Of a DNA stretch of 64,000 nt, positions 1-64,000 are shown in pieces. Each line of letters begins with the position of its first letter. Within the stretch, counting starts at the first letter, position 1. Where the stretch lies: the NCBI GenBank assembly GCA_019359155.1, contig JAHHHV010000067.1, positions 62,001 to 126,000 on the forward strand, given 5' to 3'. The DNA is from Pegethrix bostrychoides GSE-TBD4-15B. Its GTDB lineage: Bacteria; Cyanobacteriota; Cyanobacteriia; Elainellales; Elainellaceae. The notes under the pieces were generated by a model, which ran no database searches, was not told the origin of the DNA, and saw nothing but the letters and a program-made list of their open reading frames with translations. The position numbers were made by a program, and so were the translations under genes.

Positions 1-1
1 A

Positions 2-55
2 CGCGCTGCTCAGGCAGATTTGCGAGAATTGAAGAAACCGCATGTCACCAAATAA
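2..55 (+). CDS. 3' tail of an unidentified gene cut by the window edge
   Basis: An open frame enters from the left edge and stops with TAA at 53-55. Its last residues read RAAQADLRELKKPHVTK, a charged, helix-like C-terminus. Too little is present to name a family, and a 17-codon open frame can occur by chance. The next signal is the riboswitch about 150 bases on, so if this is a gene it ends an upstream transcription unit. Confidence 0.3.
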   Translation, partial: RAAQADLRELKKPHVTK

Positions 56-204
56 TTCGTCAGGCTTTTCTTAAATATAGAGTTAAAGCTCTGCCCCTGC
101 TGCCCCGATTAATTTGCTGGGATTCACGCCGAACAGCCCAAACAGCTCGGAACACGAAATTTAATTATCCCCAGTTTAGAAAGGTGGTAGCTTAAGCTAA
201 GCAA

Positions 205-330
205 CGCGCTCGGTTCTGATAGGGAGCAGCTATCAGAAGCAATGGGGAAAATTCGGTGCAAGCCCGATGCTGTCTCGCAACTGTGATGAGCCTTTACAGC
301 TCTCAGCCAGGATGCCCGCCGAGCGTTCAG
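205..330 (+). promoter_or_regulatory. Cobalamin (B12) riboswitch
   Basis: The conserved core of the class-I cobalamin riboswitch is visible in order. GGGGAAA lies at 244-250, GGTGCAAGCCCGA at 255-267, and the CGCAACTGT signature at 276-284. The B12 box AGCCAGGATGCCCGCC lies at 305-320, close to the consensus AGYCAGGAgACCtGCC. It sits 40-50 bases upstream of the cbtB start, which is the expected target class, since cobalt-uptake genes are turned down when B12 is plentiful. The outer limits are approximate because the P1 stem was not folded. Confidence 0.82.
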
Positions 331-363
331 CCGTCCATCAAGCTATCTGCGAGGCACAGAACT

Positions 364-552
364 ATGGTGAGTACATCTTCTCGGGTGTGGCGACGCACCC
401 AGCAAATGACGCTTTCGCTTCCCGTACAGGCCGGTTTGTTAATCGGTCTCTGTATGTTGGTTTTGTGGACGTTCTATTTCTCGACCTACCCACCTGCCCA
501 TGACACTGTGCATAAAACTCGGCATCATACGTTGATGGTTGCCTGTCATTAG
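364..552 (+). CDS. cbtB: CbtB-like cobalt transporter subunit
   Basis: A 62-residue protein with one transmembrane helix (about residues 18-38) followed by a histidine-rich tail with the pattern HDTVHKTRHH and a terminal CH. This tail is the hallmark of CbtB, the small subunit of the CbtAB cobalt transporter family. Histidine metal binding is known for the family by prediction only. The ATG at 364 has GAGG nine bases upstream. The in-frame ATG at 256 lies inside the riboswitch core and is rejected. A cobalamin riboswitch directly precedes it, which supports a cobalt role. The usual multi-span partner CbtA is not next to it; an unrelated membrane protein follows 44 bases downstream. Confidence 0.82.
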   Translation: MVSTSSRVWRRTQQMTLSLPVQAGLLIGLCMLVLWTFYFSTYPPAHDTVHKTRHHTLMVACH

Positions 553-596
553 GGGCGGGTCAGTCGGGTCAATATTAGAACTCTGAGCAGAATTCC

Positions 597-1736
597 ATGA
601 AATCAATCAAATATCTGGGTTTCTTCCTGGCAGCAACTGTCAGCGCAACCGTGTGGCTCTGTGCCCTGTCGGGTGCCTCTCAAACAGCCATTCAACTTCA
701 GACTGATCCGCCACTCAACCAGGTTATCCCAGCCACAGCGCCAACGCAGCTCACACTACAGGCCGTTGATTCAAACCAAACGCCGCTAGCAAACGCAAAC
801 ATTCAGCTTCGGCTGCTGACACCCGCCAAATCGCCCTGGTTCACCTCGGACTTTCCAATTGTGGAAGGCACGACGCTGCTGGAGTTAGAGTCTGCCGCGC
901 CATCCGGCAAGCTGCAATTTGAACAGACGCTGCCGATCCGGGGAACCTATCGAGCCGAAGTCAGAGTCACTCCCCAGCTTGCAGGCGCGTTTGAGCCATT
1001 CGAGCAGGTCATTTCTTTTGCCATCCCGGAAAACCCGGTCAAGTATCGCAACTTGGCGATTCTGGCAGTCATTTTGCTGCTGGTCGGTCTGGGAGGCGGC
1101 TGGGTGCTGGGCGGCAATCAGTCTCCACAAGCTGGCGAAATTGCTCCTCAACCGGCGCGAATGCTGCTGAGTGGGGTAACTGTTCTGGCCATTGTCGTGC
1201 TTTTAACGATCAACATGAGCGCTGAACTGGCAGAATCCCATGCGGGCAATCCGATGTTTCCGACGGCTCCAGCGACTCCGACAGTCCAGCAGGCCCAAAA
1301 CGTTCAGGTTCAGCTAGCTGGAGCGACAGAGTCCACGGTGGGACAACTGGCAACCCAAACGGTAAAAATTACCGATGCTGCAACCGATGAGCCCCTGCCT
1401 GATGTTGCAGTTAAGCTGCAAGTGGTGGGACTAGAAGATAACAAACCCGTGTTCAATTTTATCGGGCAGTCAAACCAAACGGGTGAGCTAACCTGGCAGC
1501 AGCAGCTCTTTGACGGCGCGCCCCATCAGGTGACTGCAACTGTTGCGCCAATTGCCGGTAGCCCTCGACAGTTTTCGCCAATTCGGGTGGCACACCGGGT
1601 GGAAGTTGAGGGGATCGCGCCACCGCTCTATATTCGGTTCATTAGCCTGGTGTATTTCACAGCTTTCTTCACCGCGAGTTTAATCGCTGGCATAGTGCTG
1701 CGCCGTCATTGGCTTCAACAGTCAGGCAGTGCTTAA
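597..1736 (+). CDS. Membrane protein with two extracytoplasmic beta-type domains, in the B12-regulated unit
   Basis: 379 residues, not recognised. Visible order: signal peptide or anchor (residues 5-27), an extracytoplasmic domain rich in beta strands (about 30-145), two close hydrophobic segments (about 150-172 and 188-207), a second similar outer domain (about 230-335), and a last transmembrane helix (about 345-367). The outer parts resemble Ig-like or FixH/YtkA-type folds in character, but no motif fixes this. It follows cbtB by 44 bases on the same strand behind the cobalamin riboswitch, so a part in cobalt uptake, perhaps replacing CbtA, is a reasonable inference. No ATPase or ECF component is nearby. 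Confidence 0.7.
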   Translation: MKSIKYLGFFLAATVSATVWLCALSGASQTAIQLQTDPPLNQVIPATAPTQLTLQAVDSNQTPLANANIQLRLLTPAKSPWFTSDFPIVEGTTLLELESAAPSGKLQFEQTLPIRGTYRAEVRVTPQLAGAFEPFEQVISFAIPENPVKYRNLAILAVILLLVGLGGGWVLGGNQSPQAGEIAPQPARMLLSGVTVLAIVVLLTINMSAELAESHAGNPMFPTAPATPTVQQAQNVQVQLAGATESTVGQLATQTVKITDAATDEPLPDVAVKLQVVGLEDNKPVFNFIGQSNQTGELTWQQQLFDGAPHQVTATVAPIAGSPRQFSPIRVAHRVEVEGIAPPLYIRFISLVYFTAFFTASLIAGIVLRRHWLQQSGSA

Positions 1737-1813
1737 GCTAGTCTACCTCAGGAAAGCTTTCGCTCAGTTTACCCTTCTATCATTAACCAACTACAGATGT
1801 TCACTCACATTTT

Positions 1814-2608
1814 TTACCAGGATTGCTGCACTTGCTGGATCAGCATTCTGGTTTGAAGATAGCTTTGCTGCTCCCCCTGTTGCTGGAATAAGTCGGCAGC
1901 TTTCTCCAAATCCATAATTGCCGAAGTGCGGTTGCCGGTTTGAAAGTAGAGCCAGCCTCGATTACCATAGGCACTCGCCAAATCTGAATCGATGCGTAGT
2001 GCAGCGCTATAGTCTTCAATAGCAGCTTCAGCATTACCTAGTTCGGTGTGAGTTTTGCCTCGATTATAGTAGGCATCGGCATACTCGGAATTCTCTGAGA
2101 TTGCCTGATTCAAATCTACCAGAGCCTGATCAAGCTCGCCCTTCATTGCATAAACTACGGCTCGGCTGTTGTAAGCTTCAGCATAGTCTGGATTTAGCTG
2201 AATAGCTTGAGTAAAATTCTCAATTGATTGATCGGTTTGATTAAAGTGTGTATAAGCTTCACCCAGGTTATAGTAGGCTTCAGCATTACCAGGCTCAATC
2301 CTCACCGCTTCTCGAAAGTTGTCAAGTGCTTGTTGATAATCTCCAATTTCGTGGTAAGAAATCCCTCGCTTGAGATAAGCCGGTGCATACTGGGAATCGA
2401 TTTGCAGCGCTCTCGTGTAGCTCAGAATTGCCGCTCGGTGATTGCCCTGCTCTGATTGCTGTAGCCCCTGATCAACCAGCACCGTTGCCGAAGCCGGGGT
2501 CGGTGAATCAACTGCTGCTAGATGTAGAGGCTGAGCTACACCTGGAGATGCTGTCCATAAAGCCGCGCCAACCCCCATTATCAAAACTGCAATTAGACCT
2601 TGTTTCAT
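1814..2608 (-). CDS. Secreted tetratricopeptide-repeat protein
   Basis: About 264 residues. A signal peptide (MKQGLIAVLIMGVGAALWTA, likely cleaved after PGVAQ) is followed by six or seven TPR units with the usual 34-residue spacing and signatures such as AYYNLGEAY, AYNSRAVVY and AYYNRGKTH. TPR arrays act as protein-binding scaffolds; the partner is unknown. The start at 2608 is preferred over the longer frame from 2668 because GGGAGATGAT lies just upstream and the signal peptide begins there. It converges on the B12-regulated pair with 77 bases between stops. Such TPR proteins are very common in cyanobacteria, so it says little about the element. Confidence 0.85.
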   Translation of the reverse strand: MKQGLIAVLIMGVGAALWTASPGVAQPLHLAAVDSPTPASATVLVDQGLQQSEQGNHRAAILSYTRALQIDSQYAPAYLKRGISYHEIGDYQQALDNFREAVRIEPGNAEAYYNLGEAYTHFNQTDQSIENFTQAIQLNPDYAEAYNSRAVVYAMKGELDQALVDLNQAISENSEYADAYYNRGKTHTELGNAEAAIEDYSAALRIDSDLASAYGNRGWLYFQTGNRTSAIMDLEKAADLFQQQGEQQSYLQTRMLIQQVQQSW

Positions 2609-2668
2609 ATCATCTCCCGTCAATTTATAGGTATGCATTGAGGACGGAACCACACCAGATTCTGTCAT

Positions 2669-3503
2669 TTTAGTTCATTCAAGAAGGCTTTTGAGGAAAG
2701 CATAATTTAGTTAAAGCTTATTCTGCATCGGCAACGGCTCTTCCTGGCACAGTAGGTTAATTTTGACCATGCCGCTATTGTGAATAAAGCGGCCCGCACC
2801 GTTATCCAGGTTGTTTCTATTTACGTTGATGGCTTTATTAACCCAGCAACTGTTGAGAACGCAGCCGTTACTTACTTCAACGACCATTGGAGAGGGGCTA
2901 TCTCCCCCTGTCCTCTGCGCTCTGTGGCCTCTGTCTTGACCCCTGAAGATCTTTTCAAAACAACAAACCTGCCGCCCTGCATCCGTGCTGTGTAGGCCCA
3001 GCAAGACCAGCAGGTTGATTAGGAAGTTAATCAGCAGACTGGTCAACTGGCCTACCTGCCGCACCAGATTCCTGCTGCTCTAGCTCAGCTTAGTTTTGTC
3101 AGGTAGAAGTTTTTCTCTAACAAAACTTTTACCTTCGGTTACGCCCACACCTCACCAGGCGCTCCCACGAATCAGCAACCGAGCAAACCGAAAATCTCAA
3201 ATGACGCCGGGTGACAGCGTACTGATAAAAATCCACAGAATTACCCCCTACAGCATCGGCTTCCAGCCCACAGCGATCAGCACCCGGCGAGAAAGTCCTG
3301 CACCAACTAGAAACAGAGTCAGTAGCAAACCAGTTTCCGAAATGCTTGTAATCCAGGGCGATGAGCAAGCGCTAGCTGGAAAGCTCGATCGCACCAGTGA
3401 AGTTAGAACAAATCAGCCGATAAACCAGGGAATCGTAGGCTGATGCGTTTGAAGTTGCCGTTCAACTGTCGCCGCGCCCAGTAGCTGTTTATCAGCTACT
3501 TCC
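2669..3503. other. Gene-free stretch left of the conjugation operon
   Basis: About 830 bases in which no open frame looks like a real protein. Short frames on both strands have shadow-like composition and no ribosome-binding site. The only structure seen is an AT-rich inverted repeat, AAGTTTT (3107-3113) and AAAACTT (3122-3128), followed by two further T; it could be a weak terminator. No tRNA, attachment-site copy or insertion sequence was found here, although an element boundary might be expected. Confidence 0.5.
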
Positions 3504-6500
3504 TCAACCATCAATTTCCATAGCCCGTTCAGGCTTTTTTCGCAGAACCCCGGCGTTAGTCGGAGCTGCTCTGGTTTGTCCGTCTTGCTTTGCGAAGCTG
3601 CGAATGTCCTGCTGCATTGCGAGCTTAGCCTGCTCAGACAGCGGGGCACCCTTGACGGCCTCCTTGGCAATCTCAGTGATGCGGTTCAGGTAGTTTGAGG
3701 CTTTGCCAAGCTGCTGAGCGACTTGATGCCACCGCCAGAGTTCGTCCAGAGTTTGCTTATCCCAGGCTGGCTGTTGGGGCGGCTGCTCGCCCCAGATCAA
3801 TCGCTCGTTCCAGTCCTTGCCCCAGGCAGGCGTGATTCGCCCTACTCCCGGCAATTCCTGGGCAACGCGCCAAGCCATGATTTCCCCGCTTGGATCCGCA
3901 TCAAAGGCCACGCCAACCTGCCCGCCCTGCTCTAGCACTTGCTTCAGCGCGGCGGTGGGAATTGCGCCAGCTCCGTCAGCCGAGAGGTAGACCGATACGC
4001 CTGCTGTGGCCTGACGACGTTTATCCAGTGTGGCCAGGGAAAGGGCGTCGATAGGCGATTCGGTTAGCATCACCCGCTTCACCTCTCCCTGGCCTGCCCC
4101 AAACCAGAACCAGCCCTGTTCGCGAGCAGAGCCAGCAGCCAGACCATGAAACGAGTTGTTCTCGCCCCAAGTGCCCCGCAGACTGGCTCCTGTGACTGCC
4201 CCCCGCTGCCAAATCGCGCAATTGCTGCTGGTGGCATGGCGAACGAAAACGGCGTTCTGCATCGCGTCGGCGTAGATCAGGTGGCGCTGGTGCAGGCGGT
4301 CAACTAAAGCAGCGGGCAGTTTACGAGCTTCGACCAGATAATCGCGCACGGCTGGCCAGCGTCGCTCGTTGGGGGCGGGCATCTCCAGCAGGTGAGGCTT
4401 GTCGCTCTCTGACTGAATCTGGCGTTGATGGGATATCGGCTGGGCTGGAAAGGATTGACCGGAGAGCCATTCCACGGCTGCTGTGAATTCCACTGCCTGA
4501 ACGTGCATCACCAGATCGATTGCGCCACCGCCGCCTCGGTCGGCCAGCCAGTCCATGAATTTGCCATTGCTGATGCTGATGATCTGGTTCCCGTTCCTCC
4601 ACTTGTAGCGGTCATGGCGGTCTTGCTCTAGGCCCAGGCTGGCGGCCACGCTTTCCAGGTCAAAGGCTCGAACTTGGTCTGCCAGTTCTTTGAGGTTGGG
4701 CTGCGGCACTGGATTAGTCGGAATTGCTGGTGCTGTAGGTTGAAAAACTGGACTGGGAGAAGATGTTTGGGATTTCGCTAAAGCAGCCCAAGAGGGGTCA
4801 TAGCCTGTTGTATCTACCTTGTAATCTGTTGCAGCATTGGTGAATGAATTGACATCGAACAGGCTGAGTTCCTGAACTTCAGCAGATGATGCGTCAATCT
4901 GAGCTGAGGTCTGCTGCGGGTGGAGGGTGATGGCGTAGTCGTCTGCTACCGTGACAACCGTGAACTCCTGCGTCAGTTGGGCTAGATACCGTTCCAGGGC
5001 ATGAACGGGAAAGCCTGCTGCTGGCACTCGCCCAACGGTGGGATCGCCAGAACCGATGCTGGTGCTGACCAGTTCCAACCTGTCAGCAATAGCCTGGGCG
5101 TCTTGCAGGTACGTTTCGTAGAAGTCACCTGCCCTAATCAGCACTACAGCATCAGGGTGCTTGTCTTTCATTTCCAAGTAGCTGCGAATGAAGGAACACA
5201 GCGCTTCTCGATTCAGCAATAGTTGAGTTTCTGCTGAGGCTTCACTCACCTCTTCACTCTGCTGGCTTCTAGCAGCGGCTGCGAATCCCTGCTCCAGGAT
5301 GTTGCGCGAGAATAGCTGGGCAAAGGCGCGGTCGGCGGCACGATGTTCTCCACCTCGGAGGGGATCTTGCACTGCCGTTTCTTTGAACTGAAGCTGGCCG
5401 CCCGGTTGAATGCGAAAGACCATCTCAGTATCAATGAACGTGTCGCCGTTCTGTTCCAGGTAGTGGGTCAGATACAGTTGATGATTGTGTCGTTCGACGA
5501 CAAGAGGAATATAGGGGTCGTTCTCAATGCTCAGGTGGAAATCCTCGGTGACGACTTCCCGCAGCTCAGCTTCTTCGAGGAATTTGACAATGCGTTTCTC
5601 TAAACTTCCTACCTGCTCTTTGGAAGAAGCAATCATCAGAGTTATAGGCGGCTGCGAAGTGTTCCCTACTGAATCTACTTCAACACTTTGAATAGGTTCA
5701 CCAGCAGCAAGGATTTCGTTTTGCTGATGCTTTACTGCACCAGTCTCAAACTTTTCCAGTTCCGGTAGCTTGATGCCCAGGTAGTCACGCGCAATGTCTT
5801 TATGTTCAAAAGCAGCCAGCGCGTAGCCTCGCTGTAGCATGATGACATTGAGACTCTGTTCCAATCGTTCGGCAGGCACAACTACTTCCATCCGGTCATT
5901 CACTGAGTAGAAATCAGAGCCGACTGCGGCGATGAGCTGCTCATCCAGATAGTACCGCCCGCCCGAATCTCGCGCTTTGGGCGTTTGCAGCACGAAGTTA
6001 TCTCCCCCCGGTTGGGACTTGAGCAACAGCAGTTCATCCAGGGTTCTCACAGCTCCCTTCCGGTAGGTCAAATTAGTCAGGAAGGCTTTCACCTGATCGG
6101 GTGTGCTGAAGGCAACCGGCTCCTGCTCCAGGCTTTCTTCGATATCGAATCCCTTCGGCATGATCAAGCCCTGGCGGATTTGGCCCTGGCTGTCGCTGTA
6201 GTTGACCAGCTTGCCTTTCGGGTATTTCTCAAACGCCTTGATCAGGTTGCCAGTGAAGATCTGGCGGGTGGTGCGTCCGGCTTCCTGGCGGCGGTCAAAC
6301 AGCGAGTAAATGTCGTTGTTGAACCAGTCTCGCGCCTGGGCATCGACGATAGCCGTTCCCTCTCGGCCTGTGTTGACCTTCGATAGCGGCAGCGTAATTT
6401 GCTTGGCGGCATCGGCCACCAGAATTCGCATCCGCCAAGCGTTAGGCGCAACCGGGTTGCCCGAACGCGCCTTCTGGTCCAAGCTGATCACCACACCGTA

Positions 6501-9500
6501 GAAGACGTTGGCGTTTAGGGGCGTCACGACTCGAACCGAGGTGCCAACCGGAAAAGCCCGGATCGTTTTAACGACCTGGGTTTGCTGTTTGTCCAGCTTT
6601 TCGTTGAATTTGGCAGACAGGGCTTCATCGTGGTTATGGGCCGTAACTTCTGCTCGATACTGATTGACAGCAGCTTTGAGAGACAGAATCGTGGCATGGA
6701 CTTGATCCTGGGCGATAATTGCCACTGCGTCTCGATTGTGTTCGTCCGGGTGCTTGACGGGCGCAAGATCAAGCTGTTCGCGCAGGGCGTTGACGACTTG
6801 AAGCTGCGTCAGGGGTTTGGCAGAGCTTTTGACATCCACGATTTCTAGATACACGGCTCCCGCAAATTCACTCTGAATCTGGCTGTCGTTGGGGATCACC
6901 TGCATCCGCGCCACGGTGCGGGCGTCAAGATCAAGCTGGTCGGCTTCCAGGATGCTTTCGCCCATCGCCCGCTGCTGCTCCACCAGCTCGCCGTATTCCG
7001 ACTCAATCAGGCTGTAAACAGCTTCCTGTTCGGCAATCGGCAACAGCGGAATCCTGCCCGTCACTTTTTTGATCAGGGCAATTTCGGATGCGTCGTTTTC
7101 GGCCTTGGCCGAGGGGTAGTCGAGTTTGGCATCCAGCTCCAGGTCATCGCTCAGCAGTTCGGTCACGACCTGTTCGCCGTAGGGGTTCATGAAGTCCACC
7201 ACGTTTTGAATCGAGATGCCGGTTTCTCTGGCGGCTGTCGTATTGGCGTTCAGCCCCGCCATTTTCTGACAGAGAATTGCACCGGGACGCTTCTCGGCGG
7301 GCAGATCGCTCATCAGCAGCGTGTAGCTGGGTAGGGCAACCTGCCCCGTGCGGTGAACCCGGCCCAGCATCTGCATGAACACATTGATGTCCCGTTCGGC
7401 CTGGGCCACAATCATGTGCCGGGGCCGCTGGTCGGCAAAGCGCTCCGAGGCGTGCAGCGAAATTCCCGTGGATCCAGAGCAGTTGAGAATGATCACATCC
7501 GCCTCACCGCTATTGAACTGAGCCACGGCGCTGATCCGGGCCTGCGAGGTGCGTTCGGTGTCGGGACGCATTCGATAGAACGTGGAGCCATCCGGGGCAT
7601 AGTCAAGCGCAGCACTGCGGCCTGTGACTTCCCGAACACTGTAGCCTGCTCGCTCCAAGCGCTGAGTGATGTAGTCGATGGGGCTGACGGGAATCGTGCT
7701 GAAGTCGGCTTCGCGAATGCAGTCTAAGGCTTCTTCGTAGGCGATGATACCCGTTTCGCCCAGCTCAGCATCGGTTAATCGCTGGCGCGTGACCTGCCCC
7801 CGGTAGTCTTTAATCATCACATCACGAGAGCGTTCTAGATAGCGTTCTAGAAGATTGGAAAAGGAGATCTCAATCGAGTTACCGTTCTGGATATCGTTGG
7901 CTTCCGCGAAAGCCTGGATAAAGCTGCCCATTGTATTGGCCACGGCGATTACCGGCTTTTGTCCAGTCTGCAACGATTGAAGGGCTTCCTGCACGGTGGC
8001 CTCGGCTTTCTGGGCCAGCAATCCCTGCTCAATGCAGTTGTGCATCAGCGAGGTGAACAGGGTGCTTTTAGCCCCGACTTCTCCCACGGCTCCATCCATA
8101 CCAAACGCCTTGGCCTCGGCTTTAAGCTGTTTGCTCAGCTCTTTGATGGCTTTCTGCTTGGCCCGGTCAAAATCTTTGATGGCTCGCAGGGCGGCGGAAA
8201 ACTGGTCGGCTACGTCGCGGTCTACCGGCACGACTTTGGCCTGAAAGCTGATGCCCTCGTAGGAGCGCTCTCGCCGTAGCATCTGGCCGGAGGCAACAAA
8301 CTTGCTGGCGACAATCTGCTGAAGCGGTACGCCGCCTCGGTCGAGAATGTTTTCCAAGGCGGTCATGCTGCTGACGGCAAACTGCAAGTCGGTGCGGCGG
8401 GCATAGAGATCCATCACGTCGGGTCGCTTGGCGTAGGTAGCCGAGCTGTAGAACACTCCAGCGGCGGCATCCACGAGTTCTCGCACGAACTCCGCCCGGT
8501 CGGGAGGGCCAGCCATCCGCCAGCCGCTGGGACTGCCTCCCGCTTCGTGAGCCTCATCCAGAATCAGAATCGCGTTAGGAGCAATCGCCCGCAGAAACTG
8601 ACGGCGCAGCGGCTCCTGCTGCCCCACGGTTTGAAGCTGGCTGTAGGTGGTGAAAACGGCGCTGTAGGAGCTGTCCAAACGACGAGTCAGCATCATCTCC
8701 TTCATGAGCTGCTCCTGCTGGGCTTGGTTGCCGGTTCGCAGTTCCTGCCCGTTGGCCAGCGGAATGATGGCTTTGGTGTCGGTGATGAAGGGCTGAAACC
8801 CGTACAACCCAATGTCGCTGATATCGCGCATCATGTCGGCGTAGAGGGTTTTGTTCTGCGTTACGAACACAGCCGCTCTGCCCTGCTGCCGCGCATAGCG
8901 CAGAATGCTGGCGCAGATCCGCCCTTTGCCCACACCGGTCTGGTCGCCGACGATAAAGCCGCTGCCGCGCTCGATGTTGCTAATGGCCAAAGCCGAAGCA
9001 TCGACCTGTTCAGCGCTGAAGTGGCGATGCAGTTCGGCAATCGAGGCGTAGCCTAGTCGAGAGGCGAGGTAGGCGTCGATCTCGCCATGCTGTTGGGTGA
9101 ACCGATCCAGGGCAGATTGGGCGGCGCTAGCCATGTTGTAGGGGATGAGGGTACCGGTGGAGTTCCCCTGGCTTTTGGGCTGGTAGGTGACCTGCTTCGG
9201 CTGAACTTCGGGGGCGGGCTGATTCGCGGCTTCCATGTGGTTCCCCTCCTTCAGGCGTAAGCGCTCAGCTCGTTGATCCACTCTTCCAGATGGGTCGTCT
9301 GGTGCAGCTCCAGGAAGTCCTGAAACTCCGGGTGGTTCTGGTCCATCACCGTCGCTGGAAAGCTGACGCCCAGCAGCCACAGAGCTTGAGAGAACGCCTC
9401 GCTGTGGAGAATCAGGGTTTCGGCCCAGGCTTGCTGCCACTGCGTCAGCGCTTCCGTTTCCGGCTCGTCCGAGCTGAGCAGCGGGTAGTCCTGGTAGGAG

Positions 9501-10724
9501 TCGAGTTCGCTCAGTTTGGTTGTCAACAATCCCTGGGTGTTCTGCTGGCTGCTGAAGGACGTTATCCAGCGCCCGATCATCCAGCTCACCCGCTGCTGCA
9601 TCAGGGTTTTGTAGGTCTGCTCGTCCAAGCTGGGCAGCGTCGCGGGAACTCGCACCACGAACAGCGACGGCATCACCAGAGGCGTCCAGATCTGCGGGTA
9701 GTTTTCGTATTGCGTCATCGTATTCTTTGGCTCTAGAGGATGAATACTGAATGAGTTCATTGGGCAGTTGCTCCTTGAGTTCTAGAAATGAGCGGTAGAT
9801 CTGGGGAACCTGGGCAGCGGGCAGCGGTCGCTGGGACTGGCCTCGACCGGCGATCACAATCAGATCAATCGGAAACCCTGCCCCCTGTTTGCGGTAGAGA
9901 TCGCCCCAGATCGAGAAGTGCTGCGTGACGTTGTAGTGGTTGTAAAGAATGTAATAAAAAGCTCTACTTTCTCTGGTGTTGTAGCGTTCTGAGCGGCGTT
10001 CTTCATCGTTGCCTAATTTACCTCCTAAAATCAATACCGCTCGACCGTCATCTTTCATCACCTCCAGGGCGTTGAGGGCAATTACATGATCAGTTTGCGT
10101 TGTCCAGGTGTCGCCCAGGAGAAATCGTTTTGTTTGCTCGCCGTCAGCAATTGAGCCGAAAGGCGGATTACAGATAACTCGGTCTACTTGAGTTTGAGGC
10201 CGGTAGGTCGTGGCATCGTTCTGGGTAAGCAGGAAGTAGTTTCGGGTCGCCAGCTCTGCAAAACGGTCGTCGTTGATTTCATTGGCAGTTACCTTGTCCG
10301 GGTTGGCGGTGAGCAGCAATGCGCCGTTGCCAGCGGCAGGTTCGTAGACGGTTGTTTCTGGCGTGATACCGGCTAGCGTTGCAGCTAAATAGGCAATTGG
10401 GATTGGGGTACTGTAGGCTTGCTGAAGCACAGAAGTAGAGGATCTGACGCCCAGATTGGGCTGGCGATTCAGCAGCTCAACTAATCGGTCATAGGCTTGG
10501 TGGGTTGTTTCTGAACTGTTGATTAACAGCGGTGCGGCTCGCACAACGGCTGCTTCCATTGCTTCATCGACCAGCTTGGTAGTCGGACTGCCTGACCCAA
10601 TGGCCACACCTAACAGCTCTGCCGCTTCAGCGCGAGCGTCCGTAATTCGGGCATAGCTTTTTCCCGCGACAAGCTGTTCGAGAAACCGCTGCTTCAGGCG
10701 TTCTCGTTCAGGGTTGTTAGTCAT
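3504..10724 (-). CDS. Giant DNA-processing protein: adenine methylase, Sno-type helicase, MutS-I-like and Toprim domains
   Basis: One open frame of 2406 codons. Residues about 100-300 form an N6-adenine methyltransferase with motif I EPAAGNGALL (128-137) and NPPF (186-189). From about residue 497 there is a strawberry-notch-like superfamily 2 helicase: GDQTGVGKGR (about 590-600), DEAH (about 723), SSAT, and QMLGRVHRTGQ (about 1120). Residues about 1830-1930 resemble MutS domain I (PDAVVLIRAGDFYETY). About 2010-2100 resembles the primase-associated DUF3991 region, and about 2215-2325 is a Toprim domain (LTESPIDALS, VAFDADPSGE). It probably handles DNA in conjugative transfer or establishment. 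The stretch encoded at about 9237-9758 reads as low-complexity Ala/Gly/Asp/Arg and overlaps a separate gene in another frame. An excellent internal start lies at 9236, so an independent 1910-residue helicase-Toprim protein (3504-9236) is likely made. Confidence 0.8.
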   Translation of the reverse strand: MTNNPERERLKQRFLEQLVAGKSYARITDARAEAAELLGVAIGSGSPTTKLVDEAMEAAVVRAAPLLINSSETTHQAYDRLVELLNRQPNLGVRSSTSVLQQAYSTPIPIAYLAATLAGITPETTVYEPAAGNGALLLTANPDKVTANEINDDRFAELATRNYFLLTQNDATTYRPQTQVDRVICNPPFGSIADGEQTKRFLLGDTWTTQTDHVIALNALEVMKDDGRAVLILGGKLGNDEERRSERYNTRESRAFYYILYNHYNVTQHFSIWGDLYRKQGAGFPIDLIVIAGRGQSQRPLPAAQVPQIYRSFLELKEQLPNELIQYSSSRAKEYDDAIRKLPADLDASGDAVAVRGASSRDAAQLGRADLQNPDAAAGELDDRALDNVLQQPAEHPGIVDNQTERTRLLPGLPAAQLGRAGNGSADAVAASLGRNPDSPQRGVLSSSVAAGRQLSSDGDGPEPPGVSGLPGAAPDDPSGRVDQRAERLRLKEGNHMEAANQPAPEVQPKQVTYQPKSQGNSTGTLIPYNMASAAQSALDRFTQQHGEIDAYLASRLGYASIAELHRHFSAEQVDASALAISNIERGSGFIVGDQTGVGKGRICASILRYARQQGRAAVFVTQNKTLYADMMRDISDIGLYGFQPFITDTKAIIPLANGQELRTGNQAQQEQLMKEMMLTRRLDSSYSAVFTTYSQLQTVGQQEPLRRQFLRAIAPNAILILDEAHEAGGSPSGWRMAGPPDRAEFVRELVDAAAGVFYSSATYAKRPDVMDLYARRTDLQFAVSSMTALENILDRGGVPLQQIVASKFVASGQMLRRERSYEGISFQAKVVPVDRDVADQFSAALRAIKDFDRAKQKAIKELSKQLKAEAKAFGMDGAVGEVGAKSTLFTSLMHNCIEQGLLAQKAEATVQEALQSLQTGQKPVIAVANTMGSFIQAFAEANDIQNGNSIEISFSNLLERYLERSRDVMIKDYRGQVTRQRLTDAELGETGIIAYEEALDCIREADFSTIPVSPIDYITQRLERAGYSVREVTGRSAALDYAPDGSTFYRMRPDTERTSQARISAVAQFNSGEADVIILNCSGSTGISLHASERFADQRPRHMIVAQAERDINVFMQMLGRVHRTGQVALPSYTLLMSDLPAEKRPGAILCQKMAGLNANTTAARETGISIQNVVDFMNPYGEQVVTELLSDDLELDAKLDYPSAKAENDASEIALIKKVTGRIPLLPIAEQEAVYSLIESEYGELVEQQRAMGESILEADQLDLDARTVARMQVIPNDSQIQSEFAGAVYLEIVDVKSSAKPLTQLQVVNALREQLDLAPVKHPDEHNRDAVAIIAQDQVHATILSLKAAVNQYRAEVTAHNHDEALSAKFNEKLDKQQTQVVKTIRAFPVGTSVRVVTPLNANVFYGVVISLDQKARSGNPVAPNAWRMRILVADAAKQITLPLSKVNTGREGTAIVDAQARDWFNNDIYSLFDRRQEAGRTTRQIFTGNLIKAFEKYPKGKLVNYSDSQGQIRQGLIMPKGFDIEESLEQEPVAFSTPDQVKAFLTNLTYRKGAVRTLDELLLLKSQPGGDNFVLQTPKARDSGGRYYLDEQLIAAVGSDFYSVNDRMEVVVPAERLEQSLNVIMLQRGYALAAFEHKDIARDYLGIKLPELEKFETGAVKHQQNEILAAGEPIQSVEVDSVGNTSQPPITLMIASSKEQVGSLEKRIVKFLEEAELREVVTEDFHLSIENDPYIPLVVERHNHQLYLTHYLEQNGDTFIDTEMVFRIQPGGQLQFKETAVQDPLRGGEHRAADRAFAQLFSRNILEQGFAAAARSQQSEEVSEASAETQLLLNREALCSFIRSYLEMKDKHPDAVVLIRAGDFYETYLQDAQAIADRLELVSTSIGSGDPTVGRVPAAGFPVHALERYLAQLTQEFTVVTVADDYAITLHPQQTSAQIDASSAEVQELSLFDVNSFTNAATDYKVDTTGYDPSWAALAKSQTSSPSPVFQPTAPAIPTNPVPQPNLKELADQVRAFDLESVAASLGLEQDRHDRYKWRNGNQIISISNGKFMDWLADRGGGGAIDLVMHVQAVEFTAAVEWLSGQSFPAQPISHQRQIQSESDKPHLLEMPAPNERRWPAVRDYLVEARKLPAALVDRLHQRHLIYADAMQNAVFVRHATSSNCAIWQRGAVTGASLRGTWGENNSFHGLAAGSAREQGWFWFGAGQGEVKRVMLTESPIDALSLATLDKRRQATAGVSVYLSADGAGAIPTAALKQVLEQGGQVGVAFDADPSGEIMAWRVAQELPGVGRITPAWGKDWNERLIWGEQPPQQPAWDKQTLDELWRWHQVAQQLGKASNYLNRITEIAKEAVKGAPLSEQAKLAMQQDIRSFAKQDGQTRAAPTNAGVLRKKPERAMEIDG
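9237..9251 (-). promoter_or_regulatory. Strong internal ribosome-binding site for the helicase-Toprim part
   Basis: On the minus strand AAGGAGG (9251-9245) sits eight bases before an ATG at 9236 that is in frame with the giant reading frame and begins MEAANQPAPEVQ. The first A of the site is also the last base of the TGA that ends the nested gene (9253-9251), a typical translational-coupling arrangement. This decides in favour of a real start here and an independent product encoded by 3504-9236. Confidence 0.75.
9251..9760 (-). CDS. Hypothetical protein nested in the giant frame (+1 frame)
   Basis: 169 residues, family not recognised, with normal protein composition: many Trp, Leu, Gln and Glu, for example YENYPQIWTPLVMP and LILHSEAFSQALWLLG. 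The overlapping giant frame is low complexity over exactly this stretch. AAGGAG lies about ten bases before the ATG at 9760, and an in-frame TAG is found just upstream. The stop overlaps the strong ribosome-binding site of the helicase start at 9236. I infer a gene order of methylase, this gene, then helicase-Toprim, in which the methylase frame happens to have no stop. An automatic caller would probably miss this gene because it lies inside a longer frame. Confidence 0.7.
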   Translation of the reverse strand: MNSFSIHPLEPKNTMTQYENYPQIWTPLVMPSLFVVRVPATLPSLDEQTYKTLMQQRVSWMIGRWITSFSSQQNTQGLLTTKLSELDSYQDYPLLSSDEPETEALTQWQQAWAETLILHSEAFSQALWLLGVSFPATVMDQNHPEFQDFLELHQTTHLEEWINELSAYA

Positions 10725-10752
10725 TGCCTCAAGTCAGTGAGGTGCTTACAAG

Positions 10753-11139
10753 CTATTCCAACTGCGTTTGCAGCTCAGAAATCTTGCCGTCCACATAGGC
10801 GGTACTCAAATCGTCCTCCTGCTGTCTTCGTTTGATTTTCTGGTACTTTTGAATGGCTTCGGCTGGGTGGTTCAGCGCCGTTAATGCTTTTGCCTGATTG
10901 TGGTAGATGCTGTGGTAGATGCCGAGTCGGTCATGAGGACGGAGCTGTTCAGCCTGGTTGAAATCAGCGAGCGCTTTTTCATAGTCGCCCTGTTCGGCAT
11001 AGCGTTCGCCCCGGCGCAGAAATTCTTTAGCTGTTGTGGGCGTCATTTCCTCAGGCGTGAGATTCGGCTGGGCAAGTCCAATGAAGAAAACGATGATCAG
11101 GAGCAGCGCATAGCCGCGCAGCACAATAAAAAAACGCAT
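10753..11139 (-). CDS. Small membrane-anchored TPR protein
   Basis: 128 residues: one N-terminal membrane helix or signal anchor (residues 3-23) and two or three TPR-like units (ERYAEQGDYEKALADFNQAEQL, then a region around NQAKALTALNHPAEAI). The start at 11139 is chosen because AGGAGG lies five bases upstream and the hydrophobic segment begins there; a longer frame overlaps the preceding gene. It sits between the methylase gene and an 11150-12985 gene in the conjugation operon. A scaffold role on the membrane is likely; nothing more specific is visible. Confidence 0.75.
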   Translation of the reverse strand: MRFFIVLRGYALLLIIVFFIGLAQPNLTPEEMTPTTAKEFLRRGERYAEQGDYEKALADFNQAEQLRPHDRLGIYHSIYHNQAKALTALNHPAEAIQKYQKIKRRQQEDDLSTAYVDGKISELQTQLE

Positions 11140-11149
11140 GGTTGCCTCC

Positions 11150-12985
11150 TCAGCCCAATTCCAATCCGGCGGTAGTTTGACGAACGCGAGCAGTTGGTTG
11201 CGGTTGAACCTGCTCTGACTGCTGCATTTTTGCGGCCAGTCGATCAAAATGGGCAAAATCTCTGGCTCCCAGTTGAGAAAAAACCTGACCCGCCTCGCGC
11301 TGAAACACCACGCCTCGATCTTCCTGCTTGTCGGTAATCCGCAGCATTCCCGCATCCCCAATCTCCAGCTTGAATTTGCCGCCTTCCTTATCCCAGACGT
11401 TAGCCTGCGCCTTGGTTTGCAGAAACTGGGTGACGATTTGCTCGACTCGACTGGTTTTGGCATTATAAGCAGCTTCCACATCCAGATCGCCCTGCGGCGT
11501 GAAGCCCCGGTTCTGCTGCATTGCTTGCAGCTCTTTAGCCTGAAAGCTGCCCAAACGGACGCTGGTTGAGAGTCCCTGAATGCTTTGCCGAGTCAGTCCA
11601 GGAATGAGCGGCTTGAACGCCTGAAATCGCATCAGCTCGCCTTTGCTATTCCTGAGCGTGTAGAGATTTCGACCTTTGAGGCTGATTGAATATTCGCCCA
11701 GTTGGTAGGTTCGTTCTCCCGTGCGTTCGTAGCCCCGATTGAACAGGTCAAGTGCCGCACGAGCAACCTGCTGGTGCCGCCAGTCTTCTACCTTTGCGGC
11801 CAGCCAGCCCAACCCCTGTCGCAGCCCCTGCTGTAGCCCCTGAACCTGCTGACTCCAATCTCTAGCCGTGGTTTGTAGCAACTGCTGAGTCACGCCAGCG
11901 GGCAGTTTCGCGGTTGCCCGTTCCAGAACCGCAATGGCGGGCAGGATTTGGTCATTTTGTGTGGCCGGAGCAACATCAACCGTCAGTGAACCTGTGTCGC
12001 GAGGGATAGGAGCATCCTGGATCTGGGTCTTCTTGATTTCGCTGGCGTCCACCGCATCGGCTGTGAAGGTGAGGCTATCTTGATTCAGGGGAGCGCTGTT
12101 AGTCCAGAGGCCGTTGCGTTTGTTCTGCTGGGCATCGAGCAGGTCGTGCTGCATCGTGTCGCCATCCAGGACGCCTGATTCGACCAGCACAGGTTTGCCG
12201 TTCTGGTGATAGCCATTCTGCGTGATGTTTGTCTGATTGGGACGAGGTTCTAGACTCCCAAACGCATCCCAGTCCTGTTGAGTAACTCGATTGGTGATGA
12301 TTTCGCCGTTGCTGGTCGCCAGAATTGGCTCGCCATCCCGACTGATGCTGATACCATTCTCATCCTGCCGAATCTGGTAGCCTTTGACGGACACCGCATC
12401 GTAGATCGGCTGCTGCTCTTTGAGAGGATTGAGCAAATAGTCAGCGGTTTGGGCAATCCGCTCTGCCTGCTCCAGCGAGACGGGCGGCGATTCGACTCTG
12501 AGCGGTTCTTGTGGGCTTGCTGCGGCCTGTGCCGGTTCTGGGGTTGGTGTGGCTTCAATCTGCGGCTCCAGCTTTGTCTGTGCCTCTTGAGCAAGCTGAA
12601 ACTGAATAGCATTGGCCGTAACCGTTCCGTCTCGTTCTTCTCGAAACAAAACCCGGTCGCCATCGCGAATCTCGATCGCCGGAACCTTGCCTTTGTAGCG
12701 GCTAGCGTCAACGTCCGGCGCGACCGGACGCTGGATTGCGTCAAAGAGCGCCTGCATTTTGTTGGCATCCAGCTCATTGCGGAACTGTCCATCCGCCAGC
12801 CAACCATAGACCAACCTGCGGCCCATCTGGATGCGGATTGCTTCTGGTGGCTCAGCGGCAGCCGGTTGGGGCGGCGGATTCAAGAAACTGATTGCGCCTC
12901 TGGTGGCTTGCAGAATTGCGGACAGCAGTTGAACTTCGTCTTCTTGAATCGCTTGAGCGTCAGCAGGATTAATTGTCAGCACCAT
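11150..12985 (-). CDS. Conjugation-operon protein of unknown function
   Basis: 611 residues from the ATG at 12985, preferred because GGAGG lies eight bases upstream and the start overlaps the previous gene's end by 17 bases; an ATG at 13021 would add 12 residues. The N-terminal third (MVLTINPADAQAIQEDE onward) is a compact domain, then a Pro/Ala/Glu-rich linker, a middle section with repeated GEI/GIS strands, and a C-terminal region (about 430-600) that looks folded and basic. No HUH or tyrosine relaxase motif, Walker motif or membrane segment is seen. Its place directly after the coupling-protein gene would suit a relaxosome or DNA-processing partner, but that is inference only. Confidence 0.65.
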   Translation of the reverse strand: MVLTINPADAQAIQEDEVQLLSAILQATRGAISFLNPPPQPAAAEPPEAIRIQMGRRLVYGWLADGQFRNELDANKMQALFDAIQRPVAPDVDASRYKGKVPAIEIRDGDRVLFREERDGTVTANAIQFQLAQEAQTKLEPQIEATPTPEPAQAAASPQEPLRVESPPVSLEQAERIAQTADYLLNPLKEQQPIYDAVSVKGYQIRQDENGISISRDGEPILATSNGEIITNRVTQQDWDAFGSLEPRPNQTNITQNGYHQNGKPVLVESGVLDGDTMQHDLLDAQQNKRNGLWTNSAPLNQDSLTFTADAVDASEIKKTQIQDAPIPRDTGSLTVDVAPATQNDQILPAIAVLERATAKLPAGVTQQLLQTTARDWSQQVQGLQQGLRQGLGWLAAKVEDWRHQQVARAALDLFNRGYERTGERTYQLGEYSISLKGRNLYTLRNSKGELMRFQAFKPLIPGLTRQSIQGLSTSVRLGSFQAKELQAMQQNRGFTPQGDLDVEAAYNAKTSRVEQIVTQFLQTKAQANVWDKEGGKFKLEIGDAGMLRITDKQEDRGVVFQREAGQVFSQLGARDFAHFDRLAAKMQQSEQVQPQPTARVRQTTAGLELG

Positions 12986-13355
12986 CGTACTTTCCTCCAT
13001 GCAAGAATCCTTGGGCTGCAAGGGCAGTTGCTATGCCCTCAACGCGGTTGACAACAAACTCAGCGCCAATCTGAAACAGGGCAATTTCATCATTGAAGCG
13101 ACATTCAATGAATGCAGGCTCGTAGTTAGAATCGCAGTTCCGAATAAAGGTCAGCACTCCCCTCACAGAACGAAGATAGGGCAGATCATCGAATAGAACT
13201 TCAACAACTGTAGGGACATAGCCAGGAGGAAACGGCAGCAGCAGTCGCTCTTGGGCCAGATCTGCCAGAATCTCTGGCTGTCTGGAGAGCAGAGCTGCGG
13301 CCTGGGGAGACAGTCCCCACTCAAACGGATTGGGTTGCGTCAGAGTTTGTATCAT
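12969..13355 (-). CDS. Hypothetical protein between coupling ATPase and the 611-residue protein
   Basis: 128 residues, not recognised. Soluble and acidic, with a Leu/Pro-rich N-terminal half (RLLLPFPPGYVPTVVEVLF) and a C-terminal half with FNDEIALFQIGAEFVVNRVEGIA. It begins inside the last bases of the coupling-protein gene (ATGA-type overlap at 13352-13355) and overlaps the next gene by 17 bases, so it is translated as part of the same operon. There is no signal peptide, so it acts in the cytoplasm. Confidence 0.7.
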   Translation of the reverse strand: MIQTLTQPNPFEWGLSPQAAALLSRQPEILADLAQERLLLPFPPGYVPTVVEVLFDDLPYLRSVRGVLTFIRNCDSNYEPAFIECRFNDEIALFQIGAEFVVNRVEGIATALAAQGFLHGGKYDGADN

Positions 13356-15085
13356 AGGTAGTCCTCTTGAAGTCGAAACATTTCATCGTATTCATCCTCA
13401 GTAATGTCAGGATTCACGTCCTGAGCTTGTCCAGCGCTAGATGATCCATCAACAGGCAGGGGAAACAATCGCTCGGCCATTTCTCGACGAATTTCGTTTT
13501 CTTGGTCTAAATCAATTGCACTGTGCTGCTGGAGCATTTGCCCAGTCAGGCGGCCACAGACTTTGCTGTGCCACAGTTCTGTACTGCGCTGCTGAATCTC
13601 GATTTCCTGCTGAGTAATCTTCACCTTCAGCTTGAGCGGAATCGACGCCTCGTACCCACCTTTGTAGGCTGGGTTAATAAACACGCATTCGCCCTGATCC
13701 AGTTTCAGGATTTGATCCGGCGTTAACAGCGGCATTTTATGGTGCTGTTCTGAATAGCTGCTCCCTTGTCTGCTGTGGGAACGGGTATGCAGCCGCACTT
13801 CTTTCTCGCCCAGGTAGCCAGAAAACTCAGTTGCAGTTTCGCGGTCTTTGGGGTTGAAGAACACTTTTGTGCCGCAGGCGGCGAATAGCGCCCGCGACAG
13901 CTCGCGCCCGTACATATGCTGCAACTGGGCAAAGTTCTGGTAGCCCAGCAGAGCAACAAAGCCGTAGGAGCGAAACTCGTTGATCCATTTGGGTAGCTCT
14001 GGCAAGTAAAGCGTCGGCAATTCATCCAGAGCAACAACCAGCGGCGTTGGGCGGGGTCGAGCAAAGTTGCGCGTCACAATCAGGTGCAGCACGGCAGCCA
14101 GCAGTGGACTGACGGTATCGCGCTTTTGAATATCTACCTGCAAAAACAGAATTTGCTTCTCCTTCAGATCCAGCGGAATCGTGGTCTTGCCGCAGAAGCT
14201 AGACACTAGCTGTTTGCCGATGAAGGTTTTGAAGGTGCGCTGGGCCGTGGCGACAATCCCGGCGATCTGCTTGTCTGCGCCTTCAGAAGCCAAGAGCTGA
14301 CTGAAGCTCTCCATCGTCCAAGCTGGAATTCGGCCCGCCGCTCCAGCCGCTCGGATGCGAACGGGCAGATCCGAGAGATTCAGCAGCTTGCTGGCCATCA
14401 GCAGGTCGGGGTACGGCGTCATTTTGGCGAGCAGCATCACGGCTTCGACCAGATTGGTACCGGCACTGGTAAAGAAATCGTTGTCCCGATAAGCTCCGTC
14501 TCGCTGCGTGTTCTTTTGCAGAACCTGGGCGAGCTGGGCGGCCATGAGTGAATCCGTGGCGTCGAGCAGAAAATCGAGCGGATTACAGACTCCGGTGTAG
14601 GGCTGACCGGGTGCAAACACCGCCACCTCGTAGCCTTGTGCAGCAGCCCAGGCGGCGTGCGCCTCAAGCTGGCTGCCCTTGAAGTCGTACACCAGAACCG
14701 GAAACCCCTGGGCGATGGCCGAACGAATCGCCGGGTCGATAATGCTGAACGTCTTCCCGGAATCGGGCGCTCCGGTGACGGTCAGGCTTTGCTGAGCATG
14801 GGGAATATCTAGATTTCCGGCCTTCAGCGCTACTTTATGAGCCTGTCGGCCTCGGCGCTGCTGACGGGCAACTGCTGCGGCTCGCCACTGCTCAGAGCGC
14901 CCGCCAAACCGTCCGGTCGTCATCTTGCCTTTCTTGGGGCTAAACAGCGTTGCGCCCACCATCAAGAGCGCCATGCCCAGCAGCAGCGTTCCCAGTCTGG
15001 AATGGGTCACCGAATGGATCAACGGCTGAATTGGGTGAATAACGTCCTGTTCGATTTGGGTGTGACTGTGGTGTTGCTTACTCAT
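13352..15085 (-). CDS. Type IV coupling protein (VirD4/TraD-like ATPase)
   Basis: 577 residues. One N-terminal transmembrane segment (about 31-48) is followed by the Walker A motif GAPDSGKT (105-112), the FKG motif of coupling proteins (VYDFKGSQLEAHA, about 132-144), and a Walker B VVALDELPTL (about 350-358). The C-terminal part contains the GYQNFAQLQ region typical of TraG/TraD ATPases. Coupling proteins bring the relaxosome DNA to the secretion channel and power transfer. It is shorter than F-type TraD (about 720) and has a single visible membrane helix instead of the usual two. Tight overlaps on both sides place it inside the operon. Confidence 0.9.
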   Translation of the reverse strand: MSKQHHSHTQIEQDVIHPIQPLIHSVTHSRLGTLLLGMALLMVGATLFSPKKGKMTTGRFGGRSEQWRAAAVARQQRRGRQAHKVALKAGNLDIPHAQQSLTVTGAPDSGKTFSIIDPAIRSAIAQGFPVLVYDFKGSQLEAHAAWAAAQGYEVAVFAPGQPYTGVCNPLDFLLDATDSLMAAQLAQVLQKNTQRDGAYRDNDFFTSAGTNLVEAVMLLAKMTPYPDLLMASKLLNLSDLPVRIRAAGAAGRIPAWTMESFSQLLASEGADKQIAGIVATAQRTFKTFIGKQLVSSFCGKTTIPLDLKEKQILFLQVDIQKRDTVSPLLAAVLHLIVTRNFARPRPTPLVVALDELPTLYLPELPKWINEFRSYGFVALLGYQNFAQLQHMYGRELSRALFAACGTKVFFNPKDRETATEFSGYLGEKEVRLHTRSHSRQGSSYSEQHHKMPLLTPDQILKLDQGECVFINPAYKGGYEASIPLKLKVKITQQEIEIQQRSTELWHSKVCGRLTGQMLQQHSAIDLDQENEIRREMAERLFPLPVDGSSSAGQAQDVNPDITEDEYDEMFRLQEDYL

Positions 15086-15677
15086 AGGTTTGAGGCGTCA
15101 ACAGCGTTTTGGTGACTTCGTACTCTTGACCGTTAAACGACCAGTGCGACTGCTCCACGCGATTGCCCTGCATCTGGTTGATCTTCAGTACAGGCAGTCC
15201 GTTTTGCAGAGCATCAGAAGATTCAAATAGGGAGACGTTGGGTGGCAGATTGACGTTCAGATAGGCGTTCCAAACTTCTTGAAACTGCTGCTCTTTGGGA
15301 ATGTCGGTGGGGATGTAGCCAAAAAAGGCGCAGCCAGACGCGCCGCAGAGCGGGTTGACGTGGGGATATTGAGCAAGATTTGTGATGCGAGAATCAACCA
15401 GATACAGCGGCTGTTTTTGTCCAGGTAGTTGAACGTTCAGAACTTTCATTCGTCCCGAATCAACCGGCAAATCCGGGCTGAGGTGATTGGCTGCAATCTG
15501 CTGGACTAAGCCCGATGGAGCGCTGTTGCTGGCATAGCTCCAGTTCGCAGCATCAGCCGAGGCCCGGTTTCTGGAGGTTCCAAGCAGCGATAGCCCGATC
15601 AGCAGTGTCGCTAATGCAATCACCGCGATCGCCAGCAGTTTTAGCTTTTGTCTAGGAGAGCGATTCATAGGATTCAC
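15078..15677 (-). CDS. Membrane-anchored conjugation protein, unknown
   Basis: 199 residues with one N-terminal transmembrane helix (about residues 13-31) and an extracytoplasmic domain. This contains two cysteines in NPLCGASGCAFFGY and a C-terminal strand-rich section ending in SHWSFNGQEYEVTKTLLT. The GTG at 15677 makes a GTGA overlap with the stop of the preceding gene; an ATG nine bases later is an alternative. It lies in the operon upstream of the coupling ATPase and could be an outer part of the channel. The family was not recognised. Confidence 0.68.
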   Translation of the reverse strand: MNPMNRSPRQKLKLLAIAVIALATLLIGLSLLGTSRNRASADAANWSYASNSAPSGLVQQIAANHLSPDLPVDSGRMKVLNVQLPGQKQPLYLVDSRITNLAQYPHVNPLCGASGCAFFGYIPTDIPKEQQFQEVWNAYLNVNLPPNVSLFESSDALQNGLPVLKINQMQGNRVEQSHWSFNGQEYEVTKTLLTPQTYE

Positions 15678-16237
15678 TGGGAACGCGAGGGCGACGGCTC
15701 ATAGCTGGGCGAACTGTTCGGGCGGCGAATCTGGTAGGTGCCTTCTGGGATAGTTACACCGAGCTGCTGCAAGGCCCAGACATTCTCTGGCGCGAGATAG
15801 CTGGTTTCACCACCCGGCTGCGAAGTCATATAGTCGGTAAAGCCCTGCTGAAAGGCTTGCAGCCCTCCGGCTTCCTCAATCCGACGCTGATAGCGCTGTA
15901 AGACAAGCTGCTGAGCAATTTCGAGCGGGATGTAGGCGCTCAATGGTTCCGTATCCTGCTGGCCTCTAACAAGCAGGCAGCCCGCTGCGTCGGTTTGTAC
16001 TAGCAGCTCCCAATAGCTGTCATTCTGGAATGCACCCAGCAGATAAAACGCCTCCTGCTCCTGCTGAACCTGGCCAAGCAGTTCAATTCGCTCTACCGAT
16101 TGGGGCAGGCAAGGCCGAATTGTTTCCGGCAGGGTGGGTTCAATCTGGGCCTGAGCCAATGATAGTTCTGCAATCAATAGCAGAGCCAGACTCAGAACGG
16201 TAAGTAGAACCAACCAGCGAATGATTTTGGGTTTCAC
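15674..16237 (-). CDS. Secreted or anchored conjugation protein, unknown
   Basis: About 187 residues. A hydrophobic signal (IIRWLVLLTVLSLALLLIAE) with likely cleavage near SLAQAQ is followed by a strand-rich domain and a Pro/Ser-rich C-terminus (RRPNSSPSYEPSPSRSQ). A GTG at 16237 is chosen because GGAGGTGA lies six bases upstream. A GTG at 16252 directly after the previous stop would add five residues. It is translationally linked to its neighbours and probably works at the cell envelope as an accessory to the secretion channel. Confidence 0.65.
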   Translation of the reverse strand: MKPKIIRWLVLLTVLSLALLLIAELSLAQAQIEPTLPETIRPCLPQSVERIELLGQVQQEQEAFYLLGAFQNDSYWELLVQTDAAGCLLVRGQQDTEPLSAYIPLEIAQQLVLQRYQRRIEEAGGLQAFQQGFTDYMTSQPGGETSYLAPENVWALQQLGVTIPEGTYQIRRPNSSPSYEPSPSRSQ

Positions 16238-16252
16238 AGAAGTCACCTCCAC

Positions 16253-18514
16253 TCAAAAGTCCGTATACTGTCGCGGATCAACAGGTTCACCGTTCTCGCG
16301 CACCTCAAAATGCAGATGGGGTCCGGTGCTGCCACCCGTGCTGCCTACCTGTCCTAGCACATCTCCCTGGGCGAGCTGCTGTCCCTCCTTGACGTTCATG
16401 TTGTCGAGGTGGGCGTACCAGGTTTCACGCCCGTTGCCGTGATCCACAATCACAAGCTGGCCGTAGCCAGAAGTCATGGAGCCGCTGACGCCTGCAAACG
16501 TGACGGTGCCGCCGTCAGCGGCTTGGACCGGGGTGCCAGTCGGTACTCCTAAATCGATGCCCGCATGAAACCGCTCGTCGCCGTAGATCGGGTGAATCCG
16601 CCAGCCGAATTCGCTGGTGACGGGAGCACCGGCTACAGGAGAGGCAATCGCCCCCGTGGACTGGCCACAACTCGAATTGGTTTTGGTCTGGGCAGCGCTT
16701 TCGTACTGAGACCGCAATTCTTCGCCGTAGGTTTTCAGCGTCAGCCGTCCGTGGGCGTCAGAAGCACCGCCGTCAATCGGGGCACCGGCCCCGCCAAAGT
16801 GGATCTGCCCGACTCGTTCGATTAACCGCCCGCCGGAAAAGCCTTCGGCCATTGCCTGGTCGATATTGCGCGTCTGGTCGCCTTTGAATAAATTGTCCTG
16901 ATCCGAGGCGGAGAAAAACCGCTCGACTTCGGCTTCGCTGACGGCAGCGCCGGAATCGACCCGCGCCAGAAACGCCGCGCCGCCGTCTTTTTGGCTAACC
17001 GTCTGCCGCACATCCGAACGATAGCTCATGTATTGATAGCGCCCCAATCCGCGACCGCAGTTGCTGTCCCCGTCGCAGACAAAGCTACCAACCGAACTGT
17101 AGTTGCCCTCAATGCTGGAGAATGCGGCGGCCAGCGCCTCAAAATCAATCCCGCCCGGTCCTTCGCCGCAGAGCGAGCCGCCCCCAGCTAGTCCCTGATT
17201 GCCGCCCGTCAAAGCGGCTTCTGGAATGCCCCACTGTCTTGCTTTTTCCAGGACGCCTGCCGGAATTGCAGCCGGAACTGACGCTCCGCCCAATCCATCC
17301 AGCAGTCCCACAAAAATCGGCTCTGTTTCGCGATGGCTGAGAAACGGTACGGGGCCGAGGAAGTAGGGGGTGCAGCCTAGATCGGGAACGCCCCGGTAGC
17401 AGATGCGAAAGAACAGGGCGGTCGTGACGGTGCCTGTCGATTCATCCGTGTCCCACAGGGCCACCTTGAAGGCGTTACCAAAGGGATGCCGCCCAGTTGG
17501 CTCTTTGCCGCCGTTAACCGATTTCAATACACCAAACCCGCCCTCTACTTCCTGGTATTTGCCGGAGATCCACTGCTTGCCGTAGAGCGGCCCTGCCAGC
17601 TCGGCATAGCCGCAGTCGATTTGACAGGCTGCGCTGAAGCCCACCTGCTGGCTGCCAGAGATCGTGTTGCGCCGATCCGTTTCACTGGGGCCATAAACCA
17701 CATCGACAATGCCAATCAGCCCCAGCGTCTCGATAGGATTCGGCATCTGGTCCAGTGGCAGATCCGCGAGTCCCGGTACGCCCGCAATCAGGCTGTTGCC
17801 CCAGTCGTTCAGACTCTGGAGCGGAATGTTGGTCAAATCGGGAATATCGCTCAGCGAAAATTGATTTAGATTCTCCAGTTCGCCCAGGCTCAGTTGACCC
17901 AGTTCAGGCTGAGCGCTCAGCACTTCGGCAATCGTGGAGCTGGTGCCAATCGCATCAGGGTCCCAACCGGGACTGCTTGGGAACTGACTTCCCGCTAGTT
18001 TGTCTTCCAATAGCGCGGCGATAGGAGGAACGTTATCAACTTGATAGCTGCCCAAGCCCGGAATAGCCGTGACCAGATCATCAATCTTTTGCCAAGCCAT
18101 CATCTGCAAGGCATCCAGCGCGATTTGAGACGGATCAAAATTGGCCATCTGGCCAAGCGTCTCTAGATTAAAAAGTTGCGGATAGAGGCTGGTTTGAAAA
18201 TCGCCCAGCTTGAGATACTGGTCAGCCCTGTCGCCTGCCTGCCAACTGCGAGAAAGGTCGTAGCCCAGAAGCTGGTTGACCTCTGGCGGAGCCGTAAAAG
18301 AACCATCTGACAGAATGGGCGGCAGCGAGCTGAAGCTGATCTGCGACCAGTTGGGAACGCGGGCAAACTGGCCGTCTGCTTCAATGGTGGTCAGAGGCAT
18401 AGCAGGTTCTGTGGCAATATCGCGGGCGGCTCCGGGCAGCGGCAGCAGAACCAGCAGGAAGGACAGAATCAGTCCAACCAGGAAGCGAATGGCTCGATAG
18501 GATCTGCCTGCCAT
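16253..18514 (-). CDS. Peptidoglycan hydrolase with lysozyme-like and M23 domains (VirB1-like role)
   Basis: 753 residues. A signal peptide (about 8-30) is followed by a long region of about 380 residues of unknown fold with DIPDLTNIPLQSL-type repeats of Leu/Pro. A lysozyme-like segment lies at about 470-570 (SSIEGNYSSVG with a candidate catalytic Glu, and GRGLGRYQYM). A C-terminal M23/LytM metallopeptidase carries the zinc motifs HAGIDLG and HLHFEV. It would open the cell wall for assembly of the conjugation channel, the job of VirB1 in Agrobacterium. Two different cell-wall-cutting domains in one polypeptide resemble what is seen in Gram-positive VirB1-type proteins. It precedes the two small envelope proteins without a gap. 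Confidence 0.85.
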   Translation of the reverse strand: MAGRSYRAIRFLVGLILSFLLVLLPLPGAARDIATEPAMPLTTIEADGQFARVPNWSQISFSSLPPILSDGSFTAPPEVNQLLGYDLSRSWQAGDRADQYLKLGDFQTSLYPQLFNLETLGQMANFDPSQIALDALQMMAWQKIDDLVTAIPGLGSYQVDNVPPIAALLEDKLAGSQFPSSPGWDPDAIGTSSTIAEVLSAQPELGQLSLGELENLNQFSLSDIPDLTNIPLQSLNDWGNSLIAGVPGLADLPLDQMPNPIETLGLIGIVDVVYGPSETDRRNTISGSQQVGFSAACQIDCGYAELAGPLYGKQWISGKYQEVEGGFGVLKSVNGGKEPTGRHPFGNAFKVALWDTDESTGTVTTALFFRICYRGVPDLGCTPYFLGPVPFLSHRETEPIFVGLLDGLGGASVPAAIPAGVLEKARQWGIPEAALTGGNQGLAGGGSLCGEGPGGIDFEALAAAFSSIEGNYSSVGSFVCDGDSNCGRGLGRYQYMSYRSDVRQTVSQKDGGAAFLARVDSGAAVSEAEVERFFSASDQDNLFKGDQTRNIDQAMAEGFSGGRLIERVGQIHFGGAGAPIDGGASDAHGRLTLKTYGEELRSQYESAAQTKTNSSCGQSTGAIASPVAGAPVTSEFGWRIHPIYGDERFHAGIDLGVPTGTPVQAADGGTVTFAGVSGSMTSGYGQLVIVDHGNGRETWYAHLDNMNVKEGQQLAQGDVLGQVGSTGGSTGPHLHFEVRENGEPVDPRQYTDF

Positions 18515-18524
18515 ACTTCTGCCC

Positions 18525-19235
18525 TCACAGCGTCACGCCGGGAGAAACCGACTGCCCCAGCTCGATCAATCGCACAATTAGCGCCTGAGATACGCCAACC
18601 TGCGCGGCGGCCACTTCTGGATGCACCCCTTGTCGGACGGCAGTGATCAGCCGCTGCACTCGTTCCCATAGCGGATCGGCCTGGGTGATCAAGTTACGAG
18701 CTTGAGCTACTCTCAACCCCTGCTCGATCAGTTGCGCCTCGTTACCCATCAGGGCTGCTATGGGTTGAGTTTGAAGATTATCACTCAGAGAATCAGGCTG
18801 GATATCAACTGAGTAATAGCGGGGGCTACCGGCTTCAGGGAAAGCCAAGCGAAACAGATATAAACCTCCATCGGTCAGCACAGTCAACAATGTGGTTGGA
18901 GTAGCTGGCAGATTGGGAAACTCCAGCGGGTGAATGCGACGCAGATGAATCACCTGAGCAGCGCATTCGCTCTCGGTTTCGGCCATTGTGCAGCTTGGAT
19001 CATCAAAACTCAGTGTCGCTTTTGACAGATCATCCAGCCAAGCCCGCCGAATTGTTTCGCCCGTCGAGCGGAAGTTGAGCGACGTACCGTGACCGCGATA
19101 CAGTTCGACCGTGACAATCGGACCATCACCTCTTGCTTGGCTGACTGGAACCGCTCGCACTACTTCGGCCATTGCAGTAGGCGAACTGGCAAGCAAGTAT
19201 AGAGAACTTCCGACGACTGGTACAAGCCGTTTCAT
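18525..19235 (-). CDS. VirB9/TraK-like secretion-channel protein
   Basis: 236 residues. A signal peptide (MKRLVPVVGSSLYLLASSP, cleavage near AMA) is followed by a strand-rich N-terminal domain (VTVELYRGHGTSLNFRSTG) that resembles the VirB9/TraK fold, in which such secretin-like domains bind the VirB10 scaffold. The C-terminal third is helical (VQRLITAVRQGVHPEVAAAQ). The ATG at 19235 with GAAGGA upstream fits the signal peptide; a longer frame into the VirB10-like gene is unlikely. The assignment rests on position directly downstream of the VirB10-like gene and on weak similarity. Confidence 0.6.
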   Translation of the reverse strand: MKRLVPVVGSSLYLLASSPTAMAEVVRAVPVSQARGDGPIVTVELYRGHGTSLNFRSTGETIRRAWLDDLSKATLSFDDPSCTMAETESECAAQVIHLRRIHPLEFPNLPATPTTLLTVLTDGGLYLFRLAFPEAGSPRYYSVDIQPDSLSDNLQTQPIAALMGNEAQLIEQGLRVAQARNLITQADPLWERVQRLITAVRQGVHPEVAAAQVGVSQALIVRLIELGQSVSPGVTL

Positions 19236-19263
19236 AAAACCGTCCTTCTCCGTGAATACACTA

Positions 19264-20898
19264 CTACATCGGCATAAACATCGATTGATTGACAAAGATT
19301 TGAACAGGGGTTCCAGCTTTAATGAATCGGGCGTTCGGCAGTTCTTCCAATCGTTCCACTGCGCGTTGATTGCGTTCCTGAATCGTTTCGAGAATTGCGT
19401 CTGTACCGCCTTCAATCAGACCGGCCAGAATGTTTGGCGCTGGATTATCTTCGGTGATAATCGTGCTGGATCCTCTAGTTTGCACACGAGTATCAGAACG
19501 GGTGTACAACTCTGCGGCTCGTCCGATTGCTCCCAGGGCGAACTGGCCCGCATCCATTCCGGCAATCTCATCGCCGCGATCCTGATAATGCTCGGCTAGC
19601 AGCGGTTCTCCTGCTTCACCCCGAATCTGAACGGCACCCGCAGGCAGCACGAGTTCTTGCTGAGCGCCGTTGACCTCCCAGGTTGCGGTTGTAGCCGTCA
19701 AATGCACCTGCCCCGTTCTAGATAGTCGCTCTACCTGGAACAAAAACTGGGTGCCAGCCGGAAATGCAACCCTGCCGCGACTGCCGGTCAGCGGCTCTGC
19801 CAAAACTGCTGCAAACTGGTCCGAGCTGCCGGAGCCATTTACCACAATGGGCGTTACCAGAACAGCGGGGCTGCTTGTGCCAGCAATCAGCGATTGGGGG
19901 TTCGAGTCGCTCTCCAAAATGGTGGCTTCAGCTTCTTGCAGAATCGGCACGGTGGCTTGGACCTCTGGTAATGGAACGGTTGATTCTGAAGCATCCGGTT
20001 CGACTGAAGCTGGTTTTGGCATCTGATCCTGGAGTTCTGAGATTCTGCGCGGCGGTGCCGTCTTCAAGCGGTCAGAGATTGACTGGACGGCTGAAGTAGG
20101 AGCAATTTGGGCGGTTGGTACAGATAGAACCGCCTGCGCTATTCTTTGCCCGTCCAGCCTTTGCCCGCCTAGCCTTTGCCTGGAAGAAGAGAACTCCATC
20201 GACGCAATGCGCTCTGGCTGAATAGAGCCGTAGCTGCCTAGCTGAGCAAGCTGCTGCCACTGCTGCATCGGATCAACTGAGCGGGCACGAGAAGGGGCAG
20301 GGGTGGATGTGGGTCTGCGGACGGGCGCAGGCTGGTTTCTAAACGGCTGGGGTGCATAGGTCTGCGGGCGAGGTTGAGCTACAGACGTGGCACGAGCCGG
20401 TGCAGGCCGAGCTTGAGCCGTAGGTTTTGCGGTTGGGGCAACCTTCGGAGTTTTGGTCTGCGCTCTAGCCTGCCGCATCCGCTGTTCGATTTCAGCCTGA
20501 TCATTCAGCGCCATACCGGCCTTGAGTCTGGCGTTTTCTTCTCGCAGTCTTGCCAAATCTCTGTCCGTAGGGGTCTGCGATTGGGCGACTGAACCATCTT
20601 GAGCAGAAGTTCCCGCCTGCTGGTGCTGGTCACCGCCACCCAGCACGAACCAACAGACCAGCCCAAAAATCGGAAACAGAATCGTGCCCACCAGCGCAAA
20701 CTTGGGCAGAGGTTGAGTCCAGCGAGGCCGGTGAGAACGGGCCGCCTCGACTGAGAATTCTGCTTCGGTGAGCAGCGGCTGGTGAGACGGAGCCTGGGTC
20801 AGTCGCCGCAGATCCTCTGTCGTCATTGGCCCATCGTCCTGAGGTAGACTGTCCTGATGCAAATTAGGATTGGCACCGGATCGTTGCTTCTCTTCCAT
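19264..20898 (-). CDS. VirB10/TraB-like channel scaffold
   Basis: 544 residues. The order is VirB10-like: a cytoplasmic N-terminus, one transmembrane helix (FALVGTILFPIFGLVCWFVL, about 67-86), a long Pro/Ala/Arg/Gln-rich periplasmic linker with a short coiled coil (about 110-150), then a C-terminal beta-barrel-type domain (about 345-470) with the TrbI-like features PLTGSRGRVAFPAGTQFLF and AVQIRGEAGEPL. VirB10 spans both membranes and gates the channel. Its ATG lies four bases from the stop of the VirB8-like gene, so the two are coupled. Confidence 0.82.
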   Translation of the reverse strand: MEEKQRSGANPNLHQDSLPQDDGPMTTEDLRRLTQAPSHQPLLTEAEFSVEAARSHRPRWTQPLPKFALVGTILFPIFGLVCWFVLGGGDQHQQAGTSAQDGSVAQSQTPTDRDLARLREENARLKAGMALNDQAEIEQRMRQARAQTKTPKVAPTAKPTAQARPAPARATSVAQPRPQTYAPQPFRNQPAPVRRPTSTPAPSRARSVDPMQQWQQLAQLGSYGSIQPERIASMEFSSSRQRLGGQRLDGQRIAQAVLSVPTAQIAPTSAVQSISDRLKTAPPRRISELQDQMPKPASVEPDASESTVPLPEVQATVPILQEAEATILESDSNPQSLIAGTSSPAVLVTPIVVNGSGSSDQFAAVLAEPLTGSRGRVAFPAGTQFLFQVERLSRTGQVHLTATTATWEVNGAQQELVLPAGAVQIRGEAGEPLLAEHYQDRGDEIAGMDAGQFALGAIGRAAELYTRSDTRVQTRGSSTIITEDNPAPNILAGLIEGGTDAILETIQERNQRAVERLEELPNARFIKAGTPVQIFVNQSMFMPM

Positions 20899-20901
20899 AG
20901 G

Positions 20902-21648
20902 TCAATTGCCCCTGCCTTCTTCAAAGGGCTGGATCTGCTCAATTTGCAGCCCGCTTTCCAACATCTGATAGACCACCTGCTGATACTCCGTAGCGTTTTG
21001 CACCAGGGGGTTGCGCGGCGGATCAACTGCTCTGACGTAGAAGGTGCGATTGAACGGAATTGAGTAACCAGACGGATTTGTGCCGTCGAAAAGAATTCTG
21101 GTGGCTACCATATCAACCTTCCAGCGTCCGTTACCCGCGAGCTGCGGCGGTGAAACCGTTTGTGGCACCAGAACGCCCGCTACCTGGCTTTCAAACAGCC
21201 CAACCGGAATCACTTTTTCTGCCAAATCGCTCAAGAATCTGTCGCGGAAATCGGGAGCCAGCAGAAACGACGCCTCCCAGGCGCTGGTCGGCACCCGCTT
21301 GCGCCCCTTCACCGGCACCCCTGCATCAACAGTTCCGCTTTGTTTTCCAGGAAGATTGCCCCAGGAGAACGTCATGACAGCCCAGTCTGAAACCGCTTTG
21401 CGAATCACTTCTGGCTCACGGTGAGAATAATCCTCTGTCCGTACACTGTACGCTCGCCCATCCACCTGCTGCACCAGCGTCGGCGGTGGCTGGTTGGCCA
21501 GTCTGGCAACGCTCATCGCCAGCCAGATGAAAGCGACGGTGAGAAACGTCATGCCCGTGGACAGGCCCACAAAGGCCAGAGGCAGAATATCGCTGGAATC
21601 GAGTTTGAACCGCTGGGATTTACGTTTGAGGTCCGAAATTCTTTGCAT
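20902..21648 (-). CDS. VirB8/TraE-like inner-membrane protein
   Basis: 248 residues. A short cytoplasmic N-terminus and one transmembrane helix (about 23-49) are followed by a periplasmic domain of about 190 residues of mixed alpha/beta character. This bitopic design and its place between the VirB6-like and VirB10-like genes suit VirB8/TraE, the assembly factor of type IV secretion. Sequence motifs of the family are too weak to see directly. The start is three bases from the stop of the preceding gene. Confidence 0.65.
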   Translation of the reverse strand: MQRISDLKRKSQRFKLDSSDILPLAFVGLSTGMTFLTVAFIWLAMSVARLANQPPPTLVQQVDGRAYSVRTEDYSHREPEVIRKAVSDWAVMTFSWGNLPGKQSGTVDAGVPVKGRKRVPTSAWEASFLLAPDFRDRFLSDLAEKVIPVGLFESQVAGVLVPQTVSPPQLAGNGRWKVDMVATRILFDGTNPSGYSIPFNRTFYVRAVDPPRNPLVQNATEYQQVVYQMLESGLQIEQIQPFEEGRGN

Positions 21649-21651
21649 AAT

Positions 21652-22758
21652 CTACTTGGAAATAGGAATAAAAGATGTACCAACTGCAATAATGCGCGTA
21701 ATGCCACCGCTCACACCTCGAAACACGGCCATGCCTGCACCACTCGCTAGGGCCAAGGCGAGAATAGGAGCCAGAACGCTGATCAACAGCAGGAAGCCAA
21801 AATCGCCGCCGTCCTGAGCCTCTGCGGCAACGACAACTGTTGCAGCCAGCCCGACAATCACGTTGTAGGAAAACTTGGCCATGCCCAGGCTGAAGAAGCC
21901 AATCAACCAGGCCCAAATCGGACGTGCCTGCATTGGAATAATCGAGCCAGCAACGGCAATCGGCCCCAGCAGCCCGGTGATCAGCATCGAGAGTTCCAGC
22001 AGATTGGCAAAAGCCCACTGCCAGCCTTTGAGGAGCTGTTCGGCCAGCGCCTGACTGCCCGTTTGCAGCAGGTAGGCCGCCAGCACATCTGTCACCGGAT
22101 TGGTGGCCAACCCCCGCGCTGGGTTGCTTTCGTACTCGCGCTGAATCTGCTCGGTGATCTGCCCAATGCGGTTCCACTGCCGCTCGACGCCAGCCGTCCA
22201 CCAGCCGTTGGCCCTGAACTCGTTTTCCAATCGCTCTCTAGCAGACTCACCCGCCTCAACAAAACAGTCGATCTGGGCCTGCCCTTCCTTGGCTTCGCAC
22301 TCGGCATATTCCTGCTGGATTTCGCTCTTGGCTTGCTGCGAGAGAATCACGTCGTTGAGCGCTTCCAGCATCGAGACTTCGCCAATCTGCACATCCAGCA
22401 CAACCTGCGTCTGGGCGTTGATCAGGTTGCGAATCCCCAGCGTCGTAGAAGCCAGCAGCTCGCCGTTGTTAAACAGCAGCACAAAGGCGACGAAAAGCCA
22501 CAGCACTTCCGGGAAAGCCGGTAGAATGCCGCGCTCAATCGCGTTCCTAATCCAAATCACGGCAAAGAAGATAAAGGCTCCTGCCGCAATCACCGCAGCA
22601 AATTCAGTGATGCCCAGATACAGGCCGTTTGCGCCGTCAAAGATATCATCCCAGCGCTCGTTCCAGGCGGCCTGAACTGCTTCCAGCCGCTCAGTGCTGT
22701 CTTCAATGATGCCGGTAGCACCGCCCACTTGGGCCAGAGGCAAGAGGATTATCAGCAT
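21652..22758 (-). CDS. VirB6/TrbL-like polytopic membrane protein
   Basis: 368 residues with several hydrophobic helices: an N-terminal one, then about 52-72, 82-100, and a C-terminal block with four or more (about 235-345). A soluble loop of about 120 residues (110-230, with two cysteines in AECEAKEGQAQIDC) lies between. This is the design of VirB6/TrbL, which forms the inner-membrane part of the channel. The identification comes from topology and operon position, not from a motif. Confidence 0.65.
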   Translation of the reverse strand: MLIILLPLAQVGGATGIIEDSTERLEAVQAAWNERWDDIFDGANGLYLGITEFAAVIAAGAFIFFAVIWIRNAIERGILPAFPEVLWLFVAFVLLFNNGELLASTTLGIRNLINAQTQVVLDVQIGEVSMLEALNDVILSQQAKSEIQQEYAECEAKEGQAQIDCFVEAGESARERLENEFRANGWWTAGVERQWNRIGQITEQIQREYESNPARGLATNPVTDVLAAYLLQTGSQALAEQLLKGWQWAFANLLELSMLITGLLGPIAVAGSIIPMQARPIWAWLIGFFSLGMAKFSYNVIVGLAATVVVAAEAQDGGDFGFLLLISVLAPILALALASGAGMAVFRGVSGGITRIIAVGTSFIPISK

Positions 22759-22760
22759 GA

Positions 22761-23579
22761 TTAGCCCTCATTTTCATCACCGCTATCATGGGTGCCGAGC
22801 AGTCCAGGAATGTAAACCGGAGCCTGGGAAGCTCGAACTGTCAAGGTTTTACGCTCAACCCGCTCGCGCCGATTCGATTCATCAATTCCTTCACTGGTGT
22901 TAGCAGAAAGTTGGGCGATGATGCTATCTAGCCGCTGTAGCTCCAGCAGCGCGACGCGGTTATCTGCCGTGAGCTGAGCTGTATTCGTAACGATTCCCGC
23001 CAGCACAGAATTCATCTGCGTCTGGTTTTTCATCACGTCCTGCGTCACCGTCATCGACTGGGCTGATTGGGCAAGCTGCTGCGTGGTTTCCAAGCCCTGC
23101 TGGTTGGTTTCGATAATCGAGGTAATCCGCTCCCCTTCTTCTTTGACCTGGGTTTCACCCTCCTCGCCCAGCATCGGTGCGGCCAGAGAGCGGCTCAACT
23201 CCTGATCGTAGAGGTTGGCTACATCTCGCTGCCGCACGACTGGGTTGGTGGTTAATACACCTGCGCCCGGTGTTTCCTCAGCGGTTCTGACCTCATGTGG
23301 GTTGGGTGGGTCAGAACCGCTGGCCGCAATCAAATCGCCCCACTTCTGCCCCAGTGCCACATCCATAATGGTGTCCATGATGGTGTCGCCCTCACCCAAC
23401 TGCCCCAGGATGCGCTCTATTGGGTTGCCGCCCTGCGAATTGAGGACCAGATCGTACCAGGAGCTGGCGCTACCCAGATTTCCCACACCTCCTGGCATAA
23501 ATGATGCGGTGGCAATTCCGGCACCGAATATGGGGAAAAGACCGGCACCAGCAACAATCAAGATTCGGCGCTTTCTCAT
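22761..23579 (-). CDS. VirB5/TrbJ-like coiled-coil exported protein
   Basis: 272 residues. A signal peptide (RILIVAGAGLFPIFGAGIATA) is followed by a mostly helical, Gln- and Thr-rich protein with a likely coiled coil at about 140-240 (ERITSIIETNQQGLETTQQLAQ and following). VirB5/TrbJ proteins are exported, helical, and located next to VirB4 and VirB6 genes, as here. The family was not recognised by motif. The gene starts five bases after the VirB4 stop. Confidence 0.6.
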   Translation of the reverse strand: MRKRRILIVAGAGLFPIFGAGIATASFMPGGVGNLGSASSWYDLVLNSQGGNPIERILGQLGEGDTIMDTIMDVALGQKWGDLIAASGSDPPNPHEVRTAEETPGAGVLTTNPVVRQRDVANLYDQELSRSLAAPMLGEEGETQVKEEGERITSIIETNQQGLETTQQLAQSAQSMTVTQDVMKNQTQMNSVLAGIVTNTAQLTADNRVALLELQRLDSIIAQLSANTSEGIDESNRRERVERKTLTVRASQAPVYIPGLLGTHDSGDENEG

Positions 23580-23584
23580 TGTTC

Positions 23585-26386
23585 TTACCTCACAGATGTT
23601 CTAGAACCATTGCCATTGACGGTAGACAGAGCTTGTTGAGACTGAATTATTTCAATATCAGCAGTATATTCAGGTGCAATCGAGTCCATTGATCTGCCAG
23701 CCCTGATCGCCTCCGTATACTGATCTGCGAACGCTTTGTAGCCTGCAAATTTGTTTGCGTATTGCCCCAACACCCGCTGTCTGGCCCGCTGCTCTTTCGG
23801 GTTATTGGCCACGGCAGCTAGCAGTTCGGGCGAAGGATGGTGCCGACAATGCATCAGGCGCGCATCCGCATCGACCAGCCAGTGGGAGCAGAGCTGCGAG
23901 GGATTGGTGCGAAACGACTCGTCTGTGTTGGCCAGCAGCATGGCCGGGTCGTAGCCAAAGAACCGTTCGTAGGACGGCAGGGCATTAGGTTGAATTGCGC
24001 CGATAAAGCGCGTGTTCAAGTTTTGCAGAATCTGCGACCCGGCAATCGAGTTGGCAATCGTGTCCGGGTCTTGGCCAATAATCAGTGGACGAATCCCGGC
24101 TTTGGCACCGTTGGCGCAGACCTGACCAATGATCTGGGCAATGCCGTTGTACTTGAACAGAATCGGGCTTTCATCAATCGCCAGCAGCGAATCGGTGACC
24201 TCCAGCGCTTTGCGAAACGCCATTGACTGAGCCGAAAGTGCCAGAACTGCCGCTTCAATGTTGTCCCCAACGTTGCGGAGAGCGAACACAGTCAGGCGGG
24301 CATCGGTGCGAATCGTGGAAGGCTGAGAGATTGCTTTGCCAACTCGGCTGGTCAGCCAGCCCTGCAATTCCAGCAGAATGGTTGCAACTGCCTCGCGGGC
24401 CGACTCTGAATCGACACCCAAATCCAGCTCTCGGACTGTTTCTACAAAGTCAACCAGCGTCGGCATCTGCCGCCAATCCGCGCTGCCAAAACCTGCCTCA
24501 AACGCCGCTCGGTAGCGATTTTGAACCGAGGTATTGGCAAAGAACCCGGCCAACGCCTGCCAGAGAATCGTGTGAACTCGTTTACCGAGCTGGTCTTCCG
24601 TTTGCGTTCCCATCACCATTGTGTTGAGCGCCTTCACCAAAAACTCTTTGTAATCCTCCAATCGTTCTTCCTGCTGTTGAGGAGGCAGATGCCGCAGATC
24701 GGGAATCTGGAACAGATTATTGCGCTCTGAGCCAATATCGAAATAGGCTCCCTGGTTGCCAAAGAACTTCACCAGATCCGTGTAGGTTGTAGTGCCGTCT
24801 GGTTTGGGGTAGTCCAGCGAGATCACGTTCATGCCCTGCGCCAGCGCCCAGACGAAAATGTCGGAGGCCAGAACTGACTTGCCGCTGCGGGTTTCTCCGA
24901 AGATCAGAATGCCGCGATGCTTGCCCACAAAGTCGATCAATAGCGGCATGTTGCCCTGCCGCGTAATCAGCTCCAGCCCTCGTGCATCAACCGCTCTGGT
25001 GCAGGCTAAGGGCATCAATCCCGCTGCTTCGGTCGTCAGATACATCTGCTTGCGGTCATCGCCCAGCAGCCAGCCCTCGACGATGGGCAAGGACTTGAGC
25101 CAGAGCGACCAGGCTACTTCGGTTTCTCGAATCAGCTCGCCCTGGGGAAAAGCATGGCTGATTTTCTGGGAGGCTTCGTTCAGGGTTTCGGGGTCATCTC
25201 GATGCACCAGAACGAGGACGCTGACCCAGATCGGCATTGCTCCTTCAAAAATCTGCTCCTGGGCCTCAATGCCGCGCTTGGCCCGTACCTGCGAAGCCAC
25301 GTCCACGTTCTTGAACTCGGTCGCTCGGTGCGTCGCCGTGATGTTCTGCCGCGTCAATCGTTGCAGCGTCATGCGGGTCATCATCCGGTCGGCGGCGGCC
25401 AATTCGCAGACGACTTCACAGTCCGGGGTGTCAGCGAGCGCCTGCCAGAGGTAGTAGAGCTGATGGTTGGGAGAAATAAAGCCAGCGGGTTTCGACTCCA
25501 GCGCCAGGGCACCGATAAACTTGCCCCGGACGCGCGCCCACTGCCGGTCTGCTTTGGGATGGGAAGGCCGCCCCTGCTCGCCGCGAATCAATACCGAAAC
25601 CGCGTGGAGTGGCTCTTGAATGTCTTCTTCCAGGCAGAGGCTTCCTCCCTCGTCGTGCAAAGATAGGCACTGCGGCAGGAGCGGCGGTGGCAAGGTGTTG
25701 AACTGCTGCCACAGGTAGCTCCACAGGTCTTCAGCCGTCATCAGGGATGCCTGAAGGCCCATGCGGTCGTTGATCAGGTGTTCCCAGTGCAGATAGCCGT
25801 AGCTGAAGGCGCGCTCCAAAAGCTGCTGATAGTGTTCCTGCTCTTTGCGTTCCTTCATCCCCTTGAATGTGTCATACCGTTCAATCATCCAGGCCAATAG
25901 TTTCTCCAGTCGGTCTGCGCTTGTGCCTTTTCCTGGTTCAATCGTGTAGGTGGCAAATAGATAAAGCTGTTTAGTTTGGCGTTCGTTCTGCTGAGTCAAC
26001 ATTCGAGTCGAGCGCTGTTGGGCTAGCAGCAGAAACTGAGTTTCCAGACTGCTGCTGGTGTTGATCAAACTCTCCAGTTCCTGCTGCCGCTCGTTGTCCT
26101 GGGCAAACGAACGCAGGTGAATCCGCAGTCGGTCGCCGGGGCGAAATCCCTTCAGCCCAGCCTCGATGCGAGCCAGTGTGGCTTCGGCCTGTTCGGGCGA
26201 CAGCAGGGTGTGAATGCCTGGAATCCGAAAGCCAAACACAAAGCTGAACTGATGCCCGCGTCTGAGCAAATAGGCTCCCACGGTTCGCTCGCGCAGGGCG
26301 AGCCTGCAAATGCATTCCAGATGGGTTTCATCTTCAAACGGCTTAAATTGATAGCGTTGACTGCCGGTGCGCGGTTTAGTCGTCAT
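23585..26386 (-). CDS. VirB4/TraC-like secretion ATPase
   Basis: 933 residues. The C-terminal ATPase has Walker A GETRSGKS (497-504) and a Walker B region LLAIDESPIL, with further VirB4-type features such as ADQTEDQLGKR-like and IIGQDPDTI segments. The N-terminal 400 residues form the VirB4/TraC interaction domain. VirB4 drives assembly of the pilus and channel from the cytoplasmic side. The length is slightly above the usual 800-870. The start overlaps the end of the VirB3-like gene by 11 bases, and VirB3 and VirB4 often work as a pair or fusion. Confidence 0.9.
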   Translation of the reverse strand: MTTKPRTGSQRYQFKPFEDETHLECICRLALRERTVGAYLLRRGHQFSFVFGFRIPGIHTLLSPEQAEATLARIEAGLKGFRPGDRLRIHLRSFAQDNERQQELESLINTSSSLETQFLLLAQQRSTRMLTQQNERQTKQLYLFATYTIEPGKGTSADRLEKLLAWMIERYDTFKGMKERKEQEHYQQLLERAFSYGYLHWEHLINDRMGLQASLMTAEDLWSYLWQQFNTLPPPLLPQCLSLHDEGGSLCLEEDIQEPLHAVSVLIRGEQGRPSHPKADRQWARVRGKFIGALALESKPAGFISPNHQLYYLWQALADTPDCEVVCELAAADRMMTRMTLQRLTRQNITATHRATEFKNVDVASQVRAKRGIEAQEQIFEGAMPIWVSVLVLVHRDDPETLNEASQKISHAFPQGELIRETEVAWSLWLKSLPIVEGWLLGDDRKQMYLTTEAAGLMPLACTRAVDARGLELITRQGNMPLLIDFVGKHRGILIFGETRSGKSVLASDIFVWALAQGMNVISLDYPKPDGTTTYTDLVKFFGNQGAYFDIGSERNNLFQIPDLRHLPPQQQEERLEDYKEFLVKALNTMVMGTQTEDQLGKRVHTILWQALAGFFANTSVQNRYRAAFEAGFGSADWRQMPTLVDFVETVRELDLGVDSESAREAVATILLELQGWLTSRVGKAISQPSTIRTDARLTVFALRNVGDNIEAAVLALSAQSMAFRKALEVTDSLLAIDESPILFKYNGIAQIIGQVCANGAKAGIRPLIIGQDPDTIANSIAGSQILQNLNTRFIGAIQPNALPSYERFFGYDPAMLLANTDESFRTNPSQLCSHWLVDADARLMHCRHHPSPELLAAVANNPKEQRARQRVLGQYANKFAGYKAFADQYTEAIRAGRSMDSIAPEYTADIEIIQSQQALSTVNGNGSRTSVR

Positions 26387-26696
26387 AGCGGTTCAAATAG
26401 CGAATATAGGGAATATGACTCCGTTTCCAATCGGGAACGGCGACAAACTTGTTGGTAAATTTCCAGGTTTTCTCGCCCACGACAATCCACCAACTGCTGA
26501 TGCCCCAGGCGCTCACCACCATGAAGGCGGTAAAGCCTAGACGTAGAAGCACTTGAGTCAGGAAGTAGGCTAGAACGAGGATGAGGCCAGAAGGAGCGAG
26601 TAGATTAGCGGGAATCGGACCAAGCGACGGCTGTTGCCCCAGACTTTGGTTCACGACGCGAAAGACCTGCTGACGCTGCTGGGTCATGATTGCCAA
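26376..26696 (-). CDS. VirB3/TraL-like small membrane protein
   Basis: 106 residues with one or two adjacent hydrophobic helices (about 30-72) and a polar C-terminus (KRSHIPYIRYLNRYDD). A small two-helix protein coded between a VirB2-like and a VirB4-like gene is the standard VirB3/TraL place and shape. An ATG nine bases further in (residue 4) is also possible. Its end overlaps the VirB4-like gene, supporting joint translation. Confidence 0.65.
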   Translation of the reverse strand: MAIMTQQRQQVFRVVNQSLGQQPSLGPIPANLLAPSGLILVLAYFLTQVLLRLGFTAFMVVSAWGISSWWIVVGEKTWKFTNKFVAVPDWKRSHIPYIRYLNRYDD

Positions 26697-26728
26697 CTCC
26701 TGAATCTGATGTTTGGGGTGCGAGAGCT

Positions 26729-27346
26729 TTATGTTTCACCTTCACCGCCCCCGCCCTCTGCGCCATCTCCACCGCCCCCACCGACACCTTCGCCAAAGAA
26801 CAAAGCGCTCAATCCCTCGACCAGAACGACAGCGGCCACAATGATGAAGGCGTTCTGAGCCAGCGGCTGCCACTGCTCGCCGCGCTGGGCTTGGTAAATG
26901 GCGAAGAAGACAAACCCAATCGCCGAGATCCAGATGACAACGCGAATCAATCCGAACAGAAACGTGATTGTGTCACCTTCCAGATATTCACCAAAGATGC
27001 GGTCTACCTCATCTTCAACTGTGTCAAAAATCTGCGCCTGAGCGGGCTGGGCATGGCTGATGATGTTCCAGAACAAGAAGGTACCCAGACAAGTGCCAAC
27101 CGTGCGGAATCCGCCCATCTGGTGAAACCAGGGATGACGGGCAATCAGGGTCATAAGTTGAGATAGGGCAGACGGAAACCGCAGACAAAGATAGCTCAAC
27201 GACAGGATGTAATAGAGGCCGAACGAAGCGTGGCGTTCTAAAACCCAACCAGCTACCGCAATTGCTAAAAATAATGAGATGGAAAGCAATCGCAGCAAAG
27301 AACTGCCCTTAAATAAAGGCTTGAGAAAACCGTGAATAGTGATCAT
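26729..27346 (-). CDS. VirB2-like pilin precursor with long leader
   Basis: 205 residues and first in the leftward operon. The N-terminal half carries two hydrophobic segments (about 17-35 and 40-60) and a third just before an Ala-rich cleavage-like site HAQPAQAQ (about residue 104). The rest (QIFDTVEDEVDRIFGEYLEG, then two helices at about 123-147 and 160-180) has the compact two-helix form of VirB2/TrbC pilins. It ends in a Gly-rich tail (GEGVGGGGGDGAEGGGGEGE). If cleavage occurs at AQA the mature subunit would be about 100 residues. The leader is much longer than in classical pilins, and the Gly tail is unusual. Confidence 0.6.
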   Translation of the reverse strand: MITIHGFLKPLFKGSSLLRLLSISLFLAIAVAGWVLERHASFGLYYILSLSYLCLRFPSALSQLMTLIARHPWFHQMGGFRTVGTCLGTFLFWNIISHAQPAQAQIFDTVEDEVDRIFGEYLEGDTITFLFGLIRVVIWISAIGFVFFAIYQAQRGEQWQPLAQNAFIIVAAVVLVEGLSALFFGEGVGGGGGDGAEGGGGEGET

Positions 27347-27733
27347 GGTTAGAAACTTCTAATCTAAAAGAATACTTGTGCAAATACAGAGTCATGCGGC
27401 AATCTGCCGCTTTACCAGCAGCGCCAGGATGACTTTATACCAATGGGAATCAACAGGATGTATGAAGGGGAAGAGCAGCGTTGAAACCCGTAAGGGCTAA
27501 ACTGACTCTCACTGCTGCTACGGTTTGGCCTGACAGAAGGTAGATGATGCCCTAGCAGAACGAGCCGAGTCTGTGGCGAGAAAACGATTAACGGACGAGC
27601 AATTGCAGGTCGAGATGTAAAGTCCTACAAAAATGCTTAAATATCGTACTTGAAGCAATCGTCTTATAACTCTCCAGATTTGGCAAGAGCTTTAAGCTTT
27701 TTTTAATCATTTGGTACGGTTGCAGCCGCTTGC

Positions 27734-27764
27734 AGGAGGTGATTTGATGGTCACTGATCGCTGA
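27734..27764 (+). other. Perfect Shine-Dalgarno sequence with a five-codon mini-frame
   Basis: AGGAGGTGAT (27734-27743) matches the anti-Shine-Dalgarno sequence over ten bases and is followed three bases later by ATG at 27747. The frame reads MVTDR then TGA (27762-27764). It could be a leader peptide controlling downstream genes or the remnant start of a lost gene. Chance is possible, but ten-base matches are rare in this window. Confidence 0.35.
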
Positions 27765-27785
27765 ATCACAACGGTTCTACTGAAC

Positions 27786-27858
27786 TTCTCATGACGAGAA
27801 AGCACTCTGCTTGTTAATCACAGAGCGCTGTATAGTATTGAACCGAGGTCGAATCGGT
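27786..27858. repeat. Three neighbouring inverted repeats
   Basis: TTCTC/GAGAA (27786-27800, five-base loop); AGCACTCTG/CAGAGCGCT (27801-27829, one mismatch, eleven-base spacer); ACCGA/TCGGT (27842-27858, seven-base spacer). They follow each other almost without gaps and precede a further perfect repeat at 27900-27918. Closely spaced hairpins are typical of transfer origins and of multi-operator regions. Confidence 0.5.
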
Positions 27859-27899
27859 AGAGGTTGTACTAGCTTCTGAGCAAGCAGTTAGTTTCACCA

Positions 27900-27918
27900 A
27901 ATCCGACAATTTCGGATT
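27900..27918. repeat. Perfect 7-bp inverted repeat
   Basis: AATCCGA (27900-27906) and TCGGATT (27912-27918) are perfect complements around a five-base spacer CAATT. It lies about 130 bases upstream of the ribbon-helix-helix-like gene. Such a site suits binding by a dimeric ribbon-helix-helix protein or a relaxase-recognition hairpin. Confidence 0.55.
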
Positions 27919-28050
27919 AAGGTTGATACAAGTAAGCCAAATCTTCTAACTCAGTTTCCTCTTATTCTCTATGCAGCCATTGTTATTTTGGTCACAGTCT
28001 GAAGTGCTCAAAGCAGATTGTTCTCGGGTAAAGCATGGAGAGTGCGCTAA

Positions 28051-28488
28051 ATGGTAAATCGCAAAAAGTCAGGCAGTGAACAGCCCCAAGACCGGAAGCT
28101 GGAGGATGACTCAGAGGGAGCCTGTCGCCCCACCTTCTACATGACCACAGAGCTGCTGAACGCGATTGAGCAGCAGTCTAGCGTCGAGGATAAAAAGCGC
28201 TCTCCCTTTGTCGCTGAACTGCTGGAGTTTCTGCTGACTTCTCCAACCGGCAAACAGCTCCGAGACTCCGCTGCCAAGCATCGCCGCAGTTTGGTAGATG
28301 AACTGGAGCATCAATTGATTTTATTCAGCGAGCAGATCCCGGCTGAGCGCATCGCAGAGCTAGCCGCTGCCAGCCAGCGCCACCCCGACCAGATGCTGAT
28401 CCGTTTGGTGCTGTTGGGCCTGCGGGTTTATGAACGGGGAATTGCCCGTATGGAGGCTGAGATCGAGGGCAGCAGCGAGTTGTCCTGA
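28051..28488 (+). CDS. Ribbon-helix-helix-like DNA-binding protein, possible relaxosome accessory factor
   Basis: 145 residues, charged. After a polar N-terminus, RPTFYMTTELLNAIEQQS (about 27-44) could form the beta-strand and first helix of a ribbon-helix-helix domain. RSPFVAELLEFLLTS (about 52-66) would be the second helix. The remainder is helical (LVDELEHQLILFSEQIPAERIAEL). GGAGAG lies upstream of the ATG. Its position beside the hairpin-rich gap fits the small DNA-binding accessory proteins (MobC/TraM type) coded next to oriT, or an autoregulator. The fold is inferred from pattern only. Confidence 0.55.
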   Translation: MVNRKKSGSEQPQDRKLEDDSEGACRPTFYMTTELLNAIEQQSSVEDKKRSPFVAELLEFLLTSPTGKQLRDSAAKHRRSLVDELEHQLILFSEQIPAERIAELAAASQRHPDQMLIRLVLLGLRVYERGIARMEAEIEGSSELS

Positions 28489-28580
28489 GCTGATGACAAT
28501 GTTCCGGATAGCAGAAAATTCCTCAGTGTATTGAAGTACGGCTGAGTTGAGGCAACTGAGCGCTGTGTTCGCTGGAATGT

Positions 28581-29105
28581 TTGCAGTGGTTTGTTCTCCT
28601 CGACCGTTCGGGCTGCATCAACATGGGCCGATACTTGACCAACCGCTATGTTGCGCTCAGTTGGGCTGAGGCAACCAGACTGGCAGCGCTCGACCAAACG
28701 CCGCTCGGAGCAATACGCTACAGTGCCACAGCGGAACTGGTTCACCGCACCGACTGGTGGGCTTGGTGGTCGGATAGTCTGCTGACGACGGCAATCGGGC
28801 TGCCAGAGTCCTGCAATCCCCAGGGGCTTTCCCCTGCTGCCGAGGAGCTGATCACCGATGTTTGGGCCAGCGATTCTCCCGGTCCTCAATGCGGCTGGGC
28901 ACTGCTAGCTCAAGTTGAGCGGGTTCTTCAGGTTGAAACGTTGGCAACACCCCCTTCAGCTTTTATCTACCTAACAATCCGAGAACAACTGCTGGTTGAG
29001 CTACGAGACGGTCAGCCAAGCACACTCTATCGGGTTTGGATGGGAGCAGATGAAGGCTATTTCTGTCAGGTCAGCACAAGACGGCCAGATCAAGGGATGG
29101 AATAG
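28581..29105 (+). CDS. Hypothetical protein
   Basis: 174 residues, not recognised. Trp-rich centre (HRTDWWAWWSDSLL) and a strand-rich C-terminal half (SAFIYLTIREQLLVELRDG, then YRVWMGADEGYFCQV). The frame starts with TTG at 28581 without a clear ribosome-binding site; an in-frame ATG at 28623 (MGRYLTNRYVAL) is an alternative that would keep the conserved-looking part. It lies between the ribbon-helix-helix-like gene and the defence island and could belong to either. Confidence 0.55.
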   Translation: MQWFVLLDRSGCINMGRYLTNRYVALSWAEATRLAALDQTPLGAIRYSATAELVHRTDWWAWWSDSLLTTAIGLPESCNPQGLSPAAEELITDVWASDSPGPQCGWALLAQVERVLQVETLATPPSAFIYLTIREQLLVELRDGQPSTLYRVWMGADEGYFCQVSTRRPDQGME

Positions 29106-29224
29106 GAAGCGACTCGTTTAGCAACGGAAGTAGATCTGCGTGACACAGGGCCACGACAAATGCCAAGATGGTGGGAATTTTAGGTACATTTGCTATGCCA
29201 GATGCTTGAAGGAGCCAAAGAACC

Positions 29225-32200
29225 TTGCTGCCCCCCATTTTTGATACTTGTGTTCCCAGAGATGAAATTTTGGCCGGAGAACTCTCGCTTGATCTGTTTG
29301 CTGCCAAACTGCGGCTGGTTGTGGAAGGAACAGCTCCGCCGGTTTACCAGGACCCGCGCATCTTCTTTGCCAATACTTTTCCTACAAACGGTCTCAAGAC
29401 TTTAATTTCTGAAGTATTTGGACGATTGGCAGGCAAAACAGTGGGGTCTCCGATTATTCGTTTGGAAACCAGCTTTGGGGGTGGCAAAACGCATGATGAG
29501 ATTGCCCTTTGGCACATTGCTCACAATGGTCGCCAGATTGACGGCTTAGCGCGCTTTGCCGATTTGAACCTGGTTCCAGATCATCCGATTCAAGTGGCAG
29601 CGATTGCTTGTCAAGACCTTGATCCAATCAACGGGGTCTATCATCCTGAAACTGGAATTCGCACCTACACGCTCTGGGGTGAGATTGCCTATCAGGTCGG
29701 TGGCGTAAACGGCTATAGCCTGCTGCGGGGATCAGATGAGCAGAAGGTGAGTCCTGGCACCGTGGTTTTAGAGCGGCTGATGAACGGCCAGCCCACCCTG
29801 ATTGTTCTAGACGAAATTGCTCGTCATCTGCGGGCTGCCAAAGCCACGACCGTTGGCAACAGTGACTTGGCAGAACAGGTCGTTGCTTTTTTGTTCTCGC
29901 TGATGGATCTGGCTGCTGCCTGCAATCATCTAGTGTTTGTCTATACATTGGCCTCCTCTTCAGACACCTTTGGCGAAGAAACCACCGATATTCGAGAAGC
30001 GATCCAGGCTTCGGCTCGGCAGGAGCGGGTGCTGAGTCCCAGTACCGACGTGGAGATCTACAACATCGTCAAGCAGAGGCTGTTTGGCAGCGTCAACGAA
30101 AAAGCGGCAGAAACGGCAGCCAAAGAGTATCTCAACGCCTATAAAGCGAGCCGCACAACGCTGCCAGACGGTTGTAAAGAGGCTCGCTACGCCCAAACCC
30201 TGCAATCGAGCTATCCCTTTCACCCAGAGCTATTTACGCTGCTGACCAAGAAGATTGCCTCGATTCCCAACTTTCAGCGCACCAGAGGCGCGCTGCGGCT
30301 GTTTGCCAGAGTAGTGCGGTATCTGTGGCGCGAAAAGACAGCATCAGTAAATCACTGGATACCGCTGATTCATCCCCATCACCTGCCGATTGGTCTGGAC
30401 GCAGAAGTAACGAGCGACCTGACTTCACGACTGGAGCGTCCCCTGATGCGGCTGCCCATCCAGGCCGATATTTATAACCCGGACGGTCGGGAAGCCCATG
30501 CCCAGTTGCAGGATCAGGAATGGCGGGCAGCCGGAAAGCCGCCCTTCTCAACCTGGGTGGGGCGCACGATTTTTCTGCACTCGATCAACCAGGGCATTAC
30601 GGCTGGGATTCGCCGCGCCGAACTCAATCTGTCGCTGCTGACGCCCGGACTGGAAACGGGCTTTGTTGAGACAGCTCTGGAGCGCCTCAGCGGCGTTGCC
30701 TGGTATCTGGACAACGATCCGATTACGTCTGTGGCGCGGTTCAAGGAAGAACCGTCAATTAACAAAATTATCTCTGAGGAGAAAGAGCAGATCGGACGGA
30801 GTGAAGCAAAAGACGACTTGCGCTCGCGTCGCGACACGATCTTTGCCGACAAGTTCTTTAAGCTGATTGCTGCGCCAGAGAGTCCGGGCGATGTGGATGA
30901 TGTGGCTGACTCGGTAGCGCTCTGCCTGATTGATTTTGACGAGGATACGGTGAAAGCCTCGACCGACGAGCCGCCCAGTGTTGTAGAGCGGCTGTTTAAC
31001 AACACGGGTGAGTCTGGCAAGTTTCGCACCTTTCGCAACCGCCTGCTGTTTCTGGTCGCGAATCGGCATGAGTTGGAACGGGCGATCGACAACGCTAGAG
31101 AGTTTCGCGCCATCAAAAACATTCTGAACTCGCCAAATCGCCTGGAAGACCTTTCTGAAAGCCAGCAGAAGCAGCTCAAGCAGAAAGAAGGAGAAATGGA
31201 TCTGGCGGTGCGGGTGTCGCTGACCAATGCCTATCGCCATTTGTTCTATCCCTCAAACGATCCGGTCAAGGCCAGCAAAGGGTTGATGCACTACCCGCTG
31301 CCTGCTCAGGACTCCAGCGATGTCAAGGGCAAAAACAATCAGCAGGATGTGATTCTCAAGGCGCTGAAGGACTGCCAGAAGGTGCGAGCAGACGAAACCC
31401 CGCCCTACGCGCCTGCCTATGTGCTGCAAAAGGTCTGGCCTTCTGGGCTAGACCACTGGACGACCAAGGCGCTGCGGGAAGCGTTTGCCAAAGATTTGGG
31501 CCTGAATATTCTGCTGGATGCTGAGGTGTCAAAGCTGCGGGATACGATTCGCCAGGGCTTACAGGCTGGGCAGTGGGATTTGAAGCTGGGCGAGCGCGTT
31601 TTTATCAAAACTGACGACGGGCTGCCTGCTCTACCCGACTCAATCGAATTCTCTGACCGTCTGCTGCTCTACCGCCGCAGCATTCTGGAGCCGCCTAAGC
31701 CCAGGGAGATTGAGCTGAGCGCTCAAACCATGTCCAGCACAGAATCCACGAAGCCAGTCCGGGTCCGATGGCGGGCGCAGGGAGCCTTGATGATTAGCCT
31801 GTATCAGGACGGAACTCTATTGGGTCAGGGGTATCGCCCTTCCGATGAGTACGAAGGCAGCATCGGCCAAACTACCGTGTTTCGAATTGTGGCTGACTAT
31901 GGCAATGGCGAGACGGCGCAAAAAGAAGTGCAGGCTGTTGTCTATAGCGGCAGCCTCCCCCCCACCCCCAACGGGCATGACCAGTCCACGATTTTCAAAA
32001 TCCAGCCAGAGCAGTTTGAGCTAGAGGGCACACCCAACAGTGCCTTCAGCGGTTTGAGCGACCGGGTGCAGGACCACAAGGTGAAAGCGATCTCGGCGCT
32101 AGAAATTGCGGTTGATCAGGTGATGGATTACCGCAAGCTGACTACGGCCCTGCCGCTGCTGGCCAAGTTCTCAGTTGAGATTGACCAATCGGTAGCGATC

Positions 32201-32443
32201 CAGACCGGAGAGCAGTTTCTGCGGCTGGAGTACCAAGGCCCGGTGCGGGGTTTCCAGAGCTTCCTGACGCCAACTAACGCGCTGCTGGGCAGCCCGGAGG
32301 TTCAGGCCCAGGTGTCGCTGAAGCTGAAAATCACTTTCGCAGCTCCGGTGCAGGCCGATGGGACAGAGGTGTCAGCCATCGCCCAAGCCTTGAGCCGAAA
32401 CCCGGTTGATCGCCTAAACTTGACAGCACGAGTAACATATTAA
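29225..32443 (+). CDS. DUF499-family ATPase, anti-phage associated
   Basis: 1072 residues. The N-terminus is characteristic of DUF499 (VPRDEILAGELSLDLFAAKL, VYQDPRIFFANTFPTNGLK), followed by Walker A SFGGGKTH (Gly85-Thr89) and Walker B LIVLDEIARHL. DUF499 proteins are large ATPases related in role to PglY/BrxC and are found with DUF1156 methylases and helicases in predicted phage-defence operons. The frame begins at a TTG with GAAGGAG ten bases before it; no suitable ATG is near. It is the first gene of the rightward defence cluster. The C-terminal 200 residues are strand-rich. The biochemical activity of this family is not firmly established. Confidence 0.85.
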   Translation: MLPPIFDTCVPRDEILAGELSLDLFAAKLRLVVEGTAPPVYQDPRIFFANTFPTNGLKTLISEVFGRLAGKTVGSPIIRLETSFGGGKTHDEIALWHIAHNGRQIDGLARFADLNLVPDHPIQVAAIACQDLDPINGVYHPETGIRTYTLWGEIAYQVGGVNGYSLLRGSDEQKVSPGTVVLERLMNGQPTLIVLDEIARHLRAAKATTVGNSDLAEQVVAFLFSLMDLAAACNHLVFVYTLASSSDTFGEETTDIREAIQASARQERVLSPSTDVEIYNIVKQRLFGSVNEKAAETAAKEYLNAYKASRTTLPDGCKEARYAQTLQSSYPFHPELFTLLTKKIASIPNFQRTRGALRLFARVVRYLWREKTASVNHWIPLIHPHHLPIGLDAEVTSDLTSRLERPLMRLPIQADIYNPDGREAHAQLQDQEWRAAGKPPFSTWVGRTIFLHSINQGITAGIRRAELNLSLLTPGLETGFVETALERLSGVAWYLDNDPITSVARFKEEPSINKIISEEKEQIGRSEAKDDLRSRRDTIFADKFFKLIAAPESPGDVDDVADSVALCLIDFDEDTVKASTDEPPSVVERLFNNTGESGKFRTFRNRLLFLVANRHELERAIDNAREFRAIKNILNSPNRLEDLSESQQKQLKQKEGEMDLAVRVSLTNAYRHLFYPSNDPVKASKGLMHYPLPAQDSSDVKGKNNQQDVILKALKDCQKVRADETPPYAPAYVLQKVWPSGLDHWTTKALREAFAKDLGLNILLDAEVSKLRDTIRQGLQAGQWDLKLGERVFIKTDDGLPALPDSIEFSDRLLLYRRSILEPPKPREIELSAQTMSSTESTKPVRVRWRAQGALMISLYQDGTLLGQGYRPSDEYEGSIGQTTVFRIVADYGNGETAQKEVQAVVYSGSLPPTPNGHDQSTIFKIQPEQFELEGTPNSAFSGLSDRVQDHKVKAISALEIAVDQVMDYRKLTTALPLLAKFSVEIDQSVAIQTGEQFLRLEYQGPVRGFQSFLTPTNALLGSPEVQAQVSLKLKITFAAPVQADGTEVSAIAQALSRNPVDRLNLTARVTY

Positions 32444-32490
32444 AACTGTAGGGCAGCAGCCCTGCCTCGGTTCTGTCGCTATTTTGTCTT

Positions 32491-32919
32491 ATGCAAGAAT
32501 TTCAGCTTCGCGTGGTGCCAACTGACAATAACAACTTCGCCCTGGAGCTGTATCAGTGCGCCTATAAAAAAGCAGGCGAGAAGAAGCGCTCTGCGGCTAA
32601 GCGGATTGGGCGACTGAAGGGACCGGCATTGGTGCAGGCGCGGCAGGCGGTTTATGACTGTTTGAAAGCAAATGGCTACGACCCAAAGACGCTGAGCCAG
32701 TCTCGACAGTCTCCCTATGTGCTGAACGAGGAGTCGGGGGTGAACTTGGCGCTGCTGTTTCAGACGTTGCAGCCGCTCTCAAAGCCCGACCGGATTGCTA
32801 ATATTGCGGCTGGGGTAAGAGCCATGAGCAATGAGGAATCACACTACTGGTTTGCCAAGGTATCGAACGGGCAGCGGAGTCAGGCGCTGAGGGCGATTCG
32901 GGTATTGCTGGGGGATTAG
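32491..32919 (+). CDS. Small partner protein of the DUF499 system
   Basis: 142 residues, basic N-terminal half (KKAGEKKRSAAKRIGRLKG) and a helical C-terminal half with NIAAGVRAMSNEESHYWFAK and ending RALRAIRVLLGD. It follows the DUF499 gene by 47 bases on the same strand. In related systems a small protein (often DUF3780) holds this place between the ATPase and the methylase. This one does not look like DUF3780 to me, so its family is left open. The basic surface would suit DNA or RNA binding, which is inference. Confidence 0.7.
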   Translation: MQEFQLRVVPTDNNNFALELYQCAYKKAGEKKRSAAKRIGRLKGPALVQARQAVYDCLKANGYDPKTLSQSRQSPYVLNEESGVNLALLFQTLQPLSKPDRIANIAAGVRAMSNEESHYWFAKVSNGQRSQALRAIRVLLGD

Positions 32920-32961
32920 GATTGAACCTGTAAAGACTACCCAAAATTCAAGGAGTCTATT

Positions 32962-33243
32962 ATGTCGATCGACGTAAAAGCAGCTACTGAAATTGCCACT
33001 ACTTATTTGCAAGATCTAATGAAGTTTCAGCTTGAGAACTTGAGACTTGAGGAGGTTGAATTATCTGAAGATGGACATGAATGGTTGATTACGCTAGGGT
33101 TTGATGTACCCACCAGAATAAATAATTCGCTGGCTAATATAGCACTCGGAACAAATTTAGCTTATCAGCGAGAGTATAAAATTTTTAAGATTGATTCTGA
33201 AAAAGGTGAAGTCAAGTCTATGAAGATTCGATCTCTAAAATGA
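32962..33243 (+). CDS. Small acidic protein paired with a PIN nuclease
   Basis: 93 residues with a helix (TEIATTYLQDLMKFQLENLR) then strands (EVELSEDGHEWLITLGFDV, YKIFKIDSEKGEVKSMKI), a compact alpha/beta fold not recognised. CAAGGAG lies eight bases before the ATG. Its stop overlaps the start of the PIN-domain gene (ATGA at 33240-33243), the arrangement of toxin-antitoxin or effector-partner pairs. AT-rich codon use differs from the GC-richer DUF499 gene, suggesting separate arrival. Confidence 0.65.
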   Translation: MSIDVKAATEIATTYLQDLMKFQLENLRLEEVELSEDGHEWLITLGFDVPTRINNSLANIALGTNLAYQREYKIFKIDSEKGEVKSMKIRSLK

Positions 33244-33737
33244 ATGAAATTAAATCTCTTTTCTCTCGATACCGGCAAAAAGGAGTTTTAGTTGATACGA
33301 ACATTCTGTTGCTCTATTTCGTCGGAATAACCAACCGAGAAAGAATATCTAGATTCAACCGTACTCAGAATTTCATACCAGAAGATTACGACTTACTTTT
33401 ACAGCTCTTGAGCTATTTTCAAACTGTCGCTACAACCCCAAATATCTTGACTGAGGTAAACAGTTTTGTGAATCAATTAGGGGAACCAGAGCGATCACAA
33501 TGTTTTGCATTTTTTGCCCAAGGTATTTCAACTTTTGAGGAGACTTATCTTGAAAGCAGCGGAGTAGTGACGGGTCAACAATTTACAACGTTTGGCTTGA
33601 CGGACTGTGGGATTTTGAGTTTTGCAAAAGATCGATACCTTGTTTTAACAGATGACCTCAGACTTGCGGTTTATCTTCAGCGGCAGGGGGTTGACACAGT
33701 AAATTTTAATAACATTCGTGTACTAGGGTGGCAGTAA
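33240..33737 (+). CDS. PIN-domain ribonuclease
   Basis: 165 residues. All four acidic positions of an active PIN nuclease are visible: D19 in VLVDTNILLLYF, E72 in TPNILTEV, D122 in LTDCGIL, and D138/D139 in VLTDDLRLAVYL. PIN proteins cleave RNA with metal ions and are often toxins or effectors. The start overlaps the upstream 93-residue gene by four bases, so the two are made together. It ends ten bases before the convergent protease gene. The low-GC composition matches the IetA/IetS pair to its right more than the DUF499 gene to its left. Confidence 0.82.
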   Translation: MNEIKSLFSRYRQKGVLVDTNILLLYFVGITNRERISRFNRTQNFIPEDYDLLLQLLSYFQTVATTPNILTEVNSFVNQLGEPERSQCFAFFAQGISTFEETYLESSGVVTGQQFTTFGLTDCGILSFAKDRYLVLTDDLRLAVYLQRQGVDTVNFNNIRVLGWQ

Positions 33738-33747
33738 TTTTCTGTCG

Positions 33748-36219
33748 CTAGACTCGCAGACGAGGCGAAATTTTTGTTCTCACACGATTATAAAGCTGCA
33801 CCTTTGGATCAGAGTGACTAACAGCCACTACTAGAGCATATCTTTGAGAGGGAATTTCCTCCACCTTTACCCATTTTCGGTTACAACTTACAACTAAATA
33901 CAATGGCCCTTCATCGTACTTGGTCGCCACATTTGAAATTTCAACAACTCCACGTTGCAGCGTTCCTTTTTTACGAGAAGTAGTACCTGGTAAGAGATCA
34001 ACAACACAGCCAGATGTAAACTTTTTCTTCAGATTTTTCTTGGAAAGCTCGGAATAGTTTCCATCATCCCCTGACTTTTGAGCCTTTTTAGCATCAACGT
34101 AAGTATTGATTACGCTATCTCGATCGACTCCTTTAAACAGATCGAACTCCATTGCGATCCCCAAATAGGAGTCTCCACGGGTAGGGCGAGTGGGAGGATC
34201 GAAGGCTAGAGCAATTGAGAGCAATCGTTTACCTTCTTTCTGCAAAAACTCTAGAGGCAAAGCAGGAATTTCAAATAGGTCAAAACTACCAACTTGAATA
34301 TCTAGATGATCCTCTAGCAAGACGACGTAGTTGTCAGCAGAGTACATTGCACGTTGAATATTTGCTTGTCCATAGCCGTAAACTGCCAATCGTTTTTTCA
34401 GTTGTTCTGATTTCTGCTTGTCCGATTGTTTAGTGCTAGTTTGAAATTCTGGAGGGATTTCTTTTGGTAATGCTGCTGAGGTGGCTAGTAATGCTCGAAT
34501 TAGATTTGGTGATGCTGTTGAGTATTTGTTGTAAAGTTGAGCAGCAAGATTAGCAGCGCGAGGAGCAGCAAAGCTGGTGCCACAAGCAATCTTGAATAGG
34601 GAAGACGTGTGATTTTGAGAGAAAGTGATGATTGAAACAGCAGCGTCATTGTCACTTGCAACACGATCGCCATCTAGTACAAAATCTCCGCCGAAATCCA
34701 CTAAATCAGGTTTAATCATGCCATCAACGCCAAAACCTGTGCGGGTAAAAGGTGAAGGATAACCCGGCACTTTAGCGACAGCATTACGGCGAGCATCAGT
34801 AGAGTATGTCATGCTACCGCGACCAAGCGACAAGGAACCAACCGTTAAAGCGATTGCTGAGGTTGCAGGGTCGATAATCCGCGCGGTAGGATCTAGTAAG
34901 TAATTAGGATAATCTGTGCGAAGTAGATCCCGTTCGCCACTGTAGGCATGGGGAAATGAGTTTCCTGCCGCAACTATGAATAAGACATTGTGCGACTGAT
35001 AGCGGTATGCTAACTCATCAATTTTGGCGGCAATACGGGTTTGTTTACTACCTTGCTGATAGACTTGTTTAGCATTACCGAGTGACAAATTGATAACTTT
35101 GCAGTTGGGGTACGCTTTAATGAAATAGGAAATTGCCTGTTCTAGCTGGTTCTCCAACAGCAGGTCTTCGTCAAACTCATTCTCTTCGTTCAAAACACGG
35201 GCAGAAAAAATCCAGGCAGTAGGGTCAAAAGATCTTTTCTGAATGCAGTCTTCAATATCTCCATAAGCTGCAATACCTGCTACGCCGGTGCCGTGGTCTG
35301 CTTCGTCGTCTGCCCCCGTTTTGAGGAATTCACGTTTGGTATCTGGAAAGACCTCTGCTTCTCCAATAACAGGTGCTAATAAGGGATGACCTCTCTGCAC
35401 ACCAGAATCAACTATAAGAATTCCGCAAATGGTACTATTAGGGGATGCTATTTCAGGTATCTCAGAAAGAGGCAAGTTGTAATCTGTTCTTAGTTCAAAC
35501 GCCACTTTAGGGCGGCGATCGATCTCCTTGACAATATATTGAGCTAGTAAATCGTTGAGGATCTCTTGATTCACTTTGATTCGGGCGATGCAAAGATAAT
35601 CTCCAATGTAAAAATCTGTTAACTGACAGGGAACAGATGGAGTGGCAAGATCGCGCAAACCCTGCCGCACTTGATCAATATATTTTTGCATCTCTTGATG
35701 ATCGCCCGTATGCCACAACTCCAGATCGAGCGCAGCAACCTCCCCTGATTGCAAAGGCTCCAGCTCTAGCAACCGCCCCACACGATCAGTGGGGTCTAGT
35801 GGAGCAAGCCACTCTACCGCATCTAGATAGCCGTTCTTGTAGCCCGATTTAGTGCCAGCATATGTTTCCCAGCGAGTACGAAATTCGGTTAGTTTTTCGT
35901 CTGAGGAAAAAACGACAATCGCTTTGTTAGCAGAGGGTTCGCGCGCCAGCAAAGTCAACTCTGATTTTATTAAATCTTCCTCTTTGAGATCATCGAATTC
36001 CTTCGCTAGTTTGATTTTGAAGATTAATTTGGGATCAAGGCGAAAGGAACTTTTGCGCTCTTTGACTGCCTGCGTCAGGGATGAAATTTGAGCGAGGATT
36101 TGGGTGCCGTGAGCGTTGCGATTGTTGCGATACTTCTTGTCGCCACCGCCGCCACCGGCACGACGAGGTAGCTGAATATTTATTTTGGGTAGTGGCAGAT
36201 GATCAAAATCGCTAGCCAT
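33748..36219 (-). CDS. ietS: Subtilisin-like (S8) protease of an IetAS-type defence pair
   Basis: 823 residues. The catalytic triad is complete: Asp271 in ILIVDSGVQRGH, His309 in DHGTGVAGI, Ser549 in CGTSFAAP, with the oxyanion Asn420 in VAAGN. The 260-residue N-terminal region and 230-residue C-terminal region are not recognised. There is no signal peptide, so this is a cytoplasmic protease, unusual for S8. It directly follows an AAA ATPase gene (five bases apart). The ATPase plus S8 protease pair is the composition of the IetAS anti-phage system. The gene name is by composition, not by alignment. Confidence 0.82.
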   Translation of the reverse strand: MASDFDHLPLPKINIQLPRRAGGGGGDKKYRNNRNAHGTQILAQISSLTQAVKERKSSFRLDPKLIFKIKLAKEFDDLKEEDLIKSELTLLAREPSANKAIVVFSSDEKLTEFRTRWETYAGTKSGYKNGYLDAVEWLAPLDPTDRVGRLLELEPLQSGEVAALDLELWHTGDHQEMQKYIDQVRQGLRDLATPSVPCQLTDFYIGDYLCIARIKVNQEILNDLLAQYIVKEIDRRPKVAFELRTDYNLPLSEIPEIASPNSTICGILIVDSGVQRGHPLLAPVIGEAEVFPDTKREFLKTGADDEADHGTGVAGIAAYGDIEDCIQKRSFDPTAWIFSARVLNEENEFDEDLLLENQLEQAISYFIKAYPNCKVINLSLGNAKQVYQQGSKQTRIAAKIDELAYRYQSHNVLFIVAAGNSFPHAYSGERDLLRTDYPNYLLDPTARIIDPATSAIALTVGSLSLGRGSMTYSTDARRNAVAKVPGYPSPFTRTGFGVDGMIKPDLVDFGGDFVLDGDRVASDNDAAVSIITFSQNHTSSLFKIACGTSFAAPRAANLAAQLYNKYSTASPNLIRALLATSAALPKEIPPEFQTSTKQSDKQKSEQLKKRLAVYGYGQANIQRAMYSADNYVVLLEDHLDIQVGSFDLFEIPALPLEFLQKEGKRLLSIALAFDPPTRPTRGDSYLGIAMEFDLFKGVDRDSVINTYVDAKKAQKSGDDGNYSELSKKNLKKKFTSGCVVDLLPGTTSRKKGTLQRGVVEISNVATKYDEGPLYLVVSCNRKWVKVEEIPSQRYALVVAVSHSDPKVQLYNRVRTKISPRLRV

Positions 36220-36224
36220 GTCCG

Positions 36225-37253
36225 CTATCTGTAGGGGAAATCCGTTGAGTTACATATTATACGTTGTCTCTGCAAATAGCGCCCTATTGCCACTTCCAAA
36301 TCATCAGCAGTTAATTTATCGTCCCCACGTAAAATTACTATTTTAATTGCATCAGCACAAATTCGCTCCACGTCGGCACCTGTGGCGTTTTCAATCTTGG
36401 CAGCGAATAGAGTTAGATCGATACCGGAATGGCGGATTGCCGCTAGATATCGCTTGAGTAGGGCAACTCGTAGCTCAAGCGTAGGCGGTTCAAACAGAAT
36501 CACTTCATCAAAGCGTCGCCATATGGCACTGTCTAGCAGAGATTCGTGATTAGTAGCAGCGATGAAGAGGCTTTGACTAGTGGTGGCATCGATTAATTGC
36601 AGCAGGCTATTCACTAGACGTTTGACTTCGCCATGCTCATTGGGCGTGTTGCGATCGCGGGCAATAGCATCAAATTCGTCAAACAAGACGACCCATTCAT
36701 CCTGCTCAACATAAGTGAAGATTTTCTGAAGATTAGTTGCGGTTTCGCCTAAGTACGAGGAAAAAACAGCCGTCAGATTAACGTAAACCAGGGGTAGTGC
36801 CAATGCGCTAGAGAGAATTTTGGCAGTCTGGGTTTTGCCGCATCCAGGCGGCCCACAAAATAAAAGCTTATTTTTGGGCTTTAATCCATAAGCAGCTAAA
36901 ACATCCTGTTTTCGATTCTCCAGGGCAACTTCATTGAGGGTATTAAAAATGGTTTCGCTGAGGATGATGTGATCCCAAGTCAAGTCAAACCGCTTCACTT
37001 CCAGTAACGGCAAACCTGTTTCTTTGTCCTTGGGCGGCTCAGGGAACTGGTACCACGGAGCAAGATTGGAGACGAGATCTTTAGAAATCTGCCCGTTGCC
37101 ATTACGAAGTGCCTTTTCCAAATCACGAGCAAGCAGGAGATGGTTTTTACTTCTTTCCTCCTCAATTAGCTCTGTAGCCGCAGCATAAAAGGCTTCCCTC
37201 TCATTGTGGGAGAAGCTTCTAAAAAGTTTTCTTAAGATCTCCCCTCTTGCCAT
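36225..37253 (-). CDS. ietA: AAA+ ATPase of an IetAS-type defence pair
   Basis: 342 residues. A complete AAA+ core: Walker A GPPGCGKT (134-141), a pore-loop-like SSYLGET, Walker B VVLFDEFDA (188-196), sensor-1 Asn235 (AATN), and arginine-finger region WRRFD (245-249). About 125 helical residues precede the core. It resembles ClpX/spastin-type remodelling ATPases and could unfold or select substrates for the S8 protease encoded next. The pair is transcribed leftward, opposite to the surrounding defence genes, and is AT-rich, so it is probably a separately acquired module. Its promoter would lie in the 121-base gap shared with the DUF1156 methylase. Confidence 0.82.
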   Translation of the reverse strand: MARGEILRKLFRSFSHNEREAFYAAATELIEEERSKNHLLLARDLEKALRNGNGQISKDLVSNLAPWYQFPEPPKDKETGLPLLEVKRFDLTWDHIILSETIFNTLNEVALENRKQDVLAAYGLKPKNKLLFCGPPGCGKTQTAKILSSALALPLVYVNLTAVFSSYLGETATNLQKIFTYVEQDEWVVLFDEFDAIARDRNTPNEHGEVKRLVNSLLQLIDATTSQSLFIAATNHESLLDSAIWRRFDEVILFEPPTLELRVALLKRYLAAIRHSGIDLTLFAAKIENATGADVERICADAIKIVILRGDDKLTADDLEVAIGRYLQRQRIICNSTDFPYR

Positions 37254-37374
37254 TTGCTGAAGCTGCCGCTACCCCTATATTTTAGTACAAACGATCTAAA
37301 AGATGCGATTTCCGCAAAACCCCCTAGAGTAACACTAAAATAGCACTACCTGTTATTGCTGCTCTTTAAGTTAC

Positions 37375-40200
37375 ATGACTGATCCCACCCCTGCTCGCAA
37401 GCCCGTGTTCATCGAGAAAATCATGCCTGTCACCCTTCTTAATGAGCAGGTGTACTATGAGCATGGGGGCAACCCGTTTAAGGGGCTACACCGCTGGTAT
37501 TCGCGGAAGCCGCTGTCGTTTAGTCGGGCGAGTGTGCTGGGGTCGCTGCTGCCTGCGGATGTGACGATGGAGGAATTTGAGTATCTGCTGGGGTTGAACC
37601 GACGGGGCAAGGATGGGTTTCAGGACAAGACGACGAAGCTGTATAAGACTCCCCCTTCGCCGGAGCGGATTAAGCGGGTGCAGGAGCTTTGTGAGCAGAT
37701 GTGGGGCACGAAGACGCCGACGGTGCTGGATGCGTTTGCGGGGGGTGGCAGCATTCCGTTTGAGGCGGCGCGGTATGGGCTGAATGTGCTGGCGAGCGAT
37801 CTGAACCCGGTGGCGGTGGTGACGATGAAGGCGGCGATTGAGTATCCGCTGAAGTTTGGGGCGGATCTTCAGGTAGATATTGATAAATGGGTGAAGTGGG
37901 TGGGGGATGAGGCGGAGAAGCGGCTGGCGGAGTTTTTCCCGTCGTTGCCGGGGGAGACTCCAATTAATTACTTGTGGGCACACACGGTCATTTGTCCAAA
38001 TTGTCGATCTTCAGTACCTTTAAGCCCGAATTGGTGGGTAGATAAATCTCCTGGTGCAATTAAGAGAAATGAAGTGTGTGCTGTCAAACCTATTCCCAAT
38101 CCTGACAATAAGAAAATTGATTTTGAATTAATTAAGGGCGAGAAAGTAAAAGGCTCGACTATCAAGTTTAAAGATGAAGAATATGATCCGGAGACATTCA
38201 CTACATTGAGCCGTGGAATAGGTAGATGCTTAAACTGCGGAAATGTAATTGAAGGGGATGTGATCAAGGCACAGGGAGCATCAACAGAGCTAGGTCATCA
38301 ACTATATATGGTGGCTTACAGAAGAGCGGCTGGAGGTGTAAATTATAGGATTCCAGATGAATCAGAAATAGATGCAGTCAAAAAAGCAGAGATTTATATC
38401 AGTAGAAAGTGGGAGGATTGGTCTAGCAAAAATATTCTACCAGATTTACCTTTGCAATATGCTCACGAGACACATGAGCGGCAATCTTTACCTGAGTATG
38501 GCCTAACTCATTGGCATAAGTTCTTCAATTCAAGGCAGCTGGTTACGCTTGCAACTTATGTTGAAATTATTAAAGAGGCACAAGGAAAAATTCAGATTGA
38601 ATACGAGCAAGATAAATCAGAAGCAATATCAGTTTATCTATCACTTATATGCGATAGATGCGCTGATATGAACTGTCGTCTAAGTGGTCAAAAGGAAGTT
38701 ATGACGCATATTGGGCGGGCATCAGCAACTCACTCTATGAATTTAATGTGGAATTATCCAGAAACAAATGGGAGTCGGAGGCTTTGGGAAAGTTGTACTG
38801 ATGCGGTTTCAAGTGAATTCTCAGAACTTTGCTTGTTAATAGGATCTCAAGCAAGTCTCGAAAAGATTCCTGATTTACTCAGCTATCAAGAAAAGATAAT
38901 TCAGATAAACGCAGCCTCAGCAGATAGCTTAACTTATATTTCTGATAATTCTGTCGATATAGTCGTGACAGATCCGCCCTACTACGGAACAATTCAATAC
39001 TCTGAACTCTCCGACTTCTTCTACATTTGGCAAAAGCGAATATTAGGCGACATCTTCCCCGATCTCTTCGCCACAGAACTCACCGACAAAGACCGCGAAG
39101 CCGTTGCTAATCCTTCCCGCTTCCGCAACATGGGCATCAGTCCTGAAATCCTCGCTAACCAAGACTACGAAGCCAAAATGGCAATGGCCTTTGCCGAATA
39201 CCATCGAGTCCTGCGCGACGACGGCGTGATGACCGTTCAATTCAACCACAAAGACTCTGGAGCCTGGGATGTCCTTGCCAAATCGCTAATCGACGCCGGA
39301 TTTGAAATCACCGCATCCTGGGCCGTCAGCACCGAAAACCCCCAAAACCTGCACCAAGCCCAGAAAAACTCCGTCTCCAGCACCGTTCTCCTGGTCTGCC
39401 GCAAACGCGACCCCAACGCCGGACAAGCTTGGTGGGACGACCTCCGCCCCGATGTCGCCAACCTCGTCGAACAACGCGCCCCCGAATTTGAAGCCAACGA
39501 CATCACCGGCATCGACCTCTACCTCAGCGCCTTCGGCCCCGCCCTCAACGTCTTCTCCCGCAACTACCCCATCCTCGACTCCAGTGGCCAGGATGTTCGC
39601 CCCGAAGAAGCCTTCGCCGAAGCCCGCCGCGCCATCGCCAACTACCGCTTCCGCAAACTCGCCCAAACCGACACCCAGGGCTTCGACCCGCTCACCACCT
39701 GGTACATGCTGGCCTGGGACGCCTTCCGCGCCCGCGAATTCCCCTTCGACGACGCCCGCCAGCTCGCCCTCGCCGTGGGTGGGTTCAACGTCGCCGACCT
39801 GGCCAAAACCTATAAGCTGCTCGACTCCACCAGCGGCACCTGTAAATTCCTCACGCCTCAGCAGCGCCACAAAAAACGCGCCTTCTCCCTAGTCGAAGAA
39901 GAGTTCTCCGCCCGCTACCTGATCGACGCCCTCCACGCCATCATCACTCTCTACCTGGAAGAAGACAGCATCGAACCCGTCCGCCGCTTCCTCAAAACCA
40001 CCGGCCTGCTAAGCAACGACCTGTTCATGCGAGCCTGGGAAGTCGCTCTCAAAGTCATCCCTCGCATCGGCGACGAGCGCAAACGCATCCCCGAAGAAAA
40101 AGCCCTGGCCGACCTGTGGCTGGCAATGGACGAAATCAAAGCCAAAGTCACCTACGTCCAGCCTGAGCTAGAGTTTGAAGGACAGCAGAGTTTGTTTTAA
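37375..40200 (+). CDS. DUF1156-type DNA methyltransferase, anti-phage associated
   Basis: 941 residues. The N-terminal DUF1156 signature (GGNPFKGLHRWYSRKPLSFS, 31-50) is followed by motif I VLDAFAGGGSIPFEA (117-131), a zinc-ribbon-like pair CPNC and CLNC (about 207 and 287), and motif IV TDPPYYG (532-538). It would modify host DNA to mark self in the DUF499 system. The base composition is mosaic. Codons 1-200 are GC-rich with many G-ending codons, about 201-538 are AT-rich, and the rest is GC-rich with C-ending codons. The AT-rich part lies between the catalytic motifs, where the target-recognition domain is expected in a circularly arranged methylase. It is not fragmented: no stop interrupts the frame. 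Confidence 0.88.
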   Translation: MTDPTPARKPVFIEKIMPVTLLNEQVYYEHGGNPFKGLHRWYSRKPLSFSRASVLGSLLPADVTMEEFEYLLGLNRRGKDGFQDKTTKLYKTPPSPERIKRVQELCEQMWGTKTPTVLDAFAGGGSIPFEAARYGLNVLASDLNPVAVVTMKAAIEYPLKFGADLQVDIDKWVKWVGDEAEKRLAEFFPSLPGETPINYLWAHTVICPNCRSSVPLSPNWWVDKSPGAIKRNEVCAVKPIPNPDNKKIDFELIKGEKVKGSTIKFKDEEYDPETFTTLSRGIGRCLNCGNVIEGDVIKAQGASTELGHQLYMVAYRRAAGGVNYRIPDESEIDAVKKAEIYISRKWEDWSSKNILPDLPLQYAHETHERQSLPEYGLTHWHKFFNSRQLVTLATYVEIIKEAQGKIQIEYEQDKSEAISVYLSLICDRCADMNCRLSGQKEVMTHIGRASATHSMNLMWNYPETNGSRRLWESCTDAVSSEFSELCLLIGSQASLEKIPDLLSYQEKIIQINAASADSLTYISDNSVDIVVTDPPYYGTIQYSELSDFFYIWQKRILGDIFPDLFATELTDKDREAVANPSRFRNMGISPEILANQDYEAKMAMAFAEYHRVLRDDGVMTVQFNHKDSGAWDVLAKSLIDAGFEITASWAVSTENPQNLHQAQKNSVSSTVLLVCRKRDPNAGQAWWDDLRPDVANLVEQRAPEFEANDITGIDLYLSAFGPALNVFSRNYPILDSSGQDVRPEEAFAEARRAIANYRFRKLAQTDTQGFDPLTTWYMLAWDAFRAREFPFDDARQLALAVGGFNVADLAKTYKLLDSTSGTCKFLTPQQRHKKRAFSLVEEEFSARYLIDALHAIITLYLEEDSIEPVRRFLKTTGLLSNDLFMRAWEVALKVIPRIGDERKRIPEEKALADLWLAMDEIKAKVTYVQPELEFEGQQSLF

Positions 40201-40271
40201 TCGGCAACCTTTAGTCCCCTATTCGTTACCAATCCGTAATAACAAATGATCAATAATCAAAAGGAGGTTCT

Positions 40272-40640
40272 ATGAAAATCAAGGGTATTAAACGTGGACA
40301 GGTTATTGAACTAATCGAGGCCGTCAATATCCCAGATGGCACAGAAGTATCGGTTGAAATTGATGAACGTCAGTTGTCAACCCCAGAGGAACGTCAAGCA
40401 AGATTTCAAGCATGGCTAAATGAGCCTTCAGAAGAGCGGCAAGATCTAATCGAAGCTTTAGAAGAAGTAGAACGCGAACGGCGATTATCAGCAGAGCTGG
40501 CTCGTCTAAGGTTGGGGCTGCTTCAAGCTAGTACTTCAGAACCTTTAACCAGTATCATCGGAACCGCTAAAGGAAGCTTTGCAACGCCCGAAGAAGCAGA
40601 TCAATTTATTCGGCAGGAGCGCGACGCATGGGAATCCTGA
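40272..40640 (+). CDS. Antitoxin-like protein of a VapBC-type pair
   Basis: 122 residues. The N-terminus (MKIKGIKRGQVIELIEAVNI then PDGTEVSVEI) has the AbrB/DUF104-like antitoxin pattern common in cyanobacteria; the rest is a charged helix. AAAGGAGG lies seven bases before the ATG. In intact loci a PIN toxin gene overlaps the 3' end. Here the overlapping frame stops after 21 codons, so this antitoxin is probably an orphan. AT-rich compared with the methylase end. Confidence 0.65.
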   Translation: MKIKGIKRGQVIELIEAVNIPDGTEVSVEIDERQLSTPEERQARFQAWLNEPSEERQDLIEALEEVERERRLSAELARLRLGLLQASTSEPLTSIIGTAKGSFATPEEADQFIRQERDAWES

Positions 40641-40693
40641 CCGCGATTCAAGTTGTGAGTTCACATCACTATGACACAATTCGTAGTCAATAG
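40628..40693 (+). pseudogene. Remnant of a PIN (VapC-like) toxin gene
   Basis: An ATG overlapping the antitoxin's last codons opens a frame MGILTAIQ that ends in TAG after 21 codons. In cyanobacteria many PIN toxins coded after such antitoxins start with a similar MGILT sequence. No further PIN motif (DTNxxI, TDD) is found in the 107 bases up to the next gene, so the toxin has been lost by deletion. Confidence 0.4.
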
Positions 40694-40799
40694 TGCTACT
40701 CCACCAATGTTCAAAGTCTATTGGAAAGCGACTGCAATCAGTCCTCAATCCGTAAATTTATCTTTCCTCGATTTGACCCATTAACTTCTATTTCTAAAG

Positions 40800-42248
40800 A
40801 TGTTTCCAAGACCTCAAGACCTTCTACTTGTTGAGAGAGTAAAGCTCTATGATAATGTCGCACAAATCAATGATTGTCAGGGGCGCTTACTAGCAGAACT
40901 TCAAATTTACCCTTCTCCCAGACTCAATTGGGAATTTGAGATGCTTGGAGAAGTGCAATGCAACTTTCCTGCTATTAATTTTAACAATATCAGCGAGTAT
41001 ACCGCTGAAATACAGGGGTATATGTTTATACTTGAACAACCATATCAAACAGGTGACTTCAGTGGGCTAGGGCCGCTCCGAGCAGCGCGAGGTATTGCTA
41101 ACCGCGCAGTTTATGGCAATATCAACTCATCTGCACACAAGTTTACATTCTGTCTGCCTAACGCCCGATTTCAATATAGGAACAATCGGCAATCCAGACT
41201 CTTTAAAACCGTTAATGAGCAGAGAACGAGAAGAGAAGTTCAGAGAGCAGAGGAAGGGCGTTTTGTTGATTTGAGAATTGACGATGCATGGAACATCCGT
41301 TTAGAGATCAAACAGAATGCATTATCATGGCTTGATTTGGGTAGTCAAAATATTGGCACTTTGATCACAACTCTTGGTGAACTTTACCAGCCAGCTTATA
41401 ACGCAACACAACCTGAAACCTTGGCTCATCTTCAATCGATAACGTTCGCTGAGGGATTAAAAAGATTGAACGAACTAGGTCGATTATTGTCTTATCTAAA
41501 TGGTGGATTCACAGCACCACTTTATGTTGAAGGACAGCAATATACTGGAGGAGAGACAGTTGTGCAAACGGTTTCTGTCGCCGCACAAATTCGACAAACC
41601 ACCTCGCTGGATCGGCTAGGGCAATCTTGGAATGCCCACGATTCGGATCTTGAAGCTTATGTTAGCTGCTTGCCTGCTTTTGAGCGTATGATGCAAAATC
41701 AGGTTTGGCAGGATGCTTTTGATTTCTTTCTCATTAAATACTTTCAAGTAATTCAGAACTTTTCCTGGCAAATTGCAGCGAGTGAGATTGGATCAGTTTT
41801 AGAGCGGCTGAGCTATACCATTTTAGTTGAAGAAGAATTTGATGCAACCAGAAGGGCAAATATTGAACTTCTCTTTAGGGTAGGCAAACAATCGGACGCT
41901 AAAAAATATTGGAAGTTAGGTAATAATTCTGGGCAAGAAAACCTTACCTTAACTGGAAAACGTCTAGCTCTTCTGCTTGAGCGCATAGGGTTAACAAGAC
42001 AAAGGGGATATAGCGATGTAGACGATGTACAGCTCTTTCTCGATGTTCGTAATGATTCTGTCCATCCTAGAGTTAGCTCCATAGCATTAGAGGATCGTTG
42101 GACAAGTATTAACAAAGCTATTCAATGGGCGGATGAAGTAATGTTGTGGCGTTTAGGGTATCCTGGACGGTATTTAAATCGCTCACCGCATTTACAACTG
42201 TCAATATCACCACGTTACGACTTAAGTAATCGCTCACCAAATTGGTAA
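40800..42248 (+). CDS. HEPN-domain protein, ApeA-like candidate defence RNase
   Basis: 482 residues. The N-terminal half is strand-rich without known motifs. The C-terminal part is helical and carries the HEPN RNase motif R417-x4-H422 in FLDVRNDSVHPRV, following helices such as LALLLERIGLTRQR. The size and domain order (large N-terminal sensor region, C-terminal HEPN) resemble ApeA-type abortive-infection proteins; this is resemblance only. The gene is AT-rich and inserted between the DUF1156 methylase and the PLD-helicase genes, whose ends facing it share a GC-rich style. HEPN proteins usually cleave RNA when triggered. Confidence 0.65.
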   Translation: MFPRPQDLLLVERVKLYDNVAQINDCQGRLLAELQIYPSPRLNWEFEMLGEVQCNFPAINFNNISEYTAEIQGYMFILEQPYQTGDFSGLGPLRAARGIANRAVYGNINSSAHKFTFCLPNARFQYRNNRQSRLFKTVNEQRTRREVQRAEEGRFVDLRIDDAWNIRLEIKQNALSWLDLGSQNIGTLITTLGELYQPAYNATQPETLAHLQSITFAEGLKRLNELGRLLSYLNGGFTAPLYVEGQQYTGGETVVQTVSVAAQIRQTTSLDRLGQSWNAHDSDLEAYVSCLPAFERMMQNQVWQDAFDFFLIKYFQVIQNFSWQIAASEIGSVLERLSYTILVEEEFDATRRANIELLFRVGKQSDAKKYWKLGNNSGQENLTLTGKRLALLLERIGLTRQRGYSDVDDVQLFLDVRNDSVHPRVSSIALEDRWTSINKAIQWADEVMLWRLGYPGRYLNRSPHLQLSISPRYDLSNRSPNW

Positions 42249-42272
42249 TTCTGATTACTTCAGTGATTTCAC

Positions 42273-45200
42273 ATGAGCAACCAAGTTCAACATTTGCTTC
42301 GCAACCACCCCTGGCGCATCAGCTACTCCAGTGACGAAAACAACCCGGTTACGGATTTCTACATTCCGGCCCTGGAATGCGCCATTCAGTATGACCGCAA
42401 ATCTGGCTTCTTCAACAGCAGCATTCTCAGCAGAGTTGCACGCGGACTCGGAGCCATGTTGCAAAACCAGGGGCAAATCCGGCTGGTCATGGGCTGCCAG
42501 TTCAGCCCCCAGGATCTTCAGGCCATTAAGCAGGGCTACGAACTCCGTGAAGCGCTCAGTCAGCGTCTCGATACCGAACTCCAGCCGCCCCAAAATTTCG
42601 CCCAGCTCAAGCATTTCGAGATCCTGAGCTGGCTAATCCAAAATCAGTTTCTCGACATCCGCATCGCCATCCCGCTCAAATCAGACGGCACCCCCGAAGA
42701 CAGCACCCGCCAGCTCGACCCCAACCGCATCTTCCACGAGAAAGTTGGCATTATCACCGACGCCAGCGGCGACCAGCTAGCCTTCAGCGGCTCCAACAAC
42801 GAATCAATCGGCGGCTGGGAAGCCAATATCGAATCCTTCCACGTCTACTTTGCCTGGGAAGGCGGACGCGATCTGGAGCGAGTCCAGCTTGAAAGCGCCC
42901 GGTTTGAGAAGCTCTGGACCAACCAGATGCCCAACGTGCGTGTTTTTGAAGTGCCAGAAGCCGTCAAGTACAAGCTCTTGCGCTACACGCCCGCGACGCC
43001 ACCCATCTGGGAGCGACAGGCCGAATTCGACGAACGCCCCCTGCCCCAGACCCAGCCACCGCAAGACAGCCCGCCGATGCTTTCCCAGGCAGACTGGCAA
43101 CGCGAGCAGGCCGCCTTTGCCCAGCTTGCCAATCTCCACCAAGACCCCGGCTGCCTCGACTTCAGCATTCAATCCACAGCGGTTCAACCCTGGCCCCACC
43201 AGCTCAAAATTCTGCGCCGCGTTGCCCAGGACTTTCCCCGTAGCTACCTGATTGCCGACGAGGTCGGCCTGGGTAAAACCATCGAAACTGGTTTGATTCT
43301 GCGCTACCTGCTGCTTTCCCAGCAAGTCAAACGAGTTCTGGTGCTGCCGCCTGCCAGCGTTCAACCCCAATGGCAAAGCGAACTGCGCGAAAAATTCAAC
43401 CTCCATTTCTGGTCCCTAACTCAAGGCGAACTCAAAGACCCATTTGGGCAAAAATCATCCGTCACCCGCAGCGAACCAGAAACCCAGGACAACATTTGGA
43501 ACAGCCAAAACCTCATCCTGGCCTCCAGCCATCTGATTCGCCGCCAGGATCGAATGCAGGAGCTGCTTGCCGCCGAACCCTGGGATCTGATTGTGCTGGA
43601 CGAGGCCCATCATGCCCGCCGTAAAAGCCCACAGGAGCGCAAAGACAGCCCCAATCGCCTGCTTGCCCTGATGCGACAACTCCGCCACAGAACTAAAGCA
43701 CTGCTGCTGCTCTCCGCGACTCCCATGCAGATCGATACGGTCGAAGTTTTTGATCTGCTGCACCTGCTGGGGCTAAACGGACACTGGCAGTACAGCGACA
43801 GCTTCTGCAACTATTTTGCCAGCCTCAGCGAGCAGCCCGACCGCCAATCCATCAGCTTCTGGCAGCAGATGTCTACCGATTATTTCAAGCAGGGCGGTCA
43901 ACCCTGTCTCCGGTTTCAGCAGCATCTCCAGAAGCAGAGCCGCCTGCTGAGCCATCGGCTGGAATCTACCTGGCAAAGCGGAGCCAAGATTATCAACGCC
44001 CAGCAGTTTCTAGAAGATGAAGCCTTTATCGCCGCATCTCGCCAATACCTCACGATCAATACGCCCCTCAAAGATCGGATGTTCCGCCATACCCGCGACA
44101 CGCTGCGCCAATACTATCGTCGAGGGCTGCTGGATCGAGATATTCCGACTCGCCAAGTTCAAGACAACGCCATTGTCCTCGAACCCACCCGCGAAGCAGA
44201 ACTGTACCGCGCCGTCAGCGACTATGTCCGCCATTTCTACCGGCTGGCCCAGAAGGAAAACCGCAAAGCGCTGGGCTTTCTGATGACGCTCTACCGCAAG
44301 CGCCTGACCAGCTCGTTCTACGCCGTGCAGCAGTCGCTTCAGCGCCGCCTAGATGCCCTGCTGGCCCAACAGGGCAACGGACTCACGGCTGATGATCTGG
44401 CAGAACTAGACGACGCCGAAGATGCGGTAATCGAAGGGTTAGAATCCTACCTCGAACCCATCGATCCCAAAGAAGTGCAATATCTTGAAGACCTGCTGCG
44501 TCAGTTTGACAACACCGGCGAAGACACCAAATGCGCCCAATTCATTACCACACTGCGGCAAGAGCTGAATGAACGAGAGAGCGCCATCGTCTTCACCCAA
44601 TATACCGACACAATGGATTACCTGAGGAACTTTCTCAGCGCCAGCTTTGGTAGCCTGGTGGCCTGCTATTCGGGACGCGGCGGCGAACGCTATCAGAACG
44701 GCAAATGGTCTACTGTTCCCAAAGAGGACATCAAGCGCCGCTTCCGCGCAGGCGAAATCAAGCTGCTGCTCTGCACCGAGTCTGCCAGCGAGGGACTGAA
44801 CCTGCAAACTTGCGGCGTTCTGTTCAACTACGATATGCCTTGGAACCCGATGCGGGTCGAGCAGCGGATCGGCAGAATTGACCGGATTGGACAGAAATAT
44901 CCGACCGTCAGAATTCACAACTTCTACTACGACGGCACGGTTGAGGCAAAAGTCTACAGAAAGCTGCGCGACCGGATTAACGCTTTTGCGACCGTGATTG
45001 GCAATCTGCAACCGATTTTGGCAAAAGTGCCCACCTTCCTCGAACGAGCCGTCATGAGCGCCGATCCCCAGGAAGAAGATGTGCTGCTGTCTGAATTTGA
45101 TCACGACCTGGAAACGCCACCGCTCCGCCCTGCTTTAGATGAAATGGTGGTCATGGATGTAGAAGCCGATCTGGCAGAAATCAGGAAACCCATTCCTCCT

Positions 45201-45452
45201 GCGCCCACAACGCCTGAAGCCCTTGAGCAGCTTTTCACCACTTCGGTGCTGGCGAGAGCGGCTGGCATTGTCTTTGAGCAGGCAGAGCATCACACTTGGA
45301 AGCTGACATATCAACAGCAAAACTATGCTGTCACCTTCTATTCAAACGTCTTTGACACATCTCCCTCCCTGCGGCTGATGAGCTTTGGCGATCCGCTATT
45401 TGAGGAGTTACTGCGGCAGATAATTCGTTATTCTCCTGCAACCAGCTATTGA
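42273..45452 (+). CDS. SNF2-family helicase with N-terminal phospholipase D-like domain
   Basis: 1059 residues. The PLD-like nuclease domain has one HxK motif, FHEKVGIITD (His155, Lys157, Asp163) with GSNNES shortly after. The helicase has Walker A EVGLGKT (Gly332-Thr336), DEAHHARR, LLLSATPMQ, and the motif VI QRIGRIDRIGQ. This architecture is known from defence operons, with DISARM-like and DUF499/DUF1156 systems, where it is thought to translocate on and process invading DNA. It is the last large gene of the cluster and begins 24 bases after the HEPN gene. One PLD motif suggests it works as a dimer or is a structural remnant. Confidence 0.88.
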   Translation: MSNQVQHLLRNHPWRISYSSDENNPVTDFYIPALECAIQYDRKSGFFNSSILSRVARGLGAMLQNQGQIRLVMGCQFSPQDLQAIKQGYELREALSQRLDTELQPPQNFAQLKHFEILSWLIQNQFLDIRIAIPLKSDGTPEDSTRQLDPNRIFHEKVGIITDASGDQLAFSGSNNESIGGWEANIESFHVYFAWEGGRDLERVQLESARFEKLWTNQMPNVRVFEVPEAVKYKLLRYTPATPPIWERQAEFDERPLPQTQPPQDSPPMLSQADWQREQAAFAQLANLHQDPGCLDFSIQSTAVQPWPHQLKILRRVAQDFPRSYLIADEVGLGKTIETGLILRYLLLSQQVKRVLVLPPASVQPQWQSELREKFNLHFWSLTQGELKDPFGQKSSVTRSEPETQDNIWNSQNLILASSHLIRRQDRMQELLAAEPWDLIVLDEAHHARRKSPQERKDSPNRLLALMRQLRHRTKALLLLSATPMQIDTVEVFDLLHLLGLNGHWQYSDSFCNYFASLSEQPDRQSISFWQQMSTDYFKQGGQPCLRFQQHLQKQSRLLSHRLESTWQSGAKIINAQQFLEDEAFIAASRQYLTINTPLKDRMFRHTRDTLRQYYRRGLLDRDIPTRQVQDNAIVLEPTREAELYRAVSDYVRHFYRLAQKENRKALGFLMTLYRKRLTSSFYAVQQSLQRRLDALLAQQGNGLTADDLAELDDAEDAVIEGLESYLEPIDPKEVQYLEDLLRQFDNTGEDTKCAQFITTLRQELNERESAIVFTQYTDTMDYLRNFLSASFGSLVACYSGRGGERYQNGKWSTVPKEDIKRRFRAGEIKLLLCTESASEGLNLQTCGVLFNYDMPWNPMRVEQRIGRIDRIGQKYPTVRIHNFYYDGTVEAKVYRKLRDRINAFATVIGNLQPILAKVPTFLERAVMSADPQEEDVLLSEFDHDLETPPLRPALDEMVVMDVEADLAEIRKPIPPAPTTPEALEQLFTTSVLARAAGIVFEQAEHHTWKLTYQQQNYAVTFYSNVFDTSPSLRLMSFGDPLFEELLRQIIRYSPATSY

Positions 45453-45486
45453 ACCTGTGGGCTACTTGGAAACAGAAACTGCGGCC

Positions 45487-45744
45487 CTACAGGTCTGCTT
45501 CTGCTTCTGAGGACGGCGCACCCACCTGCAACTGCCCTCGGCCAATCAGCTCAATCAGTTCAGAGATACCCCGGCAGCCCAGCGCCTTGGCAACCGCCAT
45601 TGTGCCATCCCAGCCCGAATCAGTCACTGTCAGCGTCCGGCGTTTCTTCTCCTCCTCAAACGCAGGCGGCCTGCCCTCATGCTTCAGGTTTTCTAGAGAC
45701 CGGGGGTTGATTGCCCTTTTAGGCTGACTCTGCGGCTTGGGCAT
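45487..45744 (-). CDS. Small DNA-binding-like regulator of the right-end genes
   Basis: 85 residues. Basic N-terminus (MPKPQSQPKRAINPRSLENL) and a core KRRTLTVTDSGWDGTMAVAK that gives a strand then two helices (ALGCRGISELIELIGRGQLQ), like a ribbon-helix-helix or similar small DNA-binding fold. GGGAGA lies ten bases before the ATG at 45744; a longer frame from 45828 would run towards the palindrome and is less likely. Transcribed divergently from the next gene across a perfect 14-bp palindrome, so it may bind that site and control itself. Similar small proteins are frequent on cyanobacterial mobile elements. Confidence 0.6.
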   Translation of the reverse strand: MPKPQSQPKRAINPRSLENLKHEGRPPAFEEEKKRRTLTVTDSGWDGTMAVAKALGCRGISELIELIGRGQLQVGAPSSEAEADL

Positions 45745-45838
45745 AGACCGATTTCTCCCACTGCTTTTGTGCTGATAGTACAACGCCTGATTTTGTGTTT
45801 GGAAACCAAGCATCCTGCAAATCGGCATATTTCCCCTT

Positions 45839-45877
45839 GCCTTATTCTATATAACCACGTATAATATAGAATAAGGC
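45839..45877. promoter_or_regulatory. Perfect 14-bp inverted repeat over a -10 element (operator)
   Basis: GCCTTATTCTATAT (45839-45852) and ATATAGAATAAGGC (45864-45877) are perfect complements separated by eleven bases. A TATAAT sequence (45860-45865) lies within the repeat, so a bound dimer would block a rightward promoter. The site is in the gap between the divergent genes ending at 45744 and starting at 45964. Confidence 0.75.
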
Positions 45878-45963
45878 CGGGTGGATAACACTTCCACCTC
45901 CGTCGAGTTCCCTGCAACTGTCCATGCACCGCTTCACGCTTGCAATCATCGAGGAACTTCACC

Positions 45964-46845
45964 ATGACAACGACGCTTCAGCGCAACGCTCAACAGCAGC
46001 CCCAGTCCTCTAGCCATGCCGCAGGCAAGCAGCACGATGAGTTCGACTCTGATGCTTTTGAACATCAGCGCCAATCCCTGCCCTACCTGCAACTGCTCAA
46101 CCATCAAGACCCCGACCAGTCCGGCTTCTTTATCCCCAGCGAGAATGCAGAAGCCGTCAGCTTCACCCCAACCCCCGAATGGCTACCCCATACCGCTGCC
46201 TTCCAGAACGGCTCAACCGTCGAGGGCTATCGCAGCCTGCTGGCCCGGTTTCTGATTCTGCACAGCTCGCCGCTGCTGATGTTTGAGCGCGAAAGCGGCG
46301 AGTTCATCGGTTCCTACCGCAAGGCCCAGTACCAGCGCAGCAGCATGGTCCTCAAGCGACGCTATCTGGTGTTTCTGATCAGCCAAGATAAGCGCTTGCT
46401 CCACAGCTCGCCGCTTTTGCTTACGGCCAAAGGCGCGTTCTGCGGCAGCTTTGGGCAGACGGTGGAGCAGTTTCGCCACGATATGAGCAAGGCATACAGT
46501 GCGGCAACCGGAGCCAAGCAGCCGAGGGGAGAGCGATTCATGGCCCTGTCGATTCTAGCGGTGCGGCTTCAGCCTCAGCTCAAGGGGCAGACCAAGCAGT
46601 CGTGGGTCTGTTCGGTTTCAGAATATGGTGTGCCCACCGTCGAGAACTGGCAGGCGTTCTTCATCGGCTACCGAGTTGAACTCAAGCAGCAGATTCTGGC
46701 CCAGTATGACGAGTGGGCTAGCTTCGGCAGCCTGGAACGGGAGTTTGCCTCGCAGCGCCAAGTTTCTCCTGCTGAGGCATCTGTGAGCCAAGGACAAGCA
46801 GAGAACTTCGAGGAGTTCGACTACGGCTATCCAGAAGCAATTTAA
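45964..46845 (+). CDS. Cyanobacterial mobile-element protein (DUF5895-like)
   Basis: 293 residues from the ATG at 45964, which has GAGG nine bases before it; an in-frame TTG at 45940 is less likely. The central region (ERESGEFIGSYRKAQYQRSS, RRYLVFLISQDKRLLHSSPL) resembles a family of single-domain proteins seen on cyanobacterial plasmids and integrated elements, which I know as DUF5895. No enzymatic motif is visible. It is expressed from the palindrome-controlled promoter and is followed by three small genes in the same direction. The function is unknown; binding single-stranded DNA or RNA is a guess. Confidence 0.65.
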   Translation: MTTTLQRNAQQQPQSSSHAAGKQHDEFDSDAFEHQRQSLPYLQLLNHQDPDQSGFFIPSENAEAVSFTPTPEWLPHTAAFQNGSTVEGYRSLLARFLILHSSPLLMFERESGEFIGSYRKAQYQRSSMVLKRRYLVFLISQDKRLLHSSPLLLTAKGAFCGSFGQTVEQFRHDMSKAYSAATGAKQPRGERFMALSILAVRLQPQLKGQTKQSWVCSVSEYGVPTVENWQAFFIGYRVELKQQILAQYDEWASFGSLEREFASQRQVSPAEASVSQGQAENFEEFDYGYPEAI

Positions 46846-46908
46846 CAACGTGGCTTTCCCCTGAGCAGTTGGGCTTGGGGGATTGCCGCCTTCTAGGAGG
46901 ATTGACCC

Positions 46909-47217
46909 ATGACTTCCATGCCGCTGCCAAGCTTTGTCTTTCGCCCTAGACAAACTCCGCTGATTTTGCCTCCAGCTTTCCCCGCCCAGACTCCGGCCCC
47001 GCGTTTTGCGGAGGGTGTTGCTGTGCGCTGGCTGCTCCTATCCGACTGCGACAGGACCGATAGCGGCATCGTGATTGGCCGCTGCTTTGCCTTTGCTCGC
47101 CATCGACGGCAGTGGGGCTGGCAGTACTGGATCTTGCTGGAGCGCAATGCTGCTAGCTCTGTTTTGATTGATACGGCCTGGGAAGAAGACCTGGAGCAAG
47201 TGGAGGCAGCAACATGA
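46909..47217 (+). CDS. Hypothetical protein of the right-end cluster
   Basis: 102 residues, not recognised. Pro-rich start (MTSMPLPSFVFRPRQTPLIL), then a small strand-rich domain (AVRWLLLSDCDRTDSGIVIG, then QWGWQYWILL). TAGGAGGATTGACCC precedes the ATG, a strong ribosome-binding site. The stop overlaps the start of the next gene by four bases (ATGA), so the two are co-translated. Confidence 0.7.
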   Translation: MTSMPLPSFVFRPRQTPLILPPAFPAQTPAPRFAEGVAVRWLLLSDCDRTDSGIVIGRCFAFARHRRQWGWQYWILLERNAASSVLIDTAWEEDLEQVEAAT

Positions 47218-47546
47218 CTCGTCCTCGTGCTTTGAGCGAGCGGGAGCTTGAGCTAATCAGGCTGTACGCCAACTGCCAGCTTGGGCTGTCGCCGCGCCGC
47301 TTCTATGCCAAGTGGGCGGTCAGTCACGAAGCGATGGCCCAGATCTGCGCCCGTTCTCCATCGACAGTGCGGCGCTGGTTTAGCAAAGGCAAGCACTACC
47401 GCGCCCCCAGTGCGGCAGACCTGTGGCATCTAGCTCTGATGGACTTTTTGCTAGAACACTGCGAGGAGCTTACCCCAGAGCTGTGGCAGCAGTTGTGTCC
47501 TGGTCAGCCGCAGCCTTTGCCTCGTCCAGACTCACCCAGCACATAA
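47214..47546 (+). CDS. Helix-turn-helix-type protein of the right-end cluster
   Basis: 110 residues. A helical N-terminal half contains a helix-turn-helix-like run VSHEAMAQICARSPSTVRRW (about 40-59), with the recognition-helix pattern RSPSTVRRWFSKG. Below it, a helical C-terminal part (LWHLALMDFLLEHCEEL). It probably binds DNA and may regulate the element, but no target is known. Four-base overlap with the preceding gene. Confidence 0.65.
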   Translation: MTRPRALSERELELIRLYANCQLGLSPRRFYAKWAVSHEAMAQICARSPSTVRRWFSKGKHYRAPSAADLWHLALMDFLLEHCEELTPELWQQLCPGQPQPLPRPDSPST

Positions 47547-47629
47547 GCTCAATTTTTTCAATTGCCAGCGGCACTGTCTTTGCCAGCGGCTTCACCAGTA
47601 GGGTGGCAAGTTGTGACTGCAATGACGCG

Positions 47630-47857
47630 ATGGCAACTCAACGCTTTTCTTCTGTCTCCCAAGAAGCTCGCCCCTGGACAATTGTGCTGCTTCTGCCCCA
47701 GGCTCAGCACCGCGAGTTGGTGCGGTTTCGCAACCGGCAGGACGCCGAGGACCACCTGCGGGCGCTGCGGCGGTTCATGCCCAAAACCCAATTTGAGCTG
47801 GTGTTTGATCTACCTGCTCAGATGCCAATCGATTTGTTAGATAAGATGGGTCAATGA
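47630..47857 (+). CDS. Small hypothetical protein next to the attachment site
   Basis: 75 residues: RPWTIVLLLPQAQHRELVRF then a basic helix (RNRQDAEDHLRALRRFM) and an acidic tail. The frame is open further upstream (to 47423), but that part overlaps the helix-turn-helix gene and has shadow-like composition, so the ATG at 47630 is used although no clear ribosome-binding site precedes it. It is the last gene of the element before the tRNA fragment. Confidence 0.5.
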   Translation: MATQRFSSVSQEARPWTIVLLLPQAQHRELVRFRNRQDAEDHLRALRRFMPKTQFELVFDLPAQMPIDLLDKMGQ

Positions 47858-47914
47858 AATAGCCTGCTCCCAAAGATATCTCAAAGTCTCTAAAAACACC
47901 TAAAATTATTTAGA

Positions 47915-47935
47915 TTGGGGTAAAGTTGGGGTAAA
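47915..47935. repeat. Two direct repeats TTGGGGTAAA beside the attachment site
   Basis: TTGGGGTAAA occurs at 47915-47924 and again at 47926-47935, so the two copies are 11 bases apart (about one helical turn). They lie about 45-65 bases inside the tRNA-derived attachment site. Direct repeats in this place are typical arm-type binding sites of tyrosine integrases or sites for excisionase. Confidence 0.5.
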
Positions 47936-47979
47936 CCACTTTCGGAAAGCCTGAAAACCTCGCAATCACTACATTCTCT

Positions 47980-48026
47980 TCAGATTCCGGTTCTGAGGGT
48001 CGGGGGTTCGAATCCCTCCATGCTCG
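47980..48026 (+). other. 3' half of a tRNA-Arg(CCG): right attachment site (attR)
   Basis: Anticodon stem TCAGA/TCTGA (47980-47984, 47992-47996) around loop TTCCGGT, giving anticodon CCG (Arg). Then variable loop GGGTC, T-arm GGGGG-TTCGAAT-CCCTC (48002-48018), acceptor strand CATGCTC and discriminator G (48026). The D-arm and 5' acceptor strand (expected GAGCATG) are missing upstream, so this is not a working tRNA. tRNA 3' halves of this kind are left where tyrosine integrases insert elements. Because the terminator follows, this is the host-side end, and the intact tRNA should lie at the other end of the element, to the left. Confidence 0.75.
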
Positions 48027-48056
48027 TTGAGAGATATCGAAGCAAGTTAGTTTAAA

Positions 48057-48096
48057 GCAAAACTACCGTAGAGCTATAGCTTTGCGGTAGTTTTTT
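48057..48096 (+). terminator. Rho-independent terminator of the displaced tRNA gene
   Basis: CAAAACTACCG and CGGTAGTTTTTTG form a long stem; the inner AGCTATAGCT extends it. A T-run follows. It lies 30 bases after the tRNA fragment, so it is the original terminator of the tRNA gene. Confidence 0.8.
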
Positions 48097-48237
48097 GTGG
48101 GGATTCCCGTTGGTGTAGATTCCCAGTTGTGATTTTGCTACCAACCTCAATTAATCAGATGCTTGGACACCGCGAGAGGTATGATAGCTCCAGATTAAGA
48201 AAAGATTATGAGTGCGACTTAAGTTTCAGGAGCAGAG

Positions 48238-48429
48238 TTGACGGCGAACATTCAGGTGGGTGCAAGAGTCAGAATTCTAGAGCCAGACTATGTGGCTGGA
48301 CAGACAGGCATTATTGTCAGCCGAGAGATATTGAGCGACGGCAAAGTTAGCCGCCGCTGGATTGTCCAAGTTGAGAGCGAGGAAATTTTGCTGTCGCTTG
48401 ATCCAGAGCAGTTTTTGGTGCTGAGCTAG
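48238..48429 (+). CDS. Small conserved cyanobacterial protein (KOW-like)
   Basis: 63 residues, beginning with TTG at 48238 behind AGGAG seven bases upstream. The strand-rich sequence (NIQVGARVRILEPDYVAGQT, then GIIVSREI, WIVQVESEEILLSL) looks like a small beta-barrel of the KOW or SH3 type. It converges with the next gene, overlapping four bases at the stops. First host gene after the attachment site. The function is unknown. Confidence 0.6.
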   Translation: MTANIQVGARVRILEPDYVAGQTGIIVSREILSDGKVSRRWIVQVESEEILLSLDPEQFLVLS

Positions 48430-48713
48430 GCTTCGAGATCTGGAAGCTCTGGCGGTTCTGGCGGCGGCTCACCAATTCCCAGCTCGCGCTTGCTCTGCTT
48501 CAGCTGCTTGTAGAGCTTCTTAATCTCTTGATAAGCTGTGTCAGATGTCATCTTGCCGCCAGTTTCTAGCGCGCAGATGTATTCGACGCGCTGAGAGAAC
48601 TCTTGCAGATTGGCGTTGAACACTAAGTTGGCAGGTGTAAACTCACCGCGATAGGTGCTACGCGGAAACAAAAGGTTTTCCTTATCGGGGTTAGGGCTAT
48701 TTGATTCAGGCAT
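48426..48713 (-). CDS. Conserved cyanobacterial hypothetical protein
   Basis: 95 residues. The core RSTYRGEFTPANLVFNANLQ followed by EFSQRVEYICALETGGKM is a pattern I know from a small cyanobacteria-only family without known function (often mis-annotated as an isopropylmalate dehydrogenase-related protein). Helical, with a Lys-rich section and an acidic Pro/Glu tail. No signal peptide. Confidence 0.7.
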   Translation of the reverse strand: MPESNSPNPDKENLLFPRSTYRGEFTPANLVFNANLQEFSQRVEYICALETGGKMTSDTAYQEIKKLYKQLKQSKRELGIGEPPPEPPELPDLEA

Positions 48714-48849
48714 AGGTTTATGGGAGGCCGACAGCTTGACATGAGGCCGGAGAACAGTCTAATCATATTAGTCTAGTCCGATCATGTAGGCCAACCGCCT
48801 GAAGCGCAACCCCCCAGCGGCAGAACTGGTTGCAGAACTGGCCACAGAA

Positions 48850-49854
48850 TTAGTGTTTTAGCACGATCCGGTAGCGAGCCTTGCCACTGCGTAGCCGCTC
48901 TAGCGCTTTGTTCACCTGGTCAAAGGCAAAAAATTCGGTGACTGGCTCAATGTCGTGTCTTGCCGAAAATTCCAGCATTTTGCTTACCGTAGCCGGACTG
49001 CCCAGCGGACTGCCCGACACTGACTTCTGCCCCATAATCATCGGGAAGACCGGCAGCGACAGCGGATTTGGCACCACGCCCACAAAATGTAGCCGACCTT
49101 TGGGCTTGAGCGCCGTCATGTAGGTCGCCCAATCGAGATCGACATTGACCGTAGAGAGAATCAGATCCAGCGTTCCTTCGATTTTTTTCACCGACTCTGG
49201 ATCGCGAGAATTAATGAAATGGGTTGCGCCTAGATCTTTGGCCTCGGTTTCCTTATCTGCAGAACTTGAAAAAGCGGTCACGTCGCAGCCCCAAGCCTTC
49301 AAAAACCGCAGCGCCATGTGCCCTAAGCCGCCAATTCCCACCACGCCGACGTGATCGGTTGGGCGGACATCAAACTGAACAATGGGGTTGAACACGGTAA
49401 TGCCGCCGCAAAACAGCGGGCCAGCAGTTTCGGCGTTCATGCCTTCTGGCAGCGGAACCACCCACTCCTGATGCGCCCGCACTCGGTCTGCGAAGCCGCC
49501 GTAGCGCCCGACAATCGTTTGCTCAGCGGTGGGGCAGAGATTGTGATCCCCCGACATGCAGGCTGTGCAGTGCATACAGGAGTCAGAAAACCAGCCCAGC
49601 CCAACCCGTTGCCCAACGTTTAGCGTCGTAACGCGCTCGCCCACTGCCGCAATTGTGCCGACCACTTCATGTCCCGGCACAAACGGATATTGAGTGACAC
49701 CCCAGTCGTTGTTCAGCATACTCAAATCGCTGTGGCAAAGCCCGCAATACTCAACCTGGATTTCGACTTCTTCGGCTTTGAGTACCCCCGGCTCATATTC
49801 AAACGGCTTCAGCGCTGCGCCCGGAGCGTCGGCTGCATAGGCTTTAATCGGCAT
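48850..49854 (-). CDS. Zinc-dependent NAD(P)-alcohol dehydrogenase (YahK/CAD type)
   Basis: 334 residues. Catalytic zinc motif CGLCHSDLSM and GHEVVG, structural zinc cysteines in CMHCTACMSGDHNLC, and the Rossmann motif GIGGLGHMAL. Members of this medium-chain family reduce aldehydes to alcohols, usually with NADPH. The true substrate is not visible. The length is a little short of the usual 345-350. It stands alone, with a 650-base gap upstream and its own promoter. Confidence 0.9.
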   Translation of the reverse strand: MPIKAYAADAPGAALKPFEYEPGVLKAEEVEIQVEYCGLCHSDLSMLNNDWGVTQYPFVPGHEVVGTIAAVGERVTTLNVGQRVGLGWFSDSCMHCTACMSGDHNLCPTAEQTIVGRYGGFADRVRAHQEWVVPLPEGMNAETAGPLFCGGITVFNPIVQFDVRPTDHVGVVGIGGLGHMALRFLKAWGCDVTAFSSSADKETEAKDLGATHFINSRDPESVKKIEGTLDLILSTVNVDLDWATYMTALKPKGRLHFVGVVPNPLSLPVFPMIMGQKSVSGSPLGSPATVSKMLEFSARHDIEPVTEFFAFDQVNKALERLRSGKARYRIVLKH

Positions 49855-50508
49855 AGGAATCTCCTTGAATGGTATTTGCGTCAGGCTTAAGTCTGCAACT
49901 GAGATCTCTGGTTAGACCTCGAATCTGTGTAGCTCGAATCTGTGTAGCTCGAATCCGTATAGTTTGACCTGAACAAGTATTCAGGTTTTAGTCTCTATAA
50001 ACTATAGCGGCTATAGCAGCTAGCCTTCAGAAAGCAAGCTCAAACCCCAGGATCTAACCCAGCACATGAAAAAGAGAGCGACCTGAAACCAGATCACCCT
50101 CAATCGTGAGAATTAGCAATACGAAATATAAAAGTGCATGATCCGTAGACGTTCACAACCTCTGACCGCTCTGATGGAGGGTTTCGCCTCCCGTTGGTTG
50201 CAACAAAGTGGAGGACGCGATAAAAACTCCACAGCCGTCTTACGTCATCGTTAGCCTAGCTCACCGGATGATCAAGTCGGTTAAGCCACAGGTTTGAGTC
50301 TAGCTAGGCACTGTCTGCGTCTCTGACATCGCTCTCCTTCGAGACACAGCAAGGGATCACAGCGGTATAACATCCTTCCCAGTGCGATTTGCTATAGAAC
50401 TAATTTATCAACTTGCTCCGCTGGCATCGCCCATCTAGAGGCATAACCAAGCTTGCCGCTAAAGGCAGGCGCTTCGAGCCTCGATCTCGCTCTTGGGCAG
50501 GATTCTCA
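49855..50508. other. Gene-free stretch with a short tandem repeat
   Basis: About 650 bases between tenA and the alcohol dehydrogenase. No credible gene is seen. It holds a 15-base tandem repeat (49918-49962) and one stable-looking hairpin GGAGG/CCTCC (50176-50191). A small RNA is possible but no known family was recognised. Confidence 0.5.
49918..49962. repeat. Three tandem copies of a 15-base repeat
   Basis: CTCGAATCTGTGTAG at 49918-49932 and 49933-49947 are identical; CTCGAATCCGTATAG at 49948-49962 differs at two positions. They lie about 65 bases upstream of the alcohol dehydrogenase start on the opposite strand, so they may be regulator-binding repeats or a slippage product. Confidence 0.7.
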
Positions 50509-51135
50509 TCACGGTATATTCCGCCATGCGGCCTCAAAGAAATCTAGCTCGCACTGCATGGCATAGCGATAGGTAGACTGCACCAGCGACGAGAGGCTGG
50601 CATATTGCTGAGCGAGAGCGGCAAGCTGTACAGTCAATGGCTCAAACTCTGGGCTGCTGTAGGTGCGAATCCAATCGCGATAGAGATGCGCTGGAATGCC
50701 GTTTTGAGCTAGCTCCTGCCCCAAAAAAGCGTAGAGCCGCATACAGGGCAGCATCGCCACCGCCGTCACGCCGACTTCCTGACTCCAGGCTGTCGCCAGC
50801 AGAAAGTCGGTATAGCGCCGAGTAGCCGCGCCGGGTTCAACCTGGTTGAGATCCACGTTCCACTCGGCAGCGTAGCTCTGATGCAGCTTCAGCTCTTGCA
50901 GCACGCCCCCAGCCAGCTCGTGAAAGATACTGAAGCCTTGCCAATCCGGGGCTTTGGCGGCGGCAATACTGTAGGCTCGCGCAAAGGCTTCCAGGAAAAA
51001 AGCATCCTGCCCGACATAGTAGGCAAAATTGGGCTGGGGCAAACTGCCGTCGCCAATGCCCTGCACAAATGGATGATTGAGGCAGGCCACAGCCAAGTCC
51101 TGATGCCTCTGCCAAAGATCTGCTGCAATTGACAT
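50509..51135 (-). CDS. tenA: TenA-family thiamine-salvage protein
   Basis: 208 residues from the ATG at 51135, the normal TenA length; a GTG at 51162 would add nine. The TenA active-site pattern is present: Asp44 in VGQDAFFLEAF, and the catalytic Cys131 in AMLPCMRLYAF. The terminal region includes FFEAAW with the conserved Glu. TenA hydrolyses aminopyrimidines or thiamine for salvage of the HMP moiety. No TPP riboswitch is visible upstream; the gene follows the prk terminator and may be read from its own start. Confidence 0.85.
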   Translation of the reverse strand: MSIAADLWQRHQDLAVACLNHPFVQGIGDGSLPQPNFAYYVGQDAFFLEAFARAYSIAAAKAPDWQGFSIFHELAGGVLQELKLHQSYAAEWNVDLNQVEPGAATRRYTDFLLATAWSQEVGVTAVAMLPCMRLYAFLGQELAQNGIPAHLYRDWIRTYSSPEFEPLTVQLAALAQQYASLSSLVQSTYRYAMQCELDFFEAAWRNIP

Positions 51136-51162
51136 GCCTGAATCCTCACGCGGAATCCTCAC

Positions 51163-51188
51163 AAAAAAGGGGGCTACAATACGCCCCC
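51163..51188 (-). terminator. Rho-independent terminator of prk
   Basis: On the minus strand GGGGGC (51188-51183) and GCCCCC (51174-51169) make a perfect six-pair stem with an eight-base loop, directly followed by six T. It ends prk transcription before tenA. Confidence 0.9.
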
Positions 51189-51229
51189 AGTTGATTTAGA
51201 TCAGATTGATTGGGAATTGATGGAATCAG

Positions 51230-52243
51230 CTAGTTGCTGACCGCTTTGGCAACCAGCTTGGCCTCACCGCCCACTAGCCGCTCGTAGACCGCTCGAATCT
51301 TCAAACCAACCAGCACTTGGAACAGTCCCGTGCCGTTTGTGGAGCCGGGATATTCTTTGTGATGCAGCAGCAGCTCGGTCATTTCGCCGTAGAACTTGGT
51401 CGAGGTGTTGCTGAGGTGGCTTTCGATGTAGATTAGCTCTTCTAGCTTGTCAAATTGGCCGTCTACTTCCAAGATCGAGACGCTGTTGCCGTAGTAGGCA
51501 TCGGGGCCGTAGTACATCCGGATGCCGGGGTAGGAGCAGGTGAGCTTGCGACCGCAGGGTGTCCAGTTGATGGTGGAGCCTTCGTCAAACAGATAGACCG
51601 GATCGTAGCCTTCCACATCATCTTTCTGCACCATCCGCACCCGCAGCACCTTGCGCTCGGTGTCGTTGGGGATCAGGTTAGTGGGCAGCACCTGGATCAC
51701 GGCATCCGCATATTGCTGCTGGGGGTCAATGAAGGCATCAAAGTCAGGGCGGCGCGAGTTAATTTGAGCCAGCACATCTTCGTAGGTATGGCCACGTTCG
51801 GCCATATCGCGCTGGATCTTCCAAGCAATTTTTACCTCGTCGTCAATGTCGAGGTAAACGCTGAAGTCGAGCAGGGCGCGCACTCGCTCGTCGTGCATCG
51901 GGTGCAGCCCTTCGATGACCACAATCGGCGTGGGCACAATCCGCTCCGGCGGGTCGATCAAGCCAGTCTCGTGGTTATAGATCGGCTTCATGATTTCCTG
52001 ACCGTTTTTGAGCGCGTTGATCTGCTCATACATCAGGTCAAAGTTGTTGGCTTTGGGGTTGAGCGCCGTCACGCCTGCCACCTTGCGCTGCTTGCGATCC
52101 AGACTGTGGTAGTCATCCAGGCAAATCACCGTCATCATCTCTTCGCCAAACAGGTCAATCAAGCGGCGAAGGAAAGTGGATTTGCCGCATCCGGAGTCTC
52201 CGGCAACGCCAATCAAAACCACGCGGTCTGGCTTACTGGTCAT
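51230..52243 (-). CDS. prk: Phosphoribulokinase
   Basis: 337 residues, the standard cyanobacterial length. P-loop GDSGCGKST (15-23), and the redox-regulated pair Cys19 and Cys41 (CLDDYH) used by thioredoxin. The second pair is in TPCGRKLTCSYPG. It phosphorylates ribulose 5-phosphate to make the Rubisco substrate in the Calvin cycle and is held inactive in the dark by CP12 and GAPDH. It is transcribed alone, away from petH, from the 470-base gap to its right, with a perfect terminator behind it. Confidence 0.96.
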   Translation of the reverse strand: MTSKPDRVVLIGVAGDSGCGKSTFLRRLIDLFGEEMMTVICLDDYHSLDRKQRKVAGVTALNPKANNFDLMYEQINALKNGQEIMKPIYNHETGLIDPPERIVPTPIVVIEGLHPMHDERVRALLDFSVYLDIDDEVKIAWKIQRDMAERGHTYEDVLAQINSRRPDFDAFIDPQQQYADAVIQVLPTNLIPNDTERKVLRVRMVQKDDVEGYDPVYLFDEGSTINWTPCGRKLTCSYPGIRMYYGPDAYYGNSVSILEVDGQFDKLEELIYIESHLSNTSTKFYGEMTELLLHHKEYPGSTNGTGLFQVLVGLKIRAVYERLVGGEAKLVAKAVSN

Positions 52244-53963
<1,720 letters not shown>

Positions 53964-53983
53964 GGCAGGACAGCTATTCAAGC

Positions 53984-54012
53984 AAACCAGGGGCTGCGGC
54001 TCCTGGTTTTTT
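53984..54012 (+). terminator. Rho-independent terminator of petH
   Basis: AACCAGGGGC and GCTCCTGGTT pair around a short loop and are followed by a T-run, 20 bases after the petH stop. Confidence 0.85.
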
Positions 54013-54047
54013 ATTGGCCGCGATGAGCCACCTCTCAGCTACAGTTC

Positions 54048-55046
54048 TCAGCTACAGTCGCGGTTGTTGGTTGAGCCATCCGGCATCTTGGTGCGGCAAA
54101 ATTTCGCGTCGCTCAAATTGGCTCCGCTCAAATTGGCTCCGCTCAAGTCAGCTCGCCGCAGATTCACGCCCGTCAAATTTGCGCCGCTGAGGTTGCTGTC
54201 GCTCAGGTCGGCTCTGGCCAGGATTGCGGCACTCAGGTTAACGCCGCTGAGGTTACTCTGACTGAGGTCGGCTTCGCCTAGATAGGCGCGGCTGAGATTG
54301 GCTCCGGTGAAGTTAATCACGCTCAAATCGGCTCCGCCTAGGTTGGCATCCTGCAAGTCGACCCGCGTCAGATCGGCGCGGGTCAAATTGGCTTTGGGCA
54401 GCGTAGCGCGGTTCAGATTGGCTTCTGAGAGGATGGCGTTGTTGAGATCTGCCCCGCCCAAATCTGCGCGCCGCAGATCGGCAGCGCGTAGGTTGGCGCG
54501 GGTGAGAATCGCGTCGCCCAGGTTGGCATCACGCAGGTTGGCCAGACTCAAATTGGCGCGGGTCAAATTGGCTTCGCTGAGGTTGACTCCTACCATGCTG
54601 GCCTCCTGGAAAATCGAATCTCCCAGGTAGGCACCGCTGAAGTCGGTTTCGGTCAGCTCGGCTTTGGTTAAGTTGACCTGGTTTAGAATCGCCTCGTCCA
54701 GATTTGCGCCGTTCAAGTTAGCCTGCGTCAGGTTAGCTTCGCTCAAAATCGCCCGCAGCAGGCTGGCATTCTGGAGGCTCGCCTCTCGCAGATTGGCTCC
54801 CCGCAGCGTCGCGTCTTCGAGCTTGGCTTGCTTTAGGTTGGCTTTCACCAAGCGCGCACCGTCCAAGTCGCACTTTTGGCAGGATTTGCTCTCCAGCAGC
54901 GCCTTCAGCCGGTTTGCCTGCTCCAGCCGCGTTGCCAAACCCAGCCCCGCCAGTCCGGCCAGAAAGCCGAAGAACAGCGTCAGGATGACGCAGGCGCGGA
55001 TATCTTTAGAGTCCAAGCGGCTGAATGGCAGCAGCACAATCCGCAT
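54048..55046 (-). CDS. Membrane-anchored pentapeptide-repeat protein
   Basis: 332 residues. A transmembrane helix (about 18-38) and a Cys pair (SCQKCDLDGA) precede more than 40 pentapeptides of the A(D/N)LxX type, such as ANLTQANLNGANLDEA. They form a right-handed quadrilateral helix; the role in cyanobacteria is mostly unknown. Its ATG overlaps the stop of the glycosyltransferase gene by one base (TAATG), so the pair is co-translated. The repeats make the DNA internally repetitive and prone to length variation. Confidence 0.9.
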   Translation of the reverse strand: MRIVLLPFSRLDSKDIRACVILTLFFGFLAGLAGLGLATRLEQANRLKALLESKSCQKCDLDGARLVKANLKQAKLEDATLRGANLREASLQNASLLRAILSEANLTQANLNGANLDEAILNQVNLTKAELTETDFSGAYLGDSIFQEASMVGVNLSEANLTRANLSLANLRDANLGDAILTRANLRAADLRRADLGGADLNNAILSEANLNRATLPKANLTRADLTRVDLQDANLGGADLSVINFTGANLSRAYLGEADLSQSNLSGVNLSAAILARADLSDSNLSGANLTGVNLRRADLSGANLSGANLSDAKFCRTKMPDGSTNNRDCS

Positions 55047-55957
55047 TATCCTCCCCAGACTTTTTGCAGCACCTGCTCTGGCGCAATATCCGCTAGTTGA
55101 TCGGTAGAAGACTTAATCCCCAAAAACTTGTCCTGCTGGGGCAGCAGCTTAGCCGGATCGGCAGCGCCAAACAGCACCAGCGTATAGACCTCCAGCGCCA
55201 CGGCCAGATGCATCGATGAGCCTTCGGTGCAGAGCATCAGATTTGCGCCCGCAATCAAAGCAGCCAGCTTGCCCAAGTCTTTGGGGTTGCTCACCTTCAC
55301 GCCCGGACAGCTCTGGCTCAGTGCCGCCACAAACTCGCGATTTTCGTCGCGTTGAATCAGCAGAATCGGAATTTCCGGCTGCTTCTGCTGCAAGTCCTGA
55401 ATAATTTGCTGCCAGCTGGCAATCGGGTAGTCGCTGCTGCCGTCGATCAGCACATAGCCCTCCAGCCCCAACCGCTGCCGCTCCGCCTGCGCCCAGTCCT
55501 GGTCAGATTTGGGAATCCGCAGCGCCAAATCAGGACAGGCCGTGCTGATCCCTAAGCCTTGCAGCAGGTCGTGATAGACCTGCGGCGCATATTGCTCGCT
55601 CTTTTTAGGGATGCGGCTGGTGAAGAAGTAGCCGTTGCCAAACCCGACTCTGGTGGGGATACCGGTGAGCCAGAGCAATAGCCCTGCGCCCGTGCCGCCC
55701 GCCGAGATTACTGCCTCGTAGTCGCGGTCGCGCAGAATGCCAAGCAGGTTGGCCCAGTCTGCTGGACTGTTGCGGTCTTTGAAGTCAAAGGTGAGCACGT
55801 CGTTGACTGAGCGTGAAATGCGATAGGCGGCTTTAGCACGCGGCTCAACCACCACGTCAAGCTCAGCATTTGGATAACCTTGCTGCAGGTCATCTAGGGT
55901 TGGGAAGAACAAAATCTGCTGCTCGATTCCGCCAGGGACAAGGGCTACTACTCTCAT
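55046..55957 (-). CDS. Family 9 glycosyltransferase (heptosyltransferase-like)
   Basis: 303 residues with the GT9 fold pattern: an N-terminal VVALVPGGIEQQILFFPTLD, the middle SAGGTGAGLLLWLTGIPTRV, and the donor-site region CTEGSSMHLAVALEVYTLVLFGA. Relatives transfer heptose to lipopolysaccharide. In cyanobacteria without heptose-type cores the donor is uncertain. It is the first gene of a two-gene unit with the pentapeptide-repeat protein. Confidence 0.85.
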   Translation of the reverse strand: MRVVALVPGGIEQQILFFPTLDDLQQGYPNAELDVVVEPRAKAAYRISRSVNDVLTFDFKDRNSPADWANLLGILRDRDYEAVISAGGTGAGLLLWLTGIPTRVGFGNGYFFTSRIPKKSEQYAPQVYHDLLQGLGISTACPDLALRIPKSDQDWAQAERQRLGLEGYVLIDGSSDYPIASWQQIIQDLQQKQPEIPILLIQRDENREFVAALSQSCPGVKVSNPKDLGKLAALIAGANLMLCTEGSSMHLAVALEVYTLVLFGAADPAKLLPQQDKFLGIKSSTDQLADIAPEQVLQKVWGG

Positions 55958-56174
55958 AGGATAGGGGCTGCAAAGATTTGAATCGATCGAAAGATCTAAC
56001 AGAAGCTGCTCACAAGATACGCTTACAAAACATACCGACAGAAGACCGATGCCTCGATTAACTTAGCAGGTCAGTGATGCATGTTCAACTATCCTACGAA
56101 CAGTTTGCAAAATCCCGTTTACAAAATCACTCTGAGAGCCGAATCTAAGAGCAGAAGCAGATAGCGAGAGCAGC

Positions 56175-56939
56175 TCAGCCTGCCGCTAAGGTCTGCGCCT
56201 CGACGGGGAGCAAATGCCCGTCCTGCACCCGCAGCACTCGGTCGGCGAACTGGGCGATAGTCGGGTTGTGGGTGGCCATAATCAGGGTGCGGCCTGCCTG
56301 CTGGGTCAGGTTGAGCAGCAGCTTTAGCACCAGCTTTCCCGTTTCTTCATCTAGGTTGCCCGTCGGCTCGTCGGCCAAAATTAGCGAAGGGTTATGGGCT
56401 AGGGCACGGGCAATGGCAACGCGCTGCTGCTGTCCGCCTGAGAGCCGATCGGGGTAGCTGTCTTGGCGGTCGGCCAGCTCAACCTGCCGCAGCATCTGCA
56501 TCGCCGACTGCTGCGCCTGCCCAAATGACTGTCCGGCTAGCTCTTGGGGCAGCGTCACGTTTTCTAGGACGGTGAGCGTCGGAATTAGGTTAAAGAACTG
56601 GAAGACAAAGCCAATCTGGTCGCGTCGAATCAGCGTCCGGGAGCGCTCGTCTAGCTCGGTGATGGGCTGACCGTTGACGCGAATGCTGCCTGCCGAGGGC
56701 TGGTCGATACCGCTAATTAGGTTGAGCAGGGTGCTTTTGCCGCTGCCGCTATGCCCTAGCAGCACAATAAACTCGCCCGGACTGAAGGTGAGATTGACCT
56801 GATCGAGTACGGTGCGGAGCTGATCGCCCTCTTGATATTGCTTCGACAGGCTGGTAATTTCGACGAGCGCACCAGTTTTGGACGGCTGGCTAGCTGGTTG
56901 ATTAACTGGTTGATTAGTTGGGGGCGGCGAGACTGACAT
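56175..56939 (-). CDS. ABC transporter ATP-binding protein (LolD/MacB/DevA type)
   Basis: 254 residues. Walker [10 protein letters not shown], the signature [15 protein letters not shown], Walker [13 protein letters not shown], and H-loop ATHN. The short Pro/Gln start (about 1-24) is unusual and has a repeated NQPxxQP pattern. LolD/MacB/DevA-type ATPases work with FtsX-like permeases in export of lipoproteins, glycolipids or drugs. No permease gene is adjacent on this strand within the window, so the partner is coded elsewhere. Confidence 0.9.
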
Positions 56940-56998
56940 AGCGGCGGGTTTGATGGCTTACATGCTTCATTGTAGTCTGGCTGCTAACCCCCAGCCTG

Positions 56999-58303
56999 CT
57001 AACGATAATCAGCCGTCTGGACGTCTCGCAGGCGGGCTTCGGGGCGCTGGAAGCGGTCAAGCTGCGCTTCAAAAAACTTGCGGTTGGCCATCAGGTGCTC
57101 TGGGTTGGGGTCGTCCAGCTTGTAGAGGAGCGCTTCCCGCAGCGCCTGAATTACCGCAGAAGTGACGCAGTACATGGAGCGCTGGAAGCTAACCGCCAGC
57201 TGAACCAGCATGTCATCTTCACCCCGGCAATGCTGCTTGTAGTAGTCCACCAGATAGGGCGGCAGAAAATGCAGCATATCTTGCGCCAGCAGCGTCGGCG
57301 GAATTCCGGCTGTACCAACCGGGAACTTGTCGGCATAGAGTACGCCGTAATGAAAGTCTTTCTGCTCGGCTGGAACCTGCTTGGCCTGAGCGTTGTAGGA
57401 CTTAGTGCCCCGGAACGGCGAGGTGCGATAAAACACAGACTCAACGTAGGGCAAAGCCGCTTCGTAGAGCCACATAAAGCCCTTAGACTTGGGAATAATC
57501 TCGATGCATTCGCCATTGATGTAGAGGTGATGATAGATCGGTCGTCCGGCCATTGCGAAAATGCCGTTGACCAAGAAATTCATCGCATCTGGCACGCTGG
57601 CAATCTTGCCCTCGTCATACAGATCAGACATTTCGAAGAACACTGGAGCCATCACCTCCCAGAACAGCCCTAGATTCGAGTAGTAGGACAGCTGACGCAC
57701 CTGCTCAATGAACAGTTCGGGGAAGGCTTTGTAGAGTGCCTGCATCGCCGGATTGTTCTTGAAATAGGCTTGAATCGCCCGATCCGCATTCTGACGATAT
57801 TCCTCGCTATCGAGATAAGCATCAAACTGCCCCATGCCCATATCGCGCCCGTGCCAGAGCATGGCTCGCATACATTCTTCCGCAAACTCCATGTTCACGC
57901 GATCATGATAGAGATGATGCAGCAGCCGAGGCAGCTTCGACTTCAGCTCGCCTTTCTGCATAAACTCCAGCAGCTCCGGGTGAGCACTGCCCGTGCCGCG
58001 CCAGATTCGCAGATCGGCCTCGTCGCCTGCATAGTGATTCTGGCGCTGAAGATATTCGTCAGAAATAAAATACTTGAAAAACGGCAGTGGATTTAGAAAT
58101 ACCTGCTCAGCAATATAGAGCAAATCGCGCCAGTAGAAATCCATCGGCACCGCATAGGCCTTGTAAAGCCCAATAATCTGCATCAGGTTTTCGGGGCTGT
58201 CGGGCAGCATCGCACCGCCTGCTTCTAGGCGATGGATAATCTCGGCAAACTCATGCGTTGAAGGCGGCAGCGTTGGGCGAGGTACGGTGAGAGTTGCAGT
58301 CAT
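56999..58303 (-). CDS. cupA: CO2 hydration protein of a CO2-uptake NDH-1 complex
   Basis: 434 residues, soluble. The sequence is typical of the cyanobacterial Cup (Chp) family: HEFAEIIHRLEAGG, PMDFYWRDLLYIAEQVFLNP, NLGLFWEVMAPVFFEMSDLYDEG and HHLYINGECIEIIP. Cup proteins bind the cytoplasmic face of a special NDH-1 complex and convert CO2 to bicarbonate using its proton pumping. The length and the gene order after ndhF and ndhD favour CupA (inducible form) over CupB, but this was not confirmed by alignment. No cupS follows. Confidence 0.8.
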   Translation of the reverse strand: MTATLTVPRPTLPPSTHEFAEIIHRLEAGGAMLPDSPENLMQIIGLYKAYAVPMDFYWRDLLYIAEQVFLNPLPFFKYFISDEYLQRQNHYAGDEADLRIWRGTGSAHPELLEFMQKGELKSKLPRLLHHLYHDRVNMEFAEECMRAMLWHGRDMGMGQFDAYLDSEEYRQNADRAIQAYFKNNPAMQALYKAFPELFIEQVRQLSYYSNLGLFWEVMAPVFFEMSDLYDEGKIASVPDAMNFLVNGIFAMAGRPIYHHLYINGECIEIIPKSKGFMWLYEAALPYVESVFYRTSPFRGTKSYNAQAKQVPAEQKDFHYGVLYADKFPVGTAGIPPTLLAQDMLHFLPPYLVDYYKQHCRGEDDMLVQLAVSFQRSMYCVTSAVIQALREALLYKLDDPNPEHLMANRKFFEAQLDRFQRPEARLRDVQTADYR

Positions 58304-58338
58304 GATGATTCTCTGATGATAGGTATTACAACGAGAAA

Positions 58339-59883
58339 TTATTTAGATTGAACAAGATTAGATACGGCAGATTTCAGCTCTGGAGGCGCAGCAGGCAAGA
58401 CCGCAATCTGCTGTTCCAGCGCTAGGGGCACTGCCGCAACCAGTGCCGTCGAACTCGACTCGACCCATTTCACCAGCCAGGTCGGCTGCACGCCCAAAAA
58501 CACAATCAAAGCCGTCAGCAGCAGGGCAGGCAGGCGTTCCTCAAACTGCACCTGCGGGTAGTAAGCCGTTTTGGTATCCAGCCGCCCAAAGCAGGTGCGG
58601 TTCAGCAGAATCACAAAGTAAACAGCGGTCAAGCCGGTGCCCACCACGCCCACCAGTGTTTGGACTGGAAAGGCGCTGTAGCTGCCCTGGAAAATCAAAA
58701 ACTCAGCCACAAAGCCCGCCAAGCCCGGAATTCCAGCGCTCGCCATCGCCCCTAGAATCAGCAGCGAGGCAATCGAGGGCAGCCCCCGGATCGGGTTGAG
58801 CAGCCCGTTCAGCACGTCCAGCTCCCGGCTGCCAACTTTTTGCTCAACAATTCCCACTAAATTAAACAGAATGGCCAGAATCAAGCCGTGCGCCACCATC
58901 TGCGACATGGCCCCAACCAGCGCCAGCGGAGTCAGTGCCGCAGCCCCCAGCAGGATATAGCCCATATGCCCAATCGAACTGTAAGCGACCATCCGCTTGA
59001 TGTCTTTCTGGGCAATTGCCGCCATCGCTCCGTAGAGAATACTGACGGCACCCCAAGTGGCCAGCACCGGAGCCAGCACCGACCAGGCTGCGGGAAACAG
59101 CCCCAGCCCAAACCGCAGAATGCCGTAAGCCCCTAGCTTTGCCAGCACGCCGCCCAGCAAAATGGTGACGGGTGTGGAAGCCTCAACGTAGGTATCAGGC
59201 AACCAGGTATGGAACGGCACCAGCGGCATTTTGATGCCAAAGCCCACCAGCAGCACCGCCAGCAGCAGGACTTGCAGGTTCATCGGCAGGGTCTGCCCCA
59301 AGGCCGCCACGTAGCTAAAGTTGGCGCTGCCCGTCAGCCAAATCAGCCCCAAAAAGCCCGCTAAAATCAGCGCCCCGGAGATTGCCGTATAGATCAAAAA
59401 CTTGATCGCCGCATAGCCGCGCTTCTCGCCACCCCAAATTGAGATGAGCAGATAGAACGGCACCAGCTCCAGCTCGTAAAACAGGAAAAACAGCAGCAGA
59501 TTTTGGGCGAGGAATGCTCCGGCGACTCCGCCGCAGATCAGCAAAATCATCGCATAGAACAGTCGAGGCCGCTCAGTATTCTCAGAGGCGCTGAGCAGGG
59601 CAATCCAGGTGAGCAGACTGTTAATCCCTAGCATCACCAGCGCCAGTCCGTCCATCGCCAGCTCGTAGTTCATCCCCAGTGTTTCAATCCAGGGTAGATA
59701 TTCACGCAGTTGCAAGGTGGGACTGCTCAAATCAAACTGCGTGAATAGCCAGATGCTCCAGAGTAGCGTCACACCGACAACGGTCAGAGCAGCATTGCGA
59801 ATCTGGCGCGGCGGTACAGCAGCAGGCAAAAATCCAATTACGGCGGCTCCCAGAATGGGTAGCCAAATTAGAACGCTTAGCAT
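58339..59883 (-). CDS. ndhD3: NDH-1 subunit D of the CO2-uptake complex (NdhD3-like)
   Basis: 514 residues, about 14 transmembrane helices, with the proton-antiporter signatures FFLFYELELVPFYLL and GFGIKMPLVPFHTWLPDTYVEA. Conserved Glu and Lys residues of the pump are visible in these. Together with NdhF and the Cup protein it forms the distal part of NDH-1MS, which drives CO2 uptake. It lies between the ndhF and cup genes, 65 and 36 bases apart, as an operon. The D3 (rather than D4) assignment is tentative. Confidence 0.82.
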   Translation of the reverse strand: MLSVLIWLPILGAAVIGFLPAAVPPRQIRNAALTVVGVTLLWSIWLFTQFDLSSPTLQLREYLPWIETLGMNYELAMDGLALVMLGINSLLTWIALLSASENTERPRLFYAMILLICGGVAGAFLAQNLLLFFLFYELELVPFYLLISIWGGEKRGYAAIKFLIYTAISGALILAGFLGLIWLTGSANFSYVAALGQTLPMNLQVLLLAVLLVGFGIKMPLVPFHTWLPDTYVEASTPVTILLGGVLAKLGAYGILRFGLGLFPAAWSVLAPVLATWGAVSILYGAMAAIAQKDIKRMVAYSSIGHMGYILLGAAALTPLALVGAMSQMVAHGLILAILFNLVGIVEQKVGSRELDVLNGLLNPIRGLPSIASLLILGAMASAGIPGLAGFVAEFLIFQGSYSAFPVQTLVGVVGTGLTAVYFVILLNRTCFGRLDTKTAYYPQVQFEERLPALLLTALIVFLGVQPTWLVKWVESSSTALVAAVPLALEQQIAVLPAAPPELKSAVSNLVQSK

Positions 59884-59947
59884 AAGACAGCGGGATAATA
59901 AAGTGAATCAAAAAGAGTGTTTTGAAGTTGTACTGAGCCAGTGAGGC

Positions 59948-61843
59948 TTAACCCAGATGCAGCCAGCTAGTTGCCAGCGCTACGAAATCGTTGGTAATCG
60001 CCAGGTTGGAGAGAATTGACCAGCTCAGCCAAAGCGCCGTGATAACTAGGCCAATCGCAATGGTGAGCGCATAGAACTGCGTCTGGCCAGAGTTGCCATA
60101 CTTCAGCGCCTCGCCACCAAAAATCGAAGAGAGGCCGACAAAATTCACCAGACCGTCTACCACATAGCGATCCAGCCAGTCGGTAATCCGGGAGACGATA
60201 TCGACGCTGCCCACGACGCTGGAGCGATAGAGCTTGGGGGTGTAGAAGTCGTAGGCGAACAGATCTTGCAGCGGCTTCCAGGGCAGCACCACAGGCTTTT
60301 TTACCGAGCCGCCCACATAGACTACCGCCCCCAAGCTGATCCCAAAAATGCTCGACCAGGTGATCAGTAGCGCCAAATCTTTGCTGACCGTCATCCAGTC
60401 GGGCAACAGCGACAGGCTGCTCAAAATCATCGGCAGATGCAGCACAAACCCAGCCAAAAGCGTCATCGGCAGCGTCACCGCCCAGAGGTTTTCAGGCGAG
60501 CGTACCGTCATCGGCTGAACGCTGCCCGCGAACACCAAGCCAAAGGTGCGAGTTATGCTAAAAGCCGCCAGCGCGTTGATCAGCAGCAGCAGCCCCACCA
60601 GCCCCGGACTGCTTTTCCAGAGTCCGTCCGTCAGCGCCAGCATTGCCCAAAACCCGCCCAGCGGCGGCAGTGCTACTAGCCCCAACGCCCCAAAGACGAA
60701 CGAAAGTCCGGTGATCGGTCGGCGGCTCCATAGCCCGCCTAGCTGCGTTAAGTCCTGCGTAATATTGTTGAGCACAATTGACCCCGCACTCGCCACCAGC
60801 GTCGCCATCGCCACTGCATGACACAAGACAATCAGCAGCGCTGCCTGGGACTGTCCGGCTCCCACCGCAATAAACACGATGCCCATGTAGGCGCTGACCA
60901 GATAGGACAGCGAGCGTTTGATGTCGATTTGGGCAATTGCAATCAGCGTGCCGCCAATCGCCGTCACCGCTCCCACCGCAATCGTGGCAATCTGCACCGT
61001 GGGCGAGAGTTCTAGAACGGGCTGGAGCTTCACCAGCACCCAGGCTCCAGTTGCTACCACCACCGAGTTCCGCAAAATCGTGCTGGGCAGCGGCCCTTCC
61101 ATCGCCTCATCGAGCCAGAGGTGCAGCGGAAACTGGGCACATTTGCCCATTGGCCCTGCTAAGAGTGCCAGCCCCACCAGCGTGATTAGATTGGGGTCAA
61201 CCTGAGCGGTTTCAGCCCAAACAGCCAGCTCGCTGTAGTCCCAGGTATGCGCCAGCGGATAGATGGCCAGCACGCCCATCAGCAGGAACAGGTCGCCCAC
61301 CCGCTTAGTCAAGAAAGCATCGCGCGCCCCGGTCACGACGAGCGACTGGTTAAACCAGATGCCGATTAACAGGTATGTGCCCAGGGTCAAGATCTCAAGA
61401 ATGATATAGCTGAAGAATAGCGAGTCGGTCAGCACCAGCGCGCAGAGTCCAGCTTCAAACAGCGCCAGCATGGCGTAAAATCTTGCCCAGCCCCAGTCCA
61501 TCTCTAGATAGCCAATCGCGTAGATCTGAGCCAGGAAATTCAGGCCAATCACCAAGATGCAGGCACCCATTGCCAACGCCGAAATTTCTAGAGGTAGCGA
61601 TAGATTGAAGCCAGCCACGCTAAGCCAGGAAAAGTTTAAATGCAGGGCAGGCTGATTCAGCAGCGACGGCAGCGCTGAAACTGCGTGAATTAGCGCTATG
61701 AATGTCGTAACTGCGTTGAGATAGCCTGCGGGTCTAGGGCCAGTGCGGCGGGTAATGGCCGGGAACCAGAGCGTCGAGAGCAGCATTCCGATAAACGGAT
61801 AGCAGGGAATTAACCAGGCAGTCTGGGCAAACCACTGAGACAT
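59948..61843 (-). CDS. ndhF3: NDH-1 subunit F of the CO2-uptake complex (NdhF3-like)
   Basis: 631 residues from the ATG at 61843, which has GAGGA eight bases before it; a TTG at 61858 would add five. About 15 transmembrane helices and NdhF/NuoL signatures such as GKCAQFPLHLWLDEAMEGPLP. The start WLIPCYPFIGMLLSTLWFPA followed by TGPRPAGY is typical of the CO2-uptake-type NdhF. It has a long amphipathic C-terminus with a final membrane anchor. First gene of the leftward operon, with two inverted repeats in the upstream region. Confidence 0.85.
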   Translation of the reverse strand: MSQWFAQTAWLIPCYPFIGMLLSTLWFPAITRRTGPRPAGYLNAVTTFIALIHAVSALPSLLNQPALHLNFSWLSVAGFNLSLPLEISALAMGACILVIGLNFLAQIYAIGYLEMDWGWARFYAMLALFEAGLCALVLTDSLFFSYIILEILTLGTYLLIGIWFNQSLVVTGARDAFLTKRVGDLFLLMGVLAIYPLAHTWDYSELAVWAETAQVDPNLITLVGLALLAGPMGKCAQFPLHLWLDEAMEGPLPSTILRNSVVVATGAWVLVKLQPVLELSPTVQIATIAVGAVTAIGGTLIAIAQIDIKRSLSYLVSAYMGIVFIAVGAGQSQAALLIVLCHAVAMATLVASAGSIVLNNITQDLTQLGGLWSRRPITGLSFVFGALGLVALPPLGGFWAMLALTDGLWKSSPGLVGLLLLINALAAFSITRTFGLVFAGSVQPMTVRSPENLWAVTLPMTLLAGFVLHLPMILSSLSLLPDWMTVSKDLALLITWSSIFGISLGAVVYVGGSVKKPVVLPWKPLQDLFAYDFYTPKLYRSSVVGSVDIVSRITDWLDRYVVDGLVNFVGLSSIFGGEALKYGNSGQTQFYALTIAIGLVITALWLSWSILSNLAITNDFVALATSWLHLG

Positions 61844-61898
61844 GGACAGATTCCTCAAAAACGCGCCAAATTAAGCTAGGACGGGATCTCGCTTTTCT

Positions 61899-61914
61899 AT
61901 AGATTAAAATCTAT
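61899..61914. promoter_or_regulatory. 7-bp inverted repeat upstream of ndhF
   Basis: ATAGATT and AATCTAT are perfect complements with AA between, 55-70 bases upstream of the ndhF start. Low-CO2-inducible NDH-1 operons are controlled by LysR-type regulators (NdhR/CcmR), which bind AT-rich palindromes in this position. Confidence 0.5.
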
Positions 61915-61931
61915 GGTTTTGATGGAGTTTC

Positions 61932-61957
61932 ATAGTCTTTTATCTATGTAAGACTAT
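61932..61957. promoter_or_regulatory. 8-bp inverted repeat upstream of ndhF
   Basis: ATAGTCTT (61932-61939) and AAGACTAT (61950-61957) are perfect complements with a ten-base spacer. It lies about 90-115 bases upstream of the ndhF ATG, where a LysR-type regulator would bind. No regulator gene is adjacent. Confidence 0.55.
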
Positions 61958-62047
61958 ATTACCCCAAGGTTTTCACAATGAAAATCCCCAAGAGCATTGA
62001 TATAACTGAATGCTTTAATAACTAAACCCTAATCTGCAGGCGAGCAT

Positions 62048-62082
62048 AAAAAATCCCTGCCTCGTCAAAGCAGGGATTTTTA
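62048..62082 (-). terminator. Rho-independent terminator of secA
   Basis: AATCCCTGC and GCAGGGATT form a nine-pair stem with a nine-base loop and a T-run on the minus strand, 30 bases after the secA stop. The A-run on the other side could also terminate rightward transcription. Confidence 0.9.
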
Positions 62083-62108
62083 ATTTTTAGGTGAGTAGGT
62101 TTTAAAGT

Positions 62109-64000
62109 CTAGACCTCAGAGCGAGCTTGCGCCACGGGCTGCGGCTGCGGCTGGAACTGGAACAGTGAATAAACCACATTGCGGCGAATGTTGGTCATCA
62201 TGTCGAGAAACAGCTCGTAGCCTTCGCTCTTGTATTCAATCAGCGGATCTTTCTGACCATAGCCGCGCAGACCCACCGACTCACGCAGCGAGTCCATCTG
62301 CTGGAGGTGCTCGCGCCAGAGCGTGTCGATTTGCTGCAAGGTGAAGAACCGCTCCGCCTGCCGCATCAGACCAGGCTTGGCCTGATCCACCTCAGCCTCT
62401 TTGTTGTCGTAGGCAATCCGGGCTTGCTCATGCAGGAAGGTCTTGATTTCACCCGTCGAGAGGTCGGCCAACTGCTCTGGCTCTAGATCGGCCAGCAGAT
62501 AGATGAACTCTTTGACCTTGATCACCACTTTGTCTAGCTCCCATTCTTCGGGCGGCAGGTCGGGGTTGATATAGGCATCAACGATGTCGTTCATCGTTCG
62601 CTCAATATATTCAATCACCTTTTCCTTCAGGTCTACACCCTCTAAGACGCGGCGACGCTCGGCATAGATGGCGCGACGCTGATTGTTCATCACCTCGTCA
62701 TATTCAAACACCTGCTTGCGGATGTCGTAGTAGTAGGTTTCGACCTTCTTTTGCGCGCCTTCTAGCGAACGGGTCAACATGCCGGATTCAATCGGCATAT
62801 CTTCTTCAACCTTGAACATTTCCATCAGGCGACTAACCCGATCGCCGCCAAAAATCCGCAGCAGATTGTCTTCTAGGCTGAGGAAAAACCGCGTTGAGCC
62901 CGGATCTCCCTGCCGTCCAGCACGTCCCCGCAGCTGGTTGTCAATCCGCCGGGACTCGTGACGCTCTGTGCCAATGACGTGCAGACCGCCATACTCCACC
63001 ACCTCGTCATGTTCAGCGCTGGTGTACTGCTCGTATTCTTGCTTGATCAGGTTGTAAACTTGACGCAGCCGCAAAATTACCGGATCGTCGGTGGGCGCTT
63101 TCTCGGCGGCAGTGGCAATCCGGTCTTCAGCAGCTAGCTCTGAGAGCGACTGCATCCCGTACTGCTGCACCGCAAAATCAACCGCCTCGCGCAGCACCTG
63201 CTGGGTGGTCTTGCTCAGCTCGACTGGGAAAATCTGGGGTGAGGCTTTCCAGGTTTTCTGTTTGGCTCCCGGCGCGAAGCCCTGCCCGCCTCGGCCTCGC
63301 GCATCGCCCTGCATGGGGGTTGCCACGCTAAAGTCGCTGTCGTTTTCCGGCTGCACAATGCGGGGCATGAAATATTCGCGCAGCTTCAGCCTTGCCATAT
63401 AGTCAGCGTTACCGCCCAAGATAATGTCGGTGCCGCGTCCGGCCATGTTGGTGGCAATAGTGACGGCTCCCCGGCGACCCGCCTGGGCAATGATTTCTGA
63501 CTCGCGCTCGACGTTTTCGGGTTTGGCGTTTAGCAGGTTGTGCGGAATCTGGCGCTCGGCTAGCAGTCGCGAGAGCAGCTCGGACTTTTCAACGCTGGTG
63601 GTGCCCACCAAGACCGGACGGCCTGTTTCGTGCATTTCAGCGCATTCTGCCGCAATCGACTGCCATTTGCCGCCCTCGGTTTTGTAGACCACATCGGAAA
63701 GATCCTGCCGTCCGGTAACGCGGTTGGTGGGGACGATGGTGACTTCCAGGTTGTAGATCTTCTCGAATTCGGCCTCTTCGGTCTTGGCCGTGCCCGTCAT
63801 GCCGGAGAGCTTCGGGTAGAGCAGGAAAAAGTTTTGATAGGTAATGGTGGCCAGCGTCTGAGTTTCGGGCTGGATCTCGACATGCTCTTTGGCCTCAATC
63901 GCCTGGTGCAGTCCATCGCTCCAGCGGCGGCCTATCATCACCCGCCCGGTGAATTCGTCCACAATCACAATTTCGTCGTTGCGGACAATGTAGTTCACGT
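62109..64000 (-). CDS. secA: Preprotein translocase ATPase SecA, C-terminal part (cut by window edge)
   Basis: About 630 residues of the C-terminal two thirds of SecA; the gene begins beyond the right edge, so the Met near 63998 ([20 protein letters not shown]) is internal. Visible are [29 protein letters not shown] and the helicase motif [20 protein letters not shown]. The helical wing and scaffold domains end with a Pro/Gln-rich tail ([15 protein letters not shown]) that lacks the zinc-binding cysteines of the E. coli protein. SecA powers export through SecYEG. The stop at 62109 is followed by a terminator. Confidence 0.95.

Follow-up and report, generated by a model that had tools for sequence, protein, structure and literature searches.

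Some small proteins are translated from an internal start within a larger gene and in another frame, as in the case of Rz1 in Rz and comS in srfAB. In prokaryotes, long nested genes meet with doubt, since gene callers exclude them and many of the cases come from few strains. Two described systems are close to the locus analysed here. One is the polyvalent dyad with DarB as its archetype, in which an N6 adenine methylase and a SWI2/SNF2-type helicase are joined in one giant protein of conjugative elements, as described in PMC5512222. That paper reports polyvalent proteins as scarce in cyanobacteria and those with MutS-I from Bacteroidetes and Firmicutes, and its main text holds no word beginning with 'overlap'. 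The other is the hidden HNH endonuclease of ShiLan, which is a real protein encoded out of frame within a phage methylase gene that keeps its own frame open. It is presented as a homing insertion with a disjoint distribution and no detectable ribosome-binding site (PMC11855218).

The window is a stretch of 64,000 nucleotides from the cyanobacterium Pegethrix bostrychoides GSE-TBD4-15B (contig JAHHHV010000067.1, positions 62,001 to 126,000). An earlier note had pointed to a 169-residue gene in the +1 frame of one uninterrupted 2406-codon frame, and this arrangement was confirmed. The nested gene is called X below. The features are the following.

3504 to 10724, minus strand: giant frame, 2406 aa, one uninterrupted open frame; domain order by Pfam is N6 methylase, linker, Strawberry-notch helicase (AAA_34, Helicase_C_4), DUF6908, MutS_I, DUF3991 and Toprim
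9761 to 10724, minus strand: methylase part of the giant, with the N6_Mtase match in residues 104–233 of the translation of 9740–10724
9251 to 9760, minus strand: nested gene X, 169 aa plus TGA, in the +1 frame of the giant
9237 to 9760, minus strand: linker between methylase and helicase, that is, X's bases in the giant frame; stop-free and of low complexity
9771 to 9776, minus strand: Shine-Dalgarno sequence AAGGAG of X, anti-SD duplex energy –7.5, with X's ATG at 9760
9245 to 9250, minus strand: AGGAGG before a possible helicase restart ATG at 9236, duplex energy –12.3
3504 to 9236, minus strand: helicase-to-Toprim part, a possible separate product if translation does restart there
13352 to 15085, minus strand: type IV coupling protein (TrwB_AAD_bind, TraG-D_C, T4SS-DNA_transf), context
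16253 to 18514, minus strand: Peptidase_M23 protein between conjugation genes, context
19264 to 20898, minus strand: TrbI-like conjugation protein, context

The nested gene has its own ribosome-binding site, AAGGAG at 9776–9771 before the ATG at 9760, as had been proposed. The claim that its stop lies beside a strong site for a start at 9236 was also borne out, since the TGA (9253–9251) is directly abutted by AGGAGG (9250–9245) and followed by an in-frame ATG of the giant at 9236. The Pfam matches of the giant had E-values of 2.8e-6 for N6_Mtase, 3.9e-23 for AAA_34 and 1.4e-25 for Helicase_C_4. A methylase is followed by an SF2 helicase in one polypeptide, and the helicase is the Strawberry-notch kind of dyad helicase. 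The dyads are also marked by an LPD36 domain with GXG(G/A/S) before the methylase, and a GSGS stretch was seen by eye in the N-terminus of the giant. The coupling protein and TrbI lie within about 10 kb, which places the giant on a conjugative element, and its relatives are found on plasmids and phage contigs too. The fusion had been called doubtful in the earlier note; that doubt was misplaced, as methylase-helicase fusions are a known class, the DarB-like 'dyad' described in PMC5512222. By analogy with DarB as treated in that paper, the giant is likely to be an anti-restriction protein. One domain of the part from 3504 to 9236 is MutS_I, here in a polyvalent protein of a cyanobacterium. A TPR ORF (10753–11481) just upstream of the giant overlaps a 623-residue ORF (11150–13021) by about 330 bases, and a Pfam search of the latter gave no match.

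A tblastn search of X against plasmids matched seven records. The Vibrio record was taken as noise (E 3). The other six are cyanobacterial, with X beneath a gene annotated as helicase or Strawberry-notch protein, and in five of the five first plasmid relatives examined X was in the +1 frame of an uninterrupted methylase-helicase frame. The helicase-based scan of named genomes gave 67 loci and two viral-contig scans gave 39, and further plasmid and phage records were added. Many of the loci are close relatives, so locus counts are not counts of independent events. Among the loci found via the helicase, X was present in +1 in nearly all cyanobacterial ones whose front part is complete. L052 and L056 break off at or close to the helicase start, L061 and L062 are without the helicase start, L078 is broken, and in L034 a methylase was not seen upstream. 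A +1 ORF is in the same place in alphaproteobacteria, Bowmanella, a Moraniibacteriota MAG and the Bacteroides phage BS-TP4. All of the 37 viral loci with a placeable methylase end hold a +1 ORF of 92–198 codons, and 12 of the 37 match the X profile; L118, outside the 37, also holds X. The X profile matched 54 of 388 genomes of the class. The counts of this search are lower bounds because at least seven loci (L253–L259) were missed by it. The helicase query from L221 matches 46 of the same 388 genomes. In genome G578 five X matches lie on different contigs, and therefore several dyads seem to coexist in one cell. An X-like ORF of 233 codons with a long N-terminal extension was seen in a Thermosynechococcaceae MAG (L045, 5249–5950).

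At 1e-3, 76 of the 110 candidate ORFs joined the iterative X profile and 34 stayed out, including those of L102 and L104, which were not counted as X. When phage X types were compared with cyanobacterial X by profile, A3-A4 gave E 2e-4 with 46% probability, and A3-A5, the comparison with the Bacteroides-phage profile, gave no match (E 0.045, 1%). The X calls without a profile match rest on position, start and, where tested, substitution pattern, and the Bacteroides-type call rests also on a second AlphaFold2 model. Some decoys also scored with the iterative profile. Five of the ten best non-copy decoys were X or X fragments absent from the list (L118, L019/L094, L055 minus strand, L078), and the remaining five had E-values of 0.03 or more. 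No X was found in L097, L101, L102–L108 or the P1 stretch L098 with darB, where the best X-profile E was 1.2 over 951 segments. Of these, L097 (Acinetobacter phage) and L102–L108 (beta- and gammaproteobacterial and Bosea plasmids) are fused dyads and L101 is unfused. On the helicase tree, two changes account for the distribution of X over the 75 rows counted, of which 66 have it and 9 lack it; 42 of the 66 are profile members and 24 were scored by position without a profile match. With this scoring, X is present in 66 of the 67 counted rows of one deep helicase clade.

The comparison of homologous elements suggested in the earlier note gave X embedded in the +1 frame of an open giant in most relatives and as a separate gene in some. 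Its warning that gene callers lose the nested gene was justified, for among the annotated X-bearing records examined only that of Gloeobacter lists X. In Gloeobacter morelensis pGMOR1 (L099, 3495–3944), X is annotated as hypothetical protein WP_230844304.1; the helicase is started at 3941 and no methylase is listed, although the frame runs without a stop from 2480 and takes in the methylase. In Oscillatoria sp. CS-180 (L057, around 5300–6300) the giant is decayed, with stops in the methylase end and the helicase, and the X frame is intact. This locus was left out of the stop and start counts.

The substitution pattern was analysed with 133 pairs from 56 loci at 80–90% helicase identity. The values for frame-0 positions 1/2/3 in the overlap were.238/.114/.092, which are X positions 3/1/2, and those of the control parts were.151/.128/.437 for the methylase and.051/.024/.329 for the helicase. 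In the overlap, position 3 of the giant codon is the most conserved and position 1, X's third, the least, whereas in the methylase and helicase parts of these genes it is position 3 that is the most variable. Five Bacteroides-phage loci gave.346/.229/.201 for the overlap versus.095/.083/.463 for the methylase and.090/.051/.478 for the helicase, and four L130-type phage loci gave.179/.119/.099 versus.105/.067/.281 and.130/.064/.346, respectively. Because the overlap substitutions follow X's codon positions, X is the protein under the stronger constraint. The purifying selection that an overlapping gene pair should show on its embedded frame is thus seen. The earlier note had named conservation of the linker in the giant frame and not in +1 as the finding that would speak against it. 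The opposite was found: among 16 close relatives the amino-acid identity was 84.5% for X and 71.6% for the giant frame of the same bases, and in a diverse set.268 and.187. A shuffle test was also performed, in which the frame-0 linker codons were shuffled 300 times per locus and the +1 ORF length was compared. In 48 of 51 loci with an X-profile match and the methylase-end motif, a +1 ORF of the observed length came up in no more than 1% of the shuffles; in the +2 frame, 0 of 51 loci gave such a result. In the viral set the length was beyond the shuffles (p up to 0.05) in 22 of 37 loci.

The giant frame over X is kept open. Any X codon ending in T before AA, AG or GA makes a frame-0 stop, so an unconstrained giant frame would soon close. 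Over 59 loci, 0 giant-frame stops were observed versus 437.7 expected when synonymous codons were redrawn with host gene usage, and versus 209.7 when X's own codons were shuffled. In 24 mostly non-cyanobacterial loci the same two tests gave 0 observed versus 137.6 and 47.3 expected. Both sets were found through the helicase, and L066 is in both. Among loci found through X alone, in sets that share genomes with the helicase-found ones, the giant frame was stop-free in 39 of 40 (43 examined, 3 without a match, five places occurring twice) and in 32 of 39. The eight loci with stops comprise seven free copies and L201, which has one stop. The host frame is kept across the overlap, as expected of an overlapping pair, and divergence at 4-fold sites is.241 in X versus.399 in the helicase and.456 in the methylase. 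Since substitutions follow X's codons, and since giant-frame stops are absent when X is embedded and number 7–18 when it is free, both frames are under selection. These comparisons show X to be a selected protein and the giant frame to be selected to stay open. In the giant-frame product over X, the residues G, S, A, R, D and P are abundant and K, Y, W and C are scarce, and this make-up suggests that the linker is probably disordered. The dual-open arrangement recurs in dozens of separately sequenced loci, so an indel artefact between 9700 and 9850, for which a check had been advised, is very unlikely.

The structure of X was predicted by AlphaFold2. The window X, modelled with 47 sequences, had a pLDDT of 90.6 and a pTM of 0.85, and a Bacteroides-phage X without a profile match had 91.0 and 0.85. 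By eye, without superposing the models, the two agree in how their strands and helices follow one another, except for one helix. The Pfam search of X gave no family, HNH included, and the PHROGs search gave only phrog_9962 (0.0037). In the PDB profile search the only matches were interleukin-6 chains (best E 0.015), which were judged to be chance. Foldseek with the window X model gave no convincing match (best E 1.9 in PDB and 0.63 in BFVD), the VIA structure comparison had a best Z of 3.7, which is not convincing, and the Bacteroides-phage X model had a best E of 2.5 against PDB, again no convincing match. A missing PDB or BFVD match does not exclude a known fold.

Free-standing copies of X serve as a natural control for the overlap. 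Nine of nine have 7–18 stops in the equivalent giant frame, and a tenth, on the minus strand of L055, has 10. In L221, L222, L253 and L254, X stands as an ordinary gene immediately before a helicase that lacks an N-terminal methylase; in L221 (6629–13051) the methylase match is C-terminal to the helicase, the reverse of the order in the window giant. In a quick tree these four form one clade (SH-aLRT support 100) beside the embedded L090, L255 and L258, and the seven together also have SH-aLRT 100. When the root is taken among or next to the X-free rows, the free state reads as release from the overlap. This root is an assumption, and the reverse direction may hold instead. Other copies lie away from the helicase (L217, L218, L219, L220 and L094), so X need not always act with it. 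The X copies of L217 and L218 adjoin Dps-like and ATP-synthase-like genes, named from sequence by eye. A common N-terminal extension (RYRPILR-like) is shared by the free X of L217 (2495–3136), L218 (6613–7212), L219 (6580–7146) and L220 (6628–7200). The X of L217–L220 is possibly a domesticated chromosomal form.

How X is reached was judged from its start, taken by rule as the first ATG. In 58 cyanobacterial loci this ATG had a mean SD energy of –6.24, with 57% at or below –6; among control ATGs the share at or below –6 was 8% of 1458 in frame 0, 11% of 2124 in +1 and 21% of 98 in +2. The stop in X's frame lies at a median of 5 codons before this ATG. Together, the Shine-Dalgarno site and the near stop favour internal initiation over frameshifting. 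Bacteroides-phage X starts have weaker SD energies of –1.1 to –5.5 (ATGs of L096, L109–L116). Taking the evidence together, we consider it very probable that the giant methylase-helicase carries a full gene X in the +1 frame of its linker and that X is made by internal initiation. Ribosomes starting at the giant's ATG would read through X out of frame and produce a low-complexity, probably disordered linker that joins the enzymes. Those starting at the internal SD and ATG at the methylase end would produce X as a small acidic folded protein, and their translation would end just before the helicase. The conserved start site suggests that this initiation takes place on the giant's own mRNA. Of the two options left by the earlier note, a fusion plus a nested product agrees with the data, because giant-frame stops are excluded over embedded X and plentiful in free X; for the same reason the option of three genes without a fusion does not.

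The role of X is the less settled part. X is directly 5' of the same helicase whether embedded or free, which suggests a dedicated partner, such as a regulatory subunit or chaperone of the helicase part. Taken by itself, this role has about an even chance. X might instead act alone as an anti-defence protein, for instance an acidic DNA mimic, with the locus shared as the element's entry kit; we regard this, the main competing view of its function, as rather unlikely, though worth keeping in mind. X is acidic, with 93 of 99 ORFs negative, a mean charge of –9.8 and a median pI of 4.62, and eight of nine free copies are negative as well. It is found in polyvalent giants of conjugative elements and phages, the class with the anti-restriction archetype in PMC5512222, and the copies away from the helicase would suit an independent function. 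The acidity is partly expected from the overlap, which alone predicts –3.2 of the observed –6.5 charges per 100 aa, and some phage X of the L130 type are about neutral. The place directly before the same helicase, even without overlap, argues against X acting alone. No solved DNA mimic was among the Foldseek PDB matches of X, and a missing match proves little.

The remaining alternatives concern how the locus is read, and all are far less probable. That methylase, X and helicase are three separate genes which share an open frame by chance, with no fusion made, is very improbable. The Gloeobacter annotation calls X and the helicase separately, and 51 of 58 cyanobacterial loci have a frame-0 ATG after X's stop and before the helicase, versus 29.7 expected (22 of 25 versus 12.3 with one locus per clade). 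However, such an ATG was present in 13 of 38 phage and other loci versus 23.6 expected, the methylase would have no stop of its own, and giant-frame stops over X are 0 versus 438 expected, yet abundant in free copies. As the ATG is enriched in cyanobacteria and not in phages or others, a separate helicase product, which the earlier note had proposed from 9236 and which is weakly supported, is possible in cyanobacteria and not a general feature; the SD score of the restart ATG is inconsistent across loci. Ribosomal frameshifting from the methylase into X, giving a methylase-X fusion, has marginally less in its favour. It would suit the +1 position of X in the embedded loci examined, but the shift would be confined to the very short stretch behind the stop in X's frame, the first ATG tends to have a Shine-Dalgarno site, and there are free-standing genes for X. 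It is barely credible that X is a mobile insertion placed out of frame in the manner of the hidden endonuclease of ShiLan. The layout is the same, with an open host frame, a real protein in another frame and a phage methylase gene (PMC11855218), but X shows no endonuclease domain in its Pfam search, and its two tree changes over 75 rows (24 of the 66 'present' by position) do not give the sporadic presence among close relatives that a homing insertion would have. In the loci read, no empty site came up among close relatives within a dyad lineage. The least probable of all is that X codes for nothing and only mirrors the linker. A GC-rich linker readily gives rise to a long +1 frame, the shuffles at 0.05 were not exceeded in 15 of 37 viral loci, and even the X-free L102 (87 codons) and L104 (121 codons) have a +1 ORF, without an X-profile match. 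This reading is already contradicted for the core set, where substitutions follow X's codon positions, free-standing homologues exist and the AlphaFold2 fold is confident.

With the internally initiated partner gene as the preferred reading, a broader proposal can be made, to which we give slightly less than an even chance. X and the giant may be among the most widely conserved fully nested same-strand pairs of bacteria and phages, possibly with a new fold, in which one DNA stretch doubles as linker, the overlap was opened at least once and X controls or escorts the giant. If so, the effector and its partner would be inseparable by recombination, and at least once the methylase would have left the front of the helicase and X would have turned into an ordinary adjoining gene. 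Cyanobacteria, proteobacteria, a Moraniibacteriota MAG and Bacteroides phages all show the overlap. Therefore, together with the free copies, it can be used as a test bed for simultaneous selection on two frames. For the known class of anti-restriction giants, X is a further, hidden component. It also indicates a protein family that is missing from Pfam and illustrates that an inter-domain linker can be supplied by the DNA of another gene.

The methylase-helicase fusion itself is already known; the nested X has no Pfam family and was not found reported, and the literature search gave no report of this overlap among the matches listed. The window giant resembles the polyvalent dyad, and the difference lies in X, which is lacking by profile from the DarB of phage P1. 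The nearest described layout is the hidden endonuclease of ShiLan as given in PMC11855218. X is unlike that endonuclease in its distribution, domain content and start, as it is widely retained, lacks an HNH match and has a Shine-Dalgarno site.

Compared with Rz1 and comS, X is placed in the inter-domain linker of a giant enzyme, occurs in several phyla and is also found free beside the same helicase.
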